A stretch of DNA of 64,000 bases. Origin: Herpetosiphonaceae bacterium (GTDB taxonomy: Bacteria > Chloroflexota > Chloroflexia > Chloroflexales > Kallotenuaceae). Positions 1 to 64,000 of the stretch are shown piece by piece; position 1 is the first letter of the stretch, and the number at the start of each line of letters is the position of its first letter. A model generated the notes under the pieces. It searched no databases. It was not told the origin of the DNA and was given only the letters and a program-made list of their open reading frames with translations. The translations under genes and the position numbers were made by a program. The stretch spans positions 1 through 64,000 of the forward strand of contig JACDGP010000011.1 in the NCBI GenBank assembly GCA_013821605.1. Direction: 5' to 3'.

Positions 1-499
1 GCGTTAAACAGTCGAGCCCAAGCTTTCGCGCTCTGACCTGGATGTCCGCGTGGAGGGGCATAATATAGTGGCGACCGCCCTTCTTTCTCGGGATGCACAC
101 GTCCCCGACCACACAACAAATGCGGCCACCATGAACTAACGTACGTTCACACTCTTTCCATACCTTGTCCAACTCATCGAGAAACGCCTCATAATCATCA
201 ATGTCACCCATCTGACCGTCACGATCTTCCGCGTATTGCTTCAGCGTCCAGTATGGTGGCGATGTCACAACAAGATCGACCGACTCATCCGCTATCCAAG
301 ATAAGCCTCGTGCGTCACCTAGATGTAAGCTATGTGCTGTCGTATCAAAAGGTGGCATCCACGGTCGCACTCGGTAGGCAGCATTTGCCGCTAGCAAAGC
401 CTGTAGAGCCTCAGGTGTGTTATCCCGGGCGGGAAGTGGCAACGCTTCTGTAGTATCGATTACTTCCGCTAGGTCATCCGCAGGGGCTAGCTCTATCAT
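1..499 (-). CDS. Site-specific DNA methyltransferase (N-terminal part, runs off window)
   Basis: Reading the minus strand from an ATG at 499 gives an open frame of about 166 codons to the window edge. It contains a TSPPYW motif (motif IV of N4-cytosine/N6-adenine amino-methyltransferases) near residue 85. Upstream of it is the stretch LHLGDARGLSWI, followed by DLVVTSPPYW, and downstream is a segment typical of the family (GGRICCVVGDV). Motif IV lying in the N-terminal part suggests the beta-class order, with the SAM-binding FxGxG motif expected beyond the edge. It probably methylates a short DNA site as part of a restriction-modification pair or as an orphan enzyme. No endonuclease is visible on this side. 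The family is clear; the base specificity is not. Confidence 0.8.
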   Translation of the reverse strand, partial: MIELAPADDLAEVIDTTEALPLPARDNTPEALQALLAANAAYRVRPWMPPFDTTAHSLHLGDARGLSWIADESVDLVVTSPPYWTLKQYAEDRDGQMGDIDDYEAFLDELDKVWKECERTLVHGGRICCVVGDVCIPRKKGGRHYIMPLHADIQVRARKLGLDCLT

Positions 500-755
500 G
501 GGGGCTACCTATATAGTGCTCTCGATCATTGTTCCCTTTAGCTCAAGGGTATAGCCTTTCATTGGCGCTGTCAATCCGTTTGGAATGTGCGATCAGTCAC
601 AGATAGGCCAACCGGATCTCGACCTTTCAACCGTGCTGATTTTGCTGGTAACTGGGTTCCTAACAAATGCGATTCTCACGTTCTAAGCGCCTTAGAGTGC
701 GCACCGCAGTAAATGTGTGTGTTATCATTGCCGTACCGGCTGAAAGGGAGGACTG

Positions 756-1370
756 ATGGCGGCAGAGGAGCAACGTGCTTCCCCTGGCTGGGAGGCAATG
801 TACCAGCATCAGGCCGTCGAGACGATGCCCTGGTTCTATCCCGAGCTTGATGACGACCTGCAGCAGGCGTTGGATCAGCTCGACTTGCGGCATGGCACCG
901 CGCTCGACCTGGGAACTGGGCCGGGAACGCAGGCCATGCAGCTCGCCCGCTGTGGATTTGACGTGACGGCCATCGATCTTGCCGAGTCTGCCATTCGGCT
1001 TGCGCGGGAGAATGCTCAGGTGCAGGGACTAGCTATCAACTGGCAGCAGGACGATATTCTGTCTCCTCGTCTAACCCATCAGTTCGATCTCATCTTCGAC
1101 CGGGGCTGCTTCCACGTCTTGCCACCGGAGCGGCGCCAGGACTATGTGAACACCGTTGCTGGTCTGCTTAAGCCAAGCGGATACTTCTTCCTGAAGTGCT
1201 TTAGCCACCTCCAGCCAGGAACCCAGGGGCCGAACCGCTTCACGCCAGACCAGATCCAGGAACTCTTCGCGCGCCGGTTGCAGCTCCGTTCGATCACCGA
1301 AACGGTCTACCAAGGCACACTCGATCCGCTGCCGCGCGCTCTATTCTGCGTGATGCGTCGGGAGGGATAG
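756..1370 (+). CDS. Class I SAM-dependent methyltransferase
   Basis: A 204-residue protein with the Rossmann-type SAM-binding motif I (LDLGTGPGTQAMQLA, about residues 50-64), an acidic end of strand 2 (AIDLAESAI) and a later FDLIFDRGCFHVL segment, as in small-molecule methyltransferases of the Methyltransf_11/25 type. The ATG at 756 has a good ribosome-binding site (GGGAGGA about 6 bases upstream). It stands alone between a methyltransferase gene on the opposite strand and the sigma-like gene, which converges on it. The substrate cannot be read from the sequence. The C-terminal PLPRALFCVMRR resembles thiopurine- or tellurite-type methyltransferases, but that is weak evidence. Confidence 0.8.
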   Translation: MAAEEQRASPGWEAMYQHQAVETMPWFYPELDDDLQQALDQLDLRHGTALDLGTGPGTQAMQLARCGFDVTAIDLAESAIRLARENAQVQGLAINWQQDDILSPRLTHQFDLIFDRGCFHVLPPERRQDYVNTVAGLLKPSGYFFLKCFSHLQPGTQGPNRFTPDQIQELFARRLQLRSITETVYQGTLDPLPRALFCVMRREG

Positions 1371-1428
1371 GCATGTGATTGATCGATCCTCGACCATCAC
1401 CTGTGGCTGCAATGGATAGTGTGCTGTC

Positions 1429-1872
1429 TTAGGCCGTCGTAGCCTCTACCGGCTCCTGTGGCCCACCGACGAGTTTAGCTACGGCGTCCCGTAACAGAGT
1501 CTCTATTGCTCCTCGTATCGCCTTTGAAGCACACATCTTCAAAGCCTTTTGCTCAAGCTGACGAATGCGCTCACGGCTGACCCCATAATTCTTCGCAATA
1601 TCTCGCAGTGTGTCAGCCGGATTTCCATCAAAACCGAAGCGCCGTACAAGGATTTGGTACAACCGTGCTCCATCACGATCAGCGACGACTTGTTCCTGAA
1701 CAGCCCCGGTATAGGCATTGATCACGTCTTGAAGATACTCAGTACGAATGCTATCGAGCTGTTGGTGATCAAAGTGTAGGTGTGCAAGCAAGTCAATGAG
1801 CCGAGTATCGTGACCATAAGTGGCAGTGAGGAATGCATTTATGCCTACGATCTGGATTCTTTGGCTCATCAT
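1429..1872 (-). CDS. Sigma-70 region 4-like DNA-binding protein
   Basis: A 147-residue protein if started at the ATG at 1872, which follows a GGGGGAA ribosome-binding site. An ATG at 1869 is equally possible, and an upstream ATG at 1944 lacks a site. Residues about 85-125 contain DTLRDIAKNYGVSRERIRQLEQKAL, a canonical region 4.2 helix-turn-helix of primary-type sigma factors (the VSRERIRQIExKAL signature). Regions 2 and 3 are absent, and the N-terminal 80 residues match nothing I recognise. It may be a region-4-only regulator, an anti-sigma-like decoy, or a degenerate sigma factor. Upstream lie an extended -10 promoter and an array of TGTACCA repeats (2044-2218), which make autoregulation or array control plausible but unproven. 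Confidence 0.7.
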   Translation of the reverse strand: MMSQRIQIVGINAFLTATYGHDTRLIDLLAHLHFDHQQLDSIRTEYLQDVINAYTGAVQEQVVADRDGARLYQILVRRFGFDGNPADTLRDIAKNYGVSRERIRQLEQKALKMCASKAIRGAIETLLRDAVAKLVGGPQEPVEATTA

Positions 1873-1905
1873 TCCCCCATCGAATAGGTTTACCTTCTTT
1901 AAGAG

Positions 1906-1914
1906 ATTATACCA
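1906..1914 (-). promoter_or_regulatory. Extended -10 promoter of the sigma-like gene
   Basis: On the minus strand the sequence reads TGGTATAAT, a perfect TATAAT with the extended TGn element, about 35 bases upstream of the start codon at 1872. No good -35 hexamer sits 17 bases away, which is usual for extended -10 promoters. Confidence 0.5.
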
Positions 1915-2043
1915 TTCGACTATTTTGGTATTACCACAACTCATGAGTTAATCAGAGTCCGTTCATTGCCTTTCCTAGAACATATGTGTTACACTACCCC
2001 CAGTTCGTTCTTACTGGTCCGGTCTGCACATCCTTCGAGGACG

Positions 2044-2218
2044 TGTACCAGGAAACACCGACAACGCGTGTATCAGTACCATGTACCAAAGTTGAACGTA
2101 AATGTACCAAAGTGTACCAACATTGAACGTAAATGTACCAAAGTGCATGAGGGGCGTGTACCAAAACTGAACGTAAATATACCAAAACGCGCGAGGGCTC
2201 TGTACCAAGTCTGTACCA
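2044..2218. repeat. TGTACCA repeat array A
   Basis: Eight exact TGTACCA copies start at 2044, 2082, 2103, 2113, 2134, 2157, 2201 and 2212, with single-base variants TGTATCA at 2069, AGTACCA at 2075 and TATACCA at 2178. Steps are mostly 10-13, 21 or 23 bases, close to whole helical turns. Three copies (2082, 2113, 2157) are followed by TTGAACGTAAA or CTGAACGTAAA. The array lies between the GNAT gene and the sigma-like gene, on the upstream side of the latter. A shorter sister array with the same core is at 36463-36548. It looks like a cluster of protein-binding sites. It is not a CRISPR array, because spacing is too short and the intervals are partly conserved. Confidence 0.75.
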
Positions 2219-2237
2219 CGGCTTCGCCAATCGCGAA

Positions 2238-2259
2238 ATTCCGCATAGGAATGCGGAAT
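2238..2259 (-). terminator. Hairpin terminator after the GNAT gene
   Basis: Perfect 9-bp stem ATTCCGCAT/ATGCGGAAT with a 4-base loop, about 40 bases after the stop of the minus-strand acetyltransferase. On the minus strand it is followed by a short T-rich stretch (TTTCG). Confidence 0.5.
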
Positions 2260-2299
2260 CTTCCCAACCCCCATTTTCGCTTGCTAACAACGCCATGGG

Positions 2300-2821
2300 T
2301 TACTTGAGTAACAGCTGCATGAACACAAGATCCAGCCAATGGTCGAACTTATAGCCAACTTCTTTGAGATATCCTACGTGCACAAAGCCAAATGCGGCAT
2401 GAAACCTGATGCTGCCGATAGTTTCGGCGTCGATCCCCGCTATCATCGCATGCATGCCCTGCTCGCGAGCACGCGTGATTAACGGTTGCATCAAGGCTCG
2501 TCCGATGCCTCGGCCCTGCCGCCCAGGAGCAACATAGATCGAATGCTCAACCGTAAAGCGGTACCCAATTCTGGGCCGGAAGATGCTAAACGTACTCCAG
2601 CCCACAACGCTTCCGCCCGCATCAGCGACGAAGACCGGCAGTCCTTGCTTGATATGTTCCTCGTACCACGCAATGCGTGCCTCGATTGTAGCCGGCTCAT
2701 AATCATAGGACGCCGTTGTATGCAGCACCGCATCGTTATAGATCTCCAGAATGCTCGGCACGTCGTCATAGGTAGCGTCGCGAATCGTGATCTCCTGACC
2801 ATCACATAACGTTGGCTGCAT
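2300..2821 (-). CDS. GNAT acetyltransferase, phosphinothricin acetyltransferase-like
   Basis: A 173-residue GNAT protein matching the Pat/Bar/YncA branch along its whole length. It opens with the ITIRDATYDDVPSILEIYN block, has the ARIAWYEEH segment near residue 50, the EHSIYVAPGRQGRGIG acetyl-CoA pyrophosphate-binding loop (RxxGxG, about residues 105-118), and the terminal ERFGFVHVGYLKEVGYKF-type pattern (here AAFGFVHVGYLKEVGYKF). Such enzymes N-acetylate phosphinothricin, methionine sulfoximine or related amines. The ATG at 2821 has an AGAGGAA site. It is divergently arranged with the LysR gene at 2939, so LysR control of this gene is a reasonable guess. Confidence 0.85.
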   Translation of the reverse strand: MQPTLCDGQEITIRDATYDDVPSILEIYNDAVLHTTASYDYEPATIEARIAWYEEHIKQGLPVFVADAGGSVVGWSTFSIFRPRIGYRFTVEHSIYVAPGRQGRGIGRALMQPLITRAREQGMHAMIAGIDAETIGSIRFHAAFGFVHVGYLKEVGYKFDHWLDLVFMQLLLK

Positions 2822-2938
2822 ACGTTCCTCTTTCTTGCGCGTTAGGAATACCAGCCTGCAGTATATGAAACGTATAAAAATCGTTCAAGAGAATAACGTC
2901 TATGATTACTATCCAACTTTTGGATACAGGAGGCGACG

Positions 2939-3850
2939 CTGGACCTCGACCAACTGATCGCATTTGAACGGATTGTCCGTGAACGCAGCTTCAGTCGTGC
3001 TGCCTGGGCCCTAGGTATTGCTCAACCGACCATCAGTGCGCGTATCAAAGGTTTAGAGCGCGAACTCGGGACAGCCTTGCTGGTTCGGGCCGGTCGCCAT
3101 ATCGGACTGACAGATGCGGGTGCCAGTTTTTTGCCGTACGTCCTCCGGGTCCTTGATATTCTGCGCGAAGGTACCGAAGCTGCACACCAAGCTCAGACAG
3201 GCCAACGCGGTCGTGTTACGATTGGCATACTCGAATCACTATCTGGTGCCTTCCTCGGTCCTACGTTGGCCCAATGTCGTGCAGTCGCTCCCAGCGTGGA
3301 GCTTGTGGTACGAGCCGGGCGTCACGAGATCCTGATGCAGTTGCTACGTGATGGCGTCGTTGGGCTGGCACTGATCGCCTGGCCATGCACCGATGAGCTA
3401 GACACACCCCTGCACGTTCTGTTCACCTTGCGTGAGCGGGTTGTGTTGGTCGCGGCACCGGGCCATCCCCTTGGACGGCAGCGTGTGGTTACACGGGCCG
3501 AGCTCCTGAGCTACGCGCAGCCGCTTCTACTCTTGCGTTGGTGGCAGACCCTACCTCCCGTGATTGCGGCCCTGCTCCAGCGTGCAACCGATGTCATTGA
3601 TGTGCCGATGGGCACAGCTCAACACATGGTGGTGAGTGGCACGGGTGCCGGCTTTTTCACGTGGATGCAAGTTGCCGATGCCGTGGCGAGCCGGGAATTG
3701 GTTGAGGTGGCAGTCACCGACCTGCCCCCCATCGTTCGTGAGAGTGCCCTTGTTCATTTGAAGCGCAGTGCTCCGCTCTCGATCGCAGCCCAAACACTCA
3801 CTGCTCTGCTGCAGGAGCGAGCAGAGCAGTTGAAACTTTTGGTGCGTTGA
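2939..3850 (+). CDS. LysR family transcriptional regulator, probable CTG start
   Basis: A 303-residue LysR protein. The N-terminal winged helix-turn-helix runs over residues 1-60 (DLDQLIAFERIVRERSFSRAA, then GIAQPTISARIKGLERELG), followed by a substrate-binding domain from about residue 90. The first in-frame ATG or GTG codon that a gene caller would take lies well inside the DNA-binding domain. The family's usual start, M-D-L-x-Q-L, corresponds to a CTG at 2939, and a perfect AGGAGG at 2928-2933 sits 5 bases before it. No ATG, GTG or TTG exists in frame between the stop at 2903 and that point. I therefore call an uncommon CTG start. The divergent GNAT gene is a likely target. Confidence 0.8.
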   Translation: MDLDQLIAFERIVRERSFSRAAWALGIAQPTISARIKGLERELGTALLVRAGRHIGLTDAGASFLPYVLRVLDILREGTEAAHQAQTGQRGRVTIGILESLSGAFLGPTLAQCRAVAPSVELVVRAGRHEILMQLLRDGVVGLALIAWPCTDELDTPLHVLFTLRERVVLVAAPGHPLGRQRVVTRAELLSYAQPLLLLRWWQTLPPVIAALLQRATDVIDVPMGTAQHMVVSGTGAGFFTWMQVADAVASRELVEVAVTDLPPIVRESALVHLKRSAPLSIAAQTLTALLQERAEQLKLLVR

Positions 3851-3863
3851 GGTGTTGTAATAT

Positions 3864-5930
3864 TTATCGTGTGCTCCGCATCATCACCCGTACGCCGTAT
3901 CCTGCGATCGTTGCCTCGCCCTGCACGCTCGTACCTTGCAGCAGATCGGTATACACATCGCCATCTAGCGCAACTGCCTGTTCCTCCGGGGTAAAGTTCA
4001 GCAGGAAGACATAATCATGTTGCCCATCCGTACGGACTTGCGCTGTCACCCCCTGCGGCAGTTCGGTTGGCAGGACGCGCGTGATCCCGGCTTCGGCAAG
4101 GATCTTACCAACAAAATCACCAAAGAACGGCTCCCGATTGCGCGAGGCGACATAATATGCCTTGCCCTGCCCGAAGCGATTGAGCGTCAACGCCGGACGT
4201 CCCGCGTAGAAATCGTCTTGGTAGACCGCCAATGTTTCCGCGCCTTCCTCATGAATCAGATCGCACAACTCATAGCATTCGTAGGAGGCCCCTATGCCGA
4301 GTGCATTGCCCTCCACCATTGCGATCCGGTTGGTCTGACCATCATGCAGCGCGTCGATCTCCTCGGACCAGATCCCGAGCGTCTTGCGTAGCGGTCCCGG
4401 AAAGCCCCCCAGGAAGCACAAATCATGCTCGTCCACGATGCCGGACCAGTAGGTCGCGACCAACGTCCCGCCGTTGGCCACAAAGGCTTCGATCCGCTCG
4501 CCAACACCCGGACGTACCATATACAGCATCGGTGCGATCAATAGCTTATAGCCGGATAGCTCTTGTTCCATGTCGATCACGTCCACCGAAACACCACGCT
4601 CCCATAACGGCCGGTAGAACGCTTTCACAGCTGCGTCGAAGTGCAGACCGGCATTACGTGGCCCCTGCGCATCCTCCATCGCCCAACGGTTTTCCCAGTC
4701 ATAGATGATCGCAACCTCGGGCTGCACACTCGTCCCGACCACGGTAGTCAGTTTTTCGAGCGCGTCACCGACCTGCGTGACTTCATGAAACACCCGCGTA
4801 TGCTCGTGACCAACATGATCAACGACGGCCCCATGCAGCTTCTCGCTCGAGCCCCGGCTTTTGCGCCATTGAAAATACTGCACCGTGTCGGAGCCGTGTG
4901 CCACCGCCTGGAGCGAGGCGAGCAGATGCATGCCATCTTTCTTGAGCTTGCTGACCGGATGCCAGTTGGTCACGCTGGGCGTACTTTCCATCAGCATGAA
5001 CGGTTTGCCGCCCTTGAGCGAACGAATAATGTCGTGGATAAATGAAACCCAGATGCCTTGCTCAACGTCACCCGCAAGGTCATGCCAAGTCGGATACGAG
5101 TCCCATGAGATCACGTCGAGCACATCGGCAAATTTCCAATAGTTCAAACCCAGGTACGTGCCCATCAGATTCGTAATGACCGGCAGTTCGGGATTAGCTG
5201 CCTTGAGTGGAGCAATTTCATGCCGGCAGAAGTCGACGGTCTGATCCGTGACAAAGCGTTTCCAGTCGAGATTCTGACCATGCACGAGGTGTTCACCATG
5301 CGGTGCCGGAGCTTCGATCTGTGCCCATGCCGTATAGGTATGGCTCCAGAACACCGCCCACCAGTCATGATTCAAGGCCTCTAATGTTCCATACTTTGCT
5401 TGCAGCCAGCCGCGAAATGCCTGTTGGCAATAATCGCAGAAGCACTCTCCACCGTATTCGTTTGAGATATGCCAACCTATGACGGCAGGATGCTTGCCAT
5501 ACCGCTCCGCAAGTGCCTGATTCATGATCGCGGTTTTCTCACGGTAGATGGGCGAGGTATAGCAGTGATTGTGGCGCTGGCCATGCAAGTTACGGACGCC
5601 ATTCGCTGCGACGCGCAGCACCTCAGGATACTTTGCCGACATCCAGGCTGGTCGTGCTCCCGTTGGTGTCGCCAGCAGGGCATAAATACCATTCTCTGCG
5701 AACGTATCGAGCATGTGATCTAACCATTCAAAGGTAAAGGTGCCTTCCTCGGGTTCGATGGCGGTCCAGGCGAAAATGCCGACCGACATCACGTTACACT
5801 TAGCCAGCTTCATCAATCGAATATCTTCAGCGAGTACCTCCGGGTATTGCTGCCATTGATCGGGATTGTAATCGGCTCCGTGCAGCATCCGAGGGATTTT
5901 GGGACTAATGGGTGGATATTTTTGAGGCAT
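3864..5930 (-). CDS. Beta-galactosidase, glycoside hydrolase family 42
   Basis: A 688-residue GH42 enzyme. The N terminus has the family's HGADYNPDQW block, followed by the TIM barrel with the acid/base glutamate in WHISNEYGG (about E158) and the nucleophile glutamate in LMESTPSVTNW (about residue 320). The cluster CFCDYC just after the acid/base carries the zinc-binding cysteines common in this family. The middle trimerisation domain (YDWENRWAMED onward) and a small C-terminal beta domain complete the usual length. There is no signal peptide, so it acts in the cytoplasm on imported beta-galactosides. The ATG at 5930 follows GAAAGG. It is the last gene of a minus-strand sugar group with a LacI regulator and a MalK-type ATPase. 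Confidence 0.93.
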   Translation of the reverse strand: MPQKYPPISPKIPRMLHGADYNPDQWQQYPEVLAEDIRLMKLAKCNVMSVGIFAWTAIEPEEGTFTFEWLDHMLDTFAENGIYALLATPTGARPAWMSAKYPEVLRVAANGVRNLHGQRHNHCYTSPIYREKTAIMNQALAERYGKHPAVIGWHISNEYGGECFCDYCQQAFRGWLQAKYGTLEALNHDWWAVFWSHTYTAWAQIEAPAPHGEHLVHGQNLDWKRFVTDQTVDFCRHEIAPLKAANPELPVITNLMGTYLGLNYWKFADVLDVISWDSYPTWHDLAGDVEQGIWVSFIHDIIRSLKGGKPFMLMESTPSVTNWHPVSKLKKDGMHLLASLQAVAHGSDTVQYFQWRKSRGSSEKLHGAVVDHVGHEHTRVFHEVTQVGDALEKLTTVVGTSVQPEVAIIYDWENRWAMEDAQGPRNAGLHFDAAVKAFYRPLWERGVSVDVIDMEQELSGYKLLIAPMLYMVRPGVGERIEAFVANGGTLVATYWSGIVDEHDLCFLGGFPGPLRKTLGIWSEEIDALHDGQTNRIAMVEGNALGIGASYECYELCDLIHEEGAETLAVYQDDFYAGRPALTLNRFGQGKAYYVASRNREPFFGDFVGKILAEAGITRVLPTELPQGVTAQVRTDGQHDYVFLLNFTPEEQAVALDGDVYTDLLQGTSVQGEATIAGYGVRVMMRSTR

Positions 5931-5994
5931 AGGCGCACTACCTTTCTGTAGCTTTTACTGCCCTATTATGGCTTAAGCTCTGCGACCATGCACA

Positions 5995-6027
5995 AGCGGT
6001 CGCCCGAAGGTTGTCCGGGCGACCGCT
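5995..6027. terminator. 12-bp hairpin between the ATPase and GH42 genes
   Basis: AGCGGTCGCCCG and CGGGCGACCGCT form a perfect 12-bp stem around a 9-base loop, 20 bases past the ATPase stop. No T tract follows in either direction, so it may stabilise an mRNA end or cause partial termination before the GH42 gene. Confidence 0.5.
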
Positions 6028-6047
6028 CTCTGTGGCTTAGGCTGTGA

Positions 6048-7148
<1,101 letters not shown>

Positions 7149-7213
7149 CATCCACTCCTTGTACCTAGCGAAGAACTGACCTAAAGTTACGAACGGATCG
7201 TGCGATGTCCAAG

Positions 7214-8197
7214 CTATTCACCACAGGAACGCCGCACAATCAGTTGCGGATAAAGCGTATGATCCGGGCACTCCTCGCCTCGAATGCGGGCGATAAGTGT
7301 GCCTGCGAGCTGTTTGCCGAGCGCATAATACGGTTGGCGTAAGGCCGTGAGCGGAGGATCCATATAAGCAGCCGCCCGTGGCTCATCGCCGGCCAGCACA
7401 GCAATATCCCGTCCCGGCACCAGTCCCATATCGTGTACCGCTTGCAAGGTTCCGAACGCCAGCGGTGCCAAAGCGGCAATGATGGCGTCGGGTCGGTCGG
7501 CCTGGCTCAGCAGATCCATTGCCGCGTCATAGCCACCACGCTCGCTCGCTCCGCCCTCAACGAGCCAGGCTGGATCCCAGTCGATCCCAGCCTCATTGAG
7601 CGCCGCCCGGTAGCCCTGCTCTTGCTCCTCAGCTAACGTCCATTCCAAGGGCGGCATAATCAAGGCGATGCGCTGGTAACCCCGAACGACCAAGTGCGCT
7701 ACTGCCTCAACCATCCCAGCCTCGTTATCGATCATCACATTGGGATGGATATCGGCCCGTCCCCCACACACCAGGGGCAGATGCAGATCACGGCCTTGCT
7801 GGACCACCTCAGCATCCCCAGCGACGTTGAGATACACTACGCCATCAACCCGCCGCGAATGCACCAGCTCAGCTAAGACGGCTGCTTCCGTTTGGCCCGC
7901 AGTAGCTGTGCTCAGCAGTAGCTCAAAGCCCTGTGCCGTCGACCCATCTACCAGCCCATTAACGATCAAGCCCCAGGCTGCCGGGTCGCGTTCAAGTGGT
8001 ACAACCAGACCAAGCGTGTTGCTTTGCTGGCGTTGGAGCGAGCGAGCGGTATGTGATGGCTGGTAGTGGAGTGCTTCGGCAGCCTGGAGGACGCGTGTTT
8101 TGGTCGCAGCGCTGACCGATCCGGTGCCATTGAGCACATAGGACACAGTTGCGGGCTTGACACCCGCTGCAACTGCCACATCCTTAATCGTCGCCAT
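7214..8197 (-). CDS. LacI family transcriptional regulator
   Basis: A 327-residue LacI-type repressor. The N-terminal helix-turn-helix (ATIKDVAVAAGVKPATVSYVLNG) and hinge helix (YQPSHTARSLQRQ) are followed by the periplasmic-binding-protein-like sensor domain with the usual NTLGLVVPL entry. It presumably senses a sugar related to the downstream GH42 and ATPase genes. Ten bases upstream of its start lies a perfect 18-bp palindrome with the central CG step expected of a LacI-family operator (8207-8224), which indicates autoregulation. The gene is about 60 bases ahead of the ATPase gene and probably co-transcribed with it. Confidence 0.92.
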   Translation of the reverse strand: MATIKDVAVAAGVKPATVSYVLNGTGSVSAATKTRVLQAAEALHYQPSHTARSLQRQQSNTLGLVVPLERDPAAWGLIVNGLVDGSTAQGFELLLSTATAGQTEAAVLAELVHSRRVDGVVYLNVAGDAEVVQQGRDLHLPLVCGGRADIHPNVMIDNEAGMVEAVAHLVVRGYQRIALIMPPLEWTLAEEQEQGYRAALNEAGIDWDPAWLVEGGASERGGYDAAMDLLSQADRPDAIIAALAPLAFGTLQAVHDMGLVPGRDIAVLAGDEPRAAAYMDPPLTALRQPYYALGKQLAGTLIARIRGEECPDHTLYPQLIVRRSCGE

Positions 8198-8206
8198 CAG
8201 CCCTTC

Positions 8207-8224
8207 TGCTTAAACGTTTAAGCA
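8207..8224. promoter_or_regulatory. LacI-family operator, 18-bp perfect palindrome
   Basis: TGCTTAAACGTTTAAGCA is its own reverse complement and is centred on CG, the form bound by LacI/GalR regulators. It sits just upstream of the start codon of the LacI gene. I saw no second full copy in the window. Confidence 0.75.
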
Positions 8225-8308
8225 ACTGCACGCAGTATAGCCTACCCTGCAACGGGGGTCAAGCGGCAAATACGTGCAGACTCGAACGGTCACCCAGAGT
8301 CATAAGAA

Positions 8309-8337
8309 GGCAGCCAGTGCTTCAACCACTGACTGCC
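8309..8337 (-). terminator. Hairpin after the HtrA-like gene
   Basis: GGCAG-C-CAGTG pairs with CACTG-A-CTGCC around a 7-base loop, about 30 bases beyond the stop of the protease gene on the minus strand. It is followed there by a short CTTCTTAT stretch. Confidence 0.45.
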
Positions 8338-8365
8338 CGCAGGACCCTATTTATTGCTCTTAAGC

Positions 8366-9265
8366 TCAGACGGTCTGGACTCCCACGCCTGCAAGCTCCA
8401 CCAAGACCGTGCTGGGCTTCCCATCACGCATACGGCGCAGGCGAACCCGTTTACCAATAGGATGTTGCCCCAGAGCGGCGCGTAGCGTTCCAGCATCGGT
8501 AAGTTGGGCATCGTCGAGGGTCAGTAATAGATCACCAACTTGGCAACCCGCGCGGGCCGCCGCTCCGCCTGGCACCACGTCGAGCACCTCCAAAGCCTGG
8601 GCTTGGCCTGCCCGAGCGGCAACGGGCACGGGGAGTGGGATAGGCCGCACGCCTACGCCCAGCAAAGGACGCCCTTCGACCACTTGGAGGAACTGCGTGA
8701 CGACCGAGCTAGGAATGGCAACACTCAAATCACCACCCATGATCATGGCATTGATGCCGACGACTCGCCCTTGCATGTCGACCATTGGGCCACCCGAATT
8801 GCCGGGCGCGAGTTGAACATCGGAACGAACGTAGGCCGCCGTTTGTGGTCGCCACGGGACCTGAACTTCGCCCACCCCACTTGCGATACCCAATGTAACC
8901 ACACCACGTTGTCCCCATGGATTACCGATCGCCATCACCAGTTCGCCGACGCGCAGGGCCGGTGTGGTCCGGATGGTCGCTACCGTTAGATTGGTCGCAT
9001 CAACCTGTAATACCCCCAAATCAAGCGTTGGATCGGTTGCCAGCACAGTCGCCGTTAATTCACGATCATCATGCAAGACCACTTGTGCCTGTGCATGTCC
9101 GGCGACGACATGGTGGTTCGTCAAAATTAAGCCGTCACTACGCCAAACGACTCCCGACCCCATGCCGCGCTGCCCACTCTTGACCAGCACCACATTCCGC
9201 TGGCTGGCAGCCGCCAAATCAGCGAACTCTCGCATAGCATCCGGTGCTTGTATTGTATTCTGCAT
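8366..9265 (-). CDS. Trypsin-like serine protease with PDZ domain (HtrA/Deg family)
   Basis: A 299-residue S1C protease. The catalytic triad is visible as His in LTNHHVVAG, Asp in DPTLDLGVLQV and Ser in APGNSGGPMVD. A C-terminal PDZ domain (about residues 205-290) contains the VVPGGAAARAGCQVGDLLL pattern. The protein begins directly with the protease domain: there is no signal peptide and no transmembrane anchor, unlike most HtrA proteins. It therefore either works in the cytoplasm or is released without a classical signal. The ATG at 9265 follows GGAGGGGAC. It probably handles misfolded or truncated proteins. Confidence 0.9.
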   Translation of the reverse strand: MQNTIQAPDAMREFADLAAASQRNVVLVKSGQRGMGSGVVWRSDGLILTNHHVVAGHAQAQVVLHDDRELTATVLATDPTLDLGVLQVDATNLTVATIRTTPALRVGELVMAIGNPWGQRGVVTLGIASGVGEVQVPWRPQTAAYVRSDVQLAPGNSGGPMVDMQGRVVGINAMIMGGDLSVAIPSSVVTQFLQVVEGRPLLGVGVRPIPLPVPVAARAGQAQALEVLDVVPGGAAARAGCQVGDLLLTLDDAQLTDAGTLRAALGQHPIGKRVRLRRMRDGKPSTVLVELAGVGVQTV

Positions 9266-9412
9266 GTCCCCTCCAGAGGCTTACTCGGCTACCACCGGCA
9301 TCATATGGGTACCTACTGCCTCGTCATAGATTAAGGTAGTCAAAAAGCAGTTGGCGAGGATCGCCGAATCGGGTGGTCCTTAGCCTGGACGTTCGGGTAG
9401 GCCTGACGCTCC

Positions 9413-10504
9413 TCACGTCCAATACAGAATTGACGCATGTGGAAATCGTAGAGCGATCTCACGCTCGAAGAACGTTCGCATGGCTATCATTGTCGCCCGG
9501 TCATAAACATATTTGGTTCCACCAAACTTGTTCCGCTTGATCGAGCGCCTCGTCTGGTCCATCTCCAAACGTGTATTGGGATACCACTCTAGCAAGACAT
9601 TGCGCGAAGTGTCTGTGAAGCGGTGGGTAATGAGTTCAAAGGTGAGATCGCAGGGAAAATCCAGTGCTTGGGCTGCTCGGTCCAACAAGTCTGCATAGTG
9701 CCTTTCCCAATCCTCAACCGGCATGATCGGGGCGATCACCAAGCCGACTGGATATGCACCTCCACCGCTTAACCGGGGCAGCGCCAGCTTACGCAATGCC
9801 CGAAGGCGCGCTCCGACGGAGGACGTTCCACCCTCCAAACGGCTTGAGATTGGCTCAACATTAACACTTGCGCGACAGCGTGTTTGATCGTGATGTGGCA
9901 GGGCCAGTAGCTGATCGACGGCGTCGAACTTACTGACCCACCGGAGCATGCCTTGACTGCGGGTACCGAAATACTGGATGCATTCCGCCAGGCTCCCTGT
10001 AAGATGCTCAAGGGCTAATGGGTCGGTATAACAACTCGCCTCGAAGGTGGTTGTGCCCGCCGGCCGCTCATACTGCGCCAAGTTTTGCAGAATCGTCGGC
10101 AGGTTGGCAAAGGTCCGGACAACTGGTGGCCCTTGCAAGCTACCGGCGAGGTAGCAGTATTGACAGTGAGCAGGGCACCCTTCGGCCAGATGGAATTGCC
10201 AGTCAGCCGAGGGCGGAATAGGCTGCAACTTAAAGGCACTCGGCGGCGCGCACACCACGGCCAACGTACGCTTAGCCAACATATAGGTCTCGCGCTCATT
10301 GTCCCCGCGTAGCCCGGTCACCCGGTTACTACGTAGCCCTTCGATCGGCAATCCCAAGCGCTCAATCCGACGATAGATTTGCTGGCCCCATGGCTCTTGC
10401 AAAGCCTGCGGGGTAAAGACCACCCGCTTCGGCATCCACAGGCGTGCCGGTCGTATCTCGACGCTGTGCCCCGCGCGATCATCGTGCTCCACTGTAGGTA
10501 TCAA
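9413..10504 (-). CDS. Spore photoproduct lyase-family radical SAM protein
   Basis: A 363-residue protein resembling SPL-family radical SAM proteins. The iron-sulfur motif is CPAHCQYCYLAG (CxxxCxxC, about residues 114-121), followed by a barrel with TTFEASCYTDPLALEHLTGSL and VGLVIAPIMPVEDWE. The C-terminal ELITHRFT and RLEMDQTRR segments also occur in SplB-like proteins. True SplB repairs spore photoproduct in UV-damaged spore DNA. No sporulation genes are visible here, so this may be a paralogue with another role. The start is a TTG at 10504 preceded by AAGGG with an 8-base gap. The gene appears to stand alone. Confidence 0.8.
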   Translation of the reverse strand: MIPTVEHDDRAGHSVEIRPARLWMPKRVVFTPQALQEPWGQQIYRRIERLGLPIEGLRSNRVTGLRGDNERETYMLAKRTLAVVCAPPSAFKLQPIPPSADWQFHLAEGCPAHCQYCYLAGSLQGPPVVRTFANLPTILQNLAQYERPAGTTTFEASCYTDPLALEHLTGSLAECIQYFGTRSQGMLRWVSKFDAVDQLLALPHHDQTRCRASVNVEPISSRLEGGTSSVGARLRALRKLALPRLSGGGAYPVGLVIAPIMPVEDWERHYADLLDRAAQALDFPCDLTFELITHRFTDTSRNVLLEWYPNTRLEMDQTRRSIKRNKFGGTKYVYDRATMIAMRTFFEREIALRFPHASILYWT

Positions 10505-10737
10505 TGCTTCATCCCTTGCTGTTCACAGTGAATAATACGTTGCGCAGGTGCGCGAGGATTGACATGCGAGCTGGTCAGTTGGTGCCACCGCGATCACGGT
10601 CTAGGTTGCTAACTCGCCAGGCCTTGGGTACGCGAAAGCCCGACTAAATGCATACCAAGCAGCATGTATCTAGCCGGGCCAGAACTCGTTTTCCTGAAAC
10701 GCCCTGAGCGTCTCAGCTGCTATGATCGTTCGGCCAA

Positions 10738-12288
10738 CTATGATCGATGATGACTCGCAAAGAAACTCCAGATCAAACTTGTAGCATTGATATCGTGCGT
10801 CGTCTTGCCGATCGAGCTGACCGGTGCATATTGCGGTCCGCCTGGCCAAGTATGGCCGCCGCCGATGATGGCATATGCATTCACGGCGGTCCCCGCCAGA
10901 CAGGGACCATCGCTCTGCTCATCCACGCTGGTCGTATCGGCGGGATCAAGATGTGGTTGGGCCTGATTCTGAACTGTAGCCGGACAACCATCAATCTGAC
11001 GCCACAGTGCTACTGTGTCGGGCGTTGACAACAGTGGTGCGGAACTCTTACCGATCGAGGGGACGCCACCGTTGTAATTAATGATTGGATCGGCTGTGCC
11101 ATGGAAGTCGATGACTGCTACCGGGTGATCCGGGTGGCATTGGGCCGCTTCCGTGCCCGTAATCGCCCCAGCAACCGGGCCAATTGCGCTAATCCTGCTC
11201 GACATCTCACACGCTAGGCGATATGAGAAGCCGGCACCGTTCGATATCCCGCTGGCGAAGATCCGGTTGGGATCGATCTGAAATGCTTGTGAGAGTTGGT
11301 CGATGAGCGCTGAGGTAAAGCCTAGATCATCAACCGCTAGATCTTCCGGCGTCGTTTCCGGTTTTGCCCGCCACACATGGCCCACGCCATCCGGATAAGC
11401 TACCACAAAGCCTTGTTGGTCGGCCATCGCGCTAAAGTTGGTCAAGCCTTCCGTCGACTTACCACTGCCACCCGCACCGTGGAACACGAGGACCAGCGGG
11501 ACCGACTGGCCCACCGGTAGTGATGGTGGCACATGCAAAACATAGGTCCGCAGGTAATTGCCGTGTTGGAGCGAGTATGTACCGCTGACCATGGACGGCT
11601 GCCCACTGACCATGGACGGCTGTCCACCGGGCAGCACCTCCTTGCCTAGCAGGCCCAACTCCACCTTATAGGGATCTGGATTGTTTGGATGCCACTCAAA
11701 ACGCCCACGTTCGAACCACTGCGTGAGCACTGTATCGCCATTTGGATTCGTTTCCGACTTAACGCCCGTTAATGGCAAACCGAAGAGCGCGAGTGAACGA
11801 CCGTAGCTATCGAGCAGTGGATCATGCAGGCCATGGCCGAGCCAGTAGGTCAAGAATGCACCACATACGTCACGATTTGTGACATCAAAGTGCTGGCAGC
11901 TTCCACCGAGTGGATTGTCAGTATTGGGCTCGTTATGCCAATCACGTCCCTCCGCTTGAAGTCGTTCGGCACCGAGCCGCCCCAAGAGCACATCATAGGG
12001 TGCAACATTCTCGGGATGCTGCTCGAAGCGGTTGCGCTCAAACCACTGGGTTTGGTAGTTCGTTTGCGTGTCAGGATTGAGTTCAACACGCTGTGGCGCA
12101 ATGGGATACCCGAAGACCGGTAGACTTCCATTCACATTCCAGAATAGGTTGAAGCGTCCAGCAATACAATTCGTGATTCCGGGGATGGTGGGGAAACACG
12201 AAGGGGCTGCAACTGGACTTGCGGCAGCGGGAGCGATAATCACGAGTGCAAGTAGCTCCACAACAAACATAGGCAGTCGACGATACAT
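10738..12288 (-). CDS. Secreted PHB depolymerase-like esterase with duplicated N-terminal module
   Basis: The preferred start is the ATG at 12288, which follows AAAGG; the ORF continues upstream to 12312. The 516-residue product has a signal peptide (hydrophobic residues 6-24). Two copies of a roughly 60-residue module follow, each with QWFERxRFExHPxN and PYxVxLGxLGxE. After a short GQPSMVS tandem repeat comes an LpqC/PHB depolymerase-type alpha/beta hydrolase with LVFHGAGGSG (oxyanion loop), nucleophile serine in ASGISNGAGFSY, and late DFHGTADPII and GGGHTWPGG segments (Asp and His). It should hydrolyse extracellular polyesters or acyl-substituted polysaccharides (feruloyl/acetyl esterase-like). 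A related hydrolase follows upstream at 12522. Confidence 0.85.
   Translation of the reverse strand: MYRRLPMFVVELLALVIIAPAAASPVAAPSCFPTIPGITNCIAGRFNLFWNVNGSLPVFGYPIAPQRVELNPDTQTNYQTQWFERNRFEQHPENVAPYDVLLGRLGAERLQAEGRDWHNEPNTDNPLGGSCQHFDVTNRDVCGAFLTYWLGHGLHDPLLDSYGRSLALFGLPLTGVKSETNPNGDTVLTQWFERGRFEWHPNNPDPYKVELGLLGKEVLPGGQPSMVSGQPSMVSGTYSLQHGNYLRTYVLHVPPSLPVGQSVPLVLVFHGAGGSGKSTEGLTNFSAMADQQGFVVAYPDGVGHVWRAKPETTPEDLAVDDLGFTSALIDQLSQAFQIDPNRIFASGISNGAGFSYRLACEMSSRISAIGPVAGAITGTEAAQCHPDHPVAVIDFHGTADPIINYNGGVPSIGKSSAPLLSTPDTVALWRQIDGCPATVQNQAQPHLDPADTTSVDEQSDGPCLAGTAVNAYAIIGGGHTWPGGPQYAPVSSIGKTTHDINATSLIWSFFASHHRS
11585..11626. repeat. 21-bp tandem duplication inside the esterase gene
   Basis: Two 21-base units (11585-11605 and 11606-11626) differ by one base and encode a repeated GQPSMVS linker between the N-terminal modules and the hydrolase domain. 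The near identity suggests a recent slippage event that keeps the frame. Confidence 0.8.
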
Positions 12289-12466
12289 ACTCAGTCCTTT
12301 CGGCTCATACACAGCTTAGCGTACCAGGCTTCCGCGGCAAGCATGTACGCATCGGCTCTGGCACCTCTAACGTATTTTATTATAGGCGTCGGGGTCAGCC
12401 ATAACAAGCGACCGTAGCTGAGATGATGGTGATAAAGGTGATGGCGTTCGTGCGGGGAGCGTCTCA

Positions 12467-12514
12467 GGGCCGGTCACATGGGCGGGACTTGTTGCCAAAC
12501 CCACTGACCGGCCC
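12467..12514 (-). terminator. Inverted repeat after the second esterase gene
   Basis: GGGCCGGTCA and TGACCGGCCC are exact complements separated by 28 bases, and the inner TGGG/CCCA can extend the pairing. It begins 8 bases past the stop of the minus-strand esterase. There is no T tract. Confidence 0.45.
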
Positions 12515-12521
12515 ACGGCGT

Positions 12522-13511
12522 TTAGTAGTGAAACCGGGCGAAGAACTGCCACATCACAGTGCCAGCGTCAATGTCGAGGCTCGTCAGCCCAACAATCGAG
12601 GTCGGCATATATTGCAATCCACTTGGCCATGTGTGGCCACCGTTCTTAATAATGTACAACTGCATTTCAGCACCCCAGCCGCAGGTACCAATCGTCCGCA
12701 GTTGTTCCGTAGTGCCATCGCTTAATACGGTATTCGGCTGGTTGGTCGTCGTAGCCTGCCCCTTGCAATGAGCGAGCCCAGCCCAGGCGTCCTCAGCATC
12801 GGTTGCTCCCATTAAGTGCTTACCATTTCTGGTGTTTGCCCATCCCGCATACGAATAGATTGGATCTGCGATACCGTGGAACGTGATGAAAGGCATGGGA
12901 TGGCTTTGTACACAGGTCGGGACGAAGGTGCTCGGCATATGGCCGGACACCGAAGCAACGGCTGTGAACGTCGAGCCAAGGCGGCAACCAACTTCCTCGC
13001 TGAAAATGCCACCCTGGGAGAAACCCATCACGTAGATGCGATGCGAATTAATCGCGAACTTGGTCTCCATTTGCTGGATCATGGCAGAGATAAAGGTGAA
13101 ATCATCCTTTGGACCGGTGCCGTCCGTGTTCCAATTGCCGTTGATCCCGTCGGGATATACAGCGATGATGCTGGCGCTGTCAGCCACATTGTTGAAGTGG
13201 GTGAGACCAGCCATGTTCGGACCATTGTCATTTTCGGCATGTATGGCCACCACCAGCGGGGTAGCCTTGTTACCCGTGTAGGACGGGGGCAAATGTACGT
13301 GGTAGGTGCGTTGCACACCTTGAACCCAGATCGTATGGTCGTCAAGCCCCTTCGAGAATCCTGCGGCGAGGCTACTGTGTGTGGATACAGCACATGCTGC
13401 GATAAGCAAGGAGCAGACAAGGAGTGTCCGCATCCAATTCGGCTTGCCATGCGAGTTGAGGTGTCGGACAGAGACGACCGGCCCAGCACAGCGGTTCCCA
13501 TTGAACATCAT
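12522..13511 (-). CDS. Secreted PHB depolymerase-like alpha/beta hydrolase
   Basis: A 329-residue protein. The ATG at 13511 follows a strong GGAAGGAAGG site. A signal peptide occupies the N-terminal region, with its hydrophobic core in RTLLVCSLLIAACAVS. The hydrolase domain shares its layout with the gene at 10738: VQGVQRTYHVHLPPSY, VVAIHAENDNG in place of the usual HG oxyanion block, nucleophile serine in VMGFSQGGIFSEE, ITFHGIADPIYSY, and NGGHTWPSGLQY with the catalytic His. It lacks the duplicated N-terminal module. The likely role is release of acyl or hydroxyacid units from external polymers. The oxyanion HA replacing HG is unusual for the family. Confidence 0.85.
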   Translation of the reverse strand: MMFNGNRCAGPVVSVRHLNSHGKPNWMRTLLVCSLLIAACAVSTHSSLAAGFSKGLDDHTIWVQGVQRTYHVHLPPSYTGNKATPLVVAIHAENDNGPNMAGLTHFNNVADSASIIAVYPDGINGNWNTDGTGPKDDFTFISAMIQQMETKFAINSHRIYVMGFSQGGIFSEEVGCRLGSTFTAVASVSGHMPSTFVPTCVQSHPMPFITFHGIADPIYSYAGWANTRNGKHLMGATDAEDAWAGLAHCKGQATTTNQPNTVLSDGTTEQLRTIGTCGWGAEMQLYIIKNGGHTWPSGLQYMPTSIVGLTSLDIDAGTVMWQFFARFHY

Positions 13512-13685
13512 GGTTCCTTCCTTCCATAAGCCATATCACACATGGGAATGGCTTAATAAATGCCGCTTCGAAACGTGGAAACGACGTTGTTATCTCTGGG
13601 GAGCTACCACTCATATTACCATGATTTTCCGCGATCCGGTTGACCCAAAATACCATATTTTATGCACGTTATGTGAGGGTTACAA

Positions 13686-13712
13686 AAGGAGCGGCGTTTT
13701 CGCCGCTCCTTC
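13686..13712 (-). terminator. Intrinsic terminator of the GH3 gene
   Basis: AAGGAGCGGCG pairs with CGCCGCTCCTT around a TTTT loop (11-bp stem). On the minus strand it is followed by TTTTG, about 30 bases after the GH3 stop. Confidence 0.75.
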
Positions 13713-13740
13713 GTTACATCCGCTCGGGCGTGGTTATATG

Positions 13741-16428
13741 TTATCGTGCATGAGTTCGCATGCTCCCCTGAGCCACCGTCACGGTGCTGGTGAGGCTGAT
13801 GTCTCGCGAGGAGGCACCGACATATACCTGGTAGGCCCCGTTTGTGATCTCCCACTGACTTGTATTTACATTCCAATCCGAGAACGGACGTGCTGTGGCA
13901 GCTGGGTCCACCGTCACAGTCACCGGCTTGGTCTGACCCGGATTGAGTTGCACCTTCACCCATCCGACCAGTCGTTTGGGCGGTTCACCTGTTGAGGCTG
14001 GCAGTCCCAGGTAGACCTGGGCAACTTCAGTACCTGCCCGTGAGCCTGTGTTCGTGACCCGGAAGTTCACTTGCAATGGGGTCGTGCCGTTCAACGTACT
14101 GGGCGTGCACGCTAACTGGGAGTACGCGAAGCTCGTGTAGGATAGCCCATAGCCGAATGGATATTGTGGAGTGAGGCCGAACTGGTCATAGCCCCGGTAG
14201 CCCACCCCAAGCCCCTCCGTGTACTGGGCGGTGAGGTTAACGCCCGGGTACTGGCTCGGCGACGAGACGGGAGTCTGATCTTCACTGACCGGAAAGGTAA
14301 CGGGGAGTTTGCCTGCAGGATTCACATCACCAAACAGCACGTCCGCGATTGCGTTGCCCTGCTCTTGGCCGGGATACCATGCATCTAAAATCGCTGTTGC
14401 CGACTGCTGCCAAGTCGACGTCTTCACGGCTGCACTGGTGGTCAGTACCACGATGGTGTTGGGATTAGCTGCGGCAACCTCACGGATGAGTTGGTCCTGC
14501 TCATTGGGCAAGTCAAGATTCGGTCGATCCTGTGACTCACTGGAGTAGTCGCGCACGACGACGACCGCCACATCCGACTGATGAGCGAGGTCCGTAGCCG
14601 CCTGCATGGTTGCCGGGACGGCATCCGCCGGATGCGTCCACCCAAAGCGTATTTGGGCGCCCACCCCGGATTGCGATTGCTTGGTCGAGTCGGCGGCGTA
14701 CTTGATCTTCAATGTATGCGCCTGCCCGGCAACCAGCGATACGGGCGTCGATACGGTGGCGTAGTCACTCTGAGCCGGGTTGTCAATGACGAGTTGGTTG
14801 TCTAGATAGAGCTGGCTGGTGCCGGCGCTGGTTAGACTGAGCGTGTAGGCACCGGTTGTGGGGGCGGTAATACTGCCGGTCCAGCGCACCGAAATGCGCC
14901 CGTTAAGTGCTGTTGGCGTCACAGGTAACTTCGGCGAGTCCGCCCTGAAGCTTGGATAATTCAAGAAGCCAAGATTCAGATCGGCCTGCGGATCGGTCCG
15001 GACTAGGTAGGGCGTTCCCATGAAAGTCTGGTTGGTCCAGTACTCCGCATGGAGACCGTGGACGTCTGGCGTGGCACCGGCTGGTGTTAAGACTGCCGAT
15101 GGTACCGCCGGGTCCCCCGGATTCAAGGCAGCCGACGAGATCGGATCCACACCGGCGGCGTATTCCACCTGCACCGCATCGCCTGCGCGCTGGCTGATAC
15201 CATCAAGTGGGCTAACCGTGTATGTCGGCTCAACTCTTGAACTGCCACCGCCTTGTGCTGAGGCGTCGTCTGCATCGGGGCCGATCACCGCTATCGAATG
15301 TAATGCGCTGCTCGTTAGCGGCAGCGTGCCACTCGCGTTCTTGAGCAGCACGATTGCCTGATCTGCGATCTGCCGAGCCGTCTGGCCGTCCTGTTGCACC
15401 GGCAGTGGCCCGATCTGAACGGGTTGATCGAAAAGCCCATACGCGAACATCGCCTGCAGGATGCGCAAGACCTTGTCGTTGAGCGTCGCCTTGCTGACCT
15501 GACCGTCCTGCACGGCGGACTGCAGCTTCTTCCCCCAAAACGTTCCTGCCGGCTGTTCCTGATCAAGGCCGGCGTTAGCGGACGCTACCGTGCTGTGATT
15601 TGCAGTGGAGTCACTCATCACCCAGCCTTGGAAGCCCAGTTGCTGTTTCAGGATATCGGTCAGCAGGTGGGTGTTCTCGCAGGCGTAGGTACCGTTGATC
15701 TTGTTATAGGCGCACATTGCTGCGGCGACGTTGCCATCCTTCACGGCAGACGCAAAGGGTAAGGTATAGATCTCCTGAAGTGTGCGCTCGTCCACCTGCG
15801 CGTTAACGGTCATACGATTGGTTTCTTGGTTGTTGACATCGTAGTGCTTGGCCGTCGCCTCTACCGAGTGGCTTTGAATGCCCTGAATCTCGGCCACGCC
15901 CATGCGCCCACTTAGCAGCGGATCCTCGCCAAATCCTTCGAAGGTTCGACCGCCAACGGATACCCGCGCGATGTCCAAGGCCGGTGACAGCATCACGTTA
16001 TGCCCCGTGAGGAACGCCTCATTGCCCATCAGGTCACCAAACTGCCCCGCCAGGGTCGGATCCCAAGTGGCTGCCAGCGCGAGTGGTGATGGTAACTCAG
16101 TGGCCATTTGCTCGTTCACTGCCGGATTAGCGATACGGACGCCTGCCGGACCATCGGCCATCGTCAAAGCGGGAATGCCGAGGCGGGTGTTGGGCTTGTT
16201 GTAGAAGGCGTAGTTGAAGTTAAGATCGCCCGTCACCAAGGCAACCTTCTCTTGGAGCGTCATCTGATAGAGGAGTAATTCTGCCCGTTGCTTCGGCGGC
16301 AGCGATGTGTTCATCCATGGGTGAACCTGCGCGTAAGCACGCGGCAGGGTCGCCGTGATCAGAACGCCGAGAATCCCCGCCACCGTAAGCAGGCGCACGA
16401 GCGTCCGGCCGTTATTACCTTTATACAC
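13741..16428 (-). CDS. Secreted beta-glucosidase-like glycoside hydrolase family 3 with PA14 domain
   Basis: About 895 residues from a GTG at 16428 with GGAG eight bases upstream; a TTG at 16452 would add 8 residues but has no site. A signal peptide is clear (RTLVRLLTVAGILGVLITATLPRAYA). The GH3 N-terminal barrel carries the nucleophile Asp in GWVMSDSTAN. The C-terminal GH3 domain is interrupted by a PA14 module (about residues 460-600: HAEYWTNQTFMG, RWTGSITAPTTGAYTLSL). A fibronectin-III-like domain closes the protein (NTGSRAGTEVAQVYLG). It hydrolyses beta-glucosides or xylosides outside the cell, and the PA14 part likely binds the sugar. An intrinsic terminator follows. Confidence 0.92.
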   Translation of the reverse strand: MYKGNNGRTLVRLLTVAGILGVLITATLPRAYAQVHPWMNTSLPPKQRAELLLYQMTLQEKVALVTGDLNFNYAFYNKPNTRLGIPALTMADGPAGVRIANPAVNEQMATELPSPLALAATWDPTLAGQFGDLMGNEAFLTGHNVMLSPALDIARVSVGGRTFEGFGEDPLLSGRMGVAEIQGIQSHSVEATAKHYDVNNQETNRMTVNAQVDERTLQEIYTLPFASAVKDGNVAAAMCAYNKINGTYACENTHLLTDILKQQLGFQGWVMSDSTANHSTVASANAGLDQEQPAGTFWGKKLQSAVQDGQVSKATLNDKVLRILQAMFAYGLFDQPVQIGPLPVQQDGQTARQIADQAIVLLKNASGTLPLTSSALHSIAVIGPDADDASAQGGGSSRVEPTYTVSPLDGISQRAGDAVQVEYAAGVDPISSAALNPGDPAVPSAVLTPAGATPDVHGLHAEYWTNQTFMGTPYLVRTDPQADLNLGFLNYPSFRADSPKLPVTPTALNGRISVRWTGSITAPTTGAYTLSLTSAGTSQLYLDNQLVIDNPAQSDYATVSTPVSLVAGQAHTLKIKYAADSTKQSQSGVGAQIRFGWTHPADAVPATMQAATDLAHQSDVAVVVVRDYSSESQDRPNLDLPNEQDQLIREVAAANPNTIVVLTTSAAVKTSTWQQSATAILDAWYPGQEQGNAIADVLFGDVNPAGKLPVTFPVSEDQTPVSSPSQYPGVNLTAQYTEGLGVGYRGYDQFGLTPQYPFGYGLSYTSFAYSQLACTPSTLNGTTPLQVNFRVTNTGSRAGTEVAQVYLGLPASTGEPPKRLVGWVKVQLNPGQTKPVTVTVDPAATARPFSDWNVNTSQWEITNGAYQVYVGASSRDISLTSTVTVAQGSMRTHAR

Positions 16429-16496
16429 TAGTGGTCTCCATTTTATAAACAACGTTGCTTACCACCCAACTTTGCCCTGGCTTGTCTGCTAGGCAA

Positions 16497-17624
16497 TCAG
16501 GCTAGGCGAAAGGTATGCGGCACGATCAAGGTCGGTGTCAGGCCAGCTGAGTAGTGCTGGATCAGCCCAGGTAATGCCACTACATCGTCTGCCGGCATTG
16601 CACTCGTGGCCTCCTGCAGCGTTGCCTGCGACAAACGTGTACCGGCCTGCGAGTCCTGCACTACGATACGGTCGATCTTCGCAGGGTCATTCACTGTTAA
16701 ATTACAGAAGGCAAACATGGCATTGAGCACTTGCCTTGGTGCCGTCTGCAGATCTTCATAACGCATACAAAACATCGGAACACCTTGGCCTTGCAACTGG
16801 AGACAACGATCCATCACGGCTGCCCACAGGCTACCAAGAAGCTCGACCGGTGGCATCGGCGTTGTATGGGTCGTACTATAAGCTCGGACCAAAGGATTAA
16901 AGAGCGCGAAGAACTGCTGCGTGCGTGGTAGTGCTTTCTGGAACCGTGAATCATAAATACCAAAAGCGCGTCCTGCCGATTTGGCCCAGCCGACCGCATT
17001 CCGGTACAAGAAAACGACTTTAGCCTCAGGAAAATGGTGATACAAGAGGTCACCAAGCTCGATGCCGACACCGCGGAACTTGACCGACCAGACCACTGCT
17101 CCACCGCTCCGCGCGCCACCATACATGACCTTCGCGCAGTCCCGTGCCAAATCGCTCACTTCGGCGTCGTTGCTACCGCCCATGCCGCGCAGTGCAATGA
17201 GTTGGGTGAAGACGTCTGGCTCTGCGATGCTGCACACGCCATCGATCTGATTGAGGGCATTGTGAACGAGTGTCGAACCACAGCGCCCGACATTGTAAAT
17301 CAGGATGATTCGCTGCGGCTCAAGCGCCACGTCCTCGGCAAGTCGGTGCACCGTATCGTAGGAGACTGCAATTAATCCCAATGCCGCGTCATACTGGGCT
17401 ATATTGTAAAAAGGGGCATGGGTGAGATTGACATCGGGCGGTGTTTCGACAAAGATGGCCCGCCGGTTGGCATGATCCAGGCAATATAAACTGATGGTCG
17501 GCTGTTCCACGACCATCCGTGCCTCGACCTCCTCAGCTTCGCGATACCGAAAATGATCCAGACTTGCAACCGCGCCTGGGAACGGCCGCACCTTACCTTC
17601 GATGCTAAGCCGTTGAGCAACCAT
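16497..17624 (-). CDS. Sulfotransferase-family P-loop protein (paralogue 1)
   Basis: A 375-residue protein. A P-loop-like segment RIILIYNVGRCGSTLVHNAL (about residues 105-124) matches the 5'-phosphosulfate-binding loop of sulfotransferases, and KVVFLYRNAVGWAKS (about residue 200) matches the 3'-phosphate-binding region. The FCMRYEDLQTAP stretch also belongs to the fold. Such enzymes transfer sulfate from PAPS, but the substrate is unknown. The first 100 residues form an extra N-terminal region with SLYCLDHANRRAIFVETPP. The ATG follows GGAG. It lies 2 bases downstream of a close paralogue on the same strand, in an obvious tandem duplication. Confidence 0.75.
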   Translation of the reverse strand: MVAQRLSIEGKVRPFPGAVASLDHFRYREAEEVEARMVVEQPTISLYCLDHANRRAIFVETPPDVNLTHAPFYNIAQYDAALGLIAVSYDTVHRLAEDVALEPQRIILIYNVGRCGSTLVHNALNQIDGVCSIAEPDVFTQLIALRGMGGSNDAEVSDLARDCAKVMYGGARSGGAVVWSVKFRGVGIELGDLLYHHFPEAKVVFLYRNAVGWAKSAGRAFGIYDSRFQKALPRTQQFFALFNPLVRAYSTTHTTPMPPVELLGSLWAAVMDRCLQLQGQGVPMFCMRYEDLQTAPRQVLNAMFAFCNLTVNDPAKIDRIVVQDSQAGTRLSQATLQEATSAMPADDVVALPGLIQHYSAGLTPTLIVPHTFRLA

Positions 17625-17626
17625 AG

Positions 17627-18775
17627 CTATTCTCCATTCACATCAACCTTCATAGGGGTAAAGGTATGCGGCACTATCGTGTCGGGGCTGAGTGTCGGTG
17701 AGAGCTGCTGGATCAAACGCAGGAGTTCTGCGACATCATGCTCGGGCAGTTCCCTCGCGGCCTCCCGTAAACTTGCCTGTGATATGCTCGTACCGGCCTG
17801 CGAGTCGCGTGCCAAAACACGATCAACCTTTGATGAATCATGTACGGTCAGTTGGCAGAAGGCAAACATGGCGTCGAGCATCTCCTGCGGTGCCACCTGC
17901 AGATCTTCATAACGCATACAAAACATCGGAACACCTTGGCGCTGCAACTCAAGGCAACCATCCATCACGGCTACCCAATTGCAACTCAAGAGTTCAATCG
18001 ACGAAATCGTCGTCGTGCGTGTTGCCATATAGCTCTGGACTAAAGGATTGAGGCGAGCAAAGAGCTGCTGACTACGTGGCAATGCCTTCTGGAACGGAGC
18101 CTCGTAAAGACCGAAAGCGCGTGCTTGCGATTTGGCCCAGCCGACCGCATTCCGGTACAAGAAAATGACTTTAGCCTCAGGGAAATTGCTGTAAAAGATG
18201 TCGCCTAGCCCAATCACGAGGCTCTTTAACTTGAGTGCCCAGGCGGTAGCTCCCTCGCTCCGCGCTGGGGCGCACATGACCTTCACGCAGTCATGCACTA
18301 AGTCGCTCACTTCGGCGTCGTTGCTGCCGTCAGCTGCTCGTAGTGCACGCAGTTGGGTAAAAACGTCTGGCTCCGACATCCCATAGACGCCATCTGCTTG
18401 ACTAAGAGCATGACTAACCAATGTTGAACCACAGCGTCCCACTGAGTAAAGCAAGATGATCCGCTGTGGATCGAATGCTATCTCATCGGCAAGCTGGTGC
18501 AGCGTCTCATACGACACCGCTATGAGCCCCTCTGCCGCATCGTATTGGACTACGTTGTAAAAAGGAGCTTCAGTAAGATCAATGGCGGGCGGCGTTTCGA
18601 CAAAGATGGCCCGCCGGTTGGCGTGATCCAGGCAATATAAACTGATGGTCGGCTGTTCCACGACCATCCGTGCCTCGACCTCCTCAGCTTCACGATACCG
18701 AAAATGATCCAAGCTTACGATCGAGCCCGCAAATGGCCGCACCTTTCCTTCGATAGTGAGCCGTTGAGCAGCCAT
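17627..18775 (-). CDS. Sulfotransferase-family P-loop protein (paralogue 2)
   Basis: A 382-residue sister of the gene at 16497, with the same layout: an N-terminal region of about 100 residues, RIILLYSVGRCGSTLVSHAL as phosphosulfate-binding loop, KVIFLYRNAVGWAKSQARAFG, and FCMRYEDLQVAP. It starts at an ATG after GGAGG and is the first gene of the pair. Overall identity between the two proteins is roughly two thirds, but a 125-bp block near the 5' end is almost identical (three silent differences). The pair is probably co-transcribed. Retention of two diverged copies suggests different acceptors. Confidence 0.75.
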   Translation of the reverse strand: MAAQRLTIEGKVRPFAGSIVSLDHFRYREAEEVEARMVVEQPTISLYCLDHANRRAIFVETPPAIDLTEAPFYNVVQYDAAEGLIAVSYETLHQLADEIAFDPQRIILLYSVGRCGSTLVSHALSQADGVYGMSEPDVFTQLRALRAADGSNDAEVSDLVHDCVKVMCAPARSEGATAWALKLKSLVIGLGDIFYSNFPEAKVIFLYRNAVGWAKSQARAFGLYEAPFQKALPRSQQLFARLNPLVQSYMATRTTTISSIELLSCNWVAVMDGCLELQRQGVPMFCMRYEDLQVAPQEMLDAMFAFCQLTVHDSSKVDRVLARDSQAGTSISQASLREAARELPEHDVAELLRLIQQLSPTLSPDTIVPHTFTPMKVDVNGE

Positions 18776-18918
18776 AGCTATCCTCCATGGAACTAAAGAT
18801 CATGTTTTGTGCTTGAGTGCGTCCATCATAACATGCGACCGCACATTATAGATCGGCTGCTATCACAACATAGCATGACTGGCACACGCACTAGGGCCAA
18901 TACCGTTCAAATTCGGAT

Positions 18919-19023
18919 GTTTGTGATAATAGTTACATCCTCGTTGGCGTAAAAATCCGCGATGTTGCCAAGACCAGCGGACTGCTTGATAAGGTCGTAG
19001 AAGCAGGCACCAACAACATTTGA
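18919..19023 (+). pseudogene. Possible 3' remnant of a SIMPL-domain (DUF541) gene
   Basis: The plus frame ending at TGA 19021-19023 reads VKIRDVAKTSGLLDKVVEAGTNNI over its last 24 codons; the first 20 are VKIRDVAKTSGLLDKVVEAG. This resembles the VxxRDLxKxGxLLDxxxxAGAN pattern of SIMPL-domain proteins. No start codon or upstream body of such a gene is present. I read it as a decayed fragment in the 525-base gap between the sulfotransferase and binding-protein genes. Chance resemblance cannot be excluded. Confidence 0.4.
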
Positions 19024-19046
19024 ACTGAAATAAGGGGGCGGCGCGC

Positions 19047-19086
19047 ACAAAACAGCCTGGCAACTTCAACTGCCGGGCTGTTTTGT
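19047..19086. terminator. Strong bidirectional hairpin terminator
   Basis: ACAAAACAGCCTGGCA pairs with TGCCGGGCTGTTTTGT (16 bp with one G-T wobble) around an 8-base loop, so both strands end in a T-rich arm. It could end the minus-strand binding-protein gene and also the lost plus-strand gene whose remnant precedes it. Confidence 0.65.
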
Positions 19087-19300
19087 TGTATGAGCTTGAG
19101 ATAGGGAGAAAAGAGCGGCAGTACGTTTCATATCGAGCATGATTAACCCGAGCTTGGCTCGGCTTTGCACAAGGGCGGTTAACACCGCGTACAAAAACTT
19201 GGTCCAACGTCCCACGCTGCAACTCAGCGGCGATCCGCCCACCTAGTGACAACATTCCGCGCTCATTGCAGATCTACGCTTACAGTTGCTCCTGATCGCC

Positions 19301-20584
19301 CTAGTGAGCCGGCTGCAGTTGAGCGGTAGCTGCATCAAGTGCTTGCTCTGGCACCGCGTTGCCAGTCAATACGTTTTGCACCATGTCATTAAGGATGGCC
19401 CAACTCCGGCTATCGAGCGTCGTCGGTTCGGGTACGGCAGTATTGATTGCTGCACGTAGCGCGTGGGTCGCTGCATCAACCTTCGCACGGCTATTCGCCG
19501 GCACGACCCCAGCGATCTTCGCCAGATTGGTTTGCGCTTCTTCGCTGAGCGCGTAGCGCACAAAGCTATAGGCCGCCATACGTTGCTCCGCGTTCGTCAC
19601 CGGATTAACGGATAAGACGTCCGCCGCGACCATCGTCGGCGGCGCTTTGCCGCCGGTGGTAGCGGGTAGGAGGCCAGCTACCCCGATGGCATCCTTGCCC
19701 CAGACGGACTCATATTCCGATCCTTGATAACTCCAATCGATCGCGCTCCACGCGTGTCCAATCTGCAGTGCCCGGTCAACCAGTGCCAGATCATCGCTCG
19801 CACGCACCTGCGGCTGTGCCATTAAATCCTGTAAAGCAGATAGCCAGTGTACGGCGGCCGGGCGCATAGTCGTACCTAGCGCCACGCCGTCGCTGGCATT
19901 CTGTAACCGGCCATCAAGGGCATACAAGTAGGGCAGGGTCGTAACCAGCGAAAGGTGATAGGCGAGCTTGATCGACGGCTGAGGCGTCGCCGTGGTCGTG
20001 GCATCCGGCGCTACGGTACTGGTCACGGTCGCTCCGGGTGCCGCGAATAGATCCATCAAGCTGGCTGGCTGCCGTGTGAGCATCCGCCGATCATACCAAA
20101 AGACGAGCGCATCCAAGCTTAATGGCATCCCGTACGGGTGTCCGTTGACTTGGCCATTCGCCAGTGCGGCCGGCAGAAGCAGTGTGAGCGTGGGAGTTGG
20201 GACAACCGTATCGAGTGGCAACAGATGCTGACTCAGCGCGAGTTCCCCCACATACCGGCCACGTAGCAGCAGCAGTTGTGGTCCGCCCGCATCTGCCGCA
20301 ACTGCTGCATAGTCATGGACCAGTGACGCGACGGGATGGGCCTCCAGTCGAATCCGTATCTCCGGATGCAGTTGCTCGAATGATCGTGCCAAGGCATCCA
20401 GCGCCTGTTCTTTGCGACCGCTCCACGGATGCCATAACGTCAGGGTGAGAGGAGGGAGTTGCAAGGCTGGTGCGGTCGCGCCCGGTCGTGCCGGTGTTTT
20501 GTCCACCGTCGCGCTGGATGGACCGCCGGCACAGCTTAGGAGGAGAACGAGACAACATAACCAGCTAGCGATGCGCTTCAGCAA
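19301..20584 (-). CDS. ABC transporter extracellular solute-binding lipoprotein
   Basis: About 427 residues from a TTG at 20584 preceded by AAAGG; this start places a lipoprotein signal (CCLVLLLSCAGG) directly at the N terminus, whereas the ORF start at 20677 would put 31 charged residues before it. The body matches family 1 solute-binding proteins: LTLWHPWSGRKEQALDALARSFEQLHP, then YGMPLSLDALVFWYDRRML, and ADVLSVNPVTNAEQRMAAYSFVRYALSEE near the C terminus. It should bind a sugar or oligosaccharide for an importer. No permease genes are next to it, so its partners lie elsewhere. The MalK-type ATPase at 6048 could serve it. Confidence 0.85.
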   Translation of the reverse strand: MLKRIASWLCCLVLLLSCAGGPSSATVDKTPARPGATAPALQLPPLTLTLWHPWSGRKEQALDALARSFEQLHPEIRIRLEAHPVASLVHDYAAVAADAGGPQLLLLRGRYVGELALSQHLLPLDTVVPTPTLTLLLPAALANGQVNGHPYGMPLSLDALVFWYDRRMLTRQPASLMDLFAAPGATVTSTVAPDATTTATPQPSIKLAYHLSLVTTLPYLYALDGRLQNASDGVALGTTMRPAAVHWLSALQDLMAQPQVRASDDLALVDRALQIGHAWSAIDWSYQGSEYESVWGKDAIGVAGLLPATTGGKAPPTMVAADVLSVNPVTNAEQRMAAYSFVRYALSEEAQTNLAKIAGVVPANSRAKVDAATHALRAAINTAVPEPTTLDSRSWAILNDMVQNVLTGNAVPEQALDAATAQLQPAH

Positions 20585-20770
20585 ACCATCAGCCTTTCGA
20601 ACAACCGGAGCTATGCTAGCATGGGCGTGCCTCAGCCGCAAGCTACCATAGACGAATTGTCGCCAGATTTCTCCCATGGTTCTTCATAATTGCTCCATAA
20701 TTGACCGGTATCCTTGTACCTATTGGCTCCGATGGAGCAGCACCAAGCAACGAGGTTGGAGGGTAAGAAT

Positions 20771-21343
20771 ATGGAACGGCGTCAAGGTTTACTAGGATAC
20801 CTGGCGGTTGGACTGGGCGTGGTCGCCTTGATTGTAGCCTTAGGGGGACGTTTCAGCGGGGGGGAAATGCACAGCCGGTATCGCGGTGGCAATGACCCGC
20901 AGCTGGCGCAACGTGAACAAGCGCCCGTCACTCAAGCAACTGCGGTACCACAAGCACCCACAGCACCACAAGCGCAGGGACAAAGCGCTCCACAAGGCAA
21001 CGGCAGGCATGGCCATGGCTCCCGAGACGCGCAATCCCAGTATGGCGGTGAACGGTCACAGGGTGACCGAGGAGAGTTTCGCGGTGACCATCGTGGACCA
21101 TTCGGCTTTCTAAGCGGCATCTTCCCACTATTGGCCGCGTTGGTAGTGATGGGCGTGGGCTTCCGCCTCTTCAGCGGTGGCCGGCGCGGACGCGGCGGCC
21201 CGTGGCAGGGTGGTCCTGGACAACATGGTCACGGTCCTTGGGGGCAACCACAGCAAGGCCAGCCACAACAGCCAGCACCGCAGACTCCCCCGCCTCCATC
21301 ACCAACGCCACATACCGGTGACACACGGCGCTTTGACGCCTAG
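20771..21343 (+). CDS. Small membrane protein with Gln/Pro/Gly/His-rich tails
   Basis: A 190-residue protein starting at the ATG at 20771 after GGAGGG. It has two predicted membrane segments (LLGYLAVGLGVVALIVALGG near residues 6-25 and LSGIFPLLAALVVMGVGFRLF near 110-130). These flank a hydrophilic Gln/Ala/His-rich loop, and the protein ends in a Gly/Pro/Gln-rich tail. I recognise no domain. It immediately precedes a two-component system on the same strand, separated by a hairpin. It may be an envelope protein linked to that system. Low sequence complexity makes homology unreliable. Confidence 0.65.
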   Translation: MERRQGLLGYLAVGLGVVALIVALGGRFSGGEMHSRYRGGNDPQLAQREQAPVTQATAVPQAPTAPQAQGQSAPQGNGRHGHGSRDAQSQYGGERSQGDRGEFRGDHRGPFGFLSGIFPLLAALVVMGVGFRLFSGGRRGRGGPWQGGPGQHGHGPWGQPQQGQPQQPAPQTPPPPSPTPHTGDTRRFDA

Positions 21344-21360
21344 CCCAGCGTGTTACCATA

Positions 21361-21388
21361 CGCCTAGTTCTCTCCGGGGAACTAGGCG
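21361..21388 (+). terminator. Hairpin between the membrane protein and the response regulator
   Basis: CGCCTAGTTC and GAACTAGGCG form a perfect 10-bp stem with an 8-base loop, followed by TTGTC. It lies 18 bases past the stop and just before the regulator's ribosome-binding site, so it may act as a partial terminator. Confidence 0.55.
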
Positions 21389-21406
21389 TTGTCATTGGAG
21401 AACAAG

Positions 21407-22102
21407 ATGAGTCGCACGATCCTTTTGGTTGACGATGAACCGCGCATCGTCGAGATCGCGCGGGATTACCTCGAACGAGCCGGCTTTCGCGCCATAACCA
21501 CCGGAGATGGCATACAGGCTGTGCGCATTGCGCGCGATGAGCGCCCGGCGCTGGTCGTGCTTGACTTAATGTTACCCGGCATGGATGGGCTGGACGTCAC
21601 GCGGGCCCTGCGGCGCGATCCGCTCCTCCTGCACACGCCGATCATTATGCTGACTGCACGCGTCGAAGAAGCTGACAAACTGGTCGGACTTGAGTTGGGA
21701 GCTGATGACTACCTGACCAAGCCGTTCAGTCCCCGCGAACTGGTCGCGCGGGTACGTGCCGTCTTGCGTCGTACTGATGGCGAGCAAAGTGCCGGTACCG
21801 TATTGCGGATCGGCGACATGGTGATCGACCTAGATCGCCGCAGTGTGGCGGTGAATAGCCAACCGGTCGAACTGACAGCCACCGAGTTCGATCTGCTGCG
21901 CGTGCTGGCACGCGAGCCCGGCCGGCCATTTACACGTGCACAGTTGCTGGAGCGGGCGTATGACCTTAGCTATGCCGGTTTTGATCGGACCGTGGATGCC
22001 CATATTAAAAATCTGCGACGCAAGATTGAGCCCGATCCACACGAGCCACGTTACCTGTTAACGATCTACGGTGTCGGCTACAAATTCGCGGAGCAGGCGT
22101 GA
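21407..22102 (+). CDS. OmpR/PhoB-family response regulator
   Basis: A 231-residue regulator from the ATG at 21407 (GGAG seven bases upstream); an in-frame TTG at 21389 is less likely. The receiver domain has the acidic pocket D9-D10, phospho-acceptor D53 in VVLDLMLPGMDG, and the conserved Lys in YLTKPFSPRELV. The C-terminal winged helix ends in FDRTVDAHIKNLRRKI and the usual GVGYKF. It works with the histidine kinase that overlaps its stop by 4 bases. The pair probably controls envelope or stress genes; targets are unknown. Confidence 0.93.
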   Translation: MSRTILLVDDEPRIVEIARDYLERAGFRAITTGDGIQAVRIARDERPALVVLDLMLPGMDGLDVTRALRRDPLLLHTPIIMLTARVEEADKLVGLELGADDYLTKPFSPRELVARVRAVLRRTDGEQSAGTVLRIGDMVIDLDRRSVAVNSQPVELTATEFDLLRVLAREPGRPFTRAQLLERAYDLSYAGFDRTVDAHIKNLRRKIEPDPHEPRYLLTIYGVGYKFAEQA

Positions 22103-23574
22103 GCACTTGGCGCAAGCGGTGGGCGTGCCGCCCCCGGCACCGGCGACGAGTACGCCTCTTTTGGCAGCTGCTAGGTACATTTGCGCTGCTGATCGGCTTT
22201 GGCATTGGTGGCATGACGAGCTTGGTTGGCGTTGTCTTCCGGCAGATCAGGAACAGCACGCTGCCGGAGACGCTGTTACACACTGAAACAAGCTGGGCTA
22301 CCTCTTTGGGCGACTACTATCTCGCCCATGGTCATTCCTGGGATGGCGTCGAAGTGCGCATCGAAGACTGGTTAGCGCTCGACACCTCGCTCGCTAGCCT
22401 GCCCATTCGCTACCGCTTATCTACGACGGATGATCAGATCATTGCCCAATCGGGACCCGAGGAAGCTCATCCTACACGTGTTAGTGCAGCGGGGACAGCA
22501 CCCATCGTTGCTGATGGGCAAATAGTCGGGTCGTTTGCGTTGTTCTCAGCCCCCTCTTTTAACACATTGCCAATTCCGCGCGGCCGCTACAACGCACCTA
22601 CGATGGCGCCTGCAACCTCGCTTGAGGCACAAGTGCGCCGTTCGTTTGCCTTGGTGGGCTGGTCGGTCGGCAGTGTTGCGCTTGGCTTGGCTGTATTAAT
22701 GTCCCGCCGCATCAGCTCACCACTTCGTCGCTTAACCAAAGCGGCACAGCAGGTCGCAGCCGGGGATCTGGAGGTCCGGGTGCCGGGCTCATCGATTCGG
22801 GAGGTCGATACACTGGCTCAAGCCTTTAACCAGATGGCAACCGATCTAGCCCATGCTGCGCAACTGCGGCGTAACATGACTGCCGATGTCGCCCACGAGT
22901 TGCGCACACCCCTTACAATCATTAAAGGCAAGCTCGAAGGTGTGCTCGATGGCGTCTACCCCGGCACCCCCGAACATATTGCGCCCGTCTTGGAAGAAGC
23001 CGATTTGCTGGAACGCTTGATCGATGATCTCCGGGTTCTCAGTCTCGCCGAAGCCGGACAGTTAGCTCTGCATCGCGAGGAAGTTCTCCTTCGTCCACTG
23101 TTGGAGAACGTCCAGCGTAGTTTCGCGGCACAGGCTGCCAGCCAAAACGTGCAGCTGACCCTTGATGACCATGGCGAACTGCCGCTGATCGAGGTTGATC
23201 CGCAGCGTATGCAACAGGTTCTGGGTAATCTCGTTGCTAATAGTCTACGTCATACCCCGCCGGGCGGCACGATTCAACTGCGCGCTACGCTACAAGGTCC
23301 ACATGTTCAATTGGTTGTTACGGACACGGGCAGCGGCATTGCTCCGGATGAGTTACCCCATATTTTCGACCGTTTCTGGCGGAGTGATCGAGCACGGTCA
23401 CGTCAGGGCAGCGGGGCTGGCCTAGGTTTAGCCATTGCTCGCCAGCTTATCGAAACGCAGGGTGGGCAAATTAACGCTCAAAGCCAGCTTGGTCAAGGCA
23501 CAACGATCACGATTACGCTGCCCCTCGCAACGGAACTCGGTTTGCGCACCGCGGCACCCGCAAATGCGGTATAA
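22099..23574 (+). CDS. Membrane sensor histidine kinase
   Basis: A 491-residue kinase starting at a GTG that overlaps the regulator stop (GTGA). It has two membrane segments (about residues 20-48 and 190-210) enclosing an extracytoplasmic sensor region of roughly 140 residues, and then a HAMP domain (SRRISSPLRRLTKAAQQVAAGDLEV). The H-box is ADVAHELRTPLTIIKG. The ATPase domain shows the N-box LGNLVANSLRHT, G1 DTGSGIAP and G2 GAGLGLAI. It autophosphorylates on the H-box His and passes phosphate to D53 of the partner. The sensor region has no recognisable domain. Confidence 0.93.
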   Translation: MSTWRKRWACRPRHRRRVRLFWQLLGTFALLIGFGIGGMTSLVGVVFRQIRNSTLPETLLHTETSWATSLGDYYLAHGHSWDGVEVRIEDWLALDTSLASLPIRYRLSTTDDQIIAQSGPEEAHPTRVSAAGTAPIVADGQIVGSFALFSAPSFNTLPIPRGRYNAPTMAPATSLEAQVRRSFALVGWSVGSVALGLAVLMSRRISSPLRRLTKAAQQVAAGDLEVRVPGSSIREVDTLAQAFNQMATDLAHAAQLRRNMTADVAHELRTPLTIIKGKLEGVLDGVYPGTPEHIAPVLEEADLLERLIDDLRVLSLAEAGQLALHREEVLLRPLLENVQRSFAAQAASQNVQLTLDDHGELPLIEVDPQRMQQVLGNLVANSLRHTPPGGTIQLRATLQGPHVQLVVTDTGSGIAPDELPHIFDRFWRSDRARSRQGSGAGLGLAIARQLIETQGGQINAQSQLGQGTTITITLPLATELGLRTAAPANAV

Positions 23575-23611
23575 CGATGCTTATTGAAGCATCAGCAGGA
23601 GACAGCAACAG

Positions 23612-24031
23612 GTGGATGAGCAGAACCTCAGCACAATCCAACAAGGCGGACTAATCACCCTTCTAGGCATCGAGTTCCATGAGACGACAACCGAGAGAAT
23701 CGTGGCCACGATGCCGGTCACGCCGAACCACCACCAGCCTTTTGGCTTCCTCCATGGTGGCGCATCGATGGCGCTGGCCGAGACGGTTGCCAGTGTCGGT
23801 GGCTTCATTAATTGTCCGCCGGGACGAGCAGCTTTTGGCCTTGAAATTAATGCCAACCACCTACGACCGGTACGCTCTGGCACCCTGACTGCGGTAGGGA
23901 CGCCGCTGCATCGTGGGCAAACCACACAGGTTTGGGAGATCAAAATTTCCGATGAGCGTTCGCGTTTGGTGTGTATTTCGCGCTGCACAGTAGCCATTGT
24001 CGTGCAAGAGCCTGACGCCCCAACGACCTAA
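23612..24031 (+). CDS. Hotdog-fold thioesterase, PaaI/MenI type
   Basis: A 139-residue protein starting at GTG 23612 after AGGAGA. It shows the PaaI/YdiI thioesterase pattern: NHHQPFGFLHGGASMALAETVAS with the conserved HGG and catalytic acidic residue, then GLEINANHLRPVRSG. These enzymes hydrolyse acyl-CoA thioesters such as 1,4-dihydroxy-2-naphthoyl-CoA or phenylacetyl-CoA derivatives. A small GATGCTT/AAGCATC hairpin at 23576-23593 lies between it and the kinase stop. It may be the last gene of the two-component transcript or an independent gene. The true substrate cannot be read. Confidence 0.88.
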   Translation: MDEQNLSTIQQGGLITLLGIEFHETTTERIVATMPVTPNHHQPFGFLHGGASMALAETVASVGGFINCPPGRAAFGLEINANHLRPVRSGTLTAVGTPLHRGQTTQVWEIKISDERSRLVCISRCTVAIVVQEPDAPTT

Positions 24032-24111
24032 ACGATCCGCTATGTATTCCAAGGCGCAGTCAGCAGTCTTCAACAGCCGCCCGCGCCTTGCGTAATCCTT
24101 ATGGTAGTGTG

Positions 24112-25908
24112 CTAGGACAACTGCTGGTCCGTATGCAGGATATTATCTGGCACCAGCAGCTCGCCGGTCGTAAAATCAATCAAGCCATTGCGCTCGTCTT
24201 CGACATTGGTTGCTTGCGTATACACATCACCAGCGATCGGTCGTGCCCGCAAGGCCTGCTTATACTGCTTGATCTGTTGTCCACGCGCTCCTAGCGCAGT
24301 TGGACCGCCATAGCCCTCGAAACCAAAGCCGCCCCACTCAGAAACTACCAAGGGTACTTGGCCTTCGTAGAAGAAAGGATCTCCCACTACCAGCGCTTCA
24401 GCGGTCACAGCAGTGTCCCCAGCGCACAGCCGGTCAAGAGCGTGCTCCCACGCCTCCGGATTGCTCTGGTAGATATGAGCCGTCAGCAGATCCGACTGGA
24501 GTTTGCCGTTCATCGATACGTGCCGCCAACCGTCGTTGTCGACCACCAGCACCTGAGGACAATTGAGCTTCAGATAATCGTGACAACGGTTGATATAGGC
24601 GCGCGTCTCCGCGTTTCCGGCAATATCTTGAATACCCCAATCCTCGTTATACATGCTCCAGATCACAACTGATGGATGCGAACGAATGACACGCGCCATT
24701 CGGCGCAGTTCGGCCCAGTGGTTTTCGCGACTGCGCTCGGTTGATGAATGCGGGCTTGGAATCTCGACCCATAGCAGCATACCAAGTTCGTCGGCCAAAT
24801 CATACATCCGCGGGTCGATGCCGGCGATATGAATCCGCACAAGGTTACAGCCCAACTTACGCATTGCCTCAAGATGGAGCTTAATCTGATCCCAAGTCGC
24901 TTCCGCCGGTTGGTACAGGATGCCATCAAGATAAAGCGGTTCGTTGTTTAAAAAGACAGAGTGCCCACGTGCCTCAATTCTCCGCATGCCCCAATTGGCA
25001 CTAATTTGCGACACATTGCCATCTGGCCCGATGAGCTGCGCTATGACTCGGTACAGTACGGGCGATTGTGGCTCCCAGCATTCTGCGTCAGGGACGACAA
25101 CCGTCACCTGCTGGTGTTTGGTCCCAGCTTCCAGCACCAGCGGCCACTCACGCACCACCAAAACTATATCATTGTTGGCAGACTGAACCACCAGCTTCAA
25201 ATGATATTCGCCAGGATCATAGATGCGTGTCGTCAAGTCAAAGCTGACGGCATTACTTTCCAATTGACTATCGACCGCGAGATACGAGCGTAAGCGGTTC
25301 CGCTCAACGACTTCGAGCCACACCGACCGCAAGGCACCACTCGTCGTCTGATACCAAATACCACCCCGTTTATACATGCGGGAGGCCTGTTTACCACGGG
25401 GAATCTCTGCATCAAGCGAATCCGCAATCCTGACTGTCAGCCGGTTTTCTGGCTGGAGCAGTTCCTGCGGAAGTTCATACGAGAACGAGGTGAACTCGCC
25501 CATATGGACCGGTTCGCCCTCGACCGTTTGGAGCAGCGTACCATTCAGCCAGACACGCGTCTCATAGCCCACGGCACCGAATGTAACCTGTACCAGTTCA
25601 CCCGCCCACTGGGCTGGCAGCGTAAATGTGCGCTCATACCACGCCACCACCTCGTCATCCCAAGGCAAAGCCAATCCGGCCTGCAATTGTGACTCGATTG
25701 AACCGGGCCAATGGGTCATGCCGCTATAGGCATGGCCGCCCTCCCAGTGTTCTGCTAAGCCTCGATTAGCGATATCTAACTCGAAGTGCCACAGTCCATC
25801 CAACAGCAGCGGTTGACCGGTACGGGCAATCGTGCGTGGGAGTGGATTAAGGTAGCGTTCTACGACATGATCAAATGTGGGCTGAAATGCCGGCGCGCGC
25901 TGTGCCAT
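24112..25908 (-). CDS. Glycoside hydrolase family 2 enzyme (beta-galactosidase/beta-glucuronidase-like)
   Basis: About 598 residues; the ATG at 25908 is preferred because GGAG sits six bases upstream, while the ATG at 25920 has no site. Domain order is the jelly-roll sugar-binding domain (residues about 15-180), the immunoglobulin-like domain (about 185-285), and the TIM barrel. The acid/base glutamate is in WSMYNEDWG and the nucleophile in VVSEWGGFGFEG. FLNNEPLYLDGILYQPAEATWD is the family's barrel entry. There is no signal peptide, so it acts on imported glycosides. It is not next to other sugar genes. Exact specificity is unclear. Confidence 0.9.
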   Translation of the reverse strand: MAQRAPAFQPTFDHVVERYLNPLPRTIARTGQPLLLDGLWHFELDIANRGLAEHWEGGHAYSGMTHWPGSIESQLQAGLALPWDDEVVAWYERTFTLPAQWAGELVQVTFGAVGYETRVWLNGTLLQTVEGEPVHMGEFTSFSYELPQELLQPENRLTVRIADSLDAEIPRGKQASRMYKRGGIWYQTTSGALRSVWLEVVERNRLRSYLAVDSQLESNAVSFDLTTRIYDPGEYHLKLVVQSANNDIVLVVREWPLVLEAGTKHQQVTVVVPDAECWEPQSPVLYRVIAQLIGPDGNVSQISANWGMRRIEARGHSVFLNNEPLYLDGILYQPAEATWDQIKLHLEAMRKLGCNLVRIHIAGIDPRMYDLADELGMLLWVEIPSPHSSTERSRENHWAELRRMARVIRSHPSVVIWSMYNEDWGIQDIAGNAETRAYINRCHDYLKLNCPQVLVVDNDGWRHVSMNGKLQSDLLTAHIYQSNPEAWEHALDRLCAGDTAVTAEALVVGDPFFYEGQVPLVVSEWGGFGFEGYGGPTALGARGQQIKQYKQALRARPIAGDVYTQATNVEDERNGLIDFTTGELLVPDNILHTDQQLS

Positions 25909-26645
25909 CGCAAGCTCCATTGCTTATACGTAAAGGCGGAATGTACCGTGAGTACCATACTACGCGTCATTCTTTGACAGGTACGTACTCCTTTCCTTGA
26001 TAGCAGCCGTACCGAATACCACCGGCACCATGACTGAGCACCGGTCGACGTGTTCCGGCATCTACAGCCATGACGAGCCGCTCGCAGCCCAAGTTCGGCG
26101 TAGTGTACAGCAAGACCAGTTGCATGCAACTCCGTATTGAACCGATCTCGTTTAAACCTAGTGTTAACCGCAAAGAGTTGACACCATAGAGTGGGGATGC
26201 TACTATCCGCAGTGGTATACCAGCGACCGTAAAGCTGCGGAAAAGCGAGGCGATGTGTATGCGACTGCCGGATTTCCACAGCGGTGTGGAGCAAGAGCTT
26301 CGTCACTGGTTCCGGATGAGCCGGGGCGAGCGTACACGTGACGAACGTTGGGCTACACTTAGCCAGCGGATTGCGGCACACGAGCATGTACACGCCAAGT
26401 GGACGCCCGCGCCCCAACGACGGCGCGAATACCGAGGTGTCACCTTCATGATGCCATGGGGCATATTGCCACGCTTCATCGGATGAGCGCACGGATTGCC
26501 TCATGTGATGATGACATAATTCAGGAGGCATAGACAGTACTGTTTCCACTCTACGCCGAACCATTTTCCTTATCCCCTTGGATTGCTCGGCGTCGGAGCG
26601 TCCGTTGATGGCTGATTCAAACTCGCTAAAGGAGCACAGTTCAAA
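25909..26645. other. Intergenic region without a convincing gene
   Basis: About 740 bases between GH2 and the peptide-binding protein gene. Short ORFs exist on both strands (for example 26253-26486 plus), but none has a recognised domain, and the minus-strand one spanning 25860-26564 runs into the GH2 gene. A ribosome-binding site AAAGGAGCAC for the next gene ends the region. I see no clear promoter or structured RNA. Confidence 0.5.
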
Positions 26646-28562
26646 ATGAACTTGCGACGGTTACAACATTCATTCTCGCTCACTATGCTGCTGACGCTGA
26701 TGGCCGCCATTCTGGCAGCCTGCGGTGGCACCACCAACACGCCGTCGGCGTCCACTGCCGTCACACAGGCTACTACGGCAGCCGTGACGAGTGGATCAGC
26801 GGCAACAACGCCTCCCGCCGCTACCACAGAAACAATGGCCGCTATGACCACGACCGCAGCCCAAGCAGCGACTACTGCGGCTGCGATGACCGAGACCGGC
26901 ACAAGCGCGACGGCGATGACCGCCACCGATACTAGCACGGCGATGGTCGCAACCGCTACGACGGCGGCCAATGCTGACACTGGCGTTCTGACCGGCAACA
27001 TCTTACGCATTGCGCCGGGAACCTTCCCCGACAACCTCGATCCACAAGCCGAGTCATTCTCGACTGAAATTCCCTGGTCGCAGCTTGCCTACGAAGGTCT
27101 AACTCGCTTAGACAAGAATCTTAAGACGATCCCAGGTGCAGCTGAAAAGTGGGAATTCAACAAGGATGCCACAGCAATGACCTTCACGCTGCGCTCAGGC
27201 TTGAAGTATAGCGATGGCTCGCCCCTCACGGCCAGCGACTTCGCGCATGCCGTCTACCGCACGGCCGACCCCCGCAACCCTGGGGACTACGCCTCCTCCC
27301 TTAACATGATCAAAGGCACGACGGAGCTGCAGGGCTCGGCGGTTCCGACTGACACCGCTAAAATCCCCGCCCTGCGTAAGGCCGTGGGCGTCAAAGTCAT
27401 CGACGACACGCACATTGGCTTCCAGTTCACGCAACCCACGCCCTACTTTCCCGTGATTGCCTCAACCTGGGTTTTATTCCCAACCAAGGTCGACTGGGGT
27501 GATGCTAAGGGCGACAACTGGTGGCAGACCGCGGCTAACCAGATCGGGAATGGCCCGTTTATGTTCTCGAAGATCGACACGCAGGCCGAGATCATGGAAT
27601 TCAAGCCCAACCCGAACTACTGGGGTGACAAGCCGAAATTTGATGGCATATCGGCTCGCGTCATCAAGGACCTTTCAGTCGGGTTGCAGGCCTACAAGAA
27701 TGGTGAGGTCGACATCTTCGCTCCCGATGCGAACGACATTGCCGACATTAAGGCTGACCCGGATTTGAGCAAGCAGTTCAACGAGAGCAGCGGCGCTTGC
27801 ACGATTGACATCGAATTCAACCTGACCAAGAAGCCGTTTGATAACAAGCAGGTGCGCGAAGCCTTCGCCTACGCCTTCGACCGCGATGGCTATATCCATG
27901 ATGCCTTGAAGGATTCGTATGTCAAAACGCTGGGCTGGATTCCGCCGGGCTTCCCTGGCCATGATCCGAGCGAGAAGCGTTATGACCTCGACGTAGCCAA
28001 AGCCAAGCAGACGCTCGCCGCCGCAGGCTACCCCGGTGGCAAAGGCTTCCCAGAGGTCAAGTATTCGTACAGCAGCGGCAACCCCGCGAACCAGGCCCGT
28101 GTGGAGTATCTGATCCAGATGTGGCAGAAGAATCTGGGTGTCACGCTCACGCCTGACCCGGTCGAAGGGAAGACACTAACGGCACTTCGCAAGAAGGCTG
28201 CTACCCACCCGCAGATGAATAGCGGCGGTTGGTGCTCTGACTATCCTGACCCGCAGGACTGGCTCAGCGTCTTTTGGAACTCGTCGCAAAACTTTGCGGT
28301 AGTGGTCGGCTATAAGAACCCTGCATTGGATAAGCTGACCAACGCTGGCGATGCGGAGCCTGACGCAACCAAACGCATGCAGGAATACCTGGACGCGCAA
28401 AAGATCTTAATCGGTGACGTTCCGGCTCTGATGATGGGCAACGACATACATCAGTACCTGGTCAGGCCCAACGTCAAAGGTTACCAGAACTCGGCTCAGG
28501 ACTCGGAGTTCCCGGGCTCCACGACGAGTTTGCTGGGTGTAACTGTTGAGAAGCAACCCTAA
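26646..28562 (+). CDS. Peptide ABC transporter substrate-binding lipoprotein (SBP family 5)
   Basis: A 638-residue protein with a lipoprotein signal ending in LMAAILAACGG, then about 85 residues of Thr/Ala-rich low-complexity linker (residues 30-115) before the binding domain. The family 5 signature is present: ETEIPWSQLAYEGLTRLDKNLKTIPGAAEKWEF, GLKYSDGSPLTASDFAHAVYR, and NQIGNGPFMFSKID. It should capture oligopeptides or similar solutes outside the membrane for DppBCDF-type permeases encoded directly downstream. The Thr/Ala linker probably spaces the domain from the membrane or wall. A hairpin follows before the permease genes. Confidence 0.93.
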   Translation: MNLRRLQHSFSLTMLLTLMAAILAACGGTTNTPSASTAVTQATTAAVTSGSAATTPPAATTETMAAMTTTAAQAATTAAAMTETGTSATAMTATDTSTAMVATATTAANADTGVLTGNILRIAPGTFPDNLDPQAESFSTEIPWSQLAYEGLTRLDKNLKTIPGAAEKWEFNKDATAMTFTLRSGLKYSDGSPLTASDFAHAVYRTADPRNPGDYASSLNMIKGTTELQGSAVPTDTAKIPALRKAVGVKVIDDTHIGFQFTQPTPYFPVIASTWVLFPTKVDWGDAKGDNWWQTAANQIGNGPFMFSKIDTQAEIMEFKPNPNYWGDKPKFDGISARVIKDLSVGLQAYKNGEVDIFAPDANDIADIKADPDLSKQFNESSGACTIDIEFNLTKKPFDNKQVREAFAYAFDRDGYIHDALKDSYVKTLGWIPPGFPGHDPSEKRYDLDVAKAKQTLAAAGYPGGKGFPEVKYSYSSGNPANQARVEYLIQMWQKNLGVTLTPDPVEGKTLTALRKKAATHPQMNSGGWCSDYPDPQDWLSVFWNSSQNFAVVVGYKNPALDKLTNAGDAEPDATKRMQEYLDAQKILIGDVPALMMGNDIHQYLVRPNVKGYQNSAQDSEFPGSTTSLLGVTVEKQP

Positions 28563-28576
28563 GTAGGCGATCGGCA

Positions 28577-28608
28577 GAAGCAGGAGGCCCTTTGGGGCCT
28601 CCTGCTTC
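28577..28608 (+). terminator. Hairpin between binding-protein and permease genes
   Basis: GAAGCAGGAGGCCC and GGGCCTCCTGCTTC form a perfect 14-bp stem with a TTTG loop just after the binding-protein stop. Such intra-operon hairpins usually let the binding protein be made in excess over the permease. Confidence 0.7.
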
Positions 28609-28659
28609 ATAAAGTATCATCCCTCATGGACAATAACATAGCATAGTACGGGAAACGTT

Positions 28660-29670
28660 ATGATATCTTTCATTATACGTCGCGTTTTATGGGCGGTTCC
28701 GGTGCTCTTTTTTGTTGGCTTAGTTTCATTCTTTTTAATGCACCAAGCCCCCGGCGGGCCATTCGACCAGGACAACAATCGTAAGCAGGTCGATGCTGCT
28801 ACCCTCAAAAATCTGAATGCCCGCTTTGGCCTTGATAAGCCACCGTATGTCAATCCACGGGCGTTTGCGGCCGCTTGGAAGGCAGGAACGCGCAATCCCT
28901 TTAAGCTTGCGCGCACCTACGTTGACTCACAATTTGGCAATTATATGCTGAATGCGTTGCACGGCGATCTTGGTCCTTCCTTTCGTCAGCGCGGCCAAAA
29001 TGTGCAAGATCTCCTCAAGAAGCAGTGGCCTTTCTCCTTACGTCTGGCTTTGATTGCTCTGACGTTCGCAATCGTTGTCGGCATCCCATTGGGGGTCGTG
29101 GCGGCTTTGAAGCAGAACAGCCTCGCTGACTACATCAGCCTCTTTTTCGCAACAGTCGGTGTCTCGGTGCCTTCCTTCATTTTGGGTTTGCTCGTCATTA
29201 TTATCTTCGGGACCCATCTCCGCTGGATTCATATCTCCACCAACGACTGGCGCACCTGGAAACCCTATATCGCGCCCGGCCTGGTACTTGGTCTGCTGAG
29301 TATGTCGTTTATCACACGCATCACACGTTCCACCGTCCTTGAAGTCAAGCGCCAAGACTACATCCGGACCGCCCGCGCGAAAGGACTTAGCGGTCAAGCC
29401 GTGATTATGCGCCATATCCTGCGCAACGCCCTCATCCCGGTCGTCACCACCCTTGGGCCGGTGTTGCTCGGTCTTGTAACGGGTGCCGTTATCACCGAGT
29501 CGATCTTTAGCATCCCTGGCATCGGCAAATATTTCGTTGACGCCATCTTCCAGCGTGATTACTCGATGATTATGGGCACGACACTAATCTATGCGTTGTT
29601 GCTGGTGGTCGCCAATATCGTGGTCGATCTGAGCTACGGCTTCCTTGATCCACGTATCCGGACTCAGTAG
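28660..29670 (+). CDS. dppB: Peptide ABC transporter permease, DppB type
   Basis: A 336-residue inner-membrane permease. It begins with the family's first helix (FIIRRVLWAVPVLFFVGLVSFFLMHQAPGGPF, membrane residues about 9-29). The large external loop before helix 2 contains KPPYVNPRAFAAAWKAGTRN, and five further helices follow. The EAA loop reads QDYIRTARAKGLSGQAVIMRHILRNALIP, the contact with the ATPases. It pairs with the DppC-type permease at 29735 and two ATPases to import peptides. Symbol by family and operon position. Confidence 0.92.
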   Translation: MISFIIRRVLWAVPVLFFVGLVSFFLMHQAPGGPFDQDNNRKQVDAATLKNLNARFGLDKPPYVNPRAFAAAWKAGTRNPFKLARTYVDSQFGNYMLNALHGDLGPSFRQRGQNVQDLLKKQWPFSLRLALIALTFAIVVGIPLGVVAALKQNSLADYISLFFATVGVSVPSFILGLLVIIIFGTHLRWIHISTNDWRTWKPYIAPGLVLGLLSMSFITRITRSTVLEVKRQDYIRTARAKGLSGQAVIMRHILRNALIPVVTTLGPVLLGLVTGAVITESIFSIPGIGKYFVDAIFQRDYSMIMGTTLIYALLLVVANIVVDLSYGFLDPRIRTQ

Positions 29671-29734
29671 TCAGGGACATGCGGGCACGTGCACATGCAC
29701 CATTACTCCATCTTATAGGCTTGGGAGAATTACT

Positions 29735-30724
29735 ATGGCAACAACTGTTTCTCAAGGTACGCTAAGTCAAGAAGAACGAGCTTTTGCGACGCGGAAGCCG
29801 CGGAGCCTGTGGAGCGACGCTCGCCGGCGGCTCCTGCGCAATAAAGCTGCTGTGGCGGGCTTGCTTTTCATTGCATTCCTACTCGTCGTCGCCGTTGCCG
29901 CCCCGCTAATTGCGCCACACCCGCCCCTTGAGATTATCCCAGGCAATGGCTATCGTCAGGCAGCCTGGGTCCACACGCCGAACCGTCCTTCGATCACCGG
30001 CAAGTGGACCTACCCACTGGGCACCGATGCCATTGGACGCGACGTTTTCAGTCGCCTCGTCTACGGCACTCGCACCTCATTAATCGTCGGTTTCATTCCC
30101 ATGATCATCACGTTGACCATCGGCGTGATGGTCGGCCTCGTAGCGGGCTTCAAAGGTGGTCTGCTTGATGTAGGACTGATGCGCTTCGGCGAATTGGTTT
30201 ACTCCTTCCCCTCGTTTCTCTTCTTCATCATCGTCATGACGGCCCTCAAGGACACGCCGATCGGCAAGTTTTTGAATGGCTTCCTCATCCTCTTTGCAGC
30301 TTTATCTTTGGTTGGGTGGGTTGACGTTGCACGCCTCGTGCGTGGGCAGGTGCTCTCCTTGCGCGAAAAGGAGTTCGTTGAGGCCGCACGGGCCATCGGC
30401 GTGCGCCAGCACAACATCCTGTTCAAGCATTTGTTCCCCAACTGCTTGGGGCCGATTATTGTCTCCGGTGCCTTTATCGTACCGGGCGCAATTATTACTG
30501 AAGCCGTCCTATCCTATCTTGGGATCGGGTTACGGCCGGCCACCGACCCGACTGCGCTCTTCCCAGTCAGCTGGGGCAACATGATCTTGGATGGCAAATC
30601 TGCAATTAACGCCCAGCAGTGGCTAATGATCGCACCGGGCATTGCCATCGCCCTGATTACCCTAGCCTTTACCTTTATTGGCGATGGGCTGCGCGACGCA
30701 CTCGACCCACGCGAAGCTCAATAA
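29735..30724 (+). CDS. dppC: Peptide ABC transporter permease, DppC type
   Basis: A 329-residue permease from the ATG at 29735 after GGGAGA; an in-frame upstream start at 29645 would overlap dppB and lacks a site. The N-terminal cytoplasmic segment (ATRKPRSLWSDARRRLLRNKAAV) leads into helix 1, then the external loop with YPLGTDAIGRDVFSRLVYGTRTS, a signature of this family. The EAA loop is KEFVEAARAIGVRQHNILFKHLFPNCLGP. Together with DppB it forms the transmembrane channel. Confidence 0.92.
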   Translation: MATTVSQGTLSQEERAFATRKPRSLWSDARRRLLRNKAAVAGLLFIAFLLVVAVAAPLIAPHPPLEIIPGNGYRQAAWVHTPNRPSITGKWTYPLGTDAIGRDVFSRLVYGTRTSLIVGFIPMIITLTIGVMVGLVAGFKGGLLDVGLMRFGELVYSFPSFLFFIIVMTALKDTPIGKFLNGFLILFAALSLVGWVDVARLVRGQVLSLREKEFVEAARAIGVRQHNILFKHLFPNCLGPIIVSGAFIVPGAIITEAVLSYLGIGLRPATDPTALFPVSWGNMILDGKSAINAQQWLMIAPGIAIALITLAFTFIGDGLRDALDPREAQ

Positions 30725-30760
30725 ACGACCGCAATGGCGCGCTAAGCATTGGGAGAAGCT

Positions 30761-31807
30761 ATGGCTCCATTACTCGAAGTCAAGAATTTGTCGACCCACT
30801 TCTTTACCCAGGATGGGCTCGTCAAAGCCGTCGATAATGTTTCGTTTTATGTCGAGAAGGGCGAAACATTGGGTATCGTGGGCGAGTCCGGTTCGGGCAA
30901 GTCGGTCACATCCATGTCGATCATGCGCCTGATCCCGAACCCACCCGGCAAGATTGCGAGCGGCGAAATCTTGTTCGATGGTGAGGATTTGCTGAAGTAC
31001 AGCGAAGACGAGATGCGCCATATTCGCGGGAAAGAGATCGCGATGGTCTTCCAGGACCCAATGACCTCGCTCAACCCGGTTCTCACGATTGGCCGCCAGC
31101 TCACCGAGACATTGGAGCTGCACATGAAGCTGACGGGCAAGGAAGCCCGTAACCGCGCTGGTGAACTGCTAGCACTTGTGGGGATACCGTCACCCCACAA
31201 GCGGCTGGATGACTATCCGCACCAATTCTCGGGCGGTATGCGGCAGCGGGTCATGATTGCGATGGGGCTTTCATGCAACCCGCAACTCCTGATTGCGGAT
31301 GAGCCGACGACGGCACTAGATGTCACGATTCAGGCCCAAATTTTGGAGTTGATGAAAAAACTGCAAGACGAGTTGGGCATGGCGGTGATCATTATTACCC
31401 ATGACCTGGGAGTCGTCGCACGGATGGCCGATCGAGTCAATGTGATGTATGCCGGGCGCATTATCGAAGATGGCCCAACCAATCAAATTTTCCATGACCC
31501 GCGTATGCCCTATACGATCGGCCTGCTGCAGTCGATACCGCGGCTAGACGAGGCGCGCGGTCAGCGGTTGAGTCCCATTCGCGGTTTACCGCCGGATCTC
31601 ATCAACCTGCCGCAGGTCTGTCCCTTCTCGCCACGCTGTGATTATGTTCAGGATGCCTGCTACCAGCAGGTGCCACCACTGCGCCCGGTCGAACCGCACC
31701 AGCGCGCGGCCTGCTTGTTCGATGTCCATGCCCCGTGGGTTAGCGGCAATGGCACGTCGCCCCAGGCCCAGACCGCCCATCAACTTCCCGCAACTGAACG
31801 GGCATAG
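30761..31807 (+). CDS. dppD: Peptide ABC transporter ATP-binding protein, DppD type
   Basis: A 348-residue ATPase from the ATG at 30761 (GGGAGAAG upstream). Walker A is GESGSGKS, the signature is [17 protein letters not shown], and Walker B is [16 protein letters not shown]. The C-terminal oligopeptide-transporter extension carries the cysteine set [18 protein letters not shown], which in this family can hold a 4Fe-4S cluster. It energises peptide import with DppF. Confidence 0.92.
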
Positions 31808-31815
31808 GAGGAGTA

Positions 31816-32904
31816 GTGAGCGCTGTATATTCTCAACCGGCAGCTCAGCCACAAACCACTGAGCACCTGCTCGATGTGCGTGATCTAAAGATGTATTTTC
31901 CGATTACCGCCGGCATCGTCTTTCAACGCCAGGTTGGTGCGGTCAAAGCGGTCGATGGCATTAATCTGCAAATTCGTAAAGGCGAGACGCTGGGCCTGGT
32001 TGGCGAGTCGGGCTGCGGTAAATCAACGGCGGGCCGTGCCATTCTGCAGCTATACAAGCCGACGGCCGGCGAGGTAATGTTTCGTGGCCAGGACCTCACC
32101 AAGCTAGGTGGCAGCGAGATGCGGACCATGCGCCGCTCGGTCCAGATGATCTTTCAGGATCCCTATGCGTCGCTCAATCCGCGCATGACTGTCGGTGATA
32201 TTATCGCCGAGCCGATCCGCGTGCATCACCTGCGCAAGGGTGGGGCAGTCCGGGCTCGGGTCCAGGAACTGCTGCAGTTGGTGGGCCTCAATCCATATTT
32301 TGCCAACCGCTACCCGCACGAATTCTCGGGTGGGCAACGCCAACGCATCGGCATCGCCCGTGCGCTAGCGGTCGAGCCCGACTTCGTCGTCTGCGATGAG
32401 CCGGTATCGGCGCTCGACGTCTCGATCCAGGCACAGGTAATCAACCTGTTAGAAGATTTACAAAATCAGCTCGGCCTGACCTATCTGTTCATCGCACACG
32501 GTCTGAGCGTCATCAAACACATCTCTGATCGCGTTGCCGTGATGTATCTGGGGAAGGTCGTTGAGCTGGCCGACTCCGAGGAGTTGTATCGCCAGCCGCT
32601 CCATCCGTACACGCAGGCGCTCTTGTCTGCCGTCCCCATTCCCGACCCGACTATCGAAAAGAAACGCCAGCGCATTATTCTGGAAGGCGACGTTCCTTCA
32701 CCGATCAACCCTCCGCCCGGTTGTCGCTTCCATACACGTTGTCCGATCGTCATTGACAAATGTCGCGTCGAAGAGCCACCCTTCGTGGACTACGGCGGCG
32801 GACACTTTGCAGCTTGCTGGCGTGCCCGTGAAGTCAACGACCTCCTACCGAGTACAGCCGAGCAGGTTGCCGCCGTCAAGCGCCAGCAGGCTACTACCGC
32901 GTAG
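31816..32904 (+). CDS. dppF: Peptide ABC transporter ATP-binding protein, DppF type
   Basis: A 362-residue ATPase starting at GTG 31816 after AGGAGGAG. Walker A is GESGCGKST, the signature is [17 protein letters not shown], and Walker B is [16 protein letters not shown]. The C-terminal extension includes [15 protein letters not shown], again the cysteine motif of peptide-transporter ATPases. It is the last gene of the binding-protein, dppB, dppC, dppD, dppF operon, and a hairpin at 32939-32967 follows. Confidence 0.92.
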
Positions 32905-32938
32905 TACCACACAGCCCTCCACACTCATAAGGTGCCCG

Positions 32939-32967
32939 CCCCTTCCTTGATTGCAACGGGGAAGGGG
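32939..32967 (+). terminator. Hairpin after the peptide transporter operon
   Basis: CCCCTTCC and GGAAGGGG form an 8-bp stem around a 13-base loop, 35 bases beyond the dppF stop. The T tract is poor (TGTTGC). Confidence 0.45.
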
Positions 32968-33021
32968 TGTTGCATGCTCTTCTTACTCATCCCTCATTGC
33001 TCAGCACTCATTCCTCGGCAT

Positions 33022-33031
33022 CTGCTATACT
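33022..33031 (+). promoter_or_regulatory. Candidate extended -10 of the sbcC gene
   Basis: CTGCTATACT, with TATACT at 33026-33031 and TGn just before it, lies about 40 bases upstream of the sbcC start. There is no good -35 hexamer. The same -10 hexamer serves the tRNA and metH-like genes. Confidence 0.35.
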
Positions 33032-33071
33032 GCACAGTTGTTCGTATGAAAACTCCTGCTGAAGGTATTCA

Positions 33072-36000
33072 ATGATTCCCTATAAACTCACTGTGCGTAA
33101 CTTCATGTGTTACCGCGAGGACGTACCACCCTTGCTCTTCGAGGGTATCCATATCGCCTGCTTATCCGGCGAAAACGGGGCCGGCAAATCAACCTTGCTC
33201 GACGCGATCACGTGGGCGCTGTGGGGTGAAGCTCGCGGCAAAAGTGATGATGATTTGATCGCGCTCGGCAGTAACGACATGGAGGTTGACTTCGAGTGGC
33301 AGCTTGAAGGAGCATTCTACCGCGTGATCCGCCGGCGCACGAAAGGCAAGCGTACAGGCCTGAGCATCGTGGAACTGCAAGTACAAACAGCTGATGGCAG
33401 TTGGCGGCGCTTAAGTGGTGATAGCGTACGCGATACGAATGCCCAAATCAGCGAACTCTTGCGCATGAGCTATGCTACCTTCATTAACTCTGCCTTCCTG
33501 ATGCAAGGCCGCGCGGACGAATTTACCAACAGCACCCCCCAGGCACGCAAGCAAGTCCTTGGCGATATGTTGGGGCTGGCCGACTATGAACGGCTCGAAA
33601 AACAGGCTAAGCAGCGCCGGGATAGGGCTGAGTTGCATCTGCGCGAACGTGAAGGTGTCATTGCCGACTATGAGCAGAAGGCCCAGCACCTGCCTTTGAT
33701 CAAAGCGGATATGGCAGCTGCGGAAGTACGCGTCACCGCTGCCCAGCAGGTCGTTAACGCTACCGAGGCACAGGCCGCTGCATTGCGCGAACATATGCAG
33801 CAACTCCGCCAGATTGCTGAACGACAAGCTACCGTCCAAGCACAACTCACTGACTGCGAGCAGCGGTTGGCTGAACTCGAACTGGCGCTGACACAGCTCC
33901 AGACCCGGGTCACCGCTCATCACACCGTCGTCGCGCAATCAGGCACGATCCTGGCGCAGTACGAAACATTGCAAAACCAGCAACTGTCCCTCCATGCGAT
34001 GGACCAGCGCCGTGACCAGGCGATGGAACTACGCGAGCTTTGGCATGAGCAGCGCGACATTGTTAGTGCTGCGAAAGCAGCCATTGACGCGGAATTGAGC
34101 AAGGCTCAACATGAACTCACACTGCTCGAAGAGCAGACGGAGGGACAACAGGACTACGAACAGCAGGTTACCAGCCTACAGGCCGAAACCACTCGCTTTG
34201 CCGCGCTTCAGACCGAGCATGAGCACGTGCGCCAAATGGAGGCTAGCCTCGCTGAACAACTGAGTGCCGGCGATCAACTGGCCTTGGAACAAAGCCAGTA
34301 CGAACGCATCATCGACCAAGCCCGTGGCGAGATCGAAAAAGTGCTGCATAGTTTGGAGCAAACCATCGAGCGCTGCCAACCGCAGGTTGAGCGTGTAACC
34401 ACCATCGAAGCCAGCCTCGCTAGCATTGAAGCGCAGTTGGTGACCTTTGATGACCAGGCTGCAACGATGAACGCATTGCAGACGAACGTGGCAGAGCTCG
34501 AGCGCGAAGAAGCCCGGCTCCAAGAACAGATGCAAACGATCACGAAACAAGGCAAGGAGACCAAGAGCAAGCTCGATTTAGTGCAGGCCGGTTCGGGCAT
34601 CTGTCCTGTTTGTCATAGCGAGCTTGGTGCAGCAGGGTTGCAAACAGTTGTGGACCAGTACACCGAGCAGCAAACGACCTTACGTGCGGAGCTACGAGCC
34701 GTCAAGCGTCGTCAGGAGGATGCTCTTACACAGGTGACGGCCCACCGCAGCACCATCGCCACACTCGAAGCGGCGCTACAAAAACGATCAACGGTTGAGC
34801 GCAAGCAGGCGACCACGCTCCTACAACGCGAGCAGGCCGAGTCGGCGCGCAACGAACTGCTTACAGCACAAGCCGAACTCACTATCTACAATCAACGGTT
34901 AGAGCATCGCAGCTACGCCGAAGCTGCCCAAGCTCACTTACAAACCATCCAACAGCGCATCGCAGCCCTCGGGGACCTCCAAGCGATGCGCCAACAGCGC
35001 GAGCAGCTGCGCACCATCATCCGTGAACACGAACGTGAGCTATCTGCTGCTCCGCAAGCCGAGCGGCGTCTGGCCGAAGCCGAGGTGCAACTGCGTGCCT
35101 GCCGCCTAGCAGCCCAACGGCTGCCAACTGCGAGGAAGCTTGTCGATCAACTGCAAGGGCGACTTGACAACGAAGATTATGCACAAGAGGCCCGCAGCAA
35201 GCGCAACACCATCCGTCAACAATACGATGCACTGGCCTATAGCAAGGACGAGCATGCCATCTTGAAAGCCGACGTTGAGCGCCTGCTGCCCGCCGAACGC
35301 CGCAAGCAGGAGCTGGAACGAGCTATCACAGACCTAGAGCGTGACGAGCAGCAACTTGGGCGCGATACCGAACTCTTGGCATATCACAACCTCCAAATCA
35401 CGACCGACCGCGCCGAACTAGCGGAGCTTATGCTCCGGCTCCGCGAGCAACGCGAGGTAGAGTTTGGCCTGCGCGAGGCTGAAGCATCACTTGAGCGCAC
35501 ACGGGAAACGCTTGCCAACGCACAGAAGGAGCTCGGAAGCATCGAGGGTGACCTACGACACTGCAATGAGATGATCGAGCAACTTCAAATCTACCGCCAG
35601 CAGGCAACGCGCTTTGCGGAAGAACACGCACTCTTCGCCGAGCTGACCGAGGCGTTTGGCAAAAAAGGGCTGCAAGCGATGCTGATCGAAAATGCCCTGC
35701 CCGAGATCGAGCACGAAGCCAATCAGTTACTGGCCCGTATCACCGACCACCAAATGCATGTCACGCTCGACACGCAGCGTGACACGAAAAAGGGCGACAC
35801 GATCGAAACCCTGGACATCCGCATCGCTGATGGACTTGGTACCCGCGATTACGCTATGTATTCTGGCGGCGAAGCCTTTCGCGTCAACTTCGCCGTTCGC
35901 ATTGCCCTCTCCAAGCTCCTGGCCCACCGCGCAGGTGCCAGTCTGAAGACCCTGGTCATCGATGAGGGCTTTGGCACCCAGGATGGCAAAGGACGAGAGC

Positions 36001-36143
36001 GAGTCATCGAAGCCATCAACGCCGTCGCCGACGACTTCGCCCGCGTCCTAGTCATCACTCATATTCAGGAACTCAAAGACCAATTCCCCACGCAGATCGA
36101 GATCACCAAAGGCTCCTACGGCTCAACCTGGCGCATCACCTGA
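33072..36143 (+). CDS. sbcC: SbcC/Rad50-type DNA repair ATPase
   Basis: A 1023-residue SMC-like protein. The N-terminal ATPase half has LTVRNFMCYREDVPPL and Walker A GENGAGKST (about residues 37-45). Two long coiled-coil arms flank a zinc-hook motif CPVC near residue 516. The C-terminal half has the signature MYSGGEAFRVNFAVRIALSKLL and Walker B TLVIDEGFGTQD. With the SbcD/Mre11 nuclease it processes DNA ends and hairpins. No sbcD gene is in the window, although the two are usually adjacent. The ATG at 33072 opens directly with the family's IPYKLTVRNF start. The tRNA promoter begins right after its stop codon. Confidence 0.93.
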   Translation: MIPYKLTVRNFMCYREDVPPLLFEGIHIACLSGENGAGKSTLLDAITWALWGEARGKSDDDLIALGSNDMEVDFEWQLEGAFYRVIRRRTKGKRTGLSIVELQVQTADGSWRRLSGDSVRDTNAQISELLRMSYATFINSAFLMQGRADEFTNSTPQARKQVLGDMLGLADYERLEKQAKQRRDRAELHLREREGVIADYEQKAQHLPLIKADMAAAEVRVTAAQQVVNATEAQAAALREHMQQLRQIAERQATVQAQLTDCEQRLAELELALTQLQTRVTAHHTVVAQSGTILAQYETLQNQQLSLHAMDQRRDQAMELRELWHEQRDIVSAAKAAIDAELSKAQHELTLLEEQTEGQQDYEQQVTSLQAETTRFAALQTEHEHVRQMEASLAEQLSAGDQLALEQSQYERIIDQARGEIEKVLHSLEQTIERCQPQVERVTTIEASLASIEAQLVTFDDQAATMNALQTNVAELEREEARLQEQMQTITKQGKETKSKLDLVQAGSGICPVCHSELGAAGLQTVVDQYTEQQTTLRAELRAVKRRQEDALTQVTAHRSTIATLEAALQKRSTVERKQATTLLQREQAESARNELLTAQAELTIYNQRLEHRSYAEAAQAHLQTIQQRIAALGDLQAMRQQREQLRTIIREHERELSAAPQAERRLAEAEVQLRACRLAAQRLPTARKLVDQLQGRLDNEDYAQEARSKRNTIRQQYDALAYSKDEHAILKADVERLLPAERRKQELERAITDLERDEQQLGRDTELLAYHNLQITTDRAELAELMLRLREQREVEFGLREAEASLERTRETLANAQKELGSIEGDLRHCNEMIEQLQIYRQQATRFAEEHALFAELTEAFGKKGLQAMLIENALPEIEHEANQLLARITDHQMHVTLDTQRDTKKGDTIETLDIRIADGLGTRDYAMYSGGEAFRVNFAVRIALSKLLAHRAGASLKTLVIDEGFGTQDGKGRERVIEAINAVADDFARVLVITHIQELKDQFPTQIEITKGSYGSTWRIT

Positions 36144-36172
36144 TTGACGGAGCATTTTTCGTCTGCTATACT
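36144..36172 (+). promoter_or_regulatory. Promoter of tRNA-Thr
   Basis: TTGACG (36144-36149), a 17-base spacer and TATACT (36167-36172) form a good sigma-70 promoter, with initiation expected about 5 bases before the tRNA. It starts on the base after the sbcC stop. The same hexamers and spacing occur at 61162-61190. Confidence 0.75.
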
Positions 36173-36183
36173 ATATGCCGTAC

Positions 36184-36259
36184 GCCAACATAGCTCAGTT
36201 GGTAGAGCAACTGTTTCGTAAATAGTAGGTCAAGGGTTCGAGTCCCTTTGTTGGCTCCA
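36184..36259 (+). tRNA. tRNA-Thr (anticodon CGT)
   Basis: A full cloverleaf can be drawn: acceptor GCCAACA/TGTTGGC (7 bp), D arm GCTC/GAGC, anticodon arm ACTGT/ATAGT with loop TTCGTAA (anticodon CGT, reading ACG), and T arm AAGGG/CCCTT with TTCGAGT loop. The discriminator is T and the CCA end is encoded. It has its own promoter and terminator. Confidence 0.93.
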
Positions 36260-36288
36260 TATTCTAAAGCACTACAACCTTAGATGAA

Positions 36289-36313
36289 ACAGGTGGGTAC
36301 CTTACCCGCCTGT
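36289..36313. terminator. Hairpin after tRNA-Thr
   Basis: ACAGGTGGGTA pairs with TACCCGCCTGT (11 bp with one wobble) around a 3-base loop and is followed by CTTTATA. On the minus strand it overlaps the stop of the 45-codon gene and ends in TTTCA, so it may serve both directions. Confidence 0.6.
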
Positions 36314-36439
36314 CTTTATAACGTCGAGCCTAGCTTCCTCCATAGCTCTTACTAAGCTCTTTTCGAACATCCGTTTGCTTTTTATGGTAACTTGTGGTAT
36401 AATATACCCCATTCGTTGGTATCGGTTCAGCTTGCACAT
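36302..36439 (-). CDS. Small uncharacterised protein (45 aa) downstream of repeat array B
   Basis: On the minus strand an ATG at 36439 is preceded by AAGGAGAT (36446-36453), one of the best ribosome-binding sites in the window, with a 6-base gap. The 45-residue product starts MCKLNRYQRMGYI and ends in a charged helical stretch RMFEKSLVRAMEEARLDVI. It is basic and small enough to be a DNA-binding or toxin/antitoxin-type protein, but no family is recognised. The TGTACCA array B begins 24 bases upstream of the start. The stop codon lies within the tRNA terminator hairpin. A longer ORF in the same frame through the array is probably not translated. Confidence 0.45.
   Translation of the reverse strand: MCKLNRYQRMGYIIPQVTIKSKRMFEKSLVRAMEEARLDVIKTGG
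36376..36404 (+). promoter_or_regulatory. Candidate plus-strand promoter facing array B
   Basis: TTGCTT (36376-36381), a 17-base spacer and TATAAT (36399-36404) with an extended TGG before it. It would transcribe into array B toward the secreted-protein gene at 36819. It lies inside the 45-codon minus-strand gene, so either the two overlap or one is not real. Confidence 0.4.
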
Positions 36440-36462
36440 CGTCCCATCTCCTTCCAAACATG

Positions 36463-36548
36463 TGTACCAGGGAGCATCGAAAAAGTGTACCAGTACCATG
36501 TACCAAAGTTGAACGTGAATGTACCAAAACGCGTGGGGTCCTGTACCA
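36463..36548. repeat. TGTACCA repeat array B
   Basis: Five exact TGTACCA copies start at 36463, 36486, 36499, 36520 and 36542, plus AGTACCA at 36492; steps are 23, 13, 21 and 22 bases. The central part (AGTACCA-TGTACCA-AAGTTGAACGT-xAA-TGTACCA) matches array A at 2075-2109 with one base change. Continuing from the copies, both arrays also share AAACGCG followed by a G-rich stretch. The orientation relative to the flanking minus-strand gene is the same as in array A. Confidence 0.75.
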
Positions 36549-36580
36549 CTATGGAGGCCGTACCGTAACAACCATTTGCT

Positions 36581-36746
36581 ATTGCTCCCATTGCTTCCAT
36601 TGTGAAATCATTGTTTTCTATTGCTTTTTGATGAGGCAAGCAATGATGAAGCAAGCGTTGGACGTTGTTCCCCATTGCTCCCGAATCACGAAATAGCGCT
36701 TCCCAAAGCGAAAACTGGATCGTCAAGGATTTCCACTGCTAGCAAT
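36581..36746. repeat. ATTGCT short repeats beside array B
   Basis: ATTGCT occurs at 36581, 36590, 36620 and 36674, and its complement AGCAAT at 36639 and 36741, in a 166-base AT-richer stretch upstream of the gene at 36819. It could be simple low-complexity sequence or weak binding sites. Confidence 0.35.
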
Positions 36747-36818
36747 GACACGGCATAGACATTTACCCAGGGCACTGTTAGAATGCAGAAGCCTCCCAAC
36801 ATCGATCACGAGGATGCT

Positions 36819-37805
36819 ATGCTTCGAAGACTAGTGCGTTGGGGTGGATTGTTAACCGGGATGTTGGTGATCTGCCAATGGGTGCTCACTCAATCACCCG
36901 TCGCAGCAACTACGACATTGCCCATCAATAGCTGTCCGATCTTTCCGGCAGATAACGTTTGGAATACGCCAATTTCCACCTTGCCGGTAGATAGCCACAG
37001 CACGAGCTATGTGAATAGCATTGGTCCAACGCTACCCTTGAAGGCTGATTGGGGCTCGGGACTGTACAACGGCGGTCCCATCGGTATCCCTTTCACCCCG
37101 GTGCCCGCGACCCAACCACTGGTGCCGATGACCTTCGTCTACGCGAGCGAAAGTGATCCTGGCCCCTACCCATTTCCTCACAATGCACCTATTGAAGGTG
37201 GGCGGCAGTCGACCGGTGACCGGCACGTGTTGGTCATTCAGCAGGGTAGTTGTGGCCTCTATGAAACCTTTGCCTCGTATCCCCAGCCCGATGGCTCATG
37301 GCAAGCTGGCTCAGGTGCACACTGGGATCTGACCTCGAATGCGCTTCGTCCGGCTGACTGGACCTCGGCGGATGCCGCTGGATTACCAATTTTGCCAGGG
37401 TTGGTGCGCTATAACGAGGTTGCAACAGGAGCGATCAAGCATGCCATCCGCTTCACGGTGCCGAGCACTCAGCAGGCGTACATTTGGCCGGCGCGCCATG
37501 AAGCATCGAGCAGCACGGACCCGACTCTTCCACCGATGGGCCAACGCTTTCGCCTCCGTGCCAGCTTTGATGTATCGAGCTTCAGCCCCACAAATCAAGT
37601 CATCCTCCAAGCACTCAAACAATACGGCATGATTGTGGCCGATAACGGCTCGTCATGGTTTATGTCGGGTGTGCCGAACGAGCACTGGAACAACACCGAT
37701 TTGCATGATCTCGACCGCGTGCACGGCTCTGACTTCGAAGCGGTCAACGAGCAAAGTTTGATCATCGATCCAAACAGCGGTCAAGCAAGGCAGCCGCACC
37801 CCTGA
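36819..37805 (+). CDS. Secreted protein of unknown function
   Basis: A 328-residue protein from the ATG at 36819 (AGGA just upstream); an ATG at 36783 has no site. A signal peptide is clear (LVRWGGLLTGMLVICQWVLTQSPVAA). The mature part begins SCPIFPADNVWNTPISTLPVDSHS, a start seen in secreted actinobacterial and Chloroflexota hypothetical proteins. It contains DRHVLVIQQGSCGLYETFASY, AGLPILPGLVRYNEV and a terminal ALKQYGMIVADNGSSWF. This resembles a cell-wall or carbohydrate-associated fold, but I know no assigned activity. Array B and the ATTGCT repeats occupy its upstream region. Confidence 0.75.
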   Translation: MLRRLVRWGGLLTGMLVICQWVLTQSPVAATTTLPINSCPIFPADNVWNTPISTLPVDSHSTSYVNSIGPTLPLKADWGSGLYNGGPIGIPFTPVPATQPLVPMTFVYASESDPGPYPFPHNAPIEGGRQSTGDRHVLVIQQGSCGLYETFASYPQPDGSWQAGSGAHWDLTSNALRPADWTSADAAGLPILPGLVRYNEVATGAIKHAIRFTVPSTQQAYIWPARHEASSSTDPTLPPMGQRFRLRASFDVSSFSPTNQVILQALKQYGMIVADNGSSWFMSGVPNEHWNNTDLHDLDRVHGSDFEAVNEQSLIIDPNSGQARQPHP

Positions 37806-37909
37806 TCATAGCATCTAGCTAATACGTACAAACTCCTCACACTGGCCCTCCGTCTCCGCATACTGCGGCAGATGTGAGGGCCAATTTCATTCTGGTGACA
37901 TTTTGGTAC

Positions 37910-37938
37910 TTGACAATCTTGATAATCTTACTTATATT
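37910..37938 (+). promoter_or_regulatory. Sigma-70 promoter of the sulfur-assimilation operon
   Basis: TTGACA (37910-37915), 17-base spacer, TATATT (37933-37938). Initiation near 37945 would place the start about 20 bases before the riboswitch aptamer. Confidence 0.8.
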
Positions 37939-37963
37939 ACTCTCACAACTTAATCAGGCAACA

Positions 37964-38071
37964 CTCTTATTCAGAGGGGTGGAGGGACCGGCCCTACGAA
38001 GCCCCGACAACCAGGCCAGCGAAGTTGCTGTCCCAGGTGCCAAAACCGGCAGAGATACTGGATGATGAGAG
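37964..38071 (+). promoter_or_regulatory. SAM-I (S-box) riboswitch
   Basis: The aptamer matches the S-box consensus: AGAGGGGTGGAGGGACCGG, then CCCTACGAAGCCCCGACAACC, then GGTGCCAAAACCGG. The closing P1 stem can be drawn as CTCTTATT (37964-37971) with GATGAGAG (38064-38071), and the P4 hairpin as CCGG/CTGG. It binds S-adenosylmethionine. A terminator at 38117-38148 provides the expression platform, so high SAM should switch the downstream APS reductase and sulfite reductase genes off. Confidence 0.93.
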
Positions 38072-38116
38072 GCTGTCGCCACTGCGTAGTACAAACTACA
38101 AGGTTTATTGGTGATT

Positions 38117-38148
38117 GCCTCCGTCCTCTGGGCGGGGGCTTTGTTGTT
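38117..38148 (+). terminator. Riboswitch-controlled terminator
   Basis: GCCTCCGTCC pairs with GGGCGGGGGC (10 bp with G-T wobbles) around a TCT loop and is followed by TTTGTTGTT. It lies between the aptamer and the cysH start, as expected for transcriptional control. Confidence 0.8.
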
Positions 38149-38196
38149 AATCCGACACGGTGGACAACCGGGTCACAGGGAAGAAATGAGACTTAT

Positions 38197-38940
38197 ATGC
38201 TCGATCTAGTACGTTCGATCCGTCCCACCTCAGCGGAAATTGGGGCATGGAATACAGAGTTAGCGACAGCTACACCCGAGGAAGTGCTCACGTGGGGCGC
38301 GGCCCAATGGAATCACCACATGGCATTGACTTGTTCGTTCGGTGGACCGGCTGGCATGGTGCTACTTGACATGATTGTCAAGGTCGCGCCAGCGACGCCT
38401 GCCCTCTATATCGATACTGGCGTGCTCTTTCCCGAAACGTATGCCCTGATCGAACAGGTCGAGCAACACTATGGCATTCAACTGGCGGTCTCAAACCCCC
38501 ATCGCACGATTGCTGAGCAGGAAGCTGTTGAAGGCCCCGCACTTTGGACCCGCGATCCAAACCGTTGCTGTGCCGTACGTAAAGTACAACCGCTGGCAGA
38601 AACGCTGCTCCCATTCGATGCCTGGATCACCGGCCTCCGCCGTGATAATGGCAGCACCCGCGCTCAAGCCCAGCTGGTTGAATGGAGCACAAAATACCAG
38701 CTGGTTAAGCTGAACCCGTTGGTCGCTTGGACTGAGCGCGATGTGTGGCGCTATATACACGCGCATAAAGTACTCTACAACCCACTATTGGATCAAGGAT
38801 ATACCTCGATCGGCTGTGCTCCATGCACACGTCTGCCAACGAGCGATGACCCTCGCTCAGGTCGTTGGGTCGGTTTCGGGAAAACGGAGTGTGGTCTCCA
38901 TCTTGAGCCAGAAGCTTCCGGAGTTGCTCTAGCCGGGTAA
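38197..38940 (+). CDS. cysH: Adenylyl-sulfate (APS) reductase, CysH family
   Basis: A 247-residue protein from the ATG at 38197; an in-frame ORF start at 38062 lies inside the riboswitch. It carries the adenylylsulfate-binding ALTCSFGGPAGMVLLDMI loop, the cysteine pair in NRCCAVRKVQPL and the second pair in IGCAPCTR, and ends in the catalytic KTECGLH. The CC plus CxxC cysteines mark the 4Fe-4S APS reductase branch rather than the PAPS enzyme of E. coli. It reduces activated sulfate to sulfite with thioredoxin. It is followed by sulfite reductase, both behind a SAM riboswitch. Confidence 0.92.
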   Translation: MLDLVRSIRPTSAEIGAWNTELATATPEEVLTWGAAQWNHHMALTCSFGGPAGMVLLDMIVKVAPATPALYIDTGVLFPETYALIEQVEQHYGIQLAVSNPHRTIAEQEAVEGPALWTRDPNRCCAVRKVQPLAETLLPFDAWITGLRRDNGSTRAQAQLVEWSTKYQLVKLNPLVAWTERDVWRYIHAHKVLYNPLLDQGYTSIGCAPCTRLPTSDDPRSGRWVGFGKTECGLHLEPEASGVALAG

Positions 38941-39018
38941 TAGTCGCTAAGCGTTTATACTATAGAGCGAACAGCTTCTGTAGAGCGCGGGGCTAATAGC
39001 CCCAGAGGAGGAGATAGT

Positions 39019-40746
39019 ATGACTGCTGCGTTGCCACTAACCGAAACCGATGCACCTGGCCAGACCGAGCTTCCACCTTCCAAAAACGAGGGATTGAAAC
39101 GTGCCAGTGATGGATTGGCTGGCCCGCTGCCCGCAGAGATCAACGACCTGAGCACAGCACGGATCTCCGAGGACGCCGCGCAACTGCTGAAGTTTCATGG
39201 CAGCTACCTACAAGACGACCGTGATCAGCGACAGGCCTTGAAAAAAGCCAAGCAAGACCGCGCTTGGCAATTCATGGTCCGCACCAAATTTCCGGGTGGC
39301 CGTCTGACTGCCGAGCAATATCTGCTCGCCGATGAACTGGCAACCACGAGTGCGAATAACACCATCCGCATCACCACCCGGCAGGATTTTCAGTTTCACG
39401 GCATAGGGAAAGCCAAACTCAGGAGCTTGATCCAAGCCCTCAACGACCGCTGGATGACGACCTACGGTGGGTGCGGCGATGTCACCCGCAATACCTTGAC
39501 CTGTCCGGTTGCTGACCTCCTGCCGGGGCATGCTTTCGACTACCAAGAGCTGGCCCAGCAGATCAGCGATCGCTTCATGCCCGACTCTACGGCCTACTAT
39601 GAGCTATGGCTGGATGGCGAAAAAATCATGGCCGATGGTAGCCGCGTCAAGGTCACGCCGCAGCGCGAAGAGTCCTTCTTCGGTCCTACCTATATGCCGC
39701 GTAAGCATAAAATCGTGATCGGCTTGCCGCATGATAATTGCGTCGATCTCTTCACGAATGACATGGCCCTCGAAGCCGTCCTCGATGATCACAGCCATCT
39801 ACGTGGCTTCAACCTCGTTGCCGGCGGCGGTTTAGGCAGTACCTACGGCCAGAAGGAGACCTTTGCACGGCTTGGCGACCGCATTGGCTTCCTCCCGCCA
39901 GAGCAGGCCATACCCGTGCTTGAAGCCGCAACCGCCCTCTACCGTGACTTTGGTGACCGCTCTAATCGCCGCCATGCGCGCTTAAAATACGTGCTCGCTG
40001 ACCGTGGGGTGGAGTGGTTCCGCGATGAGTTGGGTCGCCGCCTGGGAGAACGCTTACCCTTGCCTGCTGACGTACCGCAGTATGGCGTGGATGACCACCT
40101 TGGCTGGCGCGAACAGGCTGATGGACAGTGGCTGGTGGGTATCTGGGTCGAGAACGGTCGCATCCAGGACAAGGCAGACCGGTTGGTCAAAACCGGATTG
40201 CGGGCGATTATTGCAGAAGTCGAGCCCGGTATTCGTCTGACGGCCCAGCAAAATCTCGTGCTCACCCACATCCCGGCCGATACACGACCCCGCGTCGAAG
40301 CCTTGCTGCAGCAATATGGTTTGTCGGCAGGAGGCGACGGGCTCAGCACCTTACGGCGCTATGCCATGGCCTGCCCCGCCATGCCGACCTGTGGCCTAGC
40401 CGTGGCCGAAAGCGAGCGTTTTCTCCCAGGCGTCATTACCGAACTGGAGCAACGCGGCTATGGCGATGATCGCGTGTGGATTCGCATGAGCGGTTGCCCC
40501 AATGGTTGCTCTCGACCACCATCGGCCGAAGTTGGCCTCGTTGGACGCAGTCTGAGTCTTTATAACATCTACCTTGGTGGTAGCTTCGAAGGCACCCGCC
40601 TGGCACGACTGTACCGCCCTGATGTGCGGTCCAACGTCCTAGTCGATACCCTAACCGAGGTCTTTGACCAATGGAAACAAGGTCGTAACGAGGGCGAGGC
40701 TTTTGGGGATTGGGCAAATCGGACACTGACCTTCGTCGAAGGCTAA
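39019..40746 (+). CDS. Ferredoxin-type sulfite reductase (siroheme protein)
   Basis: A 575-residue siroheme/4Fe-4S reductase. N-terminal ferritin-like half-repeat with QLLKFHGSYLQDDRD and FMVRTKFPGGRLTAEQY; siroheme-binding TTRQDFQFHGIGK; CGDVTRNTLTCP in the first repeat; and the cluster ligands MACPAMPTCGLAVAESER and MSGCPNGCSRPPSAEVGLVG near residues 450-500. Nitrite and sulfite reductases of this family look alike. Co-transcription with APS reductase and the SAM riboswitch indicates that it reduces sulfite to sulfide for cysteine and methionine synthesis. The ATG at 39019 follows GGAGGAGA. A strong terminator follows. Confidence 0.9.
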   Translation: MTAALPLTETDAPGQTELPPSKNEGLKRASDGLAGPLPAEINDLSTARISEDAAQLLKFHGSYLQDDRDQRQALKKAKQDRAWQFMVRTKFPGGRLTAEQYLLADELATTSANNTIRITTRQDFQFHGIGKAKLRSLIQALNDRWMTTYGGCGDVTRNTLTCPVADLLPGHAFDYQELAQQISDRFMPDSTAYYELWLDGEKIMADGSRVKVTPQREESFFGPTYMPRKHKIVIGLPHDNCVDLFTNDMALEAVLDDHSHLRGFNLVAGGGLGSTYGQKETFARLGDRIGFLPPEQAIPVLEAATALYRDFGDRSNRRHARLKYVLADRGVEWFRDELGRRLGERLPLPADVPQYGVDDHLGWREQADGQWLVGIWVENGRIQDKADRLVKTGLRAIIAEVEPGIRLTAQQNLVLTHIPADTRPRVEALLQQYGLSAGGDGLSTLRRYAMACPAMPTCGLAVAESERFLPGVITELEQRGYGDDRVWIRMSGCPNGCSRPPSAEVGLVGRSLSLYNIYLGGSFEGTRLARLYRPDVRSNVLVDTLTEVFDQWKQGRNEGEAFGDWANRTLTFVEG

Positions 40747-40790
40747 GTCCGTAGGCCCAAGTTGAGAGACTCAGCGCCTGCACATCGTTG

Positions 40791-40834
40791 AAGGCGAGTT
40801 TGACGGAATTATTCCGCCGAACTCGCCTTTTTTC
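40791..40834 (+). terminator. Intrinsic terminator of the sulfur operon
   Basis: AAGGCGAGTT and AACTCGCCTT form the outer stem, with CGGAA/TTCCG inside, and the hairpin runs into TTTTTTC. It lies 45 bases after the sulfite reductase stop. Confidence 0.9.
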
Positions 40835-40907
40835 TCGTCCCGTAGACCATACCAGCATTTCTTGTGTCCGATAGTCGACAACTACGAATGGCTGGCATTC
40901 CTGTTGC

Positions 40908-40955
40908 TATAATAGCTCCCTAACGGTTTACACCACACTTGTATAATGGTGTAAA
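40908..40955 (+). promoter_or_regulatory. Promoter region and inverted repeat before the formate dehydrogenase operon
   Basis: Two perfect TATAAT boxes occur (40908-40913 and 40942-40947). The second is embedded in the inverted repeat TTTACACCA-N11-TGGTGTAAA (40927-40955), an obvious candidate operator overlapping the -10 element. It does not match FNR (TTGAT-N4-ATCAA). No clear -35 is seen, so activation by a regulator is plausible. Confidence 0.55.
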
Positions 40956-41010
40956 ATAACCGACCAGATACAGTGTTGCACCCTTGCGAAGCAGAGTTGG
41001 AGGCAGCCCC

Positions 41011-44000
41011 ATGGAGCATCCCTCGAAGCAAGTCAGTCGCCGCGATTTCTTGAAAGCGGCAGGCGGCTTTACACTCGGCACCAGCCTCGCCCTAGGAACC
41101 GACCTCACACGGGTCGTAGCCCGCACCAAGACCCTCAAAATCGCCGGCGCAACCGAAGTGCCAAGCGTCTGCCCCTATTGTGCTGTCGGCTGCGGCACCA
41201 TGATCAGTGTTAAAGACGGCAAGGTCATCAACATCGAAGGTAATCCCGACTCGCCGATCTCCAAAGGTACCTTATGCCCCAAGGGTTCCGCCTCGTTCCA
41301 ACTGACCGTCAACCCGCTACGCATGACCAAGGTCAAATATCGGGCGCCCGGAGCGAGCGATTGGGAAGATAAGCCACTGGACTGGGCGATGGAACGCATC
41401 GCGCAACTGGTCAAAAAGACCCGTGATGAGAACTTCAACGAGACCTTCAAGACCAAAGACAAAGATGGCAAGGACGTCGACAAGAAGGTCAATAACACGC
41501 TCGCGATTGCCTCGCTTGGCGGCGCAACCATGGACAACGAGTGGAATTACATTCATCTTAAGTTGATGCGGGCGCTGGGGGTCGTCTTTCTCGAAAACCA
41601 GGCCCGTATTTGACACTCCAGTACAGTGCCCGGTCTGGGCACAAGCTTTGGGCGCGGCGGCGCCACGAATACCCAACAGGATCTGCAGAACGCCGACGCA
41701 ATCATGATCATGGGCTCCAACTTTGCCGAGTGCCATCCGGTCGGCTTTCGATGGGCGATGAAGGCTAAGGCCAAAGGGGCCAAGCTTATCCATGTCGATC
41801 CCCGTTTTACACGTACCTCAGCAATGGCCGATACCTATGCACCGATCCGTTCCGGTTCGGACATCGTCTTCCTGGGCGGTTTGATTAAGTACCTGATCGA
41901 CAACGAAAAGTACTTCAAGGAGTACGTGGTCGCGTATACCAACGCGCCGAGCTTGATCGATCCCAATTACCAAGATACCGAAGAGCTAGATGGTCTATTC
42001 TCAGGCTTTGACCCCGCAGGCCGTAAATACAACCCTGATACCTGGAAATACCAGAGCGATTTGCCGCCAGGGCAAACCCAGCCGGTTCCGGCTCAGGACG
42101 AGTCACAATCCTTCTCTGCGCGGGTCGGGAAGCTGGTGGGCCCGCCACCCAAACAAGATTTGACGATGCAGGATCCACACTGCGTCTTCCAAATCATGAA
42201 GCGACATTATGCCCGCTACACCCCGGAGATGGTTGAGCAGGCGACCGGCTGTCCCAAGGATATCTTTCTCAAGGTTGCCGAAACGTTGGCCCAGAACTCG
42301 GGACGTGAGCGAACAGCTACAGTTGTGTACGCGGTTGGCTGGACCCAGCATACGGTTGGCGTGCAGATCATTCGCGCTGCGACGATTCTGCAGCTTTTGC
42401 TAGGCAACGTCGGTCGTCCCGGGGGCGGCATCCTGGCCCTACGGGGCCATGCGACGATTCAAGGCTCGACCGATGTGCCGACGCTATATAACCTGCTGCC
42501 AGGCTATCTCAATTCACCGAGTGCCTTGAAGACACATGAGACCTTGCGCGCTTACCTCGACACCGAGGTAACGCCGACGGCCTATTGGGCCAACATGCCC
42601 AAGTTTATGGTCTCGATGCTCAAGGCCTGGTACGGCGATGCGGCGACTGCTCAAAATGGTTATGGCTATGATTATCAGCCCAAGATCGTGGGCGACCACT
42701 CGCACATGCCGATGTTCGTTGCCATGAGTCAGGGGTCGATCAAAGGCTTCTTCGCCATGGGTCAGAACCCCGCCGTGGGTGGGCAAAATGCCGGCTTTCA
42801 GCGCAAGGCACTCGCTAAGCTCGACTGGATGGTCGTGCGCGATCTGTACGAGACCGAAACCGCCACCTTCTGGCGCGACTCGCCCGAATTTAAAGGCAAG
42901 TCCAGCGATGTTAAGACGGAGGTCTTTTTCATGCCAGCGGCCGCCGTGCCTGAAGGAGCCGGATCGTTCACGAACACCCAGCGCCTCCTACAAAAGCACG
43001 AAAAAGCGGTCGATCCGCCCGATGATGCTCGCACGGACTTATGGTTCACGTATAAGCTCGGTGTGCGGCTCAAAGAACTATACCAAAGCAGCACCCTACC
43101 CCGTGATACGGGGATCAAGATCTTGACCTGGTCCTACGTTGATCCAGAAGAGAACAAGCAGTGGCGTATCCCAGACGAACCATCATCGGATTTGGTAATG
43201 CGTGAGATCAACGGCTACACCGTCTCCGACAAAAAGATGGTCAAAGGCTTCGGTGACCTGAAAGACGATGGCACAACGGCCTGCGGCGTCTGGATTTATA
43301 GCGGTATTTATGCGCCGACCGCCGACCACCCCGACGGCTTCAACCGCTCGGCGGCGCGCACACCTGGCCAGATTATTTCACCGAACTGGGGCTTTGCCTG
43401 GCCCGCCAACCGCCACATTTTGTACAACCGTGCCTCCGCAGATCCGGCCGGAAATCCATGGAGCGAGCGCAAAAAGCTGGTGTATTGGGATGCCAACGCC
43501 CCGGCCACCGACACGCAAGGCAAGCCGACGAAAGGCAAGTGGGTCGGCATCGAGGGCGAGGTACCAGACTTTGTTGCGACCAAAGCACCCACTACGCCAG
43601 CTAATCCCAAAGGCGTGGGCCTCGACTACCACTCGGGTGCCGATCCTTTTATCATGAAAGCCGATGGCAAAGGCTGGCTGTTTGCACCACAGGGTCTCAC
43701 AGATGGCCCGCTGCCAACACACTACGAGCCGTATGAGTCGCCCGTCGAAAACATGCTGTATCACAAGCAGGGCGTCAATCCGGTTGCCAAGCTCTACGAC
43801 AAACTGGTGCCCGGCAACGCCTATAGCCCGCCAGGCAATCCCGACTACCCCCATATTCTGTCGACCTACCGGCTGACCGAGCATCATCTCAGTGGCTCCA
43901 TGAGTCGCTGGTTACCATGGTTGGCCGAGTTGCAACCCGAACTTTTCGTTGAGATTAGCCCTGAACTGGCCCATGAAAAGGGCATCAGTAACACACAGTT

Positions 44001-44235
44001 GGTCAACATCAAAACACCACGGGCGACGATCCAGGCCAAAGCGTTGGTGACGAAGCGCATCCGGCCCTTTGTCATTGGCGGCAAAACCATCCATCAAGTT
44101 GGCATGCCGTGGCACTGGGGCTATAACGGGATCGCTCATGGTGCCGTGGTTAATGATTTATCCGCTTTGGTCGGTGATCCAAATGTCAACATCCACGAGG
44201 CTAAAGTCTTCGTATGCCAGATCGAAAAGGCGTAG
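41011..44235 (+). CDS. fdhG: Selenocysteine-containing formate dehydrogenase, catalytic subunit
   Basis: One 1074-residue protein read through an in-frame TGA at 41611-41613 (Sec201). Before the TGA the frame reads FLENQARI, and after it HSSTVPGLGTSFGRGG, aligning with the NQARV-Sec-HGPTV site of E. coli FdnG. The ATG at 41011 has GGAGG seven bases upstream; the preceding TTG is less likely. A Tat signal (SRRDFLK) is followed by the 4Fe-4S ligands CPYCAVGC and a downstream Cys in GTLCPKG, then molybdopterin domains (AEAHPVGFRWAM-type ECHPVGFRWAMKAKAKGAKL) and the C-terminal cofactor domain (HWGYNGIAHGAVVND). It oxidises formate to CO2 on the outer membrane face and passes electrons to the next subunit. 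Confidence 0.95.
41611..41642 (+). other. Bacterial SECIS element directing UGA to selenocysteine
   Basis: The TGA (41611-41613) is followed 12 bases later by the hairpin GTGCCC-GGTCT-GGGCAC (41626-41642). The GGTCT loop is the SelB contact known from E. coli fdhF. The GGT codon is the eighth counting the UGA as first, as I recall for fdhF, and the base after UGA is C in both. SelA, SelB, SelD and tRNA-Sec genes are not in the window but must exist if this is functional. Confidence 0.9.
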
Positions 44236-44246
44236 GGGAGCGACTG

Positions 44247-45146
44247 ATGAGTGATGCATACGGCTTCTATACCGATACCACAGTGTGTATCGGCTGCAAA
44301 GCGTGCCAGGTCGCCTGTCACCAGTGGAATGAACTCCCCGCCGAGCTGGAACAACAGCCGACCGAGCACAGTCCGGGCCAGACGCGGCCCATGACCGGTA
44401 ATAGCTACGACAACACCGGCTCGTTTAGCGATGTCAATTGGCGCCATGTCAAGTTTATTGAGAAATCCGAGATACCGGCCATGGGGACAACAGCGGCATC
44501 GGTCTCGCATAGCCCGCAGGATCCCAACCGCGATAACTTACAATGGCTCATGATGTCGGATGTGTGCAAGCACTGCGTTAACGCACCATGCCTAGAAGTA
44601 TGCCCCACGGGAGCGATCATCCGCACCGAGTTTGATTCGGTCTATATTCAGGAGCCCGTCTGTAATGGCTGTCGTAACTGTGTAGGCGCGTGTCCCTTCG
44701 GCGTCATTCATATGGGTGGCACCGCAAATGAGGGCGAAGGAACGGCCAAAAAGTGCACGCTCTGTTATGACCGGATGCAGCATGGTCTGACGCCCGCCTG
44801 TGCGCAAGCATGTCCGACCGAGTCGATCCAGTTCGGCAAGATCACCGACTTAAAGGTGCGAGCCGAGCAACGGGTCAAAGACCTGCATGACCTAGGCTTT
44901 CCACAAGCCCAGTTGTATGGTGCGGATACCAAGATTCTGGGCGGCCTCAACTCCTTTTACTTGCTGATGGATCAGCCCGAGGTCTATGGCCTCCCCAGCA
45001 ACCCCAAGCTACCCTCGCGAGCCGTCATACCATCGACTTTCTTGAGCATGGGCAGCGCGTTGCTGGTGGCTTTGGGAGGCCTGTTCGCCTTCCGCAAAAA
45101 ACGCATGGAAGAATTCGCCGCCGATCCCACGGCGAAGGAGCGCTAG
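44247..45146 (+). CDS. fdhB: Formate dehydrogenase iron-sulfur subunit (FdnH/HybA type)
   Basis: A 299-residue protein from the ATG at 44247, after AGGGGAG. Four ferredoxin-type cysteine groups are visible: CIGCKACQVACHQW, CKHCVNAPCLEVCPTGA, CNGCRNCVGACPFGV, and CTLCYDRMQHGLTPACAQACP, enough for four 4Fe-4S clusters. A single membrane helix near the C terminus (FLSMGSALLVALGGLFAF) anchors it, as in FdnH. It carries electrons from the selenoprotein to the membrane subunit. It follows the catalytic gene by 11 bases. Confidence 0.93.
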   Translation: MSDAYGFYTDTTVCIGCKACQVACHQWNELPAELEQQPTEHSPGQTRPMTGNSYDNTGSFSDVNWRHVKFIEKSEIPAMGTTAASVSHSPQDPNRDNLQWLMMSDVCKHCVNAPCLEVCPTGAIIRTEFDSVYIQEPVCNGCRNCVGACPFGVIHMGGTANEGEGTAKKCTLCYDRMQHGLTPACAQACPTESIQFGKITDLKVRAEQRVKDLHDLGFPQAQLYGADTKILGGLNSFYLLMDQPEVYGLPSNPKLPSRAVIPSTFLSMGSALLVALGGLFAFRKKRMEEFAADPTAKER

Positions 45147-45147
45147 T

Positions 45148-46056
45148 ATGGGCATTACTGCTTCACCTAACTGGGGAGGATGGCTCGTCGCCTACTTTTT
45201 CATCGGCGGCATCGCCGCGGGCGCCTACTTCATCGCTGGCTTAATTGAACTGATCGGCAGTGAGCGCGACCGTGAGATGGCACGTGGGGCTTACTACCTG
45301 GCCTTTCCGTTGTTGGTTTTGTGCTCGATCTTTCTGATCGCCGACTTACACCGGCCCGAGCGCTTCTGGCATATGCTCATTCAGTCGAACACATTCTGGC
45401 CAATGTTTAAGTACTGGTCACCGATGTCGGTTGGCTCCTGGATTTTAAGTGCCTTTGGAGCTGCCTCCTTTGTATCCTTTGTCGACACGCTCGCCGAAGA
45501 TGGACGCCTCGGGCTTGGTCGTTTTGGCGGCTGGGCGCGCAGCCTACGCCTCAGTCCGGTCGGCAAGCTCTTTGCGGTCCTGGAAATGCTGGCAGCCTAT
45601 GGCCTAGCCGCCTATACCGGCGTGTTGCTGACTGCCACCAACGTACCTTTCTGGAGCAATACCAATCTCTTGGGGGCGCTCTTCATGGCCTCTGCGGCTT
45701 CCACCGGCATCGCGGCGCTGCTGTTGCTCCAACACCGCACAGCGTCGCACGAATCGCTCGCGAAGCTAGAAACTGCCGATAGCCTAGCGATGGGGCTGGA
45801 GTTATTGATAATGATCGGCTTTGTGATCTCCTTGGGTGGTCTGGCAGGCCGGTTCGTGACCAATCCCTACGGCCTCGTTATGTTGGTTGGCACCGGTGGG
45901 CTGGGTTTGTTGCTGCCACTACTGCTGCGACTGCTGGCGAAACCATTAGGGCGCAATCCCGCAGTCGTCAACGCTTTGCTCGTGTTGATCGGTGGTTTGC
46001 TGCTGCGCTATGGGATTTTGTTCGCAGGGGAAAGCTTGACGAGCCGCGTCGGTTAA
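45148..46056 (+). CDS. nrfD: NrfD/PsrC-type membrane subunit
   Basis: A 302-residue, highly hydrophobic protein with about eight to nine predicted membrane helices. It begins GWLVAYFFIGGIAAGAYFIAG, which is characteristic of the NrfD family, and has LADLHRPERFWHMLIQSNTFWPMFKYWSPMSVGSW in the second and third helices. It starts one base after the iron-sulfur subunit stop, with AAGGAG upstream. NrfD proteins exchange electrons with the quinone pool without heme, replacing the cytochrome b subunit FdnI of E. coli. So formate electrons probably enter menaquinone here. Symbol by family. Confidence 0.9.
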   Translation: MGITASPNWGGWLVAYFFIGGIAAGAYFIAGLIELIGSERDREMARGAYYLAFPLLVLCSIFLIADLHRPERFWHMLIQSNTFWPMFKYWSPMSVGSWILSAFGAASFVSFVDTLAEDGRLGLGRFGGWARSLRLSPVGKLFAVLEMLAAYGLAAYTGVLLTATNVPFWSNTNLLGALFMASAASTGIAALLLLQHRTASHESLAKLETADSLAMGLELLIMIGFVISLGGLAGRFVTNPYGLVMLVGTGGLGLLLPLLLRLLAKPLGRNPAVVNALLVLIGGLLLRYGILFAGESLTSRVG

Positions 46057-46072
46057 GAATAGGTATATAACT

Positions 46073-46282
46073 ATGCAGAGCTTCGCGAAACGTTGGAAGT
46101 GGGTTGCGCTTGCCTGCTTACTCCTAGCATTGTCGGCCTGTGGTCCAGAAGACGGGCGCGTTCGTGGGCAGCTGGGGGCCGACGTCAACAACAAGCCTAT
46201 TCCGTACAGCCCCTACACGGTCCTTAACGGACCACAGCCGATCCAGCCGCACTCCAAAGTTTGGAGCAGTTCACGTCCATGA
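46073..46282 (+). CDS. Small lipoprotein of unknown function in the formate dehydrogenase operon
   Basis: A 69-residue protein with basic N-region FAKRWKW, a hydrophobic core and lipobox LALSACG (about residues 19-25), so the mature peptide would be about 45 residues anchored by Cys. The mature part (GPEDGRVRGQLGADVNNKPI, later YSPYTVL) matches nothing I know. It starts 17 bases after the NrfD stop and its own stop overlaps the next gene by 4 bases (ATGA). The conserved spacing suggests a real operon member, perhaps an assembly or stability factor at the outer face. Confidence 0.65.
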   Translation: MQSFAKRWKWVALACLLLALSACGPEDGRVRGQLGADVNNKPIPYSPYTVLNGPQPIQPHSKVWSSSRP

Positions 46283-46647
46283 CCGACATGCCATTCCGAC
46301 CGCGCGACCTCGCACTTTTGCTGCTGGCCTCAGGGCATCTTCTGCCTCGTGACCGTGCTCGCGACCAACAGGCCGATGTGGCAGGGATGTCACTCAAACG
46401 CGAGGTGCTGGAACGTCTTAGCGTGCTCGATCCCGAGCCGGCAGCGCTGGACGCAACACTCCTTGAAATTATGCAGGCTATCGGCGAACCGACCGGCCCC
46501 ACGCGGGGCGTCTGCCTAGATATCCGCGCCGATTGGGAAGCAGCCCTCGCGTCCACTGAGTTTGCACCCTGGCTGCTGAACCAAGCGATTCGCGAGGGTG
46601 AAGGTCGTCGTGGAGGCAAGCGGCGTGGCCAGCAGCCGGATGAATAA
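46279..46647 (+). CDS. Uncharacterised cytoplasmic protein between NrfD and FdhE genes
   Basis: A 122-residue protein starting at ATG 46279, translationally coupled to the lipoprotein by a 4-base overlap. It has an all-alpha look (FRPRDLALLLLASGHLLPR, then LKREVLERLSVLDPEP) and a basic tail EGEGRRGGKRRGQQPDE. I recognise no domain. Its place just before fdhE, overlapping that gene's start, suggests a role in formate dehydrogenase maturation. Confidence 0.65.
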   Translation: MTDMPFRPRDLALLLLASGHLLPRDRARDQQADVAGMSLKREVLERLSVLDPEPAALDATLLEIMQAIGEPTGPTRGVCLDIRADWEAALASTEFAPWLLNQAIREGEGRRGGKRRGQQPDE

Positions 46648-47509
46648 ATTGTTCGGACGGCACGAGCCGCTTCCTGCAGTAGTTGAACAGGCACGTACGA
46701 GTCTCAGCAAGCTCGCCGAAACGCAGCCCGATTTACGAGACCTCTCAGCCACGACTGCGGCACTGTTACGCCAGATGTACCTGGAAGTGCCGGTCGTGGT
46801 CTGGAGCTTCACGGGGGAGCAAGTCGCACGCAAACTCGAAGGGGGCGTGCCGCTGTTACGCGGAGAGCATCTTGTGCTGGACGGCAAGCTGCTCCAAAAA
46901 CAGTTTGAGCAGCTGGGAGTGGTCATGGAGACGCAAGGCCATCCGGCAGCTAAACCATTAACGGTGGCAGTCCGGCAAGGACAGTTCGACGTGCTGCAAG
47001 CAGCTCAAGCCATCCTCCTTGGTGACCCAACTACTGTGGTTACCCAGGCCGATGCACAAGCGCTCGACGCCGAATTGACTGCGACCCTACTACGCCTGAC
47101 ACTCTTTCCCCTACTGGAGCAAATCAGTTCGGCTGCTCGTCCACTACGACCTGATGATACCTGGAGTAATGGCTACTGTCCCACCTGTGGCGCGTGGCCG
47201 TTGCTGGGAGAATACCGCGGCCTGGAACAGAAGCGCTGGCTACGTTGTGGTCTGTGTGCCGATGAATGGCCGCTCGATCGCCTAATGTGCTTTGCGTGCG
47301 GCTCCCGCGTCTACTCTGACCTCCATTACCTGGAGGTCGCTGGTGAAGAGCTAAAGCAGCGCGTGCATACCTGTGAGCAGTGCCATAGCTATATCAAGCA
47401 AATCTCCACACTTGACCGGCTTGACTCGCCCGCGCTGTTGGTTGCTGACGTAGCGACGCTCCATCTCGATCTGATTGCTATGGAGCGTGCCTACAGTCAA
47501 CCACAGTAA
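46640..47509 (+). CDS. fdhE: Formate dehydrogenase accessory protein FdhE
   Basis: About 289 residues from an ATG at 46640, overlapping the upstream gene by 8 bases; a GTG at 46598 is an alternative. The C-terminal half carries the rubredoxin-like cysteine pairs of FdhE: GYCPTCGAWPLLGEY, RCGLCADEWPLDRLMCFACGSR, and HTCEQCHSYIKQIST. FdhE is needed for assembly of respiratory formate dehydrogenases in E. coli and binds iron. Its presence completes the operon and supports the catalytic gene being functional. Confidence 0.85.
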   Translation: MNKLFGRHEPLPAVVEQARTSLSKLAETQPDLRDLSATTAALLRQMYLEVPVVVWSFTGEQVARKLEGGVPLLRGEHLVLDGKLLQKQFEQLGVVMETQGHPAAKPLTVAVRQGQFDVLQAAQAILLGDPTTVVTQADAQALDAELTATLLRLTLFPLLEQISSAARPLRPDDTWSNGYCPTCGAWPLLGEYRGLEQKRWLRCGLCADEWPLDRLMCFACGSRVYSDLHYLEVAGEELKQRVHTCEQCHSYIKQISTLDRLDSPALLVADVATLHLDLIAMERAYSQPQ

Positions 47510-47537
47510 TGGTGTATAACGTGCAGGTGGGCATGGT

Positions 47538-48398
47538 ATGAGTAAACAGCCCTGGACCGCTCAGCTTGTTAATGCCACAGCACTTGGGAGCGCACTGCTC
47601 TTTGATCGCGCCCCGCAGATTGGCACACAACCCACGGGTGAACTACACTTCAAGCAGCACGATTGGAATGCGCTGCTCGGTCGCTTTGTACAGGGCGGAG
47701 AAGTTGATTATGCACAATTCAAGCGCGTACGCCGCATTCTGGAAGCGTATCTAGAGCGCGTCGCTGATGCACGCCCCGACGAGTGGACCGATCCCAATGA
47801 GCAGCTTGCCTTTTACCTCAACACGTATAATGCGATCGTGATTCATCAGTTGCTAGTACATGGGCCGGTTGCATCTTTCCTTGAAGTACCAATCGGTTTC
47901 GCCCGACCTTATCCGGTAGGACGCGAAAATATCTCACTGCACGAACTGCTGCACAGCAAAGTGCGCGCCTTTCGTGACCCCCGTGTCCATATGGCCCTGG
48001 TCCGGGCCGGACGGAGCTGCCCGCTTCTCCAATCCTATGCCTACACCGGTCCGCAACTGCAACAACAACTGGCCGAGGTTACACATGCCTTCCTACGCGA
48101 TGAGCAGCGTGGGCTGCGCTATGACCCTGCCACCAACACGCTCTACCTGTCGTCGATCCTGCGCCGGTTTGCGGGTGACTGGGCCGAACCGGATGCGATG
48201 CCCAACACGTTCAACCTGCTACGCGGTCAAATGGAGCCGCACCTTGCGCTGCCCAATCTCCGTCGTTGGATGCCCGAGCATGTAGCGGTGCTGCTAGACC
48301 GCCCGGCTAGCACCCGACCGCGTATCGCATTCATGGCCTACGACTGGCGCTTAAACGGCACTTTCGAGACACCGACCGTGCACTCACGAGCGGTATAA
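47538..48398 (+). CDS. DUF547 domain protein
   Basis: A 286-residue protein from the ATG at 47538 after AGGTGGG. It has the DUF547 core: WNALLGRFVQGGEVDYAQFKR, NEQLAFYLNTYNAIVIHQLL, ENISLHELLHSKVRAFRDPRVHMALVRAGRSCPLL and a late FLRDEQRGLRYDPATNTLYLSSILRRFAGDW. The function of DUF547 is unknown. There is no signal peptide. It follows FdhE by 28 bases on the same strand and may be part of the same transcript, but the link to formate metabolism is only positional. Confidence 0.85.
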   Translation: MSKQPWTAQLVNATALGSALLFDRAPQIGTQPTGELHFKQHDWNALLGRFVQGGEVDYAQFKRVRRILEAYLERVADARPDEWTDPNEQLAFYLNTYNAIVIHQLLVHGPVASFLEVPIGFARPYPVGRENISLHELLHSKVRAFRDPRVHMALVRAGRSCPLLQSYAYTGPQLQQQLAEVTHAFLRDEQRGLRYDPATNTLYLSSILRRFAGDWAEPDAMPNTFNLLRGQMEPHLALPNLRRWMPEHVAVLLDRPASTRPRIAFMAYDWRLNGTFETPTVHSRAV

Positions 48399-48433
48399 TA
48401 GCGCTATCCGTCGGGGGTAAAAGGAGACGCGAG

Positions 48434-49558
48434 ATGCAGTGTCCGCGATGTGGGGCGACCGTAGTTGCCCGTGCACATTTTTGTCCGGTCTGTGGCCAAC
48501 CCCTTGTGTCAGATGCCGGTGCCGTAGCGACCGGGCATGTCACGTCACGCGTCTACCCCGCAACGCCGTTCCCCACTTTACCACTTGCCGGCGACGATGC
48601 TCTCGTGCCTAATCCGCCTGCCACACCTACCCCACCCACGCAGGCGCATCCGGTCGTTCGGCAATGGCAGCGGTGGTGGTGGAAGATTTTGCTGATCGGG
48701 ATGGGGCTGTACCTCGCAGTCAATAGCGTTTTTCTGCGGACCCAAAACGCCTATCTGTTGCCTCAGCTTTTCATGATCGGTGCTTTCCTGGTGCCGGTGG
48801 CATATATCGCGTATTTGTACGAAGATGGCACATTGTATGACGTGCCATTATCAAAAATTGCGCTGATTTTTTTCTTTGGTGGAGTGGTCGGCTCGTTGGT
48901 TGCAACCCTGCTTGAAGCGCGCCTAATTACCTCCGACACGCGCGGGCTCTTTGGCCAACTCACGTTGCTGAACGCGACGATTGTGGGCTTTAGCGAAGAG
49001 CTCGCTAAGTTAGTTGTATTGATTCCCTTCTTACTGATGGCGCGACGACGTTATCCCAGTGTGATGCATGGCATCGTGTTAGGCGCAGCGGCGGGGATGG
49101 GGTTTGCCGCCTTCGAAAGCATGGGCTATGCGTTTGGTACATTGATCGAATCGCGTGGCAATTTAGACATCATGAATCAGGTAATCGGCCTACGGGCGTT
49201 GCTGGCACCACTAGGTCATGGCACCTGGACCGCCATTATTGCAGCTGCCTTATGGCGTGAGCAGATCAGTCAGCGCTTTGCGCTAAATGCCAATGTGCTG
49301 GTGGGCTTTCTGGTCGCGGTGATCCTGCATCTGTTATGGGATTGGGTCGGTCTGCCGCTCACTATTGGCGGCCTACCGGTCATACATATCCTGCTAGGCA
49401 TCGTTGGCTTGCTCATTTTGCGCTTCTTCCTCGTCGTCGCAAAAGGCGGACAAGGTGCGGCCTATCAGGAACGCAATCTTGCTGCCGCGTTGCGCCTGTA
49501 TGCCAGTGATCTTCGTCATACTACACGCGGAGTCCTGAGTCGCAAACAACGACCGTAA
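48434..49558 (+). CDS. PrsW-family intramembrane protease with N-terminal zinc ribbon
   Basis: A 374-residue protein. The first 25 residues form a zinc ribbon (MQCPRCGATVVARAHFCPVCGQ). A Pro/Thr-rich linker leads into a domain with about eight membrane helices. The PrsW pattern is visible: FSEELAKLVVL (glutamate pair), HGIVLGAAAGMGFAAFESMGY, and APLGHGTWTAIIAAALWR. PrsW cleaves anti-sigma factors in Bacillus; substrates here are unknown. The zinc-ribbon fusion is not seen in the Bacillus protein. The start has AAAGGAGAC. No anti-sigma gene is adjacent. Confidence 0.82.
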   Translation: MQCPRCGATVVARAHFCPVCGQPLVSDAGAVATGHVTSRVYPATPFPTLPLAGDDALVPNPPATPTPPTQAHPVVRQWQRWWWKILLIGMGLYLAVNSVFLRTQNAYLLPQLFMIGAFLVPVAYIAYLYEDGTLYDVPLSKIALIFFFGGVVGSLVATLLEARLITSDTRGLFGQLTLLNATIVGFSEELAKLVVLIPFLLMARRRYPSVMHGIVLGAAAGMGFAAFESMGYAFGTLIESRGNLDIMNQVIGLRALLAPLGHGTWTAIIAAALWREQISQRFALNANVLVGFLVAVILHLLWDWVGLPLTIGGLPVIHILLGIVGLLILRFFLVVAKGGQGAAYQERNLAAALRLYASDLRHTTRGVLSRKQRP

Positions 49559-49721
49559 GACTGATTCTGAGCGTACATTAAGACCTTCACAGCACTCCGG
49601 CTACCTGTACAAACCGCCATGAGTAGCGTATGATAGCCCCGCGCTCAATGACGCAAGCCATCTACCCTCGCCTCCTCCACTAGCTTTCGCAGGATCGAGG
49701 GCTTGATCTGGAGGTCGTCCT

Positions 49722-51974
49722 ATGCAACTCCATCGCAGTTCGGGGATACGCGTGGTCTTTATCGCGTCGGTGCTCGCCCTAGTATTCAACAGCGTGGGTG
49801 AAACTCCGGCAACAGCAGCGACTTCTCCAAGTGGTCCGGCGCCACGTGCTGCACAACGGCCGGCTACCGGCGGCAGGACACAGTTCGGCCCCCACGGCTC
49901 GGGTTCCGTTATCGTTTGGAATGAGCAAGGGGTGCCAGTATCACCCGACGAGACCGCGCTAGGTACGAATCGCGTGGTGGGGATCGACCTACGGACGAAC
50001 CAAGGCTTTACCATCCCACCATCAGGGGGTGAGCAACGTACCCCGGCCATCTCCGGGTCGCTCGTGGTATGGGAAGACAATCGACAAAGCTGTCCAACGT
50101 GTGAGCGTGATATCCGTGGCAAGGATTTGGCTTCTGAGACCGAGTTTGTTGTGGCCAATGGGCCGGTAGACCAGGCTGAACCAGCCATCTGGCAGCAGAC
50201 GGTGGTGTGGGTCGAGCACGATGGGGCAGGCGCACGACTGATCAGCAAGAATCTCGCGACACAAGCGACGTCGGTCATTGTGGCAGTCAGGGTGGGAACC
50301 ACGATCAGCAATCCGGCGATTACCGACAATGCCGTCGTGTGGGTTGAGCAGACGGCGGAAGCGAAGCTGGTACATTCGGTGATTTATGCCTATGACCGGA
50401 CTGCGAAGACAACGAAGGTCATTGCGCGGTCAAATTGGTCGGGATTACAGATCGCGGTATCAGGGCAGCATGTGGTATGGAATGATCCGCGGCTCTGGGT
50501 CGCCGACTTGGCAACCGGCACAGCATCGATCCTAGAGGATGAGTTCACGACGGCCCCGACGATCAGCGGCAACGTCGTTGTTTGGAGTGCTCACGGTACC
50601 CAGCCCGATCACGATTTCGATATCTATGGTGCCAACCTCGCGGATGGTAAACAGCTTCCGCTGGTAACAGGAGCGGGCAATCAGACGCAGGCTCAAATCG
50701 TTGGCAACCTGTTGACATGGCAAGATGATGCTGGGATTCAAGGACGGGTAACGTGGGCATCGCTCGCCCAATTATGGGCATCCGCACCCGAACGCCAACA
50801 CATGCTTGACCAAGAAGCGAGCCAAAACGTAACTCCAGCTCAGGTAACGGATGCAGTGAGCTTCTTGAATTATACCCGTCCGACCTATAAGGGCATCCAT
50901 CTCCCTTCGAGTGGTCAAAGTGGAGGCATTATGTATGATGGATTTTATGTCAACGGGGCGCCGTGTATCAGCACTGGTTGCCCAATCGCCGATGGGCTAG
51001 GGTGGCCCAACGCACCCTTCTTCGGAGCAATGACCGTTTTGCAGCCCGAACTCGATAGTCATTGGCAAACCGGCCGACCGGCGCCATATGGGCCGACCGA
51101 ACCGGATATGCTAAAAAACCTACAAGCGCAGTATGGAACGCGGGTGATCGTCCGCGGCTACCCCGAGGAGGCGCCCAACCCACAGGGTAACGTTAATCCG
51201 GCGGATGCGACGCAGGAAGTCATTAACCTAGCCACGGGATATGACTGGATTCAGAATGTCCAAATCAACAACGAGCCGAATATTGAATGGCCAAGTGCTT
51301 GTACGAACTGTACCTGGAGCAGTTCGGGCCTCACGCGGGTCTTTAGTTGGTATGGAATGTTCGATCCAAATTTCTTTGCGGCGATCAACACGTTCTACAG
51401 TGACGTGTGGTACGAACTCACCTATTGGAAGAGCAACTATAGCGATCCGACAATCCGCGCGCACCTCCAGAGCATGAAACTATGGACGCCGCCGATGGCG
51501 GACAGCTACCGGAACCTGGACAACGGTCAGAGCATGTATGTGCCGCTGCAGAATATGATCACGATCTACGGCGACTTTCTGTACCATACCTATCCATCGC
51601 CGAGTTATGACGCGGTTGGCGGCGGTTTGAGTAACAATTCGTGGCCGTTCTTTACTTCGTGGTTGACGACGAATATTGGGAATGGCTCGATTCCTTCAAT
51701 GATTACCGAGTGGGGCTGGAATCCTGGCCAGATGATCAACTGTGGGCTCAAGCAATACTCAACGTGGCCAGCGAGTGGAGCATGTGCGGCACATGATGGG
51801 GTATCGCATACCTTGAGCCATGATGTCAAATACTTTCTAACGACTTCGCAGCGACATGGGGCACAAGCCGTGACGGTCTGGCTCATGCGTGGGTTTGATG
51901 ATAAATCCGAGGGGATCGACCAGTCGGGCCACCCATGGCCATGGTTCCACGCCTACCAATTCTCGACGCCCTAG
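49722..51974 (+). CDS. Secreted TolB-like propeller/glycoside hydrolase-like fusion
   Basis: A 750-residue protein with a signal peptide (IRVVFIASVLALVFNSVGETPATAA). Residues about 50-365 hold repeated VVWEDNR/VVWVEHD-type blades (TPAISGSLVVWED, NPAITDNAVVWVEQ, APTISGNVVVWS), as in TolB-like beta-propellers. The C-terminal half looks like a clan GH-A barrel: VQINNEPNIEW supplies an NEP acid/base and ITEWGWNPG a likely nucleophile glutamate near residue 665. This combination would bind and cleave an external polysaccharide. The stop overlaps the convergent biotin carboxylase gene by 3 bases. The propeller call is firm, the hydrolase call inferred. Confidence 0.7.
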   Translation: MQLHRSSGIRVVFIASVLALVFNSVGETPATAATSPSGPAPRAAQRPATGGRTQFGPHGSGSVIVWNEQGVPVSPDETALGTNRVVGIDLRTNQGFTIPPSGGEQRTPAISGSLVVWEDNRQSCPTCERDIRGKDLASETEFVVANGPVDQAEPAIWQQTVVWVEHDGAGARLISKNLATQATSVIVAVRVGTTISNPAITDNAVVWVEQTAEAKLVHSVIYAYDRTAKTTKVIARSNWSGLQIAVSGQHVVWNDPRLWVADLATGTASILEDEFTTAPTISGNVVVWSAHGTQPDHDFDIYGANLADGKQLPLVTGAGNQTQAQIVGNLLTWQDDAGIQGRVTWASLAQLWASAPERQHMLDQEASQNVTPAQVTDAVSFLNYTRPTYKGIHLPSSGQSGGIMYDGFYVNGAPCISTGCPIADGLGWPNAPFFGAMTVLQPELDSHWQTGRPAPYGPTEPDMLKNLQAQYGTRVIVRGYPEEAPNPQGNVNPADATQEVINLATGYDWIQNVQINNEPNIEWPSACTNCTWSSSGLTRVFSWYGMFDPNFFAAINTFYSDVWYELTYWKSNYSDPTIRAHLQSMKLWTPPMADSYRNLDNGQSMYVPLQNMITIYGDFLYHTYPSPSYDAVGGGLSNNSWPFFTSWLTTNIGNGSIPSMITEWGWNPGQMINCGLKQYSTWPASGACAAHDGVSHTLSHDVKYFLTTSQRHGAQAVTVWLMRGFDDKSEGIDQSGHPWPWFHAYQFSTP

Positions 51975-53968
51975 GGGTTGGCGGTCTCTATACTCGCAGG
52001 GTCGGCGGCATCAAGCTCGACCAGTGTCGCGCCGGCGCTCACGCTTTGGCCTACGTTGAAGGGCACAGCAGCCACAAGGCCGGCGTGTGGCGCTGCGAGC
52101 GTGTGCTCCATCTTCATCGCTTCCATGATCACCAAAGGCTGAGCGGCGGCGACCCGCTGGCCGACCGCGACCAGCACGCTGATAATGGTTCCGGGCATGG
52201 GTGCGGTGAGTGCCGCGTGACCGGGGGCATTGGATGATTGCTGCAGCAGATCGTCGATGCTCAAGCCCTCATCAAGGCCAAGTCGGTAGCTCCTGCCGCC
52301 ATAACTTACAAGCAACGCGCCATTGACCCGAGCAATATGGGCACGGACGTGACGGCCATCGATCTGGGCGACCAAGAGCGCGTCCCGCCGGGCTATGCTG
52401 ATTACTTGATGCGACTCGCCAGCCAGGATCAGGTGCCAACCCGCATCCTGCGCCTGCAAAACGACCTCGTGGAGCACGTCGTTACGTAAGCGTACACGCA
52501 GATCGTTACCCTTGATACCCCAAGGGGTGGCCCAAGGGTCAGCAGGCAGCTGGAACTCACTCACCTGCCATAAGGCCGCAAGGACGATGACCTCGAAGGG
52601 CGTGGGATGTGGTGCGGCCAGTGCGTCAGCAATGGGATTGACGGTGAGAAAATCGGTGAAGGTGTCGCCGGCAGCAAAAGCAGGGTCTGCGATGATGTGC
52701 TGCAGCAAGGGGATATTGGTGGTGAGGCCGACAACCGCATAGTCGTGCAGGGCTTGCTGCATCCGGCGGATAGCAGCGGCACGATCAGGAGCATAGACGA
52801 TCAGCTTCGCCAACATGGGATCATAGGCGGTTGTCACCTCGTCGCCGCTACTCAAGCCTACGTCGTTGCGAATGCCTGGACCGACCGGCGGATCGAAGAC
52901 AACGACCTGTCCGACCGCCGGAAGCATGGCTACCGGGTCTTCGGCATAGATGCGTGCCTCGATGGCGTGCCCGCGCGGCAGGAGTTCAGACTGGCCGAAA
53001 GCGAGCGGCTCACCCGCTGCGATGGCGATCTGTAGCTGTACCAGATCACGGCCAAAGACTGCCTCGGTCACCGGGTGCTCGACTTGCAAGCGGGTATTCA
53101 TCTCCAAGAAGTAAAAATTGCCGTCTGCGTCGAGCATGAACTCGACCGTGCCCGCATTGGTGTAACCCACCGCCCGTGCTACTCGTACGGCAGCCTCGCC
53201 CATCCGAGCACGGAGGTGGGGATCGAGGGCCGGCGAGGGCGCCTCCTCAATGATCTTCTGGTGACGACGCTGGATCGAACACTCGCGCTCGCCCAAATAC
53301 AAAAGTGTCCCGTGTTGATCACCCAGCACCTGGATCTCGACATGGCGAGCACGCAGGATGAGCCGTTCTAGCAAGACCTCCGCGTTGCCAAAGGCTGCTT
53401 GGGCCTCACGTTGGGCCGCAGCGAGGGCGGCAGCAAAGTCCGCCGCACGAGTGACGGTCCGCATCCCTTTGCCACCGCCACCAGCACTCGCTTTAATGAG
53501 CAGCGGATAGCCAATGCGCTCGGCTTCGGTCGCGAGGCGCTCCAGCGATTGATCAGCACCATCATAACCGGGCACCACCGGCACATCGTGGGCAATGGCC
53601 AAGCGTTTCGCCTCGATCTTGGAGCCCATCTGCTCAATGGCATGCGCGGTCGGACCAATGAAGACGATACCGGCATTGTCACAGGCCTGCGCGAAGTGCG
53701 CGCGCTCGGATAAAAAGCCATAGCCGGGATGAATCGCTTCGGCACCACTGTGTTGGACCGCATCGATCAGCGCTTCCACACGCAGATAGCTCTGGGCAGC
53801 TGGGGTCGGACCGAGCCGGTAGGCTTCGTCGGCCAGACGCACATGTAGGGCAGCGCGGTCAGCTTCACTATAGACGGCTACTGCGGCGATGGCCAACTCG
53901 TGGCAGGCATGGATTACCCGCACCGCGATCTCGCCACGATTGGCGATCAGGATTTTCTTAAAATACAT
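51971..53968 (-). CDS. liuD: Biotin carboxylase/biotin carrier subunit, methylcrotonyl-CoA carboxylase alpha
   Basis: A 665-residue acyl-CoA carboxylase alpha subunit. The biotin carboxylase domain starts FKKILIANRGEIAVRVI and has the ATP-grasp glycine loop KASAGGGGKGMR and EMNTRLQVEHPVTEAVFGRDLV. The BT linker region follows. The C-terminal biotinyl domain ends with the biotinylation motif EAMKMEHTL (Lys about residue 624). The adjacent beta subunit, enoyl-CoA hydratase and HMG-CoA lyase point to methylcrotonyl-CoA rather than acetyl- or propionyl-CoA. It uses ATP and bicarbonate to load biotin. Last gene of the operon. Confidence 0.9.
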   Translation of the reverse strand: MYFKKILIANRGEIAVRVIHACHELAIAAVAVYSEADRAALHVRLADEAYRLGPTPAAQSYLRVEALIDAVQHSGAEAIHPGYGFLSERAHFAQACDNAGIVFIGPTAHAIEQMGSKIEAKRLAIAHDVPVVPGYDGADQSLERLATEAERIGYPLLIKASAGGGGKGMRTVTRAADFAAALAAAQREAQAAFGNAEVLLERLILRARHVEIQVLGDQHGTLLYLGERECSIQRRHQKIIEEAPSPALDPHLRARMGEAAVRVARAVGYTNAGTVEFMLDADGNFYFLEMNTRLQVEHPVTEAVFGRDLVQLQIAIAAGEPLAFGQSELLPRGHAIEARIYAEDPVAMLPAVGQVVVFDPPVGPGIRNDVGLSSGDEVTTAYDPMLAKLIVYAPDRAAAIRRMQQALHDYAVVGLTTNIPLLQHIIADPAFAAGDTFTDFLTVNPIADALAAPHPTPFEVIVLAALWQVSEFQLPADPWATPWGIKGNDLRVRLRNDVLHEVVLQAQDAGWHLILAGESHQVISIARRDALLVAQIDGRHVRAHIARVNGALLVSYGGRSYRLGLDEGLSIDDLLQQSSNAPGHAALTAPMPGTIISVLVAVGQRVAAAQPLVIMEAMKMEHTLAAPHAGLVAAVPFNVGQSVSAGATLVELDAADPASIETANP

Positions 53969-53983
53969 TGTGCAACCGGGCGC

Positions 53984-54763
53984 TCATGATTCGAGCCAAG
54001 CGGGTTTGCGCTTTTCCAAAAAAGCCCGCACACCCTCTTGTCCTTCCGCACTCGTGCGGGCTTGCGCGAGGGCCTTGACCGTATAGCTGGCAACCTCATC
54101 TGCAGGCAACGTCGCGATCGCTTGCACCAACTGCTTGGCTTGATCGACGGCTTGCGGGCCACTGGTCAGTACATCATCGACCACCTGCTTGATCACCTTG
54201 TCAAAATCCTTAGAAGGAACCACATCATGGACCAAGCCGATGTCGCGCGCCTTTTCGGCACTGAAGCGCCGGCCGGAAACAAACAGGGCACGGGCGTGAC
54301 CAACACCGATTTTGGGTACCACGAAACGCGCGATCACTGCCGGCAGAATGCCCAGATTAACCTCGGCAAAACCGAAACGGGCATCGGTACAGGCGACGGC
54401 AATATCACAACAGGCGACCAGGCCAGCCCCGCCGCCGACAGCCGCACCGTTAATCTTGCCGATCAACGGCTTGGGCAGGGTGTTGATGCACTCATACATG
54501 CCGGCCATTCGTTCGGCGTCGGCGATGTTATCGGCTTCGGTGTAATGCAACGTTTCTTGCATCCAGTGTAGGTCGGCACCGGCACAAAAGGAGGGCCCGG
54601 CCCCAGTCAACACGACAGCCCGCACCTGCGGATCGCTTGCCAGATGATTGAAGGCCGTATGCAATTCTCCGATCATCTGCGGATTGAAGGCGTTATGCAC
54701 AGCAGGCCGGTTGAGCGTGACGGTCACGACTGCACCGGTCCGCGTCAGCTTGATCTGTTCCAT
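53984..54763 (-). CDS. liuC: Enoyl-CoA hydratase, probably methylglutaconyl-CoA hydratase
   Basis: A 259-residue crotonase-fold enzyme. The oxyanion-hole segments VVLTGAGPSFCAGADLHWMQE and GKINGAAVGGGAGLVACCDIAVA are present, and the conserved FGFAEVNLGILPAVIARFV carries the catalytic glutamate. It should hydrate 3-methylglutaconyl-CoA to HMG-CoA, the step between the carboxylase and the lyase in leucine breakdown. It is 15 bases upstream of the alpha-subunit gene and 3 bases downstream of the beta-subunit stop. Substrate is inferred from context. Confidence 0.88.
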   Translation of the reverse strand: MEQIKLTRTGAVVTVTLNRPAVHNAFNPQMIGELHTAFNHLASDPQVRAVVLTGAGPSFCAGADLHWMQETLHYTEADNIADAERMAGMYECINTLPKPLIGKINGAAVGGGAGLVACCDIAVACTDARFGFAEVNLGILPAVIARFVVPKIGVGHARALFVSGRRFSAEKARDIGLVHDVVPSKDFDKVIKQVVDDVLTSGPQAVDQAKQLVQAIATLPADEVASYTVKALAQARTSAEGQEGVRAFLEKRKPAWLES

Positions 54764-54766
54764 GCA

Positions 54767-56371
54767 CTACATCCTGAAGACACCAAATTTGGTGGGCGCA
54801 ATTGGAGCGTTGGCGGTGACCGACAAAGCCAGGGCTAATGCCTGACGCGTATCAAGCGGATCGAGAATACCATCGTCCCATAGCCGTGCCGTCGAATAAT
54901 AGGGGTTGCCCTCGGCCTCATATTTGTCGAGGATCGGCTGCATAAAGGCCTGCTGCTCGGCAGGAGACATATCGGTGCCTTTCCCTTGCAGACCTTCGCG
55001 CCGCACCGTCAGCAACACGTTAGCCGCTTGAGTGCCACCCATAACCGAGATGCGGCTGTTGGGCCACATCCATAAGAAGCGCGGATTGTAGGCCCGGCCG
55101 GCCATGCCATAGTTGCCCGCGCCGAATGAGCCACCGATGACCACGGTTAACTTGGGCACGGGCGCATTCGAGACGGCCATCACGAGCTTCGCACCATCCT
55201 TGGCAATACCACCATTCTCATATTGCTTGCCGATCATGAAACCACTAATATTTTGCAGAAACAGCAGCGGGATCCCGCGCTGGGCACAGAGCTCGATAAA
55301 GTGGGCACCTTTCAGAGCGCTCTCGCTAAATAAAATGCCGTTGTTGGCCAGGATACCGACGGGCATACCATGCAGGTGCGCCCAGCCGCAGACGAGCGTC
55401 GTACCATAGCGCGCTTTGAACTCGTCCAGGCGGCTGCCGTCGACCAGACGTGCAATGACCTCATGCACGTCATATTGCTTGCGTGTATCACGTGGCAGGA
55501 GGCCATAGAGTTCGGCTGGGTCGTAGCGCGGCAGTTCAGGGGTGGTAAGCGGCCAGGGCGTGTGTTTCACGCGGTTGAGATTGCCGACGATCTGGCGCAG
55601 CAGTGCGAGGGCGTGCTCGTCGTTATCCGCTAGGTAATCGGCGACACCCGACAGGCGGGTATGGACATCGGCTCCGCCCAACTCTTCGGCGGTTACCTCT
55701 TCACCGGTGGCTGCTTTGACCAGGGGTGGCCCACCTAAAAAGATCGTGCCGCTCCCACGCACGATCACGACCTCGTCGCTCATGGCCGGGACATAGGCTC
55801 CGCCTGCCGTACAGGAGCCCATGACCGCCGCAATCTGGGGAATGCCCGCCGCCGACATCTGAGCTTGATTAAAGAAAATCCGCCCGAAGTGATCACGGTC
55901 GGGAAAGACCTCGGCCTGTAGTGGCAAAAAAGCACCGCCCGAATCAACCAGGTAGATACAGGGCAGATTATTTTCAGCGGCGATCTCCTGGGCACGCAGA
56001 TGTTTTTTGACCGTCAGGGGATAGTAGGTGCCGCCCTTGACCGTAGCATCATTCGCTACGATCATCACCTCCTGGCCCTTAACGCGCCCGATGCCGGTCA
56101 CGATGCCGGCAGCAGGCACAACATCCTCGTACACATCCGCAGCTGCTAGTGGAGACAGTTCCAGAAAGGCCATATCTGGATCGAGGAGCCGCGCGATGCG
56201 GTCGCGCACAAATAACTTGCCGCGAGCCTCGTGTCTGGCACGTGCGGCTACGCCACCGGCCTGCGTGGTAGCCAGATGAGCACGTAATTCCGCTGCCAGC
56301 GCGCGATGGTGGACCGCATTCGCTTTAAATTCGTCGTTGTGGGGATCAATATGAGATTGAATAACTGCCAT
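54767..56371 (-). CDS. liuB: Methylcrotonyl-CoA carboxylase beta subunit (carboxyltransferase)
   Basis: A 534-residue carboxyltransferase. It has the MCC-beta entry [40 protein letters not shown], the oxyanion glycines [16 protein letters not shown], and the C-terminal [34 protein letters not shown]. The [13 protein letters not shown] and long N-terminal region distinguish MCC/GCC beta from acetyl-CoA carboxylase. It moves the carboxyl group from biotin to 3-methylcrotonyl-CoA. Second gene of the operon. Confidence 0.92.
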
Positions 56372-56382
56372 GCTGGTCCAAT

Positions 56383-57390
56383 CTACAGCGAAACTTCGAC
56401 CGACATGAGATGCGGCTCGCCATCAGGAATATGACCACAGATACCGGACTTCATGGTTTGGCTAGGTAGCTCATGACCCAGGAAGCTCTGGGCGAGCTGC
56501 GCGACCTCAATCAGCCGGGGTAGATTAATGCCGGTGGCGATGCCCATCTCATGCAGCATGTGAACCAGATCTTCCGAGCAGACGTTGCCGGGCGCGCCGG
56601 GCGCGAACGGGCAACCACCAATCCCACCGATACTCGCATCAAAGCGGTCAATGCCAACCTCCAAGGCTGCCAAGACGTTGGCCAACCCCGCACCACGCGC
56701 ACTGTGCGGATGGAAGCGGACGGACACGCCGGGAAAGCGGCGTTGAAAGTGCACAAAGACCTCACGGACCTGTAACGGATGGGCCATGCCGGTCGTATCG
56801 CCTAGAGTGATCTGAGCCGCGCCCATCGTTAGCAAGCGTTCAGAGAGTGCCAGGACCCGCTCGAAGGGTACATCGCCCTCGAATGGGCAGCCAAAGACCA
56901 CCGACAACACCGCATCAAAGGTCCGACCGGCAGCTTGCACCTCGTGTGCAATCTCGGCGGCTTGGTTGAGCGACTCTGCGATGCTCATATGAACATTACT
57001 ACGATTATGCGCCTCGGAGGCGCTTAGAAAGACTTGAACAGCATCGACGCCTGCATCAAGCGCGCGACGTGCACCCATGCGGTTGGGGGCAATCGCCGAA
57101 TAGATAATGCCTGGCAGCCGTTGGATACCGGTAAAAACATCGGCTGCATCGGCCATTTGGGGTACGAACTTGGGGTGCACAAACGAAGCAGCTTCGATCT
57201 CGTGTAGCCCAGTATGGGATAGGGCATCAATCAATTGGATCTTCTGGCTGGTCGGTAAAATATGGTCTTCATTCTGCAAGCCATCACGGGGTCCGACCTC
57301 ACGAAGGTACACGCGTGAGGGCAGGTGATAGGTTGCAGCAAGCTTTGTTCGCGTCATTGCGATATCCTCATGTCGAGTGGCATTCTGCAT
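56383..57390 (-). CDS. liuE: Hydroxymethylglutaryl-CoA lyase
   Basis: About 335 residues from an ATG at 57390 with GGGAG upstream; ATGs at 57411 and 57357 (after GAGG) are alternatives. The enzyme is a DRE-TIM metallolyase: [13 protein letters not shown] binds the metal, [13 protein letters not shown] and [13 protein letters not shown] follow, and the catalytic Cys-loop reads [16 protein letters not shown] (about residue 265). It splits HMG-CoA into acetoacetate and acetyl-CoA, the last step of leucine catabolism. First gene of the minus-strand operon. A decayed transposase lies directly upstream. Confidence 0.92.
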
Positions 57391-57520
57391 GGGCACGTCT
57401 CCCTGCATCATTGCAGCCTGGAGCTGCGTTCACCAGAACATGCCGGTATTTTACAGGTGCGCTCGCTTGAGCGCAATAGCAGTCCCGGCTGAGTCGGAAG
57501 CAAGCCAGCAGAGTGCCATC

Positions 57521-58396
57521 TCAGTCACACGTATTATCGCACGGCTGCGCTAAATGGATGTTATCCCCAAGGCTGGGACCCAGATAACTCGCAAGCACCT
57601 GCCGGGCAAGAGTTATGATACCGTCACAGGCGTTATGCCATTGTTGTAGTTGCGTCAGTAGTTGATCGGCCGATGCCTGCCATGGTCCGGTCAGTACACG
57701 AGGGAACCAGACCGACGCGATGAACGCCACGGCGACACTCCACAGCAACCGGTCGATTCCGCGCTCTCCCAGGTCATTCAGGTGCGCGAACGCCGCATCC
57801 AGCACGGCTTGTTCGACCTGATTCTGACTGCGTACATCCGGATGCTGCTGTGAGAAGAGCTGGCGCTGGAGCGGCAAGAACTTTTTACCTCGAAGGACGA
57901 CGCCTGCCCACACATCCTGGTAGCCGGTGGTCGTGCCACTGTCCTTGGCCGTGCTGGCACGCACCCGCCCAACATACTGCATCTGGAGGTTGGCCCGTCC
58001 GGTGCCGCGACTGCGCTTAGGATAGTCAGTCCCATCAATGACGAGCAGGACATGGTCGCGGAAGCGCACTAGACGGCGCGGTTCAAGCTGGACGAGAGCT
58101 GCACGCAAGACAAGCGGACTGAGGGTCGCAAGTGGACAAGCGGCAGTCGTGAGCAGATAGGAGAGGCGTTGGGCCAAGCTTTTGATGGTCGTGGTGGGAA
58201 ACGGGACATGCAGCCCCTGGGCAAGCGTGAGCAAGCGGGTGGAGCGTTGGACGACGAGGACGAGGAGCAACTGACGCCAGAGCCGGAGATTGCGCGGATC
58301 GGGCTCATGCCAGGTTGGGAACTGGCGAGCGTGGTGTACAATCGTGGACAACAACGTGGCCAATTGGCGACGTTGGCCCGATGCCAAGGTTGACAT
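57521..58396 (-). pseudogene. DDE transposase with apparent internal deletion
   Basis: A 291-codon frame beginning at ATG 58396 (AGGAGG upstream) encodes the N-terminal half of an IS4/IS701-like transposase, with the first catalytic Asp in LLVIDGTDYPKRSR and RGKKFLPLQRQLFSQQHPDV. The expected DRG block with the second Asp, and the segment around the catalytic Glu, are missing. After GERGIDR the frame continues with RLLWSVAVAFIASVWF, which looks like the family's C-terminal region. I infer an in-frame deletion, so it is probably inactive. No clear terminal inverted repeats were found. Confidence 0.6.
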
Positions 58397-58598
58397 CCTG
58401 CACCTCCTGAACACAGGGTAGTATAGTCACCTTGGCGTCGGTTTGTCGCTTTGCTATCCTCTACCTCGCACGATCTCTGGAAACTGGAGCGAAGGATCTT
58501 GACAGGGATGCTATTATCGACAGTGACGACCTGTGAGGTGGACGCATGTGCCTCGTCAATGACCCGATGCATTCTCTTAGAGAAGGAGGGCTTTAGCC

Positions 58599-58709
58599 AT
58601 GGGCGATAAATCCCCTAAGAACGTTCAGAAACAGAAGAAAGAAGCCGACAAGAAAAAGGAAGAGCAAAAGAAAAAGCCGCCTGCAGCTGCACCGTCGGCC
58701 AAGAAGTAA
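58599..58709 (+). CDS. Lysine-rich small protein (36 aa)
   Basis: An ATG at 58599 follows AGAAGGAGGG with an 8-base gap. The 36-residue product begins MGDKSPKNVQKQKKEADKKK and ends in a Pro/Ala/Lys tail. The MGDKSPK start recurs in tiny, highly charged proteins of several bacterial phyla whose role is unknown. It lies between the transposase remnant and a GNAT-like gene and is followed by an 11-bp hairpin. Confidence 0.75.
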   Translation: MGDKSPKNVQKQKKEADKKKEEQKKKPPAAAPSAKK

Positions 58710-58726
58710 CTTTGCCGGGTTAGGTT

Positions 58727-58755
58727 CCAGCCTCCGCCCCACCAGCGGAGGCTGG
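58727..58755 (+). terminator. Hairpin after the lysine-rich protein gene
   Basis: CCAGCCTCCGC and GCGGAGGCTGG form a perfect 11-bp stem with a 7-base loop, 17 bases past the stop. No T tract follows. Confidence 0.55.
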
Positions 58756-58791
58756 TAGGCTTAACAAACTACAGATCGTTAAGGTAGTGAG

Positions 58792-59547
58792 ATGCTCCAA
58801 ACTCCAACTGATGTGCTTCTTATGCATGCCGTACGTAATAATGCTGTCTGGTGTGACACTGTTTGCCGCATACATGGTCAAGCTGGCGAGTTTATGGATA
58901 GTATCTGGATTAACCAGCATGTAACGCCGCCTTTTTATCCCAACGCTGACACCTTGGCAAATGCCGAAGCTGCCGACGCACAACTCGCGCAGATCCGTAC
59001 TCTGCTTGACGCCGGCATTCCAGGGGAATGGGCTGTTAAGGATAGCTTTCGCAGCCTTGACCTTGTCCCATTGGGATTTCGACCACTCTTCGACGCCACG
59101 TGGATCGCGCGGCCTGGCACAGCAACTCAACCTAACGCGGATATAAGTGGAATACGTTGGAGTAAGGTCAGCAGTGCGACAGAACTGGCTGGATGGGAAG
59201 CAGCGTGGCGCGGTGAGCCTGCGAATACGACCGATACCCTGCCCATTTTTCTCCCAGAGCTGCTCGAATATGAGGCCGTCGCGATTATTGCAGCCTATGA
59301 GAAAGGCCGGATTGTTGCTGGCGCCATTGCCAATCACACCAGCGAGGTCGTCGGCCTATCAAATGTGTTTGTCCCTGCGGAGGATGATGCACGCTTCCGA
59401 GCAGGGTGCGTCTGTGTGGTGATGGATTTGTTTCCGGCACGGACGATAGTGGGCTATGAGGCAGGTAGTGATCTCACAGCCTTCCAAGCGCTCGGCTTCG
59501 AAGAACTGGGACCGCTTCGCATTTGGGTGCGGGATATTAGGCTTTAA
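58792..59547 (+). CDS. GNAT-like acyltransferase-fold protein
   Basis: A 251-residue protein from the ATG at 58792 (AAGG upstream). The N-terminal half has YPNADTLANAEAADAQLAQIRTLL. The C-terminal half (RIVAGAIANHTSEVVGLSNVFV, then SDLTAFQALGFEELGPLRIWVR) resembles the end of GNAT folds, but the acetyl-CoA-binding RxxGxG loop is not visible. It may be a degenerate or non-catalytic member. It lies 14 bases ahead of a DinB-family gene and is probably co-transcribed. Function unknown. Confidence 0.6.
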   Translation: MLQTPTDVLLMHAVRNNAVWCDTVCRIHGQAGEFMDSIWINQHVTPPFYPNADTLANAEAADAQLAQIRTLLDAGIPGEWAVKDSFRSLDLVPLGFRPLFDATWIARPGTATQPNADISGIRWSKVSSATELAGWEAAWRGEPANTTDTLPIFLPELLEYEAVAIIAAYEKGRIVAGAIANHTSEVVGLSNVFVPAEDDARFRAGCVCVVMDLFPARTIVGYEAGSDLTAFQALGFEELGPLRIWVRDIRL

Positions 59548-59561
59548 TACGGAGGAGAGCA

Positions 59562-60059
59562 ATGGCAGCTATGGACGACCGTCAGATATTGATTGCCAAA
59601 CTGCGCAGCTTGCCTGACCAACTGGAAGCTCTCGTTCAGGGACTGACGCCCAAGCAATTGACGACACTCGTCGCGAGCGATTCCTGGACAGTCGCACAGC
59701 ATATCCATCATATCGCAGACTCGCATATGAACAGCTTCATTCGGGTGAAGCTGATCCTGACCGAAGAACGGCCGCTACTGAAGCCCTACGACCAAGATCG
59801 CTGGGTGACTTTGGTGGACGAGCGGGGACTACCGATCACGACGTCGCTGCAAATTCTGCGTGGGCTACACGAGCGTTGGGTTGCACTGTGGGAGAGTCTT
59901 GAAGGCACAGATTGGGAGCGTGAAGGCGTGCACCTAGAAGTTGGTCTTGTAAAGCTCGCAGACTTGTTACAAAGCTATGCTCAACATGGCGAGGATCATA
60001 TGCGGCAGATCGAGGCGATCCTTGCGGCACAGGAGGGGCAACGGTTATCGAGCACGTGA
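59562..60059 (+). CDS. DinB/YfiT-family four-helix protein
   Basis: A 165-residue protein starting at ATG 59562 after GGAGGAG. The DinB-like pattern is clear: LRSLPDQLEALVQGLTPKQL, then DSWTVAQHIHHIADSHMNSFIRVKL, and YAQHGEDHMRQIEAIL. Three histidines (near residues 48, 52 and 148) form the metal site of this superfamily, which includes thiol transferases and enzymes of unknown substrate. Likely same transcript as the preceding gene. Confidence 0.85.
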   Translation: MAAMDDRQILIAKLRSLPDQLEALVQGLTPKQLTTLVASDSWTVAQHIHHIADSHMNSFIRVKLILTEERPLLKPYDQDRWVTLVDERGLPITTSLQILRGLHERWVALWESLEGTDWEREGVHLEVGLVKLADLLQSYAQHGEDHMRQIEAILAAQEGQRLSST

Positions 60060-60113
60060 GCGACTGGAGTCGGGTCTATCTTATACACGGCAGGCGCGCT
60101 TCATTATATCAGC

Positions 60114-60473
60114 TTAACTATCAGGAGTCGTCCGCGGTTGGGGAGCTAGCGTATATTCAGCCGGTGCAAAGACTACCAGGATAGCAAGCTCCTCCGTGAT
60201 GGTATGGAAATAATGTGGGACTCCTGCTGCTACGTAGACGACAGCGCCCGTCGCCACCTCGCGATCCTCAGCCGCCACCCGAATCCAGCCGCGTCCCTGT
60301 ATCACGTAATAAACCTCGTCCTCAGTATGCGGTTGCTGGTGATCGGTAGCGCCAACCGGCAACCGATACACTCCTACACTGAGCGCAGGAACCCGCACCA
60401 CCTCGACATAGGGGTGTTCAGGTGCCTGCTGCTCGACAAGCAGGCTGGAAACATCGCATATATTCATCGGCAA
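60114..60473 (-). CDS. Small cupin-domain protein
   Basis: A 119-residue cupin. The metal-binding motif 1 is partly kept in TDHQQPHTEDEVYYVIQGRGWI (two His and two Glu), and motif 2 is GVPHYFHTITEELAILVVF. The start is probably a TTG at 60473 with GGAG six bases upstream; an ATG two codons later is possible. It is followed on the same strand by nothing and preceded by the PaiB-like gene, with which it may form an operon. It could bind a small ligand or act as an isomerase. Confidence 0.8.
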   Translation of the reverse strand: MPMNICDVSSLLVEQQAPEHPYVEVVRVPALSVGVYRLPVGATDHQQPHTEDEVYYVIQGRGWIRVAAEDREVATGAVVYVAAGVPHYFHTITEELAILVVFAPAEYTLAPQPRTTPDS

Positions 60474-60510
60474 TTAACACTCCGCATGACCAGTCTGATC
60501 ACCGCCGCTG

Positions 60511-61125
60511 TTACGTGTGCTCCTGCATAGCCCCTGCCAATGCGTGGTCGCTCGGATGCGGGCTAGCCACGAGTGCTGCGATCACGCCTGCCCTATCACG
60601 CTCCGTCTTGTTCTGACTAAGCTTGAATTTGCCTTCCAGCCGCGTGATTTCGATTTCGAAGGCGACAACCCCACGTGCCAGCTTCTCCATGTATGCCTCA
60701 TCCATTTGCCAGGGCGAAGCGATGCTCGTCTCATGTTCATGGACGAGCGCTCGGAGATGACGGTACACAGCGACATTATCTTCCAATATATGTGGCACAC
60801 CATACGCATGAACGGCCATGTAGTTCCAAGTAGGCACGGTCGGCTGCGTTGATGCATACCAGGATGGAGAAATATAGCCATGGTCGCCCTGGAATATCAC
60901 AAGAACTTCTTGGCTATTGGCAAAGTGCTGCCACTGTGGATTCGGACGAGCAACGTGAGCATTGAGGGTACCAAGTGGGCCGCGCTGGGGATGCACTTCC
61001 CACGTCACATGCGAAGCGAATGGGACGCCAGCATCGGCAGTTACCAGCGTGGCAAAGTTGAAGCGGGCCATGAACGGCAGTAGGACAACATGATCGTGGA
61101 CTTCATACATATCGGGCAGGTACAT
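60511..61125 (-). CDS. PaiB-family FMN-binding protein
   Basis: A 204-residue protein from the ATG at 61125 (AAGGAGA upstream); the ORF continues further upstream without a site. It matches PaiB: YLPDMYEVHDHVVLLPFMARFNFATLVTADAGVPFASHVTW, NPQWQHFANSQEVLVIFQGDHGYISPSWY, PTWNYMAVHAYG, and FEIEITRLEGKFKLSQNK. In Bacillus PaiB is described as a negative regulator of sporulation and protease genes; the fold binds FMN. Divergent from the metH-like gene at 61257. Confidence 0.88.
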   Translation of the reverse strand: MYLPDMYEVHDHVVLLPFMARFNFATLVTADAGVPFASHVTWEVHPQRGPLGTLNAHVARPNPQWQHFANSQEVLVIFQGDHGYISPSWYASTQPTVPTWNYMAVHAYGVPHILEDNVAVYRHLRALVHEHETSIASPWQMDEAYMEKLARGVVAFEIEITRLEGKFKLSQNKTERDRAGVIAALVASPHPSDHALAGAMQEHT

Positions 61126-61161
61126 AAGATGTCTCCTTGACCAATTGTAACACTCGATCTG

Positions 61162-61190
61162 TTGACGGCCCCCCATGCACTCGTTATACT
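61162..61190 (+). promoter_or_regulatory. Promoter of the homocysteine methyltransferase/MTHFR gene
   Basis: TTGACG (61162-61167), 17-base spacer, TATACT (61185-61190), the same hexamers and spacing as the tRNA promoter at 36144. Initiation near 61197 leaves a 60-base leader. No SAM riboswitch is seen here. Confidence 0.7.
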
Positions 61191-61256
61191 GGTCTGCGCA
61201 CCCGTCGCCCAGTGACGGTCTACATCCTAAGATTTTCATACGTTGTGGTGAACTTT

Positions 61257-63101
61257 ATGGCCCATCCGTTCGTTGAACGCCTCGCACGTGGCCCGCTGTT
61301 GTGCGATGGCGCGATGGGAACTCAACTTTATGCTAGTGGCATTGCGTTTGATCGCTGCTTTGAAGTAATCAATCTCCTTGAGGCGCGCCGTGTCGCCGAT
61401 ATTCACGCGGCATATATTAATGCCGGTGCCGATATCATCGAGACTAATTCGTATGGCGCGAACCGGTTTAAGCTCGAACAGTTTGCGCTGGGTGACAAGG
61501 TACGCGAGATTAACCACCGTGCGATGAAGATCGCCCGCGAGGTACGGGAGATCGCGGGGACTTCGACCTTGATCGCCGGGGCGGTCGGGCCGCTGGGGGT
61601 GGTACTGGAGCCCTATGGTCCCGTGACGCCGGAGGAGGCGCAAGCGGCGTTTGCCGAGCAAATTGAGGTCCTGCTGGAGCAAGGTGCCGATCTCCTGATG
61701 CTCGAAACGTTTAGCGATCTCCAAGAGATTAGTTTGGCAGTAGCAGCGGCACGCGCGGTCAGCGATCTGCCAATCGTGGCACAAATGAGTTTTGCCGAGG
61801 ATGGACGCACGACATTTGGTCATACGCCCGAAGAGGTTGTTACTAAGCTCATGGCCTTGGGCGTGGAGGTGGTCGGTGTTAACTGCTCGGTGGGACCGCA
61901 ACGCGTCTTTAAGGTATTGGAAGCGATGCATCTGGCCCAACCGCAGGCGCGGCTTTCAGGGCAGCCGAATGCAGGCTGGCCAACCGAGCAGAATAATCGC
62001 ATCTTTTATCCTTCGACGCCGCCATACATGGCGCGCTATGCACGGCGGATGATCGAAGAGCTTGGTGTAAGCTTGGTCGGTGGCTGTTGCGGGACCACAC
62101 CGGAGCACATTCGAGCGATGCGGGAAGCGCTGGTCGATCTGGCACCGGATGCTCCGGCAGAGCATGTGCACCACATAGTCCCGGCCAACCCCAAGCCGCA
62201 GGGAGCCGCACAGCAAGTGGCCGAGCCGACGAAGCTGGCGCGTAAGCTCGCGGCACGCGAGTTTATCGTCTGCGTGGAGATCGATCCACCGAAGGGTCAT
62301 AACCCGCGCAAGTGCATCGAGGGTGCGATGATGCTACGCGAGCATGGGGTTGAGTTCATTAACGTGGCCGACTCGCCGATGGCACGAGTACGAATGGGGC
62401 CGCTGGCGATGTGCGCGCTGCTGCAGCAGCAGACGGGCCTGGAGACGATTATTCACTTCACTACCCGTGACCGGTCGTTGATGGGGCTGCAGAGTGATCT
62501 GTTGGGCGCACACGCTTTGAATGTCCGCAATATTTTGACCTTAAAGGGCGATCCGCCGGCATTGGGGAACTACCCTGGAACGAGCGGGGTCTTCGATGTC
62601 GATACGTTGGGGCTGGTTAAGGTCGTACTCGGGATGAATCAGGGCCACGATACCTCCGGCCATGATATTGGGACTCCGACCAACTTCCTGGTAGGAGTAC
62701 CGCTCAATCATAATGCTGCGGATCTCGACGCTGAGATCGCGAAGTTCCGGTTGCGGGTTGCGGCCGGTGCCAATTTTGCGATGACCCAGATTGCCTATGA
62801 TGCAGAGAGCTTCAAAGCATTTCTGGCACGGCTTGGCCCTTGCCCGATCCCAATTATCCTAGGCATCTTGCCGCTCCAGTCTCACCGCCAAGCCGAGTTT
62901 CTACAAAACGAGGTGCCGGGCATCTCGCCCACATTCGAGGCGGTGCATCGCATGAAGCTGGCCGGCCCAGAGGGCCGCAAAGAAGGCGTCAGGATGGCCC
63001 GTGAGCTGTTGCGCGAGGTACGACCGCTGGTGGATGGTGTGTACGTCATGCCTTCGTTCCAACGCTGGGAAGTAGCGGCCGAGGTGGTAGATGTGCTATA
63101 A
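61257..63101 (+). CDS. Bifunctional homocysteine S-methyltransferase/methylenetetrahydrofolate reductase
   Basis: A 614-residue fusion from the ATG at 61257; upstream in-frame codons lie in the promoter. The N-terminal homocysteine methyltransferase barrel has LLCDGAMGTQLY, GADIIETNSYGANR, the zinc-binding Cys in GVNCSVGPQ, and the double-Cys VGGCCGTTPEHIRAM (about residues 275-287). The C-terminal MTHFR domain (from about residue 330) has FIVCVEIDPPKGHNP and GVPLNHNAADLDAEIAKF with the flavin-binding features. It is similar in layout to Bacillus YitJ. It makes methyl donor from methylene-THF and remethylates homocysteine to methionine. Confidence 0.92.
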   Translation: MAHPFVERLARGPLLCDGAMGTQLYASGIAFDRCFEVINLLEARRVADIHAAYINAGADIIETNSYGANRFKLEQFALGDKVREINHRAMKIAREVREIAGTSTLIAGAVGPLGVVLEPYGPVTPEEAQAAFAEQIEVLLEQGADLLMLETFSDLQEISLAVAAARAVSDLPIVAQMSFAEDGRTTFGHTPEEVVTKLMALGVEVVGVNCSVGPQRVFKVLEAMHLAQPQARLSGQPNAGWPTEQNNRIFYPSTPPYMARYARRMIEELGVSLVGGCCGTTPEHIRAMREALVDLAPDAPAEHVHHIVPANPKPQGAAQQVAEPTKLARKLAAREFIVCVEIDPPKGHNPRKCIEGAMMLREHGVEFINVADSPMARVRMGPLAMCALLQQQTGLETIIHFTTRDRSLMGLQSDLLGAHALNVRNILTLKGDPPALGNYPGTSGVFDVDTLGLVKVVLGMNQGHDTSGHDIGTPTNFLVGVPLNHNAADLDAEIAKFRLRVAAGANFAMTQIAYDAESFKAFLARLGPCPIPIILGILPLQSHRQAEFLQNEVPGISPTFEAVHRMKLAGPEGRKEGVRMARELLREVRPLVDGVYVMPSFQRWEVAAEVVDVL

Positions 63102-63116
63102 GGTATTGAGGTGACT

Positions 63117-63134
63117 AACGCATCAGAATGCGTT
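63117..63134 (+). terminator. Small hairpin after the MTHFR fusion gene
   Basis: AACGCAT and ATGCGTT form a 7-bp stem with a 4-base loop 16 bases after the stop. It lacks a T tract and is weak. Confidence 0.3.
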
Positions 63135-63183
63135 GAAGCTTGAGAGCAGGAGTCTATACTCTGAGCGTAGCATGGAGCAACTG

Positions 63184-63714
63184 ATGCATCACCAGGTGAG
63201 AGAAATACAGGGACCGGCGAGTGGCCGACCGGATGGTGGAGCGCAGCCGCGTGCGAGAAGGCCTGGGGTGGATCGCGGCTTCCTGCTATTGGTGCTGGGT
63301 GCAGTCGTACTGATTCTGCTCGGACTCATCAGTATCCCACTCCTCGGGCGCCGAACACCTGCATTAGCACCCGTGAACACAGCGGAGGGCACCGTTCAGC
63401 GTTTTTACCAAGCGGCCTATCAGGGAGACTATCAGGCGGCCTACCGTTTTCTCAGCAGTGATACGCAGCGCCAGCTAACGGTGTCTGGGTTACAGCAGCA
63501 GATTGGCGATGAACTTAAGAACAGCCAGATGGTGGTGAGTAAGACAACCGTGCACGAGCCAACGGCTACGGTCGAGGTGAAGCTAACATATGTACAGCCT
63601 GGCGGTCTCTTTAGCTCGGACCAGTACACCAACAACCGCGAGATCTTGTTGCAGCGCGAGGGCAGCGATTGGAAGATTATCAGCGGGCCGTTTTATCTGG
63701 AGCCGAAGCGCTAG
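63184..63714 (+). CDS. Membrane-anchored protein with DUF4878-like domain
   Basis: About 176 residues from the ATG at 63184 (GGAG six bases upstream); an ATG at 63172 is also possible. A basic N-terminal segment precedes one membrane helix (FLLLVLGAVVLILLGLISI, about residues 33-52). The external part has the NTF2-like pattern TVQRFYQAAYQGDYQAAYRFL, then TYVQPGGLFSSDQY, and ends in GSDWKIISGPFYLEP, as in DUF4878 lipoproteins. Function unknown. It is followed 14 bases later by the next gene and probably shares its transcript. Confidence 0.7.
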   Translation: MHHQVREIQGPASGRPDGGAQPRARRPGVDRGFLLLVLGAVVLILLGLISIPLLGRRTPALAPVNTAEGTVQRFYQAAYQGDYQAAYRFLSSDTQRQLTVSGLQQQIGDELKNSQMVVSKTTVHEPTATVEVKLTYVQPGGLFSSDQYTNNREILLQREGSDWKIISGPFYLEPKR

Positions 63715-63728
63715 GAGGCAAGGCAGTC

Positions 63729-64000
63729 ATGACAAAAGACATTGTACGCCGGTTATACATCTATGCAGCTGCATTCCTGGGCCTACAGCTTCTGTTAGCC
63801 GGCGCACGTGGTGTTCTCGACGTTGTGATCGAGCAGATGAGCGCTTCGTCGGCGGTGGGTCAACCCGGGCAGTTCACAGCCAGCTTGACCCTTAGTCTGG
63901 CACTCGTCATCTGTGGTCTACCGCTTTGGGCCGGTCACTGGTGGTGGGCACAACGCAGTATCCGCGTGCCGCAAGAACGCGCTTCGGCACTGCGTCGTTT
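63729..64000 (+). CDS. DUF5671-like membrane protein (5' part, runs off window)
   Basis: An ATG at 63729 with AGGAGG upstream opens a frame of 90 codons to the window edge. It starts MTKDIVRRLYIYAAAFLGLQ and contains a first membrane helix, a hydrophilic loop with EQMSASSAVGQPG, and a second helix LTLSLALVICGLPLWAGHWW followed by QRSIRVPQERASALR. The IVRRLYLY start and the HWWWAQ segment resemble DUF5671. The rest lies outside. Confidence 0.65.
   Translation, partial: MTKDIVRRLYIYAAAFLGLQLLLAGARGVLDVVIEQMSASSAVGQPGQFTASLTLSLALVICGLPLWAGHWWWAQRSIRVPQERASALRR

Follow-up and report, generated by a model that had tools for sequence, protein, structure and literature searches.

The STRR of cyanobacteria are heptanucleotide repeats arranged head-to-tail, and sponge RNAs of the CsrB/RsmZ type carry GGA motifs in hairpin loops. 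The heptads of Omega (ParB) of pSM19035, 5'-WATCACW-3', lie on the plasmid in runs of 7-10 contiguous copies (PMC9499535), and the LexA motif published for Gram-positive bacteria is GAAC-N4-GTTC (PMC3323433). The heptamer arrays described here share with the Omega heptads 7-bp non-palindromic sites, direct and inverted, near promoters, but they are mostly spaced by 21 bp, are dispersed over the chromosome and lie downstream of the promoter; at most three exact copies abut, against the at least four contiguous heptads by which an Omega/ParB array would be recognized. Like the STRR, they are 7-bp intergenic repeats scattered over a genome, but their copies stand mostly 21 bp apart instead of head-to-tail and are tied to a promoter. 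As in the CsrB/RsmZ RNAs, a putative non-coding transcript would contain many copies of a short motif, but the motif is UGUAMCA, it does not sit in a set of stable hairpins, and the gene copies are many. The promoters of the repeated units (hereafter modules) resemble LexA/SOS promoters of the recA type, with GAAC-N4-GTGC/GTTC over the -10 or -35 in the form also used by this genome's own recA and by its relatives; they differ in reading into heptamer arrays at tens of places and not into repair genes. The array that is the subject of this work, array A, is tentatively regarded as one copy of a lineage-specific, SOS-controlled non-coding unit with multivalent heptamers that may act rather as RNA than as DNA, a reading to which we give somewhat less than even weight.

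Array A was located in a window of 64 kb, the whole stretch of DNA that was analysed (Table 1). Exact copies of TGTACCA begin at 2044, 2082, 2103, 2113, 2134, 2157, 2201 and 2212, and copies with one mismatch at 2069 (TGTATCA), 2075 (AGTACCA) and 2178 (TATACCA), confirming the eight exact and three near-exact copies in 175 bp of the preliminary description. TGTACCA occurs 22 times in the window, compared with 5.05 ± 2.41 times in shuffled sequence, and the highest count reached by an exact 7-mer in 187 bp was 8 in the window as against 3-5 in 40 dinucleotide shuffles, so that the array is not a product of chance. An unbiased scan of the 64 kb for 7-mer clusters returned only array A and a second cluster, array B. 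Coding sequence was considered as an explanation of array A, in which one frame is open, and was rejected, as steps of 10, 20, 22 and 23 bp shift the frame and other copies of the array contain early stops.

Table 1. Positions in the window of the two modules and of the gene beside module A
Feature	Position	Strand	Description
Gene for lone sigma-70 region-4-like protein	1429..1872	-	Pfam PF04545, E 1.2e-9; judged to lie outside the module
Promoter, module A	1966..1995	+	-35-like TTGCCT at 1966-1971; LexA/recA-type box plus -10 GAACATATGTGTTACACT at 1978-1995
Leader, promoter to array A	1996..2043	+	48 bp; inside the similarity region common to the modules
Array A	2044..2218	+	8 exact and 3 near copies of TGTACCA; linkers of type 1 (with TGAACGTAAA) and of type 2 (variable)
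CATTGYT segment remnant (3' part), module A	2224..2299	+	nhmmer, profile positions 115-190, E 2.4e-9
Promoter, module B	36365..36403	+	GAACATCCGTTTG box at 36365-36377; extended -10 TTGTGGTATAAT at 36392-36403, -10 score 8/8
Array B	36463..36548	+	5 exact TGTACCA heptamers
CATTGYT segment, module B	36576..36751	+	model R1, E 3.6e-33; nhmmer 36578-36751

The exact copies of array A follow one another at 38, 21, 10, 21, 23, 44 and 11 bp, with steps of 6-7 bp as well once the near copies are included, and the phase concentration R at 10.5 bp was 0.61 for neighbouring steps and 0.33 for all pairs. The proposal that the copies fall on nearly one face of the helix is therefore partly right: steps of 10-11 and 20-22 bp are in phase, and those of 7, 13-14 and 23-25 bp are out of phase. 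The conserved tail once ascribed to several copies turned out to be no tail, since the sequence concerned, TGAACGTAAA, occurs three times in the array, each time immediately 5' of the next copy.

A genome-wide search for TGTACCA clusters, which had been proposed earlier, found multiple dispersed ones. The genome (5.88 Mb, 259 contigs) contains 28 dispersed arrays, which are related by descent and are not independent observations when counted: 20 of TGTACCA, including two remnants that keep two copies each, and eight of TGTAACA, a class reached by tracing the segment downstream of the TGTACCA arrays. The interiors are pure, all-C in 18 arrays and all-A in eight; A-class arrays have C at no place other than their borders, and one C-class array has a border A. 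The commonest step is 21 bp (86 of 176), while a step of 7 bp occurs eight times, and the leader is 28-109 bp long in most arrays. Direct copies are far commoner than inverted ones (n = 12), which switch letter with their class (TGGTACA or TGTTACA) and in 11 of the 12 cases are followed without a gap, at exactly +7, by a direct copy, forming 14-bp palindromes. Among heptamers anchored by their linkers, 42 were exact, two had one mismatch and one was out of place, i.e., 42 of the 44 properly placed copies were exact, whereas linker positions depart from their commonest base in 2-42% of copies. Near-invariant heptamers between linkers that are free to vary point to sequence-specific recognition; the heptamers resemble recognition sites, not chance repeats.

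The extent of the repeated unit was delimited by aligning 35 modules on the -10. Similarity begins 50-60 bp 5' of the end of this element and fades 250-450 bp downstream; the conserved unit thus starts at the promoter, and its edges fit a transcription unit of promoter plus transcribed region. Sequence comparison shows that the promoters of about 35 dispersed modules are alike, being of the sigma70 type with an extended -10 and a recA-like LexA-type box, and that they read into a TGTACCA/TGTAACA array, a CATTGYT-rich segment, or both. A near-perfect extended -10 (TGnTATAAT, at least 7/8) is found in the 150 bp preceding the array, on its own strand, in 18 of 27 arrays; the figure was 2.6% for random windows and 3 of 27 for the opposite strand. 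The promoters of modules A and B score below the threshold of a generic consensus promoter scan, and the support for them is therefore comparative.

The module A promoter is an exact match to GAACANNYGTGYTAYAMT. This sequence has 12 exact matches in the genome, ten at arrays (A included), one at a CATTG module remnant on contig C193 and one at recA, where the box lies 117 bp 5' of the ATG; allowing up to two mismatches gave 58 matches, compared with 12 for a reversed control pattern. A second type of promoter, to which that of module B belongs, carries GAACRTNYGTTYG over the -35, and 11 of the 15 genome matches to it are at modules, the remaining four lying within apparent coding sequence. Both heptamer classes are found with both promoter types, which indicates that promoter and array have been reassorted. 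A module on contig C133 (C133:4459, minus strand, L284) consists of the promoter and first unit without an array, and is followed by a DinB-like gene (assigned by eye). The array at L037 precedes a ClbS/DinB-like gene, also assigned by eye.

A LexA-type operator overlapping the promoter, the mark of a LexA regulon, is present at the modules by sequence, and lexA itself has GAACAGGTGTTC directly after its -10. Eight of 13 recA promoters of relatives contain GAAC-N4-GTGCTATACT or ...AAT, one contains GCAC-N4-GTGCTATTAT (GCAC-N4-GTGC), one contains GAACTGAGGTGCTATACT (GAACTGAGGTGC), and three gave no match to the pattern used. The form prevailing at recA in the order is GAAC-N4-GTGCTATACT and not the textbook GAAC-N4-GTTC (loci L388-L400). 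SOS control of the modules is well supported by these comparisons, and LexA would be the protein bound at the module boxes, repressing the modules until DNA damage releases them. The position of the arrays just downstream of recA-like promoters suggests that the multi-copy non-coding unit is probably damage-induced. A gene on contig C16 (C16:1012-1173, L279) encodes a 97-aa protein that consists of the DNA-binding domain of LexA and lacks the protease part; it has its own GAACATTCGTAC box and adjoins a divergent CATTG module. This protein is a possible alternative repressor, specific to the modules.

The preliminary description had instead likened array A to an operator or a cluster of iterons, with the product of the adjacent gene as a possible ligand. 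That protein does have a region-4 helix-turn-helix and is encoded about 170 bp from the array; its matches in relatives are no more than sigma-factor-like (25-46% identity). However, array A lies downstream of its own promoter, which diverges from the sigma-like gene, the array is judged not to be an operator of that gene, and no such neighbour was seen at any of the other 27 arrays (1 of 28 in all). The divergent orientation and the lack of this neighbour elsewhere make the product a poor ligand candidate, and the reading is very improbable. Tabulation of the genes that the clusters precede, likewise proposed earlier, gave neighbours without an obvious common family, with the next gene pointing the same way as the array in 17 of 27 cases; the arrays are accordingly not operators of a regulon. 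Plasmid iterons would be expected to have a linked replication initiator gene; Rep-like genes were not seen beside the arrays by ORF inspection (without a family search of each gene), and the flanking genes look chromosomal and varied.

The distribution of the modules was also investigated. The TGTAACA class was found in none of 81 other genomes of the order and the TGTACCA class in none of 59 relatives, nor was the module found in the 81 genomes. The comparison with related genomes thus placed the clusters in this genome only, among those examined, and they are not tied to particular genes, the outcome that the preliminary description had named as speaking against its operator reading. A scan of genome contigs gave four matches (Oscillochloris sp. 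ZM17-4, Chloroflexales ZM16-3, a Prevotella MAG and an Anaerolineae MAG), all of them lone sites with no array around them and chance-like. Viral contigs hold many TGTACCA triples, some with coding-type periods, and the module scaffold was in none of those examined; plasmids and phages gave no match to the module. A sample of 0.75 Mb from genomes of the same family contained no comparable dispersed array and no exact SOS-type box, one box having one mismatch. Head-to-tail STRR-like runs were observed in same-family genomes, (CAAGTTT)n at L339:3915-3977 and (CTGATCG)n at L348 near 12800. A literature search on TGTACCA repeats, SOS-driven repeats and LexA in Chloroflexi found nothing matching.

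The CATTGYT-rich segment of many modules is about 195 bp long and occurs in 31 copies in the genome, either following or preceding (C84) the array, or standing without an array downstream of a promoter of this kind. Model R1 found no convincing copy elsewhere in the order; one relative gave two weak matches, with E 0.0015 and 0.0047, which were judged to be chance. Inverted termini, ATTGTTCCCATTGATC...GATCAATGGGAACAAT, bound the segment in L227, L231, L232, L234 and L048, and other copies end in CATTGCTAGCAATG; the segment may be a mobile one of its own.

An alternative is that the modules are an interspersed repeat, selfish or neutral, which transposition or recombination has spread and which has no cellular role, the identity of the heptamers reflecting recent amplification. 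Confinement to one of 82 genomes of the order, the absence of shared neighbour genes, the inverted termini of several CATTG segments and the occurrence of modules that adjoin insertion sequences or lack an array would all fit. MITEs and transposon subterminal repeats can likewise be multi-copy and lineage-specific, and some copies of the CATTG segment end in inverted termini, but inspection of the module ends (promoter; CATTGCTAGCAATG or array) revealed no terminal inverted repeats, and the left edge is a promoter, so a simple transposon end, which the preliminary description had named as an outcome that would refute its proposal, does not account for the repeats. Neither the near-invariance of the heptamers beside linker bases that vary by up to 40% nor the retention of the LexA-type box across diverged modules would be expected of such a repeat, and we consider this explanation unlikely.

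RNA folding was unremarkable. The arrays folded no better than shuffled sequences (A, z -0.92; B, z -1.0), 27 CATTG segments gave no consensus structure (-0.88 kcal/mol), and the accessibility of the heptamers was weakly above a shuffled-linker control (mean z +0.62, over related arrays). An Rfam search of the window matched neither array nor module and returned only a SAM riboswitch (37964-38071, 72.1 bits) and a tRNA (36184-36256, slightly upstream of module B), and at four other module loci nothing came near the gathering score. A recognized terminator was not seen at the modules. A sponge without hairpins is compatible with the folding results.

In the other reading, a protein coats the heptamers as DNA behind the SOS promoter, in a 7-/21-bp register, and the resulting nucleoprotein array serves as a roadblock, repressor or organizing site. 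Steps of 7, 10-11 and 20-22 bp, both motif orientations and the fixed abutting geometry of the 14-bp palindromes (TGGTACATGTACCA/TGTTACATGTAACA) suit DNA recognition, and the palindromes formed by 11 of 12 inverted copies count against RNA. The class-wide switch of letter in direct and inverted copies together and the lack of RNA structure are also in its favour. However, one orientation prevails after the promoter, the sites begin 28-109 bp past the -10, which is unusual for operators, many steps (13, 14, 23-25 bp) are out of helical phase, and no candidate gene is linked to the arrays. A DNA array is a real possibility, to which we give a little less weight than to the RNA-leaning unit. The transcript is slightly favoured as the carrier because the promoter, the orientation of the heptamers and the edges of the unit all follow transcription. 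In the favoured non-coding unit, the heptamers would be multivalent sites for a putative sequence-specific partner, and the repeated, mostly unstructured UGUAMCA of the transcript would serve as a sponge or scaffold to which a protein or small RNA binds.

The modules might, more doubtfully, represent an undescribed ncRNA gene family, in which tens of SOS-induced transcripts per genome present single-stranded arrays of one of two interchangeable letter classes, UGUACCA or UGUAACA, and thereby act as multivalent decoys of small RNAs or of proteins of the damage response. If the proposed control by LexA is correct, at least 20-35 non-coding loci would be under the SOS response in this lineage. 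The near-invariant heptamer points to one dedicated partner, whose identification would bring to light a new RNA sponge induced by damage or else a new promoter-proximal coating of DNA. Two pure letter classes on one scaffold, each combined with both promoter types, would constitute a natural experiment in the co-evolution of a site and its reader.

Follow-up and report, generated by a model that had tools for sequence, protein, structure and literature searches.

Correia repeat enclosed elements (CREE) of Neisseria are short non-coding repeats of about 100-150 bp with terminal inverted repeats; each contains a promoter as well as a site for protein binding, and a genome has many intergenic copies of them. 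Several short direct repeats spaced by about two helical turns are found in the IstA sites of IS21, in the TnsB sites of Tn7 and CAST elements, and at the ends of Mu, and in iteron-type plasmid origins a promoter and an AT-rich stretch adjoin direct repeats with a period of about 21-22 bp. Here we describe a family of non-coding elements of about 300-500 bp in the genome of a Herpetosiphonaceae bacterium (5.88 Mb in 259 contigs). Each element is built of up to three parts, namely a promoter with a LexA-like palindrome, an optional array of the heptamer TGTA[C/A]CA with units mostly 21 bp apart, and a tail of approximately 190 bp.

Similar to CREE and other promoter-bearing MITEs, the elements are short, non-coding, intergenic and multi-copy, and they have a promoter and putative protein-binding sites. 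In contrast to CREE, they are longer, with a LexA-type operator and long heptamer arrays, and inverted repeats do not enclose the whole element: in the alignment of 14 array-less copies such repeats bound the tail only and not the left end. Visual inspection of four copies whose ends are well defined showed no target-site duplication. The arrays share with multi-site transposon ends (IS21, Tn7/CAST, Mu) the directly repeated short sites at about two turns, but they have no adjacent transposase gene, and no paired inverted end was found. IS21 ends in particular were rejected, as two good IstB loci (L038 and L039), at which the association with a transposase gene was judged, have no arrays nearby. 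The likeness to iteron origins (direct repeats about 21-22 bp apart, AT-rich stretch, promoter) is offset by at least 46 chromosomal copies, the lack of a match among 72,556 plasmids, and the lack of a rep gene in flanks inspected by eye (seven proteins by Pfam). A CRISPR array, with repeats of about 23-50 bp and unique spacers, was rejected since the repeat here is 7 bp and spacers recur between arrays. Retrons, integrons and type III toxin-antitoxin systems were set aside because the associated gene was lacking in the flanks seen.

Arrays A and B and their surroundings

The window, that is, the whole stretch of 64,000 nucleotides under analysis, contains 22 copies of TGTACCA against 5.05 expected, and none of 100 shuffles reached this number. 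Thirteen of the 22 copies fall into two clusters, eight in 2044-2218 (array A) and five in 36463-36548 (array B), while 200 Markov resamples of the window gave at most one copy per 90-bp stretch. The core AGTACCATGTACCAAAGTTGAACGT is identical in both arrays, and the bases that follow it differ by a single A/G change. This bears out the earlier note, which had described a second TGTACCA array that repeats a common core with one change. The similarity runs on upstream, through a leader and then a promoter. The GAAGGA and ATGTGCA motifs that the same note had placed on the minus strand beyond the array are actually the complement of TGCACAT...TCCTTC, located on the plus strand in the leader between promoter and array.

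Copy B as a whole exceeds the span first reported, with all three parts occupying 36364-36747 on the plus strand. Its LexA-like box CGAACATCCGTTTG (36364-36377), assigned from its sequence and from the box and extended -10 statistics given below, overlaps the -35 of a predicted promoter at 36375-36403 (TTGCTT, a 17-bp spacer and the extended -10 TGGTATAAT), and transcription would start just downstream of this -10. The promoter was absent from the output of a consensus promoter scan. The leader with TGCACAT...TCCTTC (36404-36462), supported by the alignment of the two copies, is followed by heptamer array B (36463-36573), with TGTACCA at 36463, 36486, 36499, 36520 and 36542 and a degenerate last unit CGTAACA at about 36564-36570. 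The tail (36571-36747) was delimited by the tail sequence model R1 (E = 4.6e-39) and the tail alignment A1; it contains phased RTTGYT motifs and the hairpin ATTGCT/AGCAAT, ends with CACTGCTAGCAATG, and is 12 bp shorter than most tails. A tRNA-Thr gene precedes this copy.

In copy A, also on the plus strand, the predicted promoter occupies 1966-1995, with the -35 TTGCCT, the box GAACATATGTGT (1978-1989) and the extended -10 TGTTACACT. Array A (2044-2218) consists of eight exact TGTACCA units plus TGTATCA and TATACCA. From a by-eye comparison with the tail alignment, positions 2219-2295 (CGCCAATCGCGAAAT...CTTGCTAACAACG) appear to be a tail with an internal deletion. One neighboring gene encodes a sigma-70 region 4 protein and the other a GNAT acetyltransferase; both are on the opposite strand.

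Copy number, context and distribution of the family

Altogether, at least 46 related intergenic non-coding loci, A and B included, were identified in the source genome. This number is a union of array loci and array-less tail loci counted by hand, and the true number may be higher because the tail-model search gives only the best 31 matches. Array A as a BLAST query gave 21 matches, and a scan of the fetched loci gave 26 arrays with at least three heptamers, again with copies A and B among them. The spaced pattern TGTANCA-N13-15-TGTANCA had 110 genome matches against 3 for the reversed control, and it revealed a second array subtype built of TGTAACA. The tail alone was found in 17 places by BLAST and in at least 31 by model R1. 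Thus the conserved dispersed non-coding module suggested earlier for two sites does exist, with at least 46 copies instead of two. The copies are diverged and variously truncated, with diverse flanks, as expected of an old dispersed repeat. We infer their mobility from this dispersal and truncation only, since whole-element inverted repeats, target duplications and a transposase were not seen.

According to a rough ORF caller (not an annotation), the elements sit between unrelated genes in both orientations. They are not consistently located ahead of genes, an argument against a simple cis-regulatory role toward the neighbors. In such a role, the element would drive or tune the adjacent gene, and the array would provide repressor or activator operators. 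The presence of a promoter is consistent with this, as are some arrays situated a short distance before a gene on the same strand (e.g., L115, L120 and L124) and the occurrence of the same promoter type directly before ORFs in the related genome G067. However, about 9 of 25 elements, copy A included, have their downstream gene on the other strand, the downstream genes are functionally unrelated, and conserved non-coding sequence accounts for up to 400 bp of the distance between promoter and gene. We therefore consider local regulation improbable. Of the earlier proposal of a dispersed regulatory or mobile element, the dispersed non-coding family stands, and its members may be regulatory or mobile.

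Several loci have further features in their vicinity. Two elements lie back to back at G000:C244:3677-4471, of which the minus-strand one is array-less and the plus-strand one has an array. An IS110-type transposase gene adjoins the truncated tail of L102 (L102:6139-8132), and the tail of L127 (L127:1-1660) is likewise truncated. Insertion of IS110 copies at the same tail site in these two loci was not supported, as there is no detectable similarity between them. Elements L102, L121, L122 and L100 are preceded by another dispersed repeat of hairpin-like form, made up of AGTCGGCGGAGCCGACTT and AGCCCGAACTTCAGTTCGGGC. An Rfam T-box leader (L101:4146-4367, minus strand) lies downstream of one element and is apparently unrelated to it.

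Outside the source genome, array A had no matches in 99 relatives, none of them congeneric, and the tail model, run with stricter filters, matched nothing in the 81 other genomes examined from the order. In GTDB genomes, pattern scans turned up no array of the TGTANCA type, the plasmid set gave no match, and the tail and TGTAACA patterns were absent from viral contigs. A single viral match inside a phage ORF and a single Brevibacillus match with no promoter, core or tail were taken as chance. As these scans need an exact match or close similarity, and may exclude the source genome or very near records, we limit the claim to no copies found elsewhere. The earlier note had named random single sites and lack of conservation in relatives as counting against the module; the sites do form clusters in this genome, and conservation in relatives was not seen. 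Rfam covariance models had no match on the elements. A search for TGTACCA as a word returned no open-access paper, and a literature search on LexA motifs in Chloroflexi gave nothing direct.

This distribution also bears on a possible role in chromosome organization, in which a protein of the nucleoid or partition type would bind the arrays, or in LexA titration, for which the boxes would serve as operators. Many scattered copies, uniform heptamers and phased motifs would fit the former, and dozens of LexA-like boxes in one genome the latter, but the absence from relatives would be unusual for a chromosome-maintenance system, and this reading is the least probable of those we weighed.

Promoter region and similarity to SOS promoters

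A LexA-like box together with an extended -10 was found within about 190 bp upstream of 23 of the 26 arrays, against a background of 1.2% in stretches drawn at random from these loci; the palindrome thus lies in or beside a sigma-70 promoter, as in LexA/SOS-type promoters. Among the three remaining arrays, neither box nor extended -10 was found for L103, L115 comes after a tail bearing its own promoter, and L108 has an extended -10 with a box (AAACATTTGTGC) narrowly off the pattern. The box is located either 9 bp or 30 bp ahead of the extended -10, and with two such layouts its conservation is independent of that of the -10. The strict pattern GNAC-N4-GTGYTATAMT is limited to the layout with 9 bp and this particular -10 and is not a promoter claim for every element. 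It has 16 matches in the genome: elements account for 15, and the remaining one precedes recA. Most elements appear to carry this recA-like promoter, although it is not established for several array-less copies (e.g., L149 and L151). The lexA gene has CGAACAGGTGTTC in its own promoter region.

The elements therefore share with LexA/SOS promoters a palindrome of the GAAC-N4-GTTC type, in the layout seen at recA of the source genome, but have non-coding arrays behind the promoter and not an SOS protein gene. Across the order, the strict pattern has 0 to 16 matches per genome and almost none in the control. In G067, 14 such sites (L213-L226) are mostly located before open reading frames, including one which we take to encode RecA and one MutS, as recognized from the sequence alone. 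As the pattern is common in the order and mostly precedes ORFs in G067, the promoter type is an old SOS-like one, and the peculiarity of the source genome is its use in front of non-coding elements. The G067 site list offers a starting set for the SOS regulon in the order. LexA control of the elements themselves would follow from the match to recA.

A 74-aa protein in which Pfam recognizes a LexA DNA-binding domain (E = 8e-15) and nothing else is encoded beside an array-less element (L100, G000:C16:1012-1173, and C16:522-699 on the minus strand). Its own promoter region contains GAACATTCGTAC, and it is a candidate regulator of the element family.

Heptamer arrays, tails and their possible role

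Among approximately 200 heptamer intervals, 87 are 21 bp, followed in frequency by 13, 22-24, 20, 7 and 10-11 bp. In each of the 26 arrays, the inner units are either all TGTACCA or all TGTAACA (158 of 158 units), while none of 5000 permutations reached 158 (maximum 127); outer units frequently remain TGTACCA or TGTATCA. The spacers recur by position as TGAACGT, a G-rich stretch and GGAGGCC. On both strands, the folding of the arrays is on a par with that of shuffles (mean z about 0), and structured RNA within the array was rejected on this basis. Coding sequence was rejected as well, since the heptamer spacings (10, 13, 20-24 and 37-39) are not kept to multiples of 3 and break the frame.

The tails consist of RTTGYT motifs every 9 or 11 bp together with inverted repeats. 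In the alignment A1 of 14 tails, mean identity is 73% and the TTG triplets are invariant; within the first 80 nt, 74% of TTG intervals are steps of 9 or 11, compared with 11% in mononucleotide shuffles. Array-less tails are framed by the inverted repeat TATTGTTCCCATTGATC...GATCAATGGGAACAATA, and five of eight array-less copies have a tail of exactly 194 bp. Tail lengths otherwise vary by about one motif unit.

The uniform heptamers, the dominant two-turn spacing and the unit-wise length changes favor recognition as double-stranded DNA. Our tentative best explanation is a MITE-like family, non-coding and dispersed, that is specific to this genome and combines an SOS-type promoter with a docking array for a putative DNA-binding protein. 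Heptamers at a distance of two helical turns would be occupied by several copies of this protein, which would together form a nucleoprotein complex comparable to those on plasmid iterons or on the ends of multi-site transposons. The TGTACCA and TGTAACA subtypes would match two variants of the protein, and the SOS promoter would couple element activity to DNA damage. Against such docking, spacings of 13, 23-24 and 7 bp depart from strict helical phasing, and covariation in some tail stems would equally fit an RNA or single-strand role. Nor are the arrays linked to any transposase, recombinase or binding protein.

Given the promoter and a tail with inverted repeats, an RNA role may also be considered, and the main rival holds that the elements are LexA-controlled genes for SOS-induced non-coding RNAs with UGUACCA repeats and a partly structured tail. 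The repeats could then act as a sponge for an RNA-binding protein or for target RNAs. In intact copies the promoter is directed into the array and would transcribe the body in that direction, plus-strand tail stems beat shuffles (z of -2.1 on average and -5 to -6 in some copies), all eight array-less copies retain the basal inverted repeat, and a few stem pairs have changed on both sides. In contrast, the arrays give no folding signal, no terminator was seen at the 3' end, Rfam gave no match, and the order of array and tail is variable (L162/C84). The tail consensus energy is only -6.3 kcal/mol, with covariation at 3 of 24 predicted pairs in A1. In the main hairpin, C-A mismatches are about as frequent as G-U pairs (4 versus 5), and the basal stem and the ATTGCT/AGCAAT hairpin show some matched changes with exceptions. 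Such slight covariation is no proof of an RNA. Weighing the DNA-type evidence from the arrays against the RNA-compatible promoter and tail, we place docking first and regard an SOS-induced RNA, possible as it is, as rather unlikely, ahead of local regulation and of chromosome organization or LexA titration.

The docking explanation may be extended to a damage-induced dispersed network of docking or decoy sites, in which recA-like SOS promoters control heptamer arrays that, exposed or transcribed, recruit the two variants of the putative protein. We consider this extension doubtful; if true, it would be new to description. Dozens of non-coding loci would then stand under an apparent SOS promoter in one bacterium, binding arrays would have switched specificity as whole units, and the DNA-damage response would be linked to a dispersed repeat family. 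Even as plain repeats, the elements form a large organized family missed by gene and Rfam annotation.

In the tail of L152 (G000:C254 near 8472), the 11-bp unit CATTGTTATCG occurs four times over, indicating growth by whole units.
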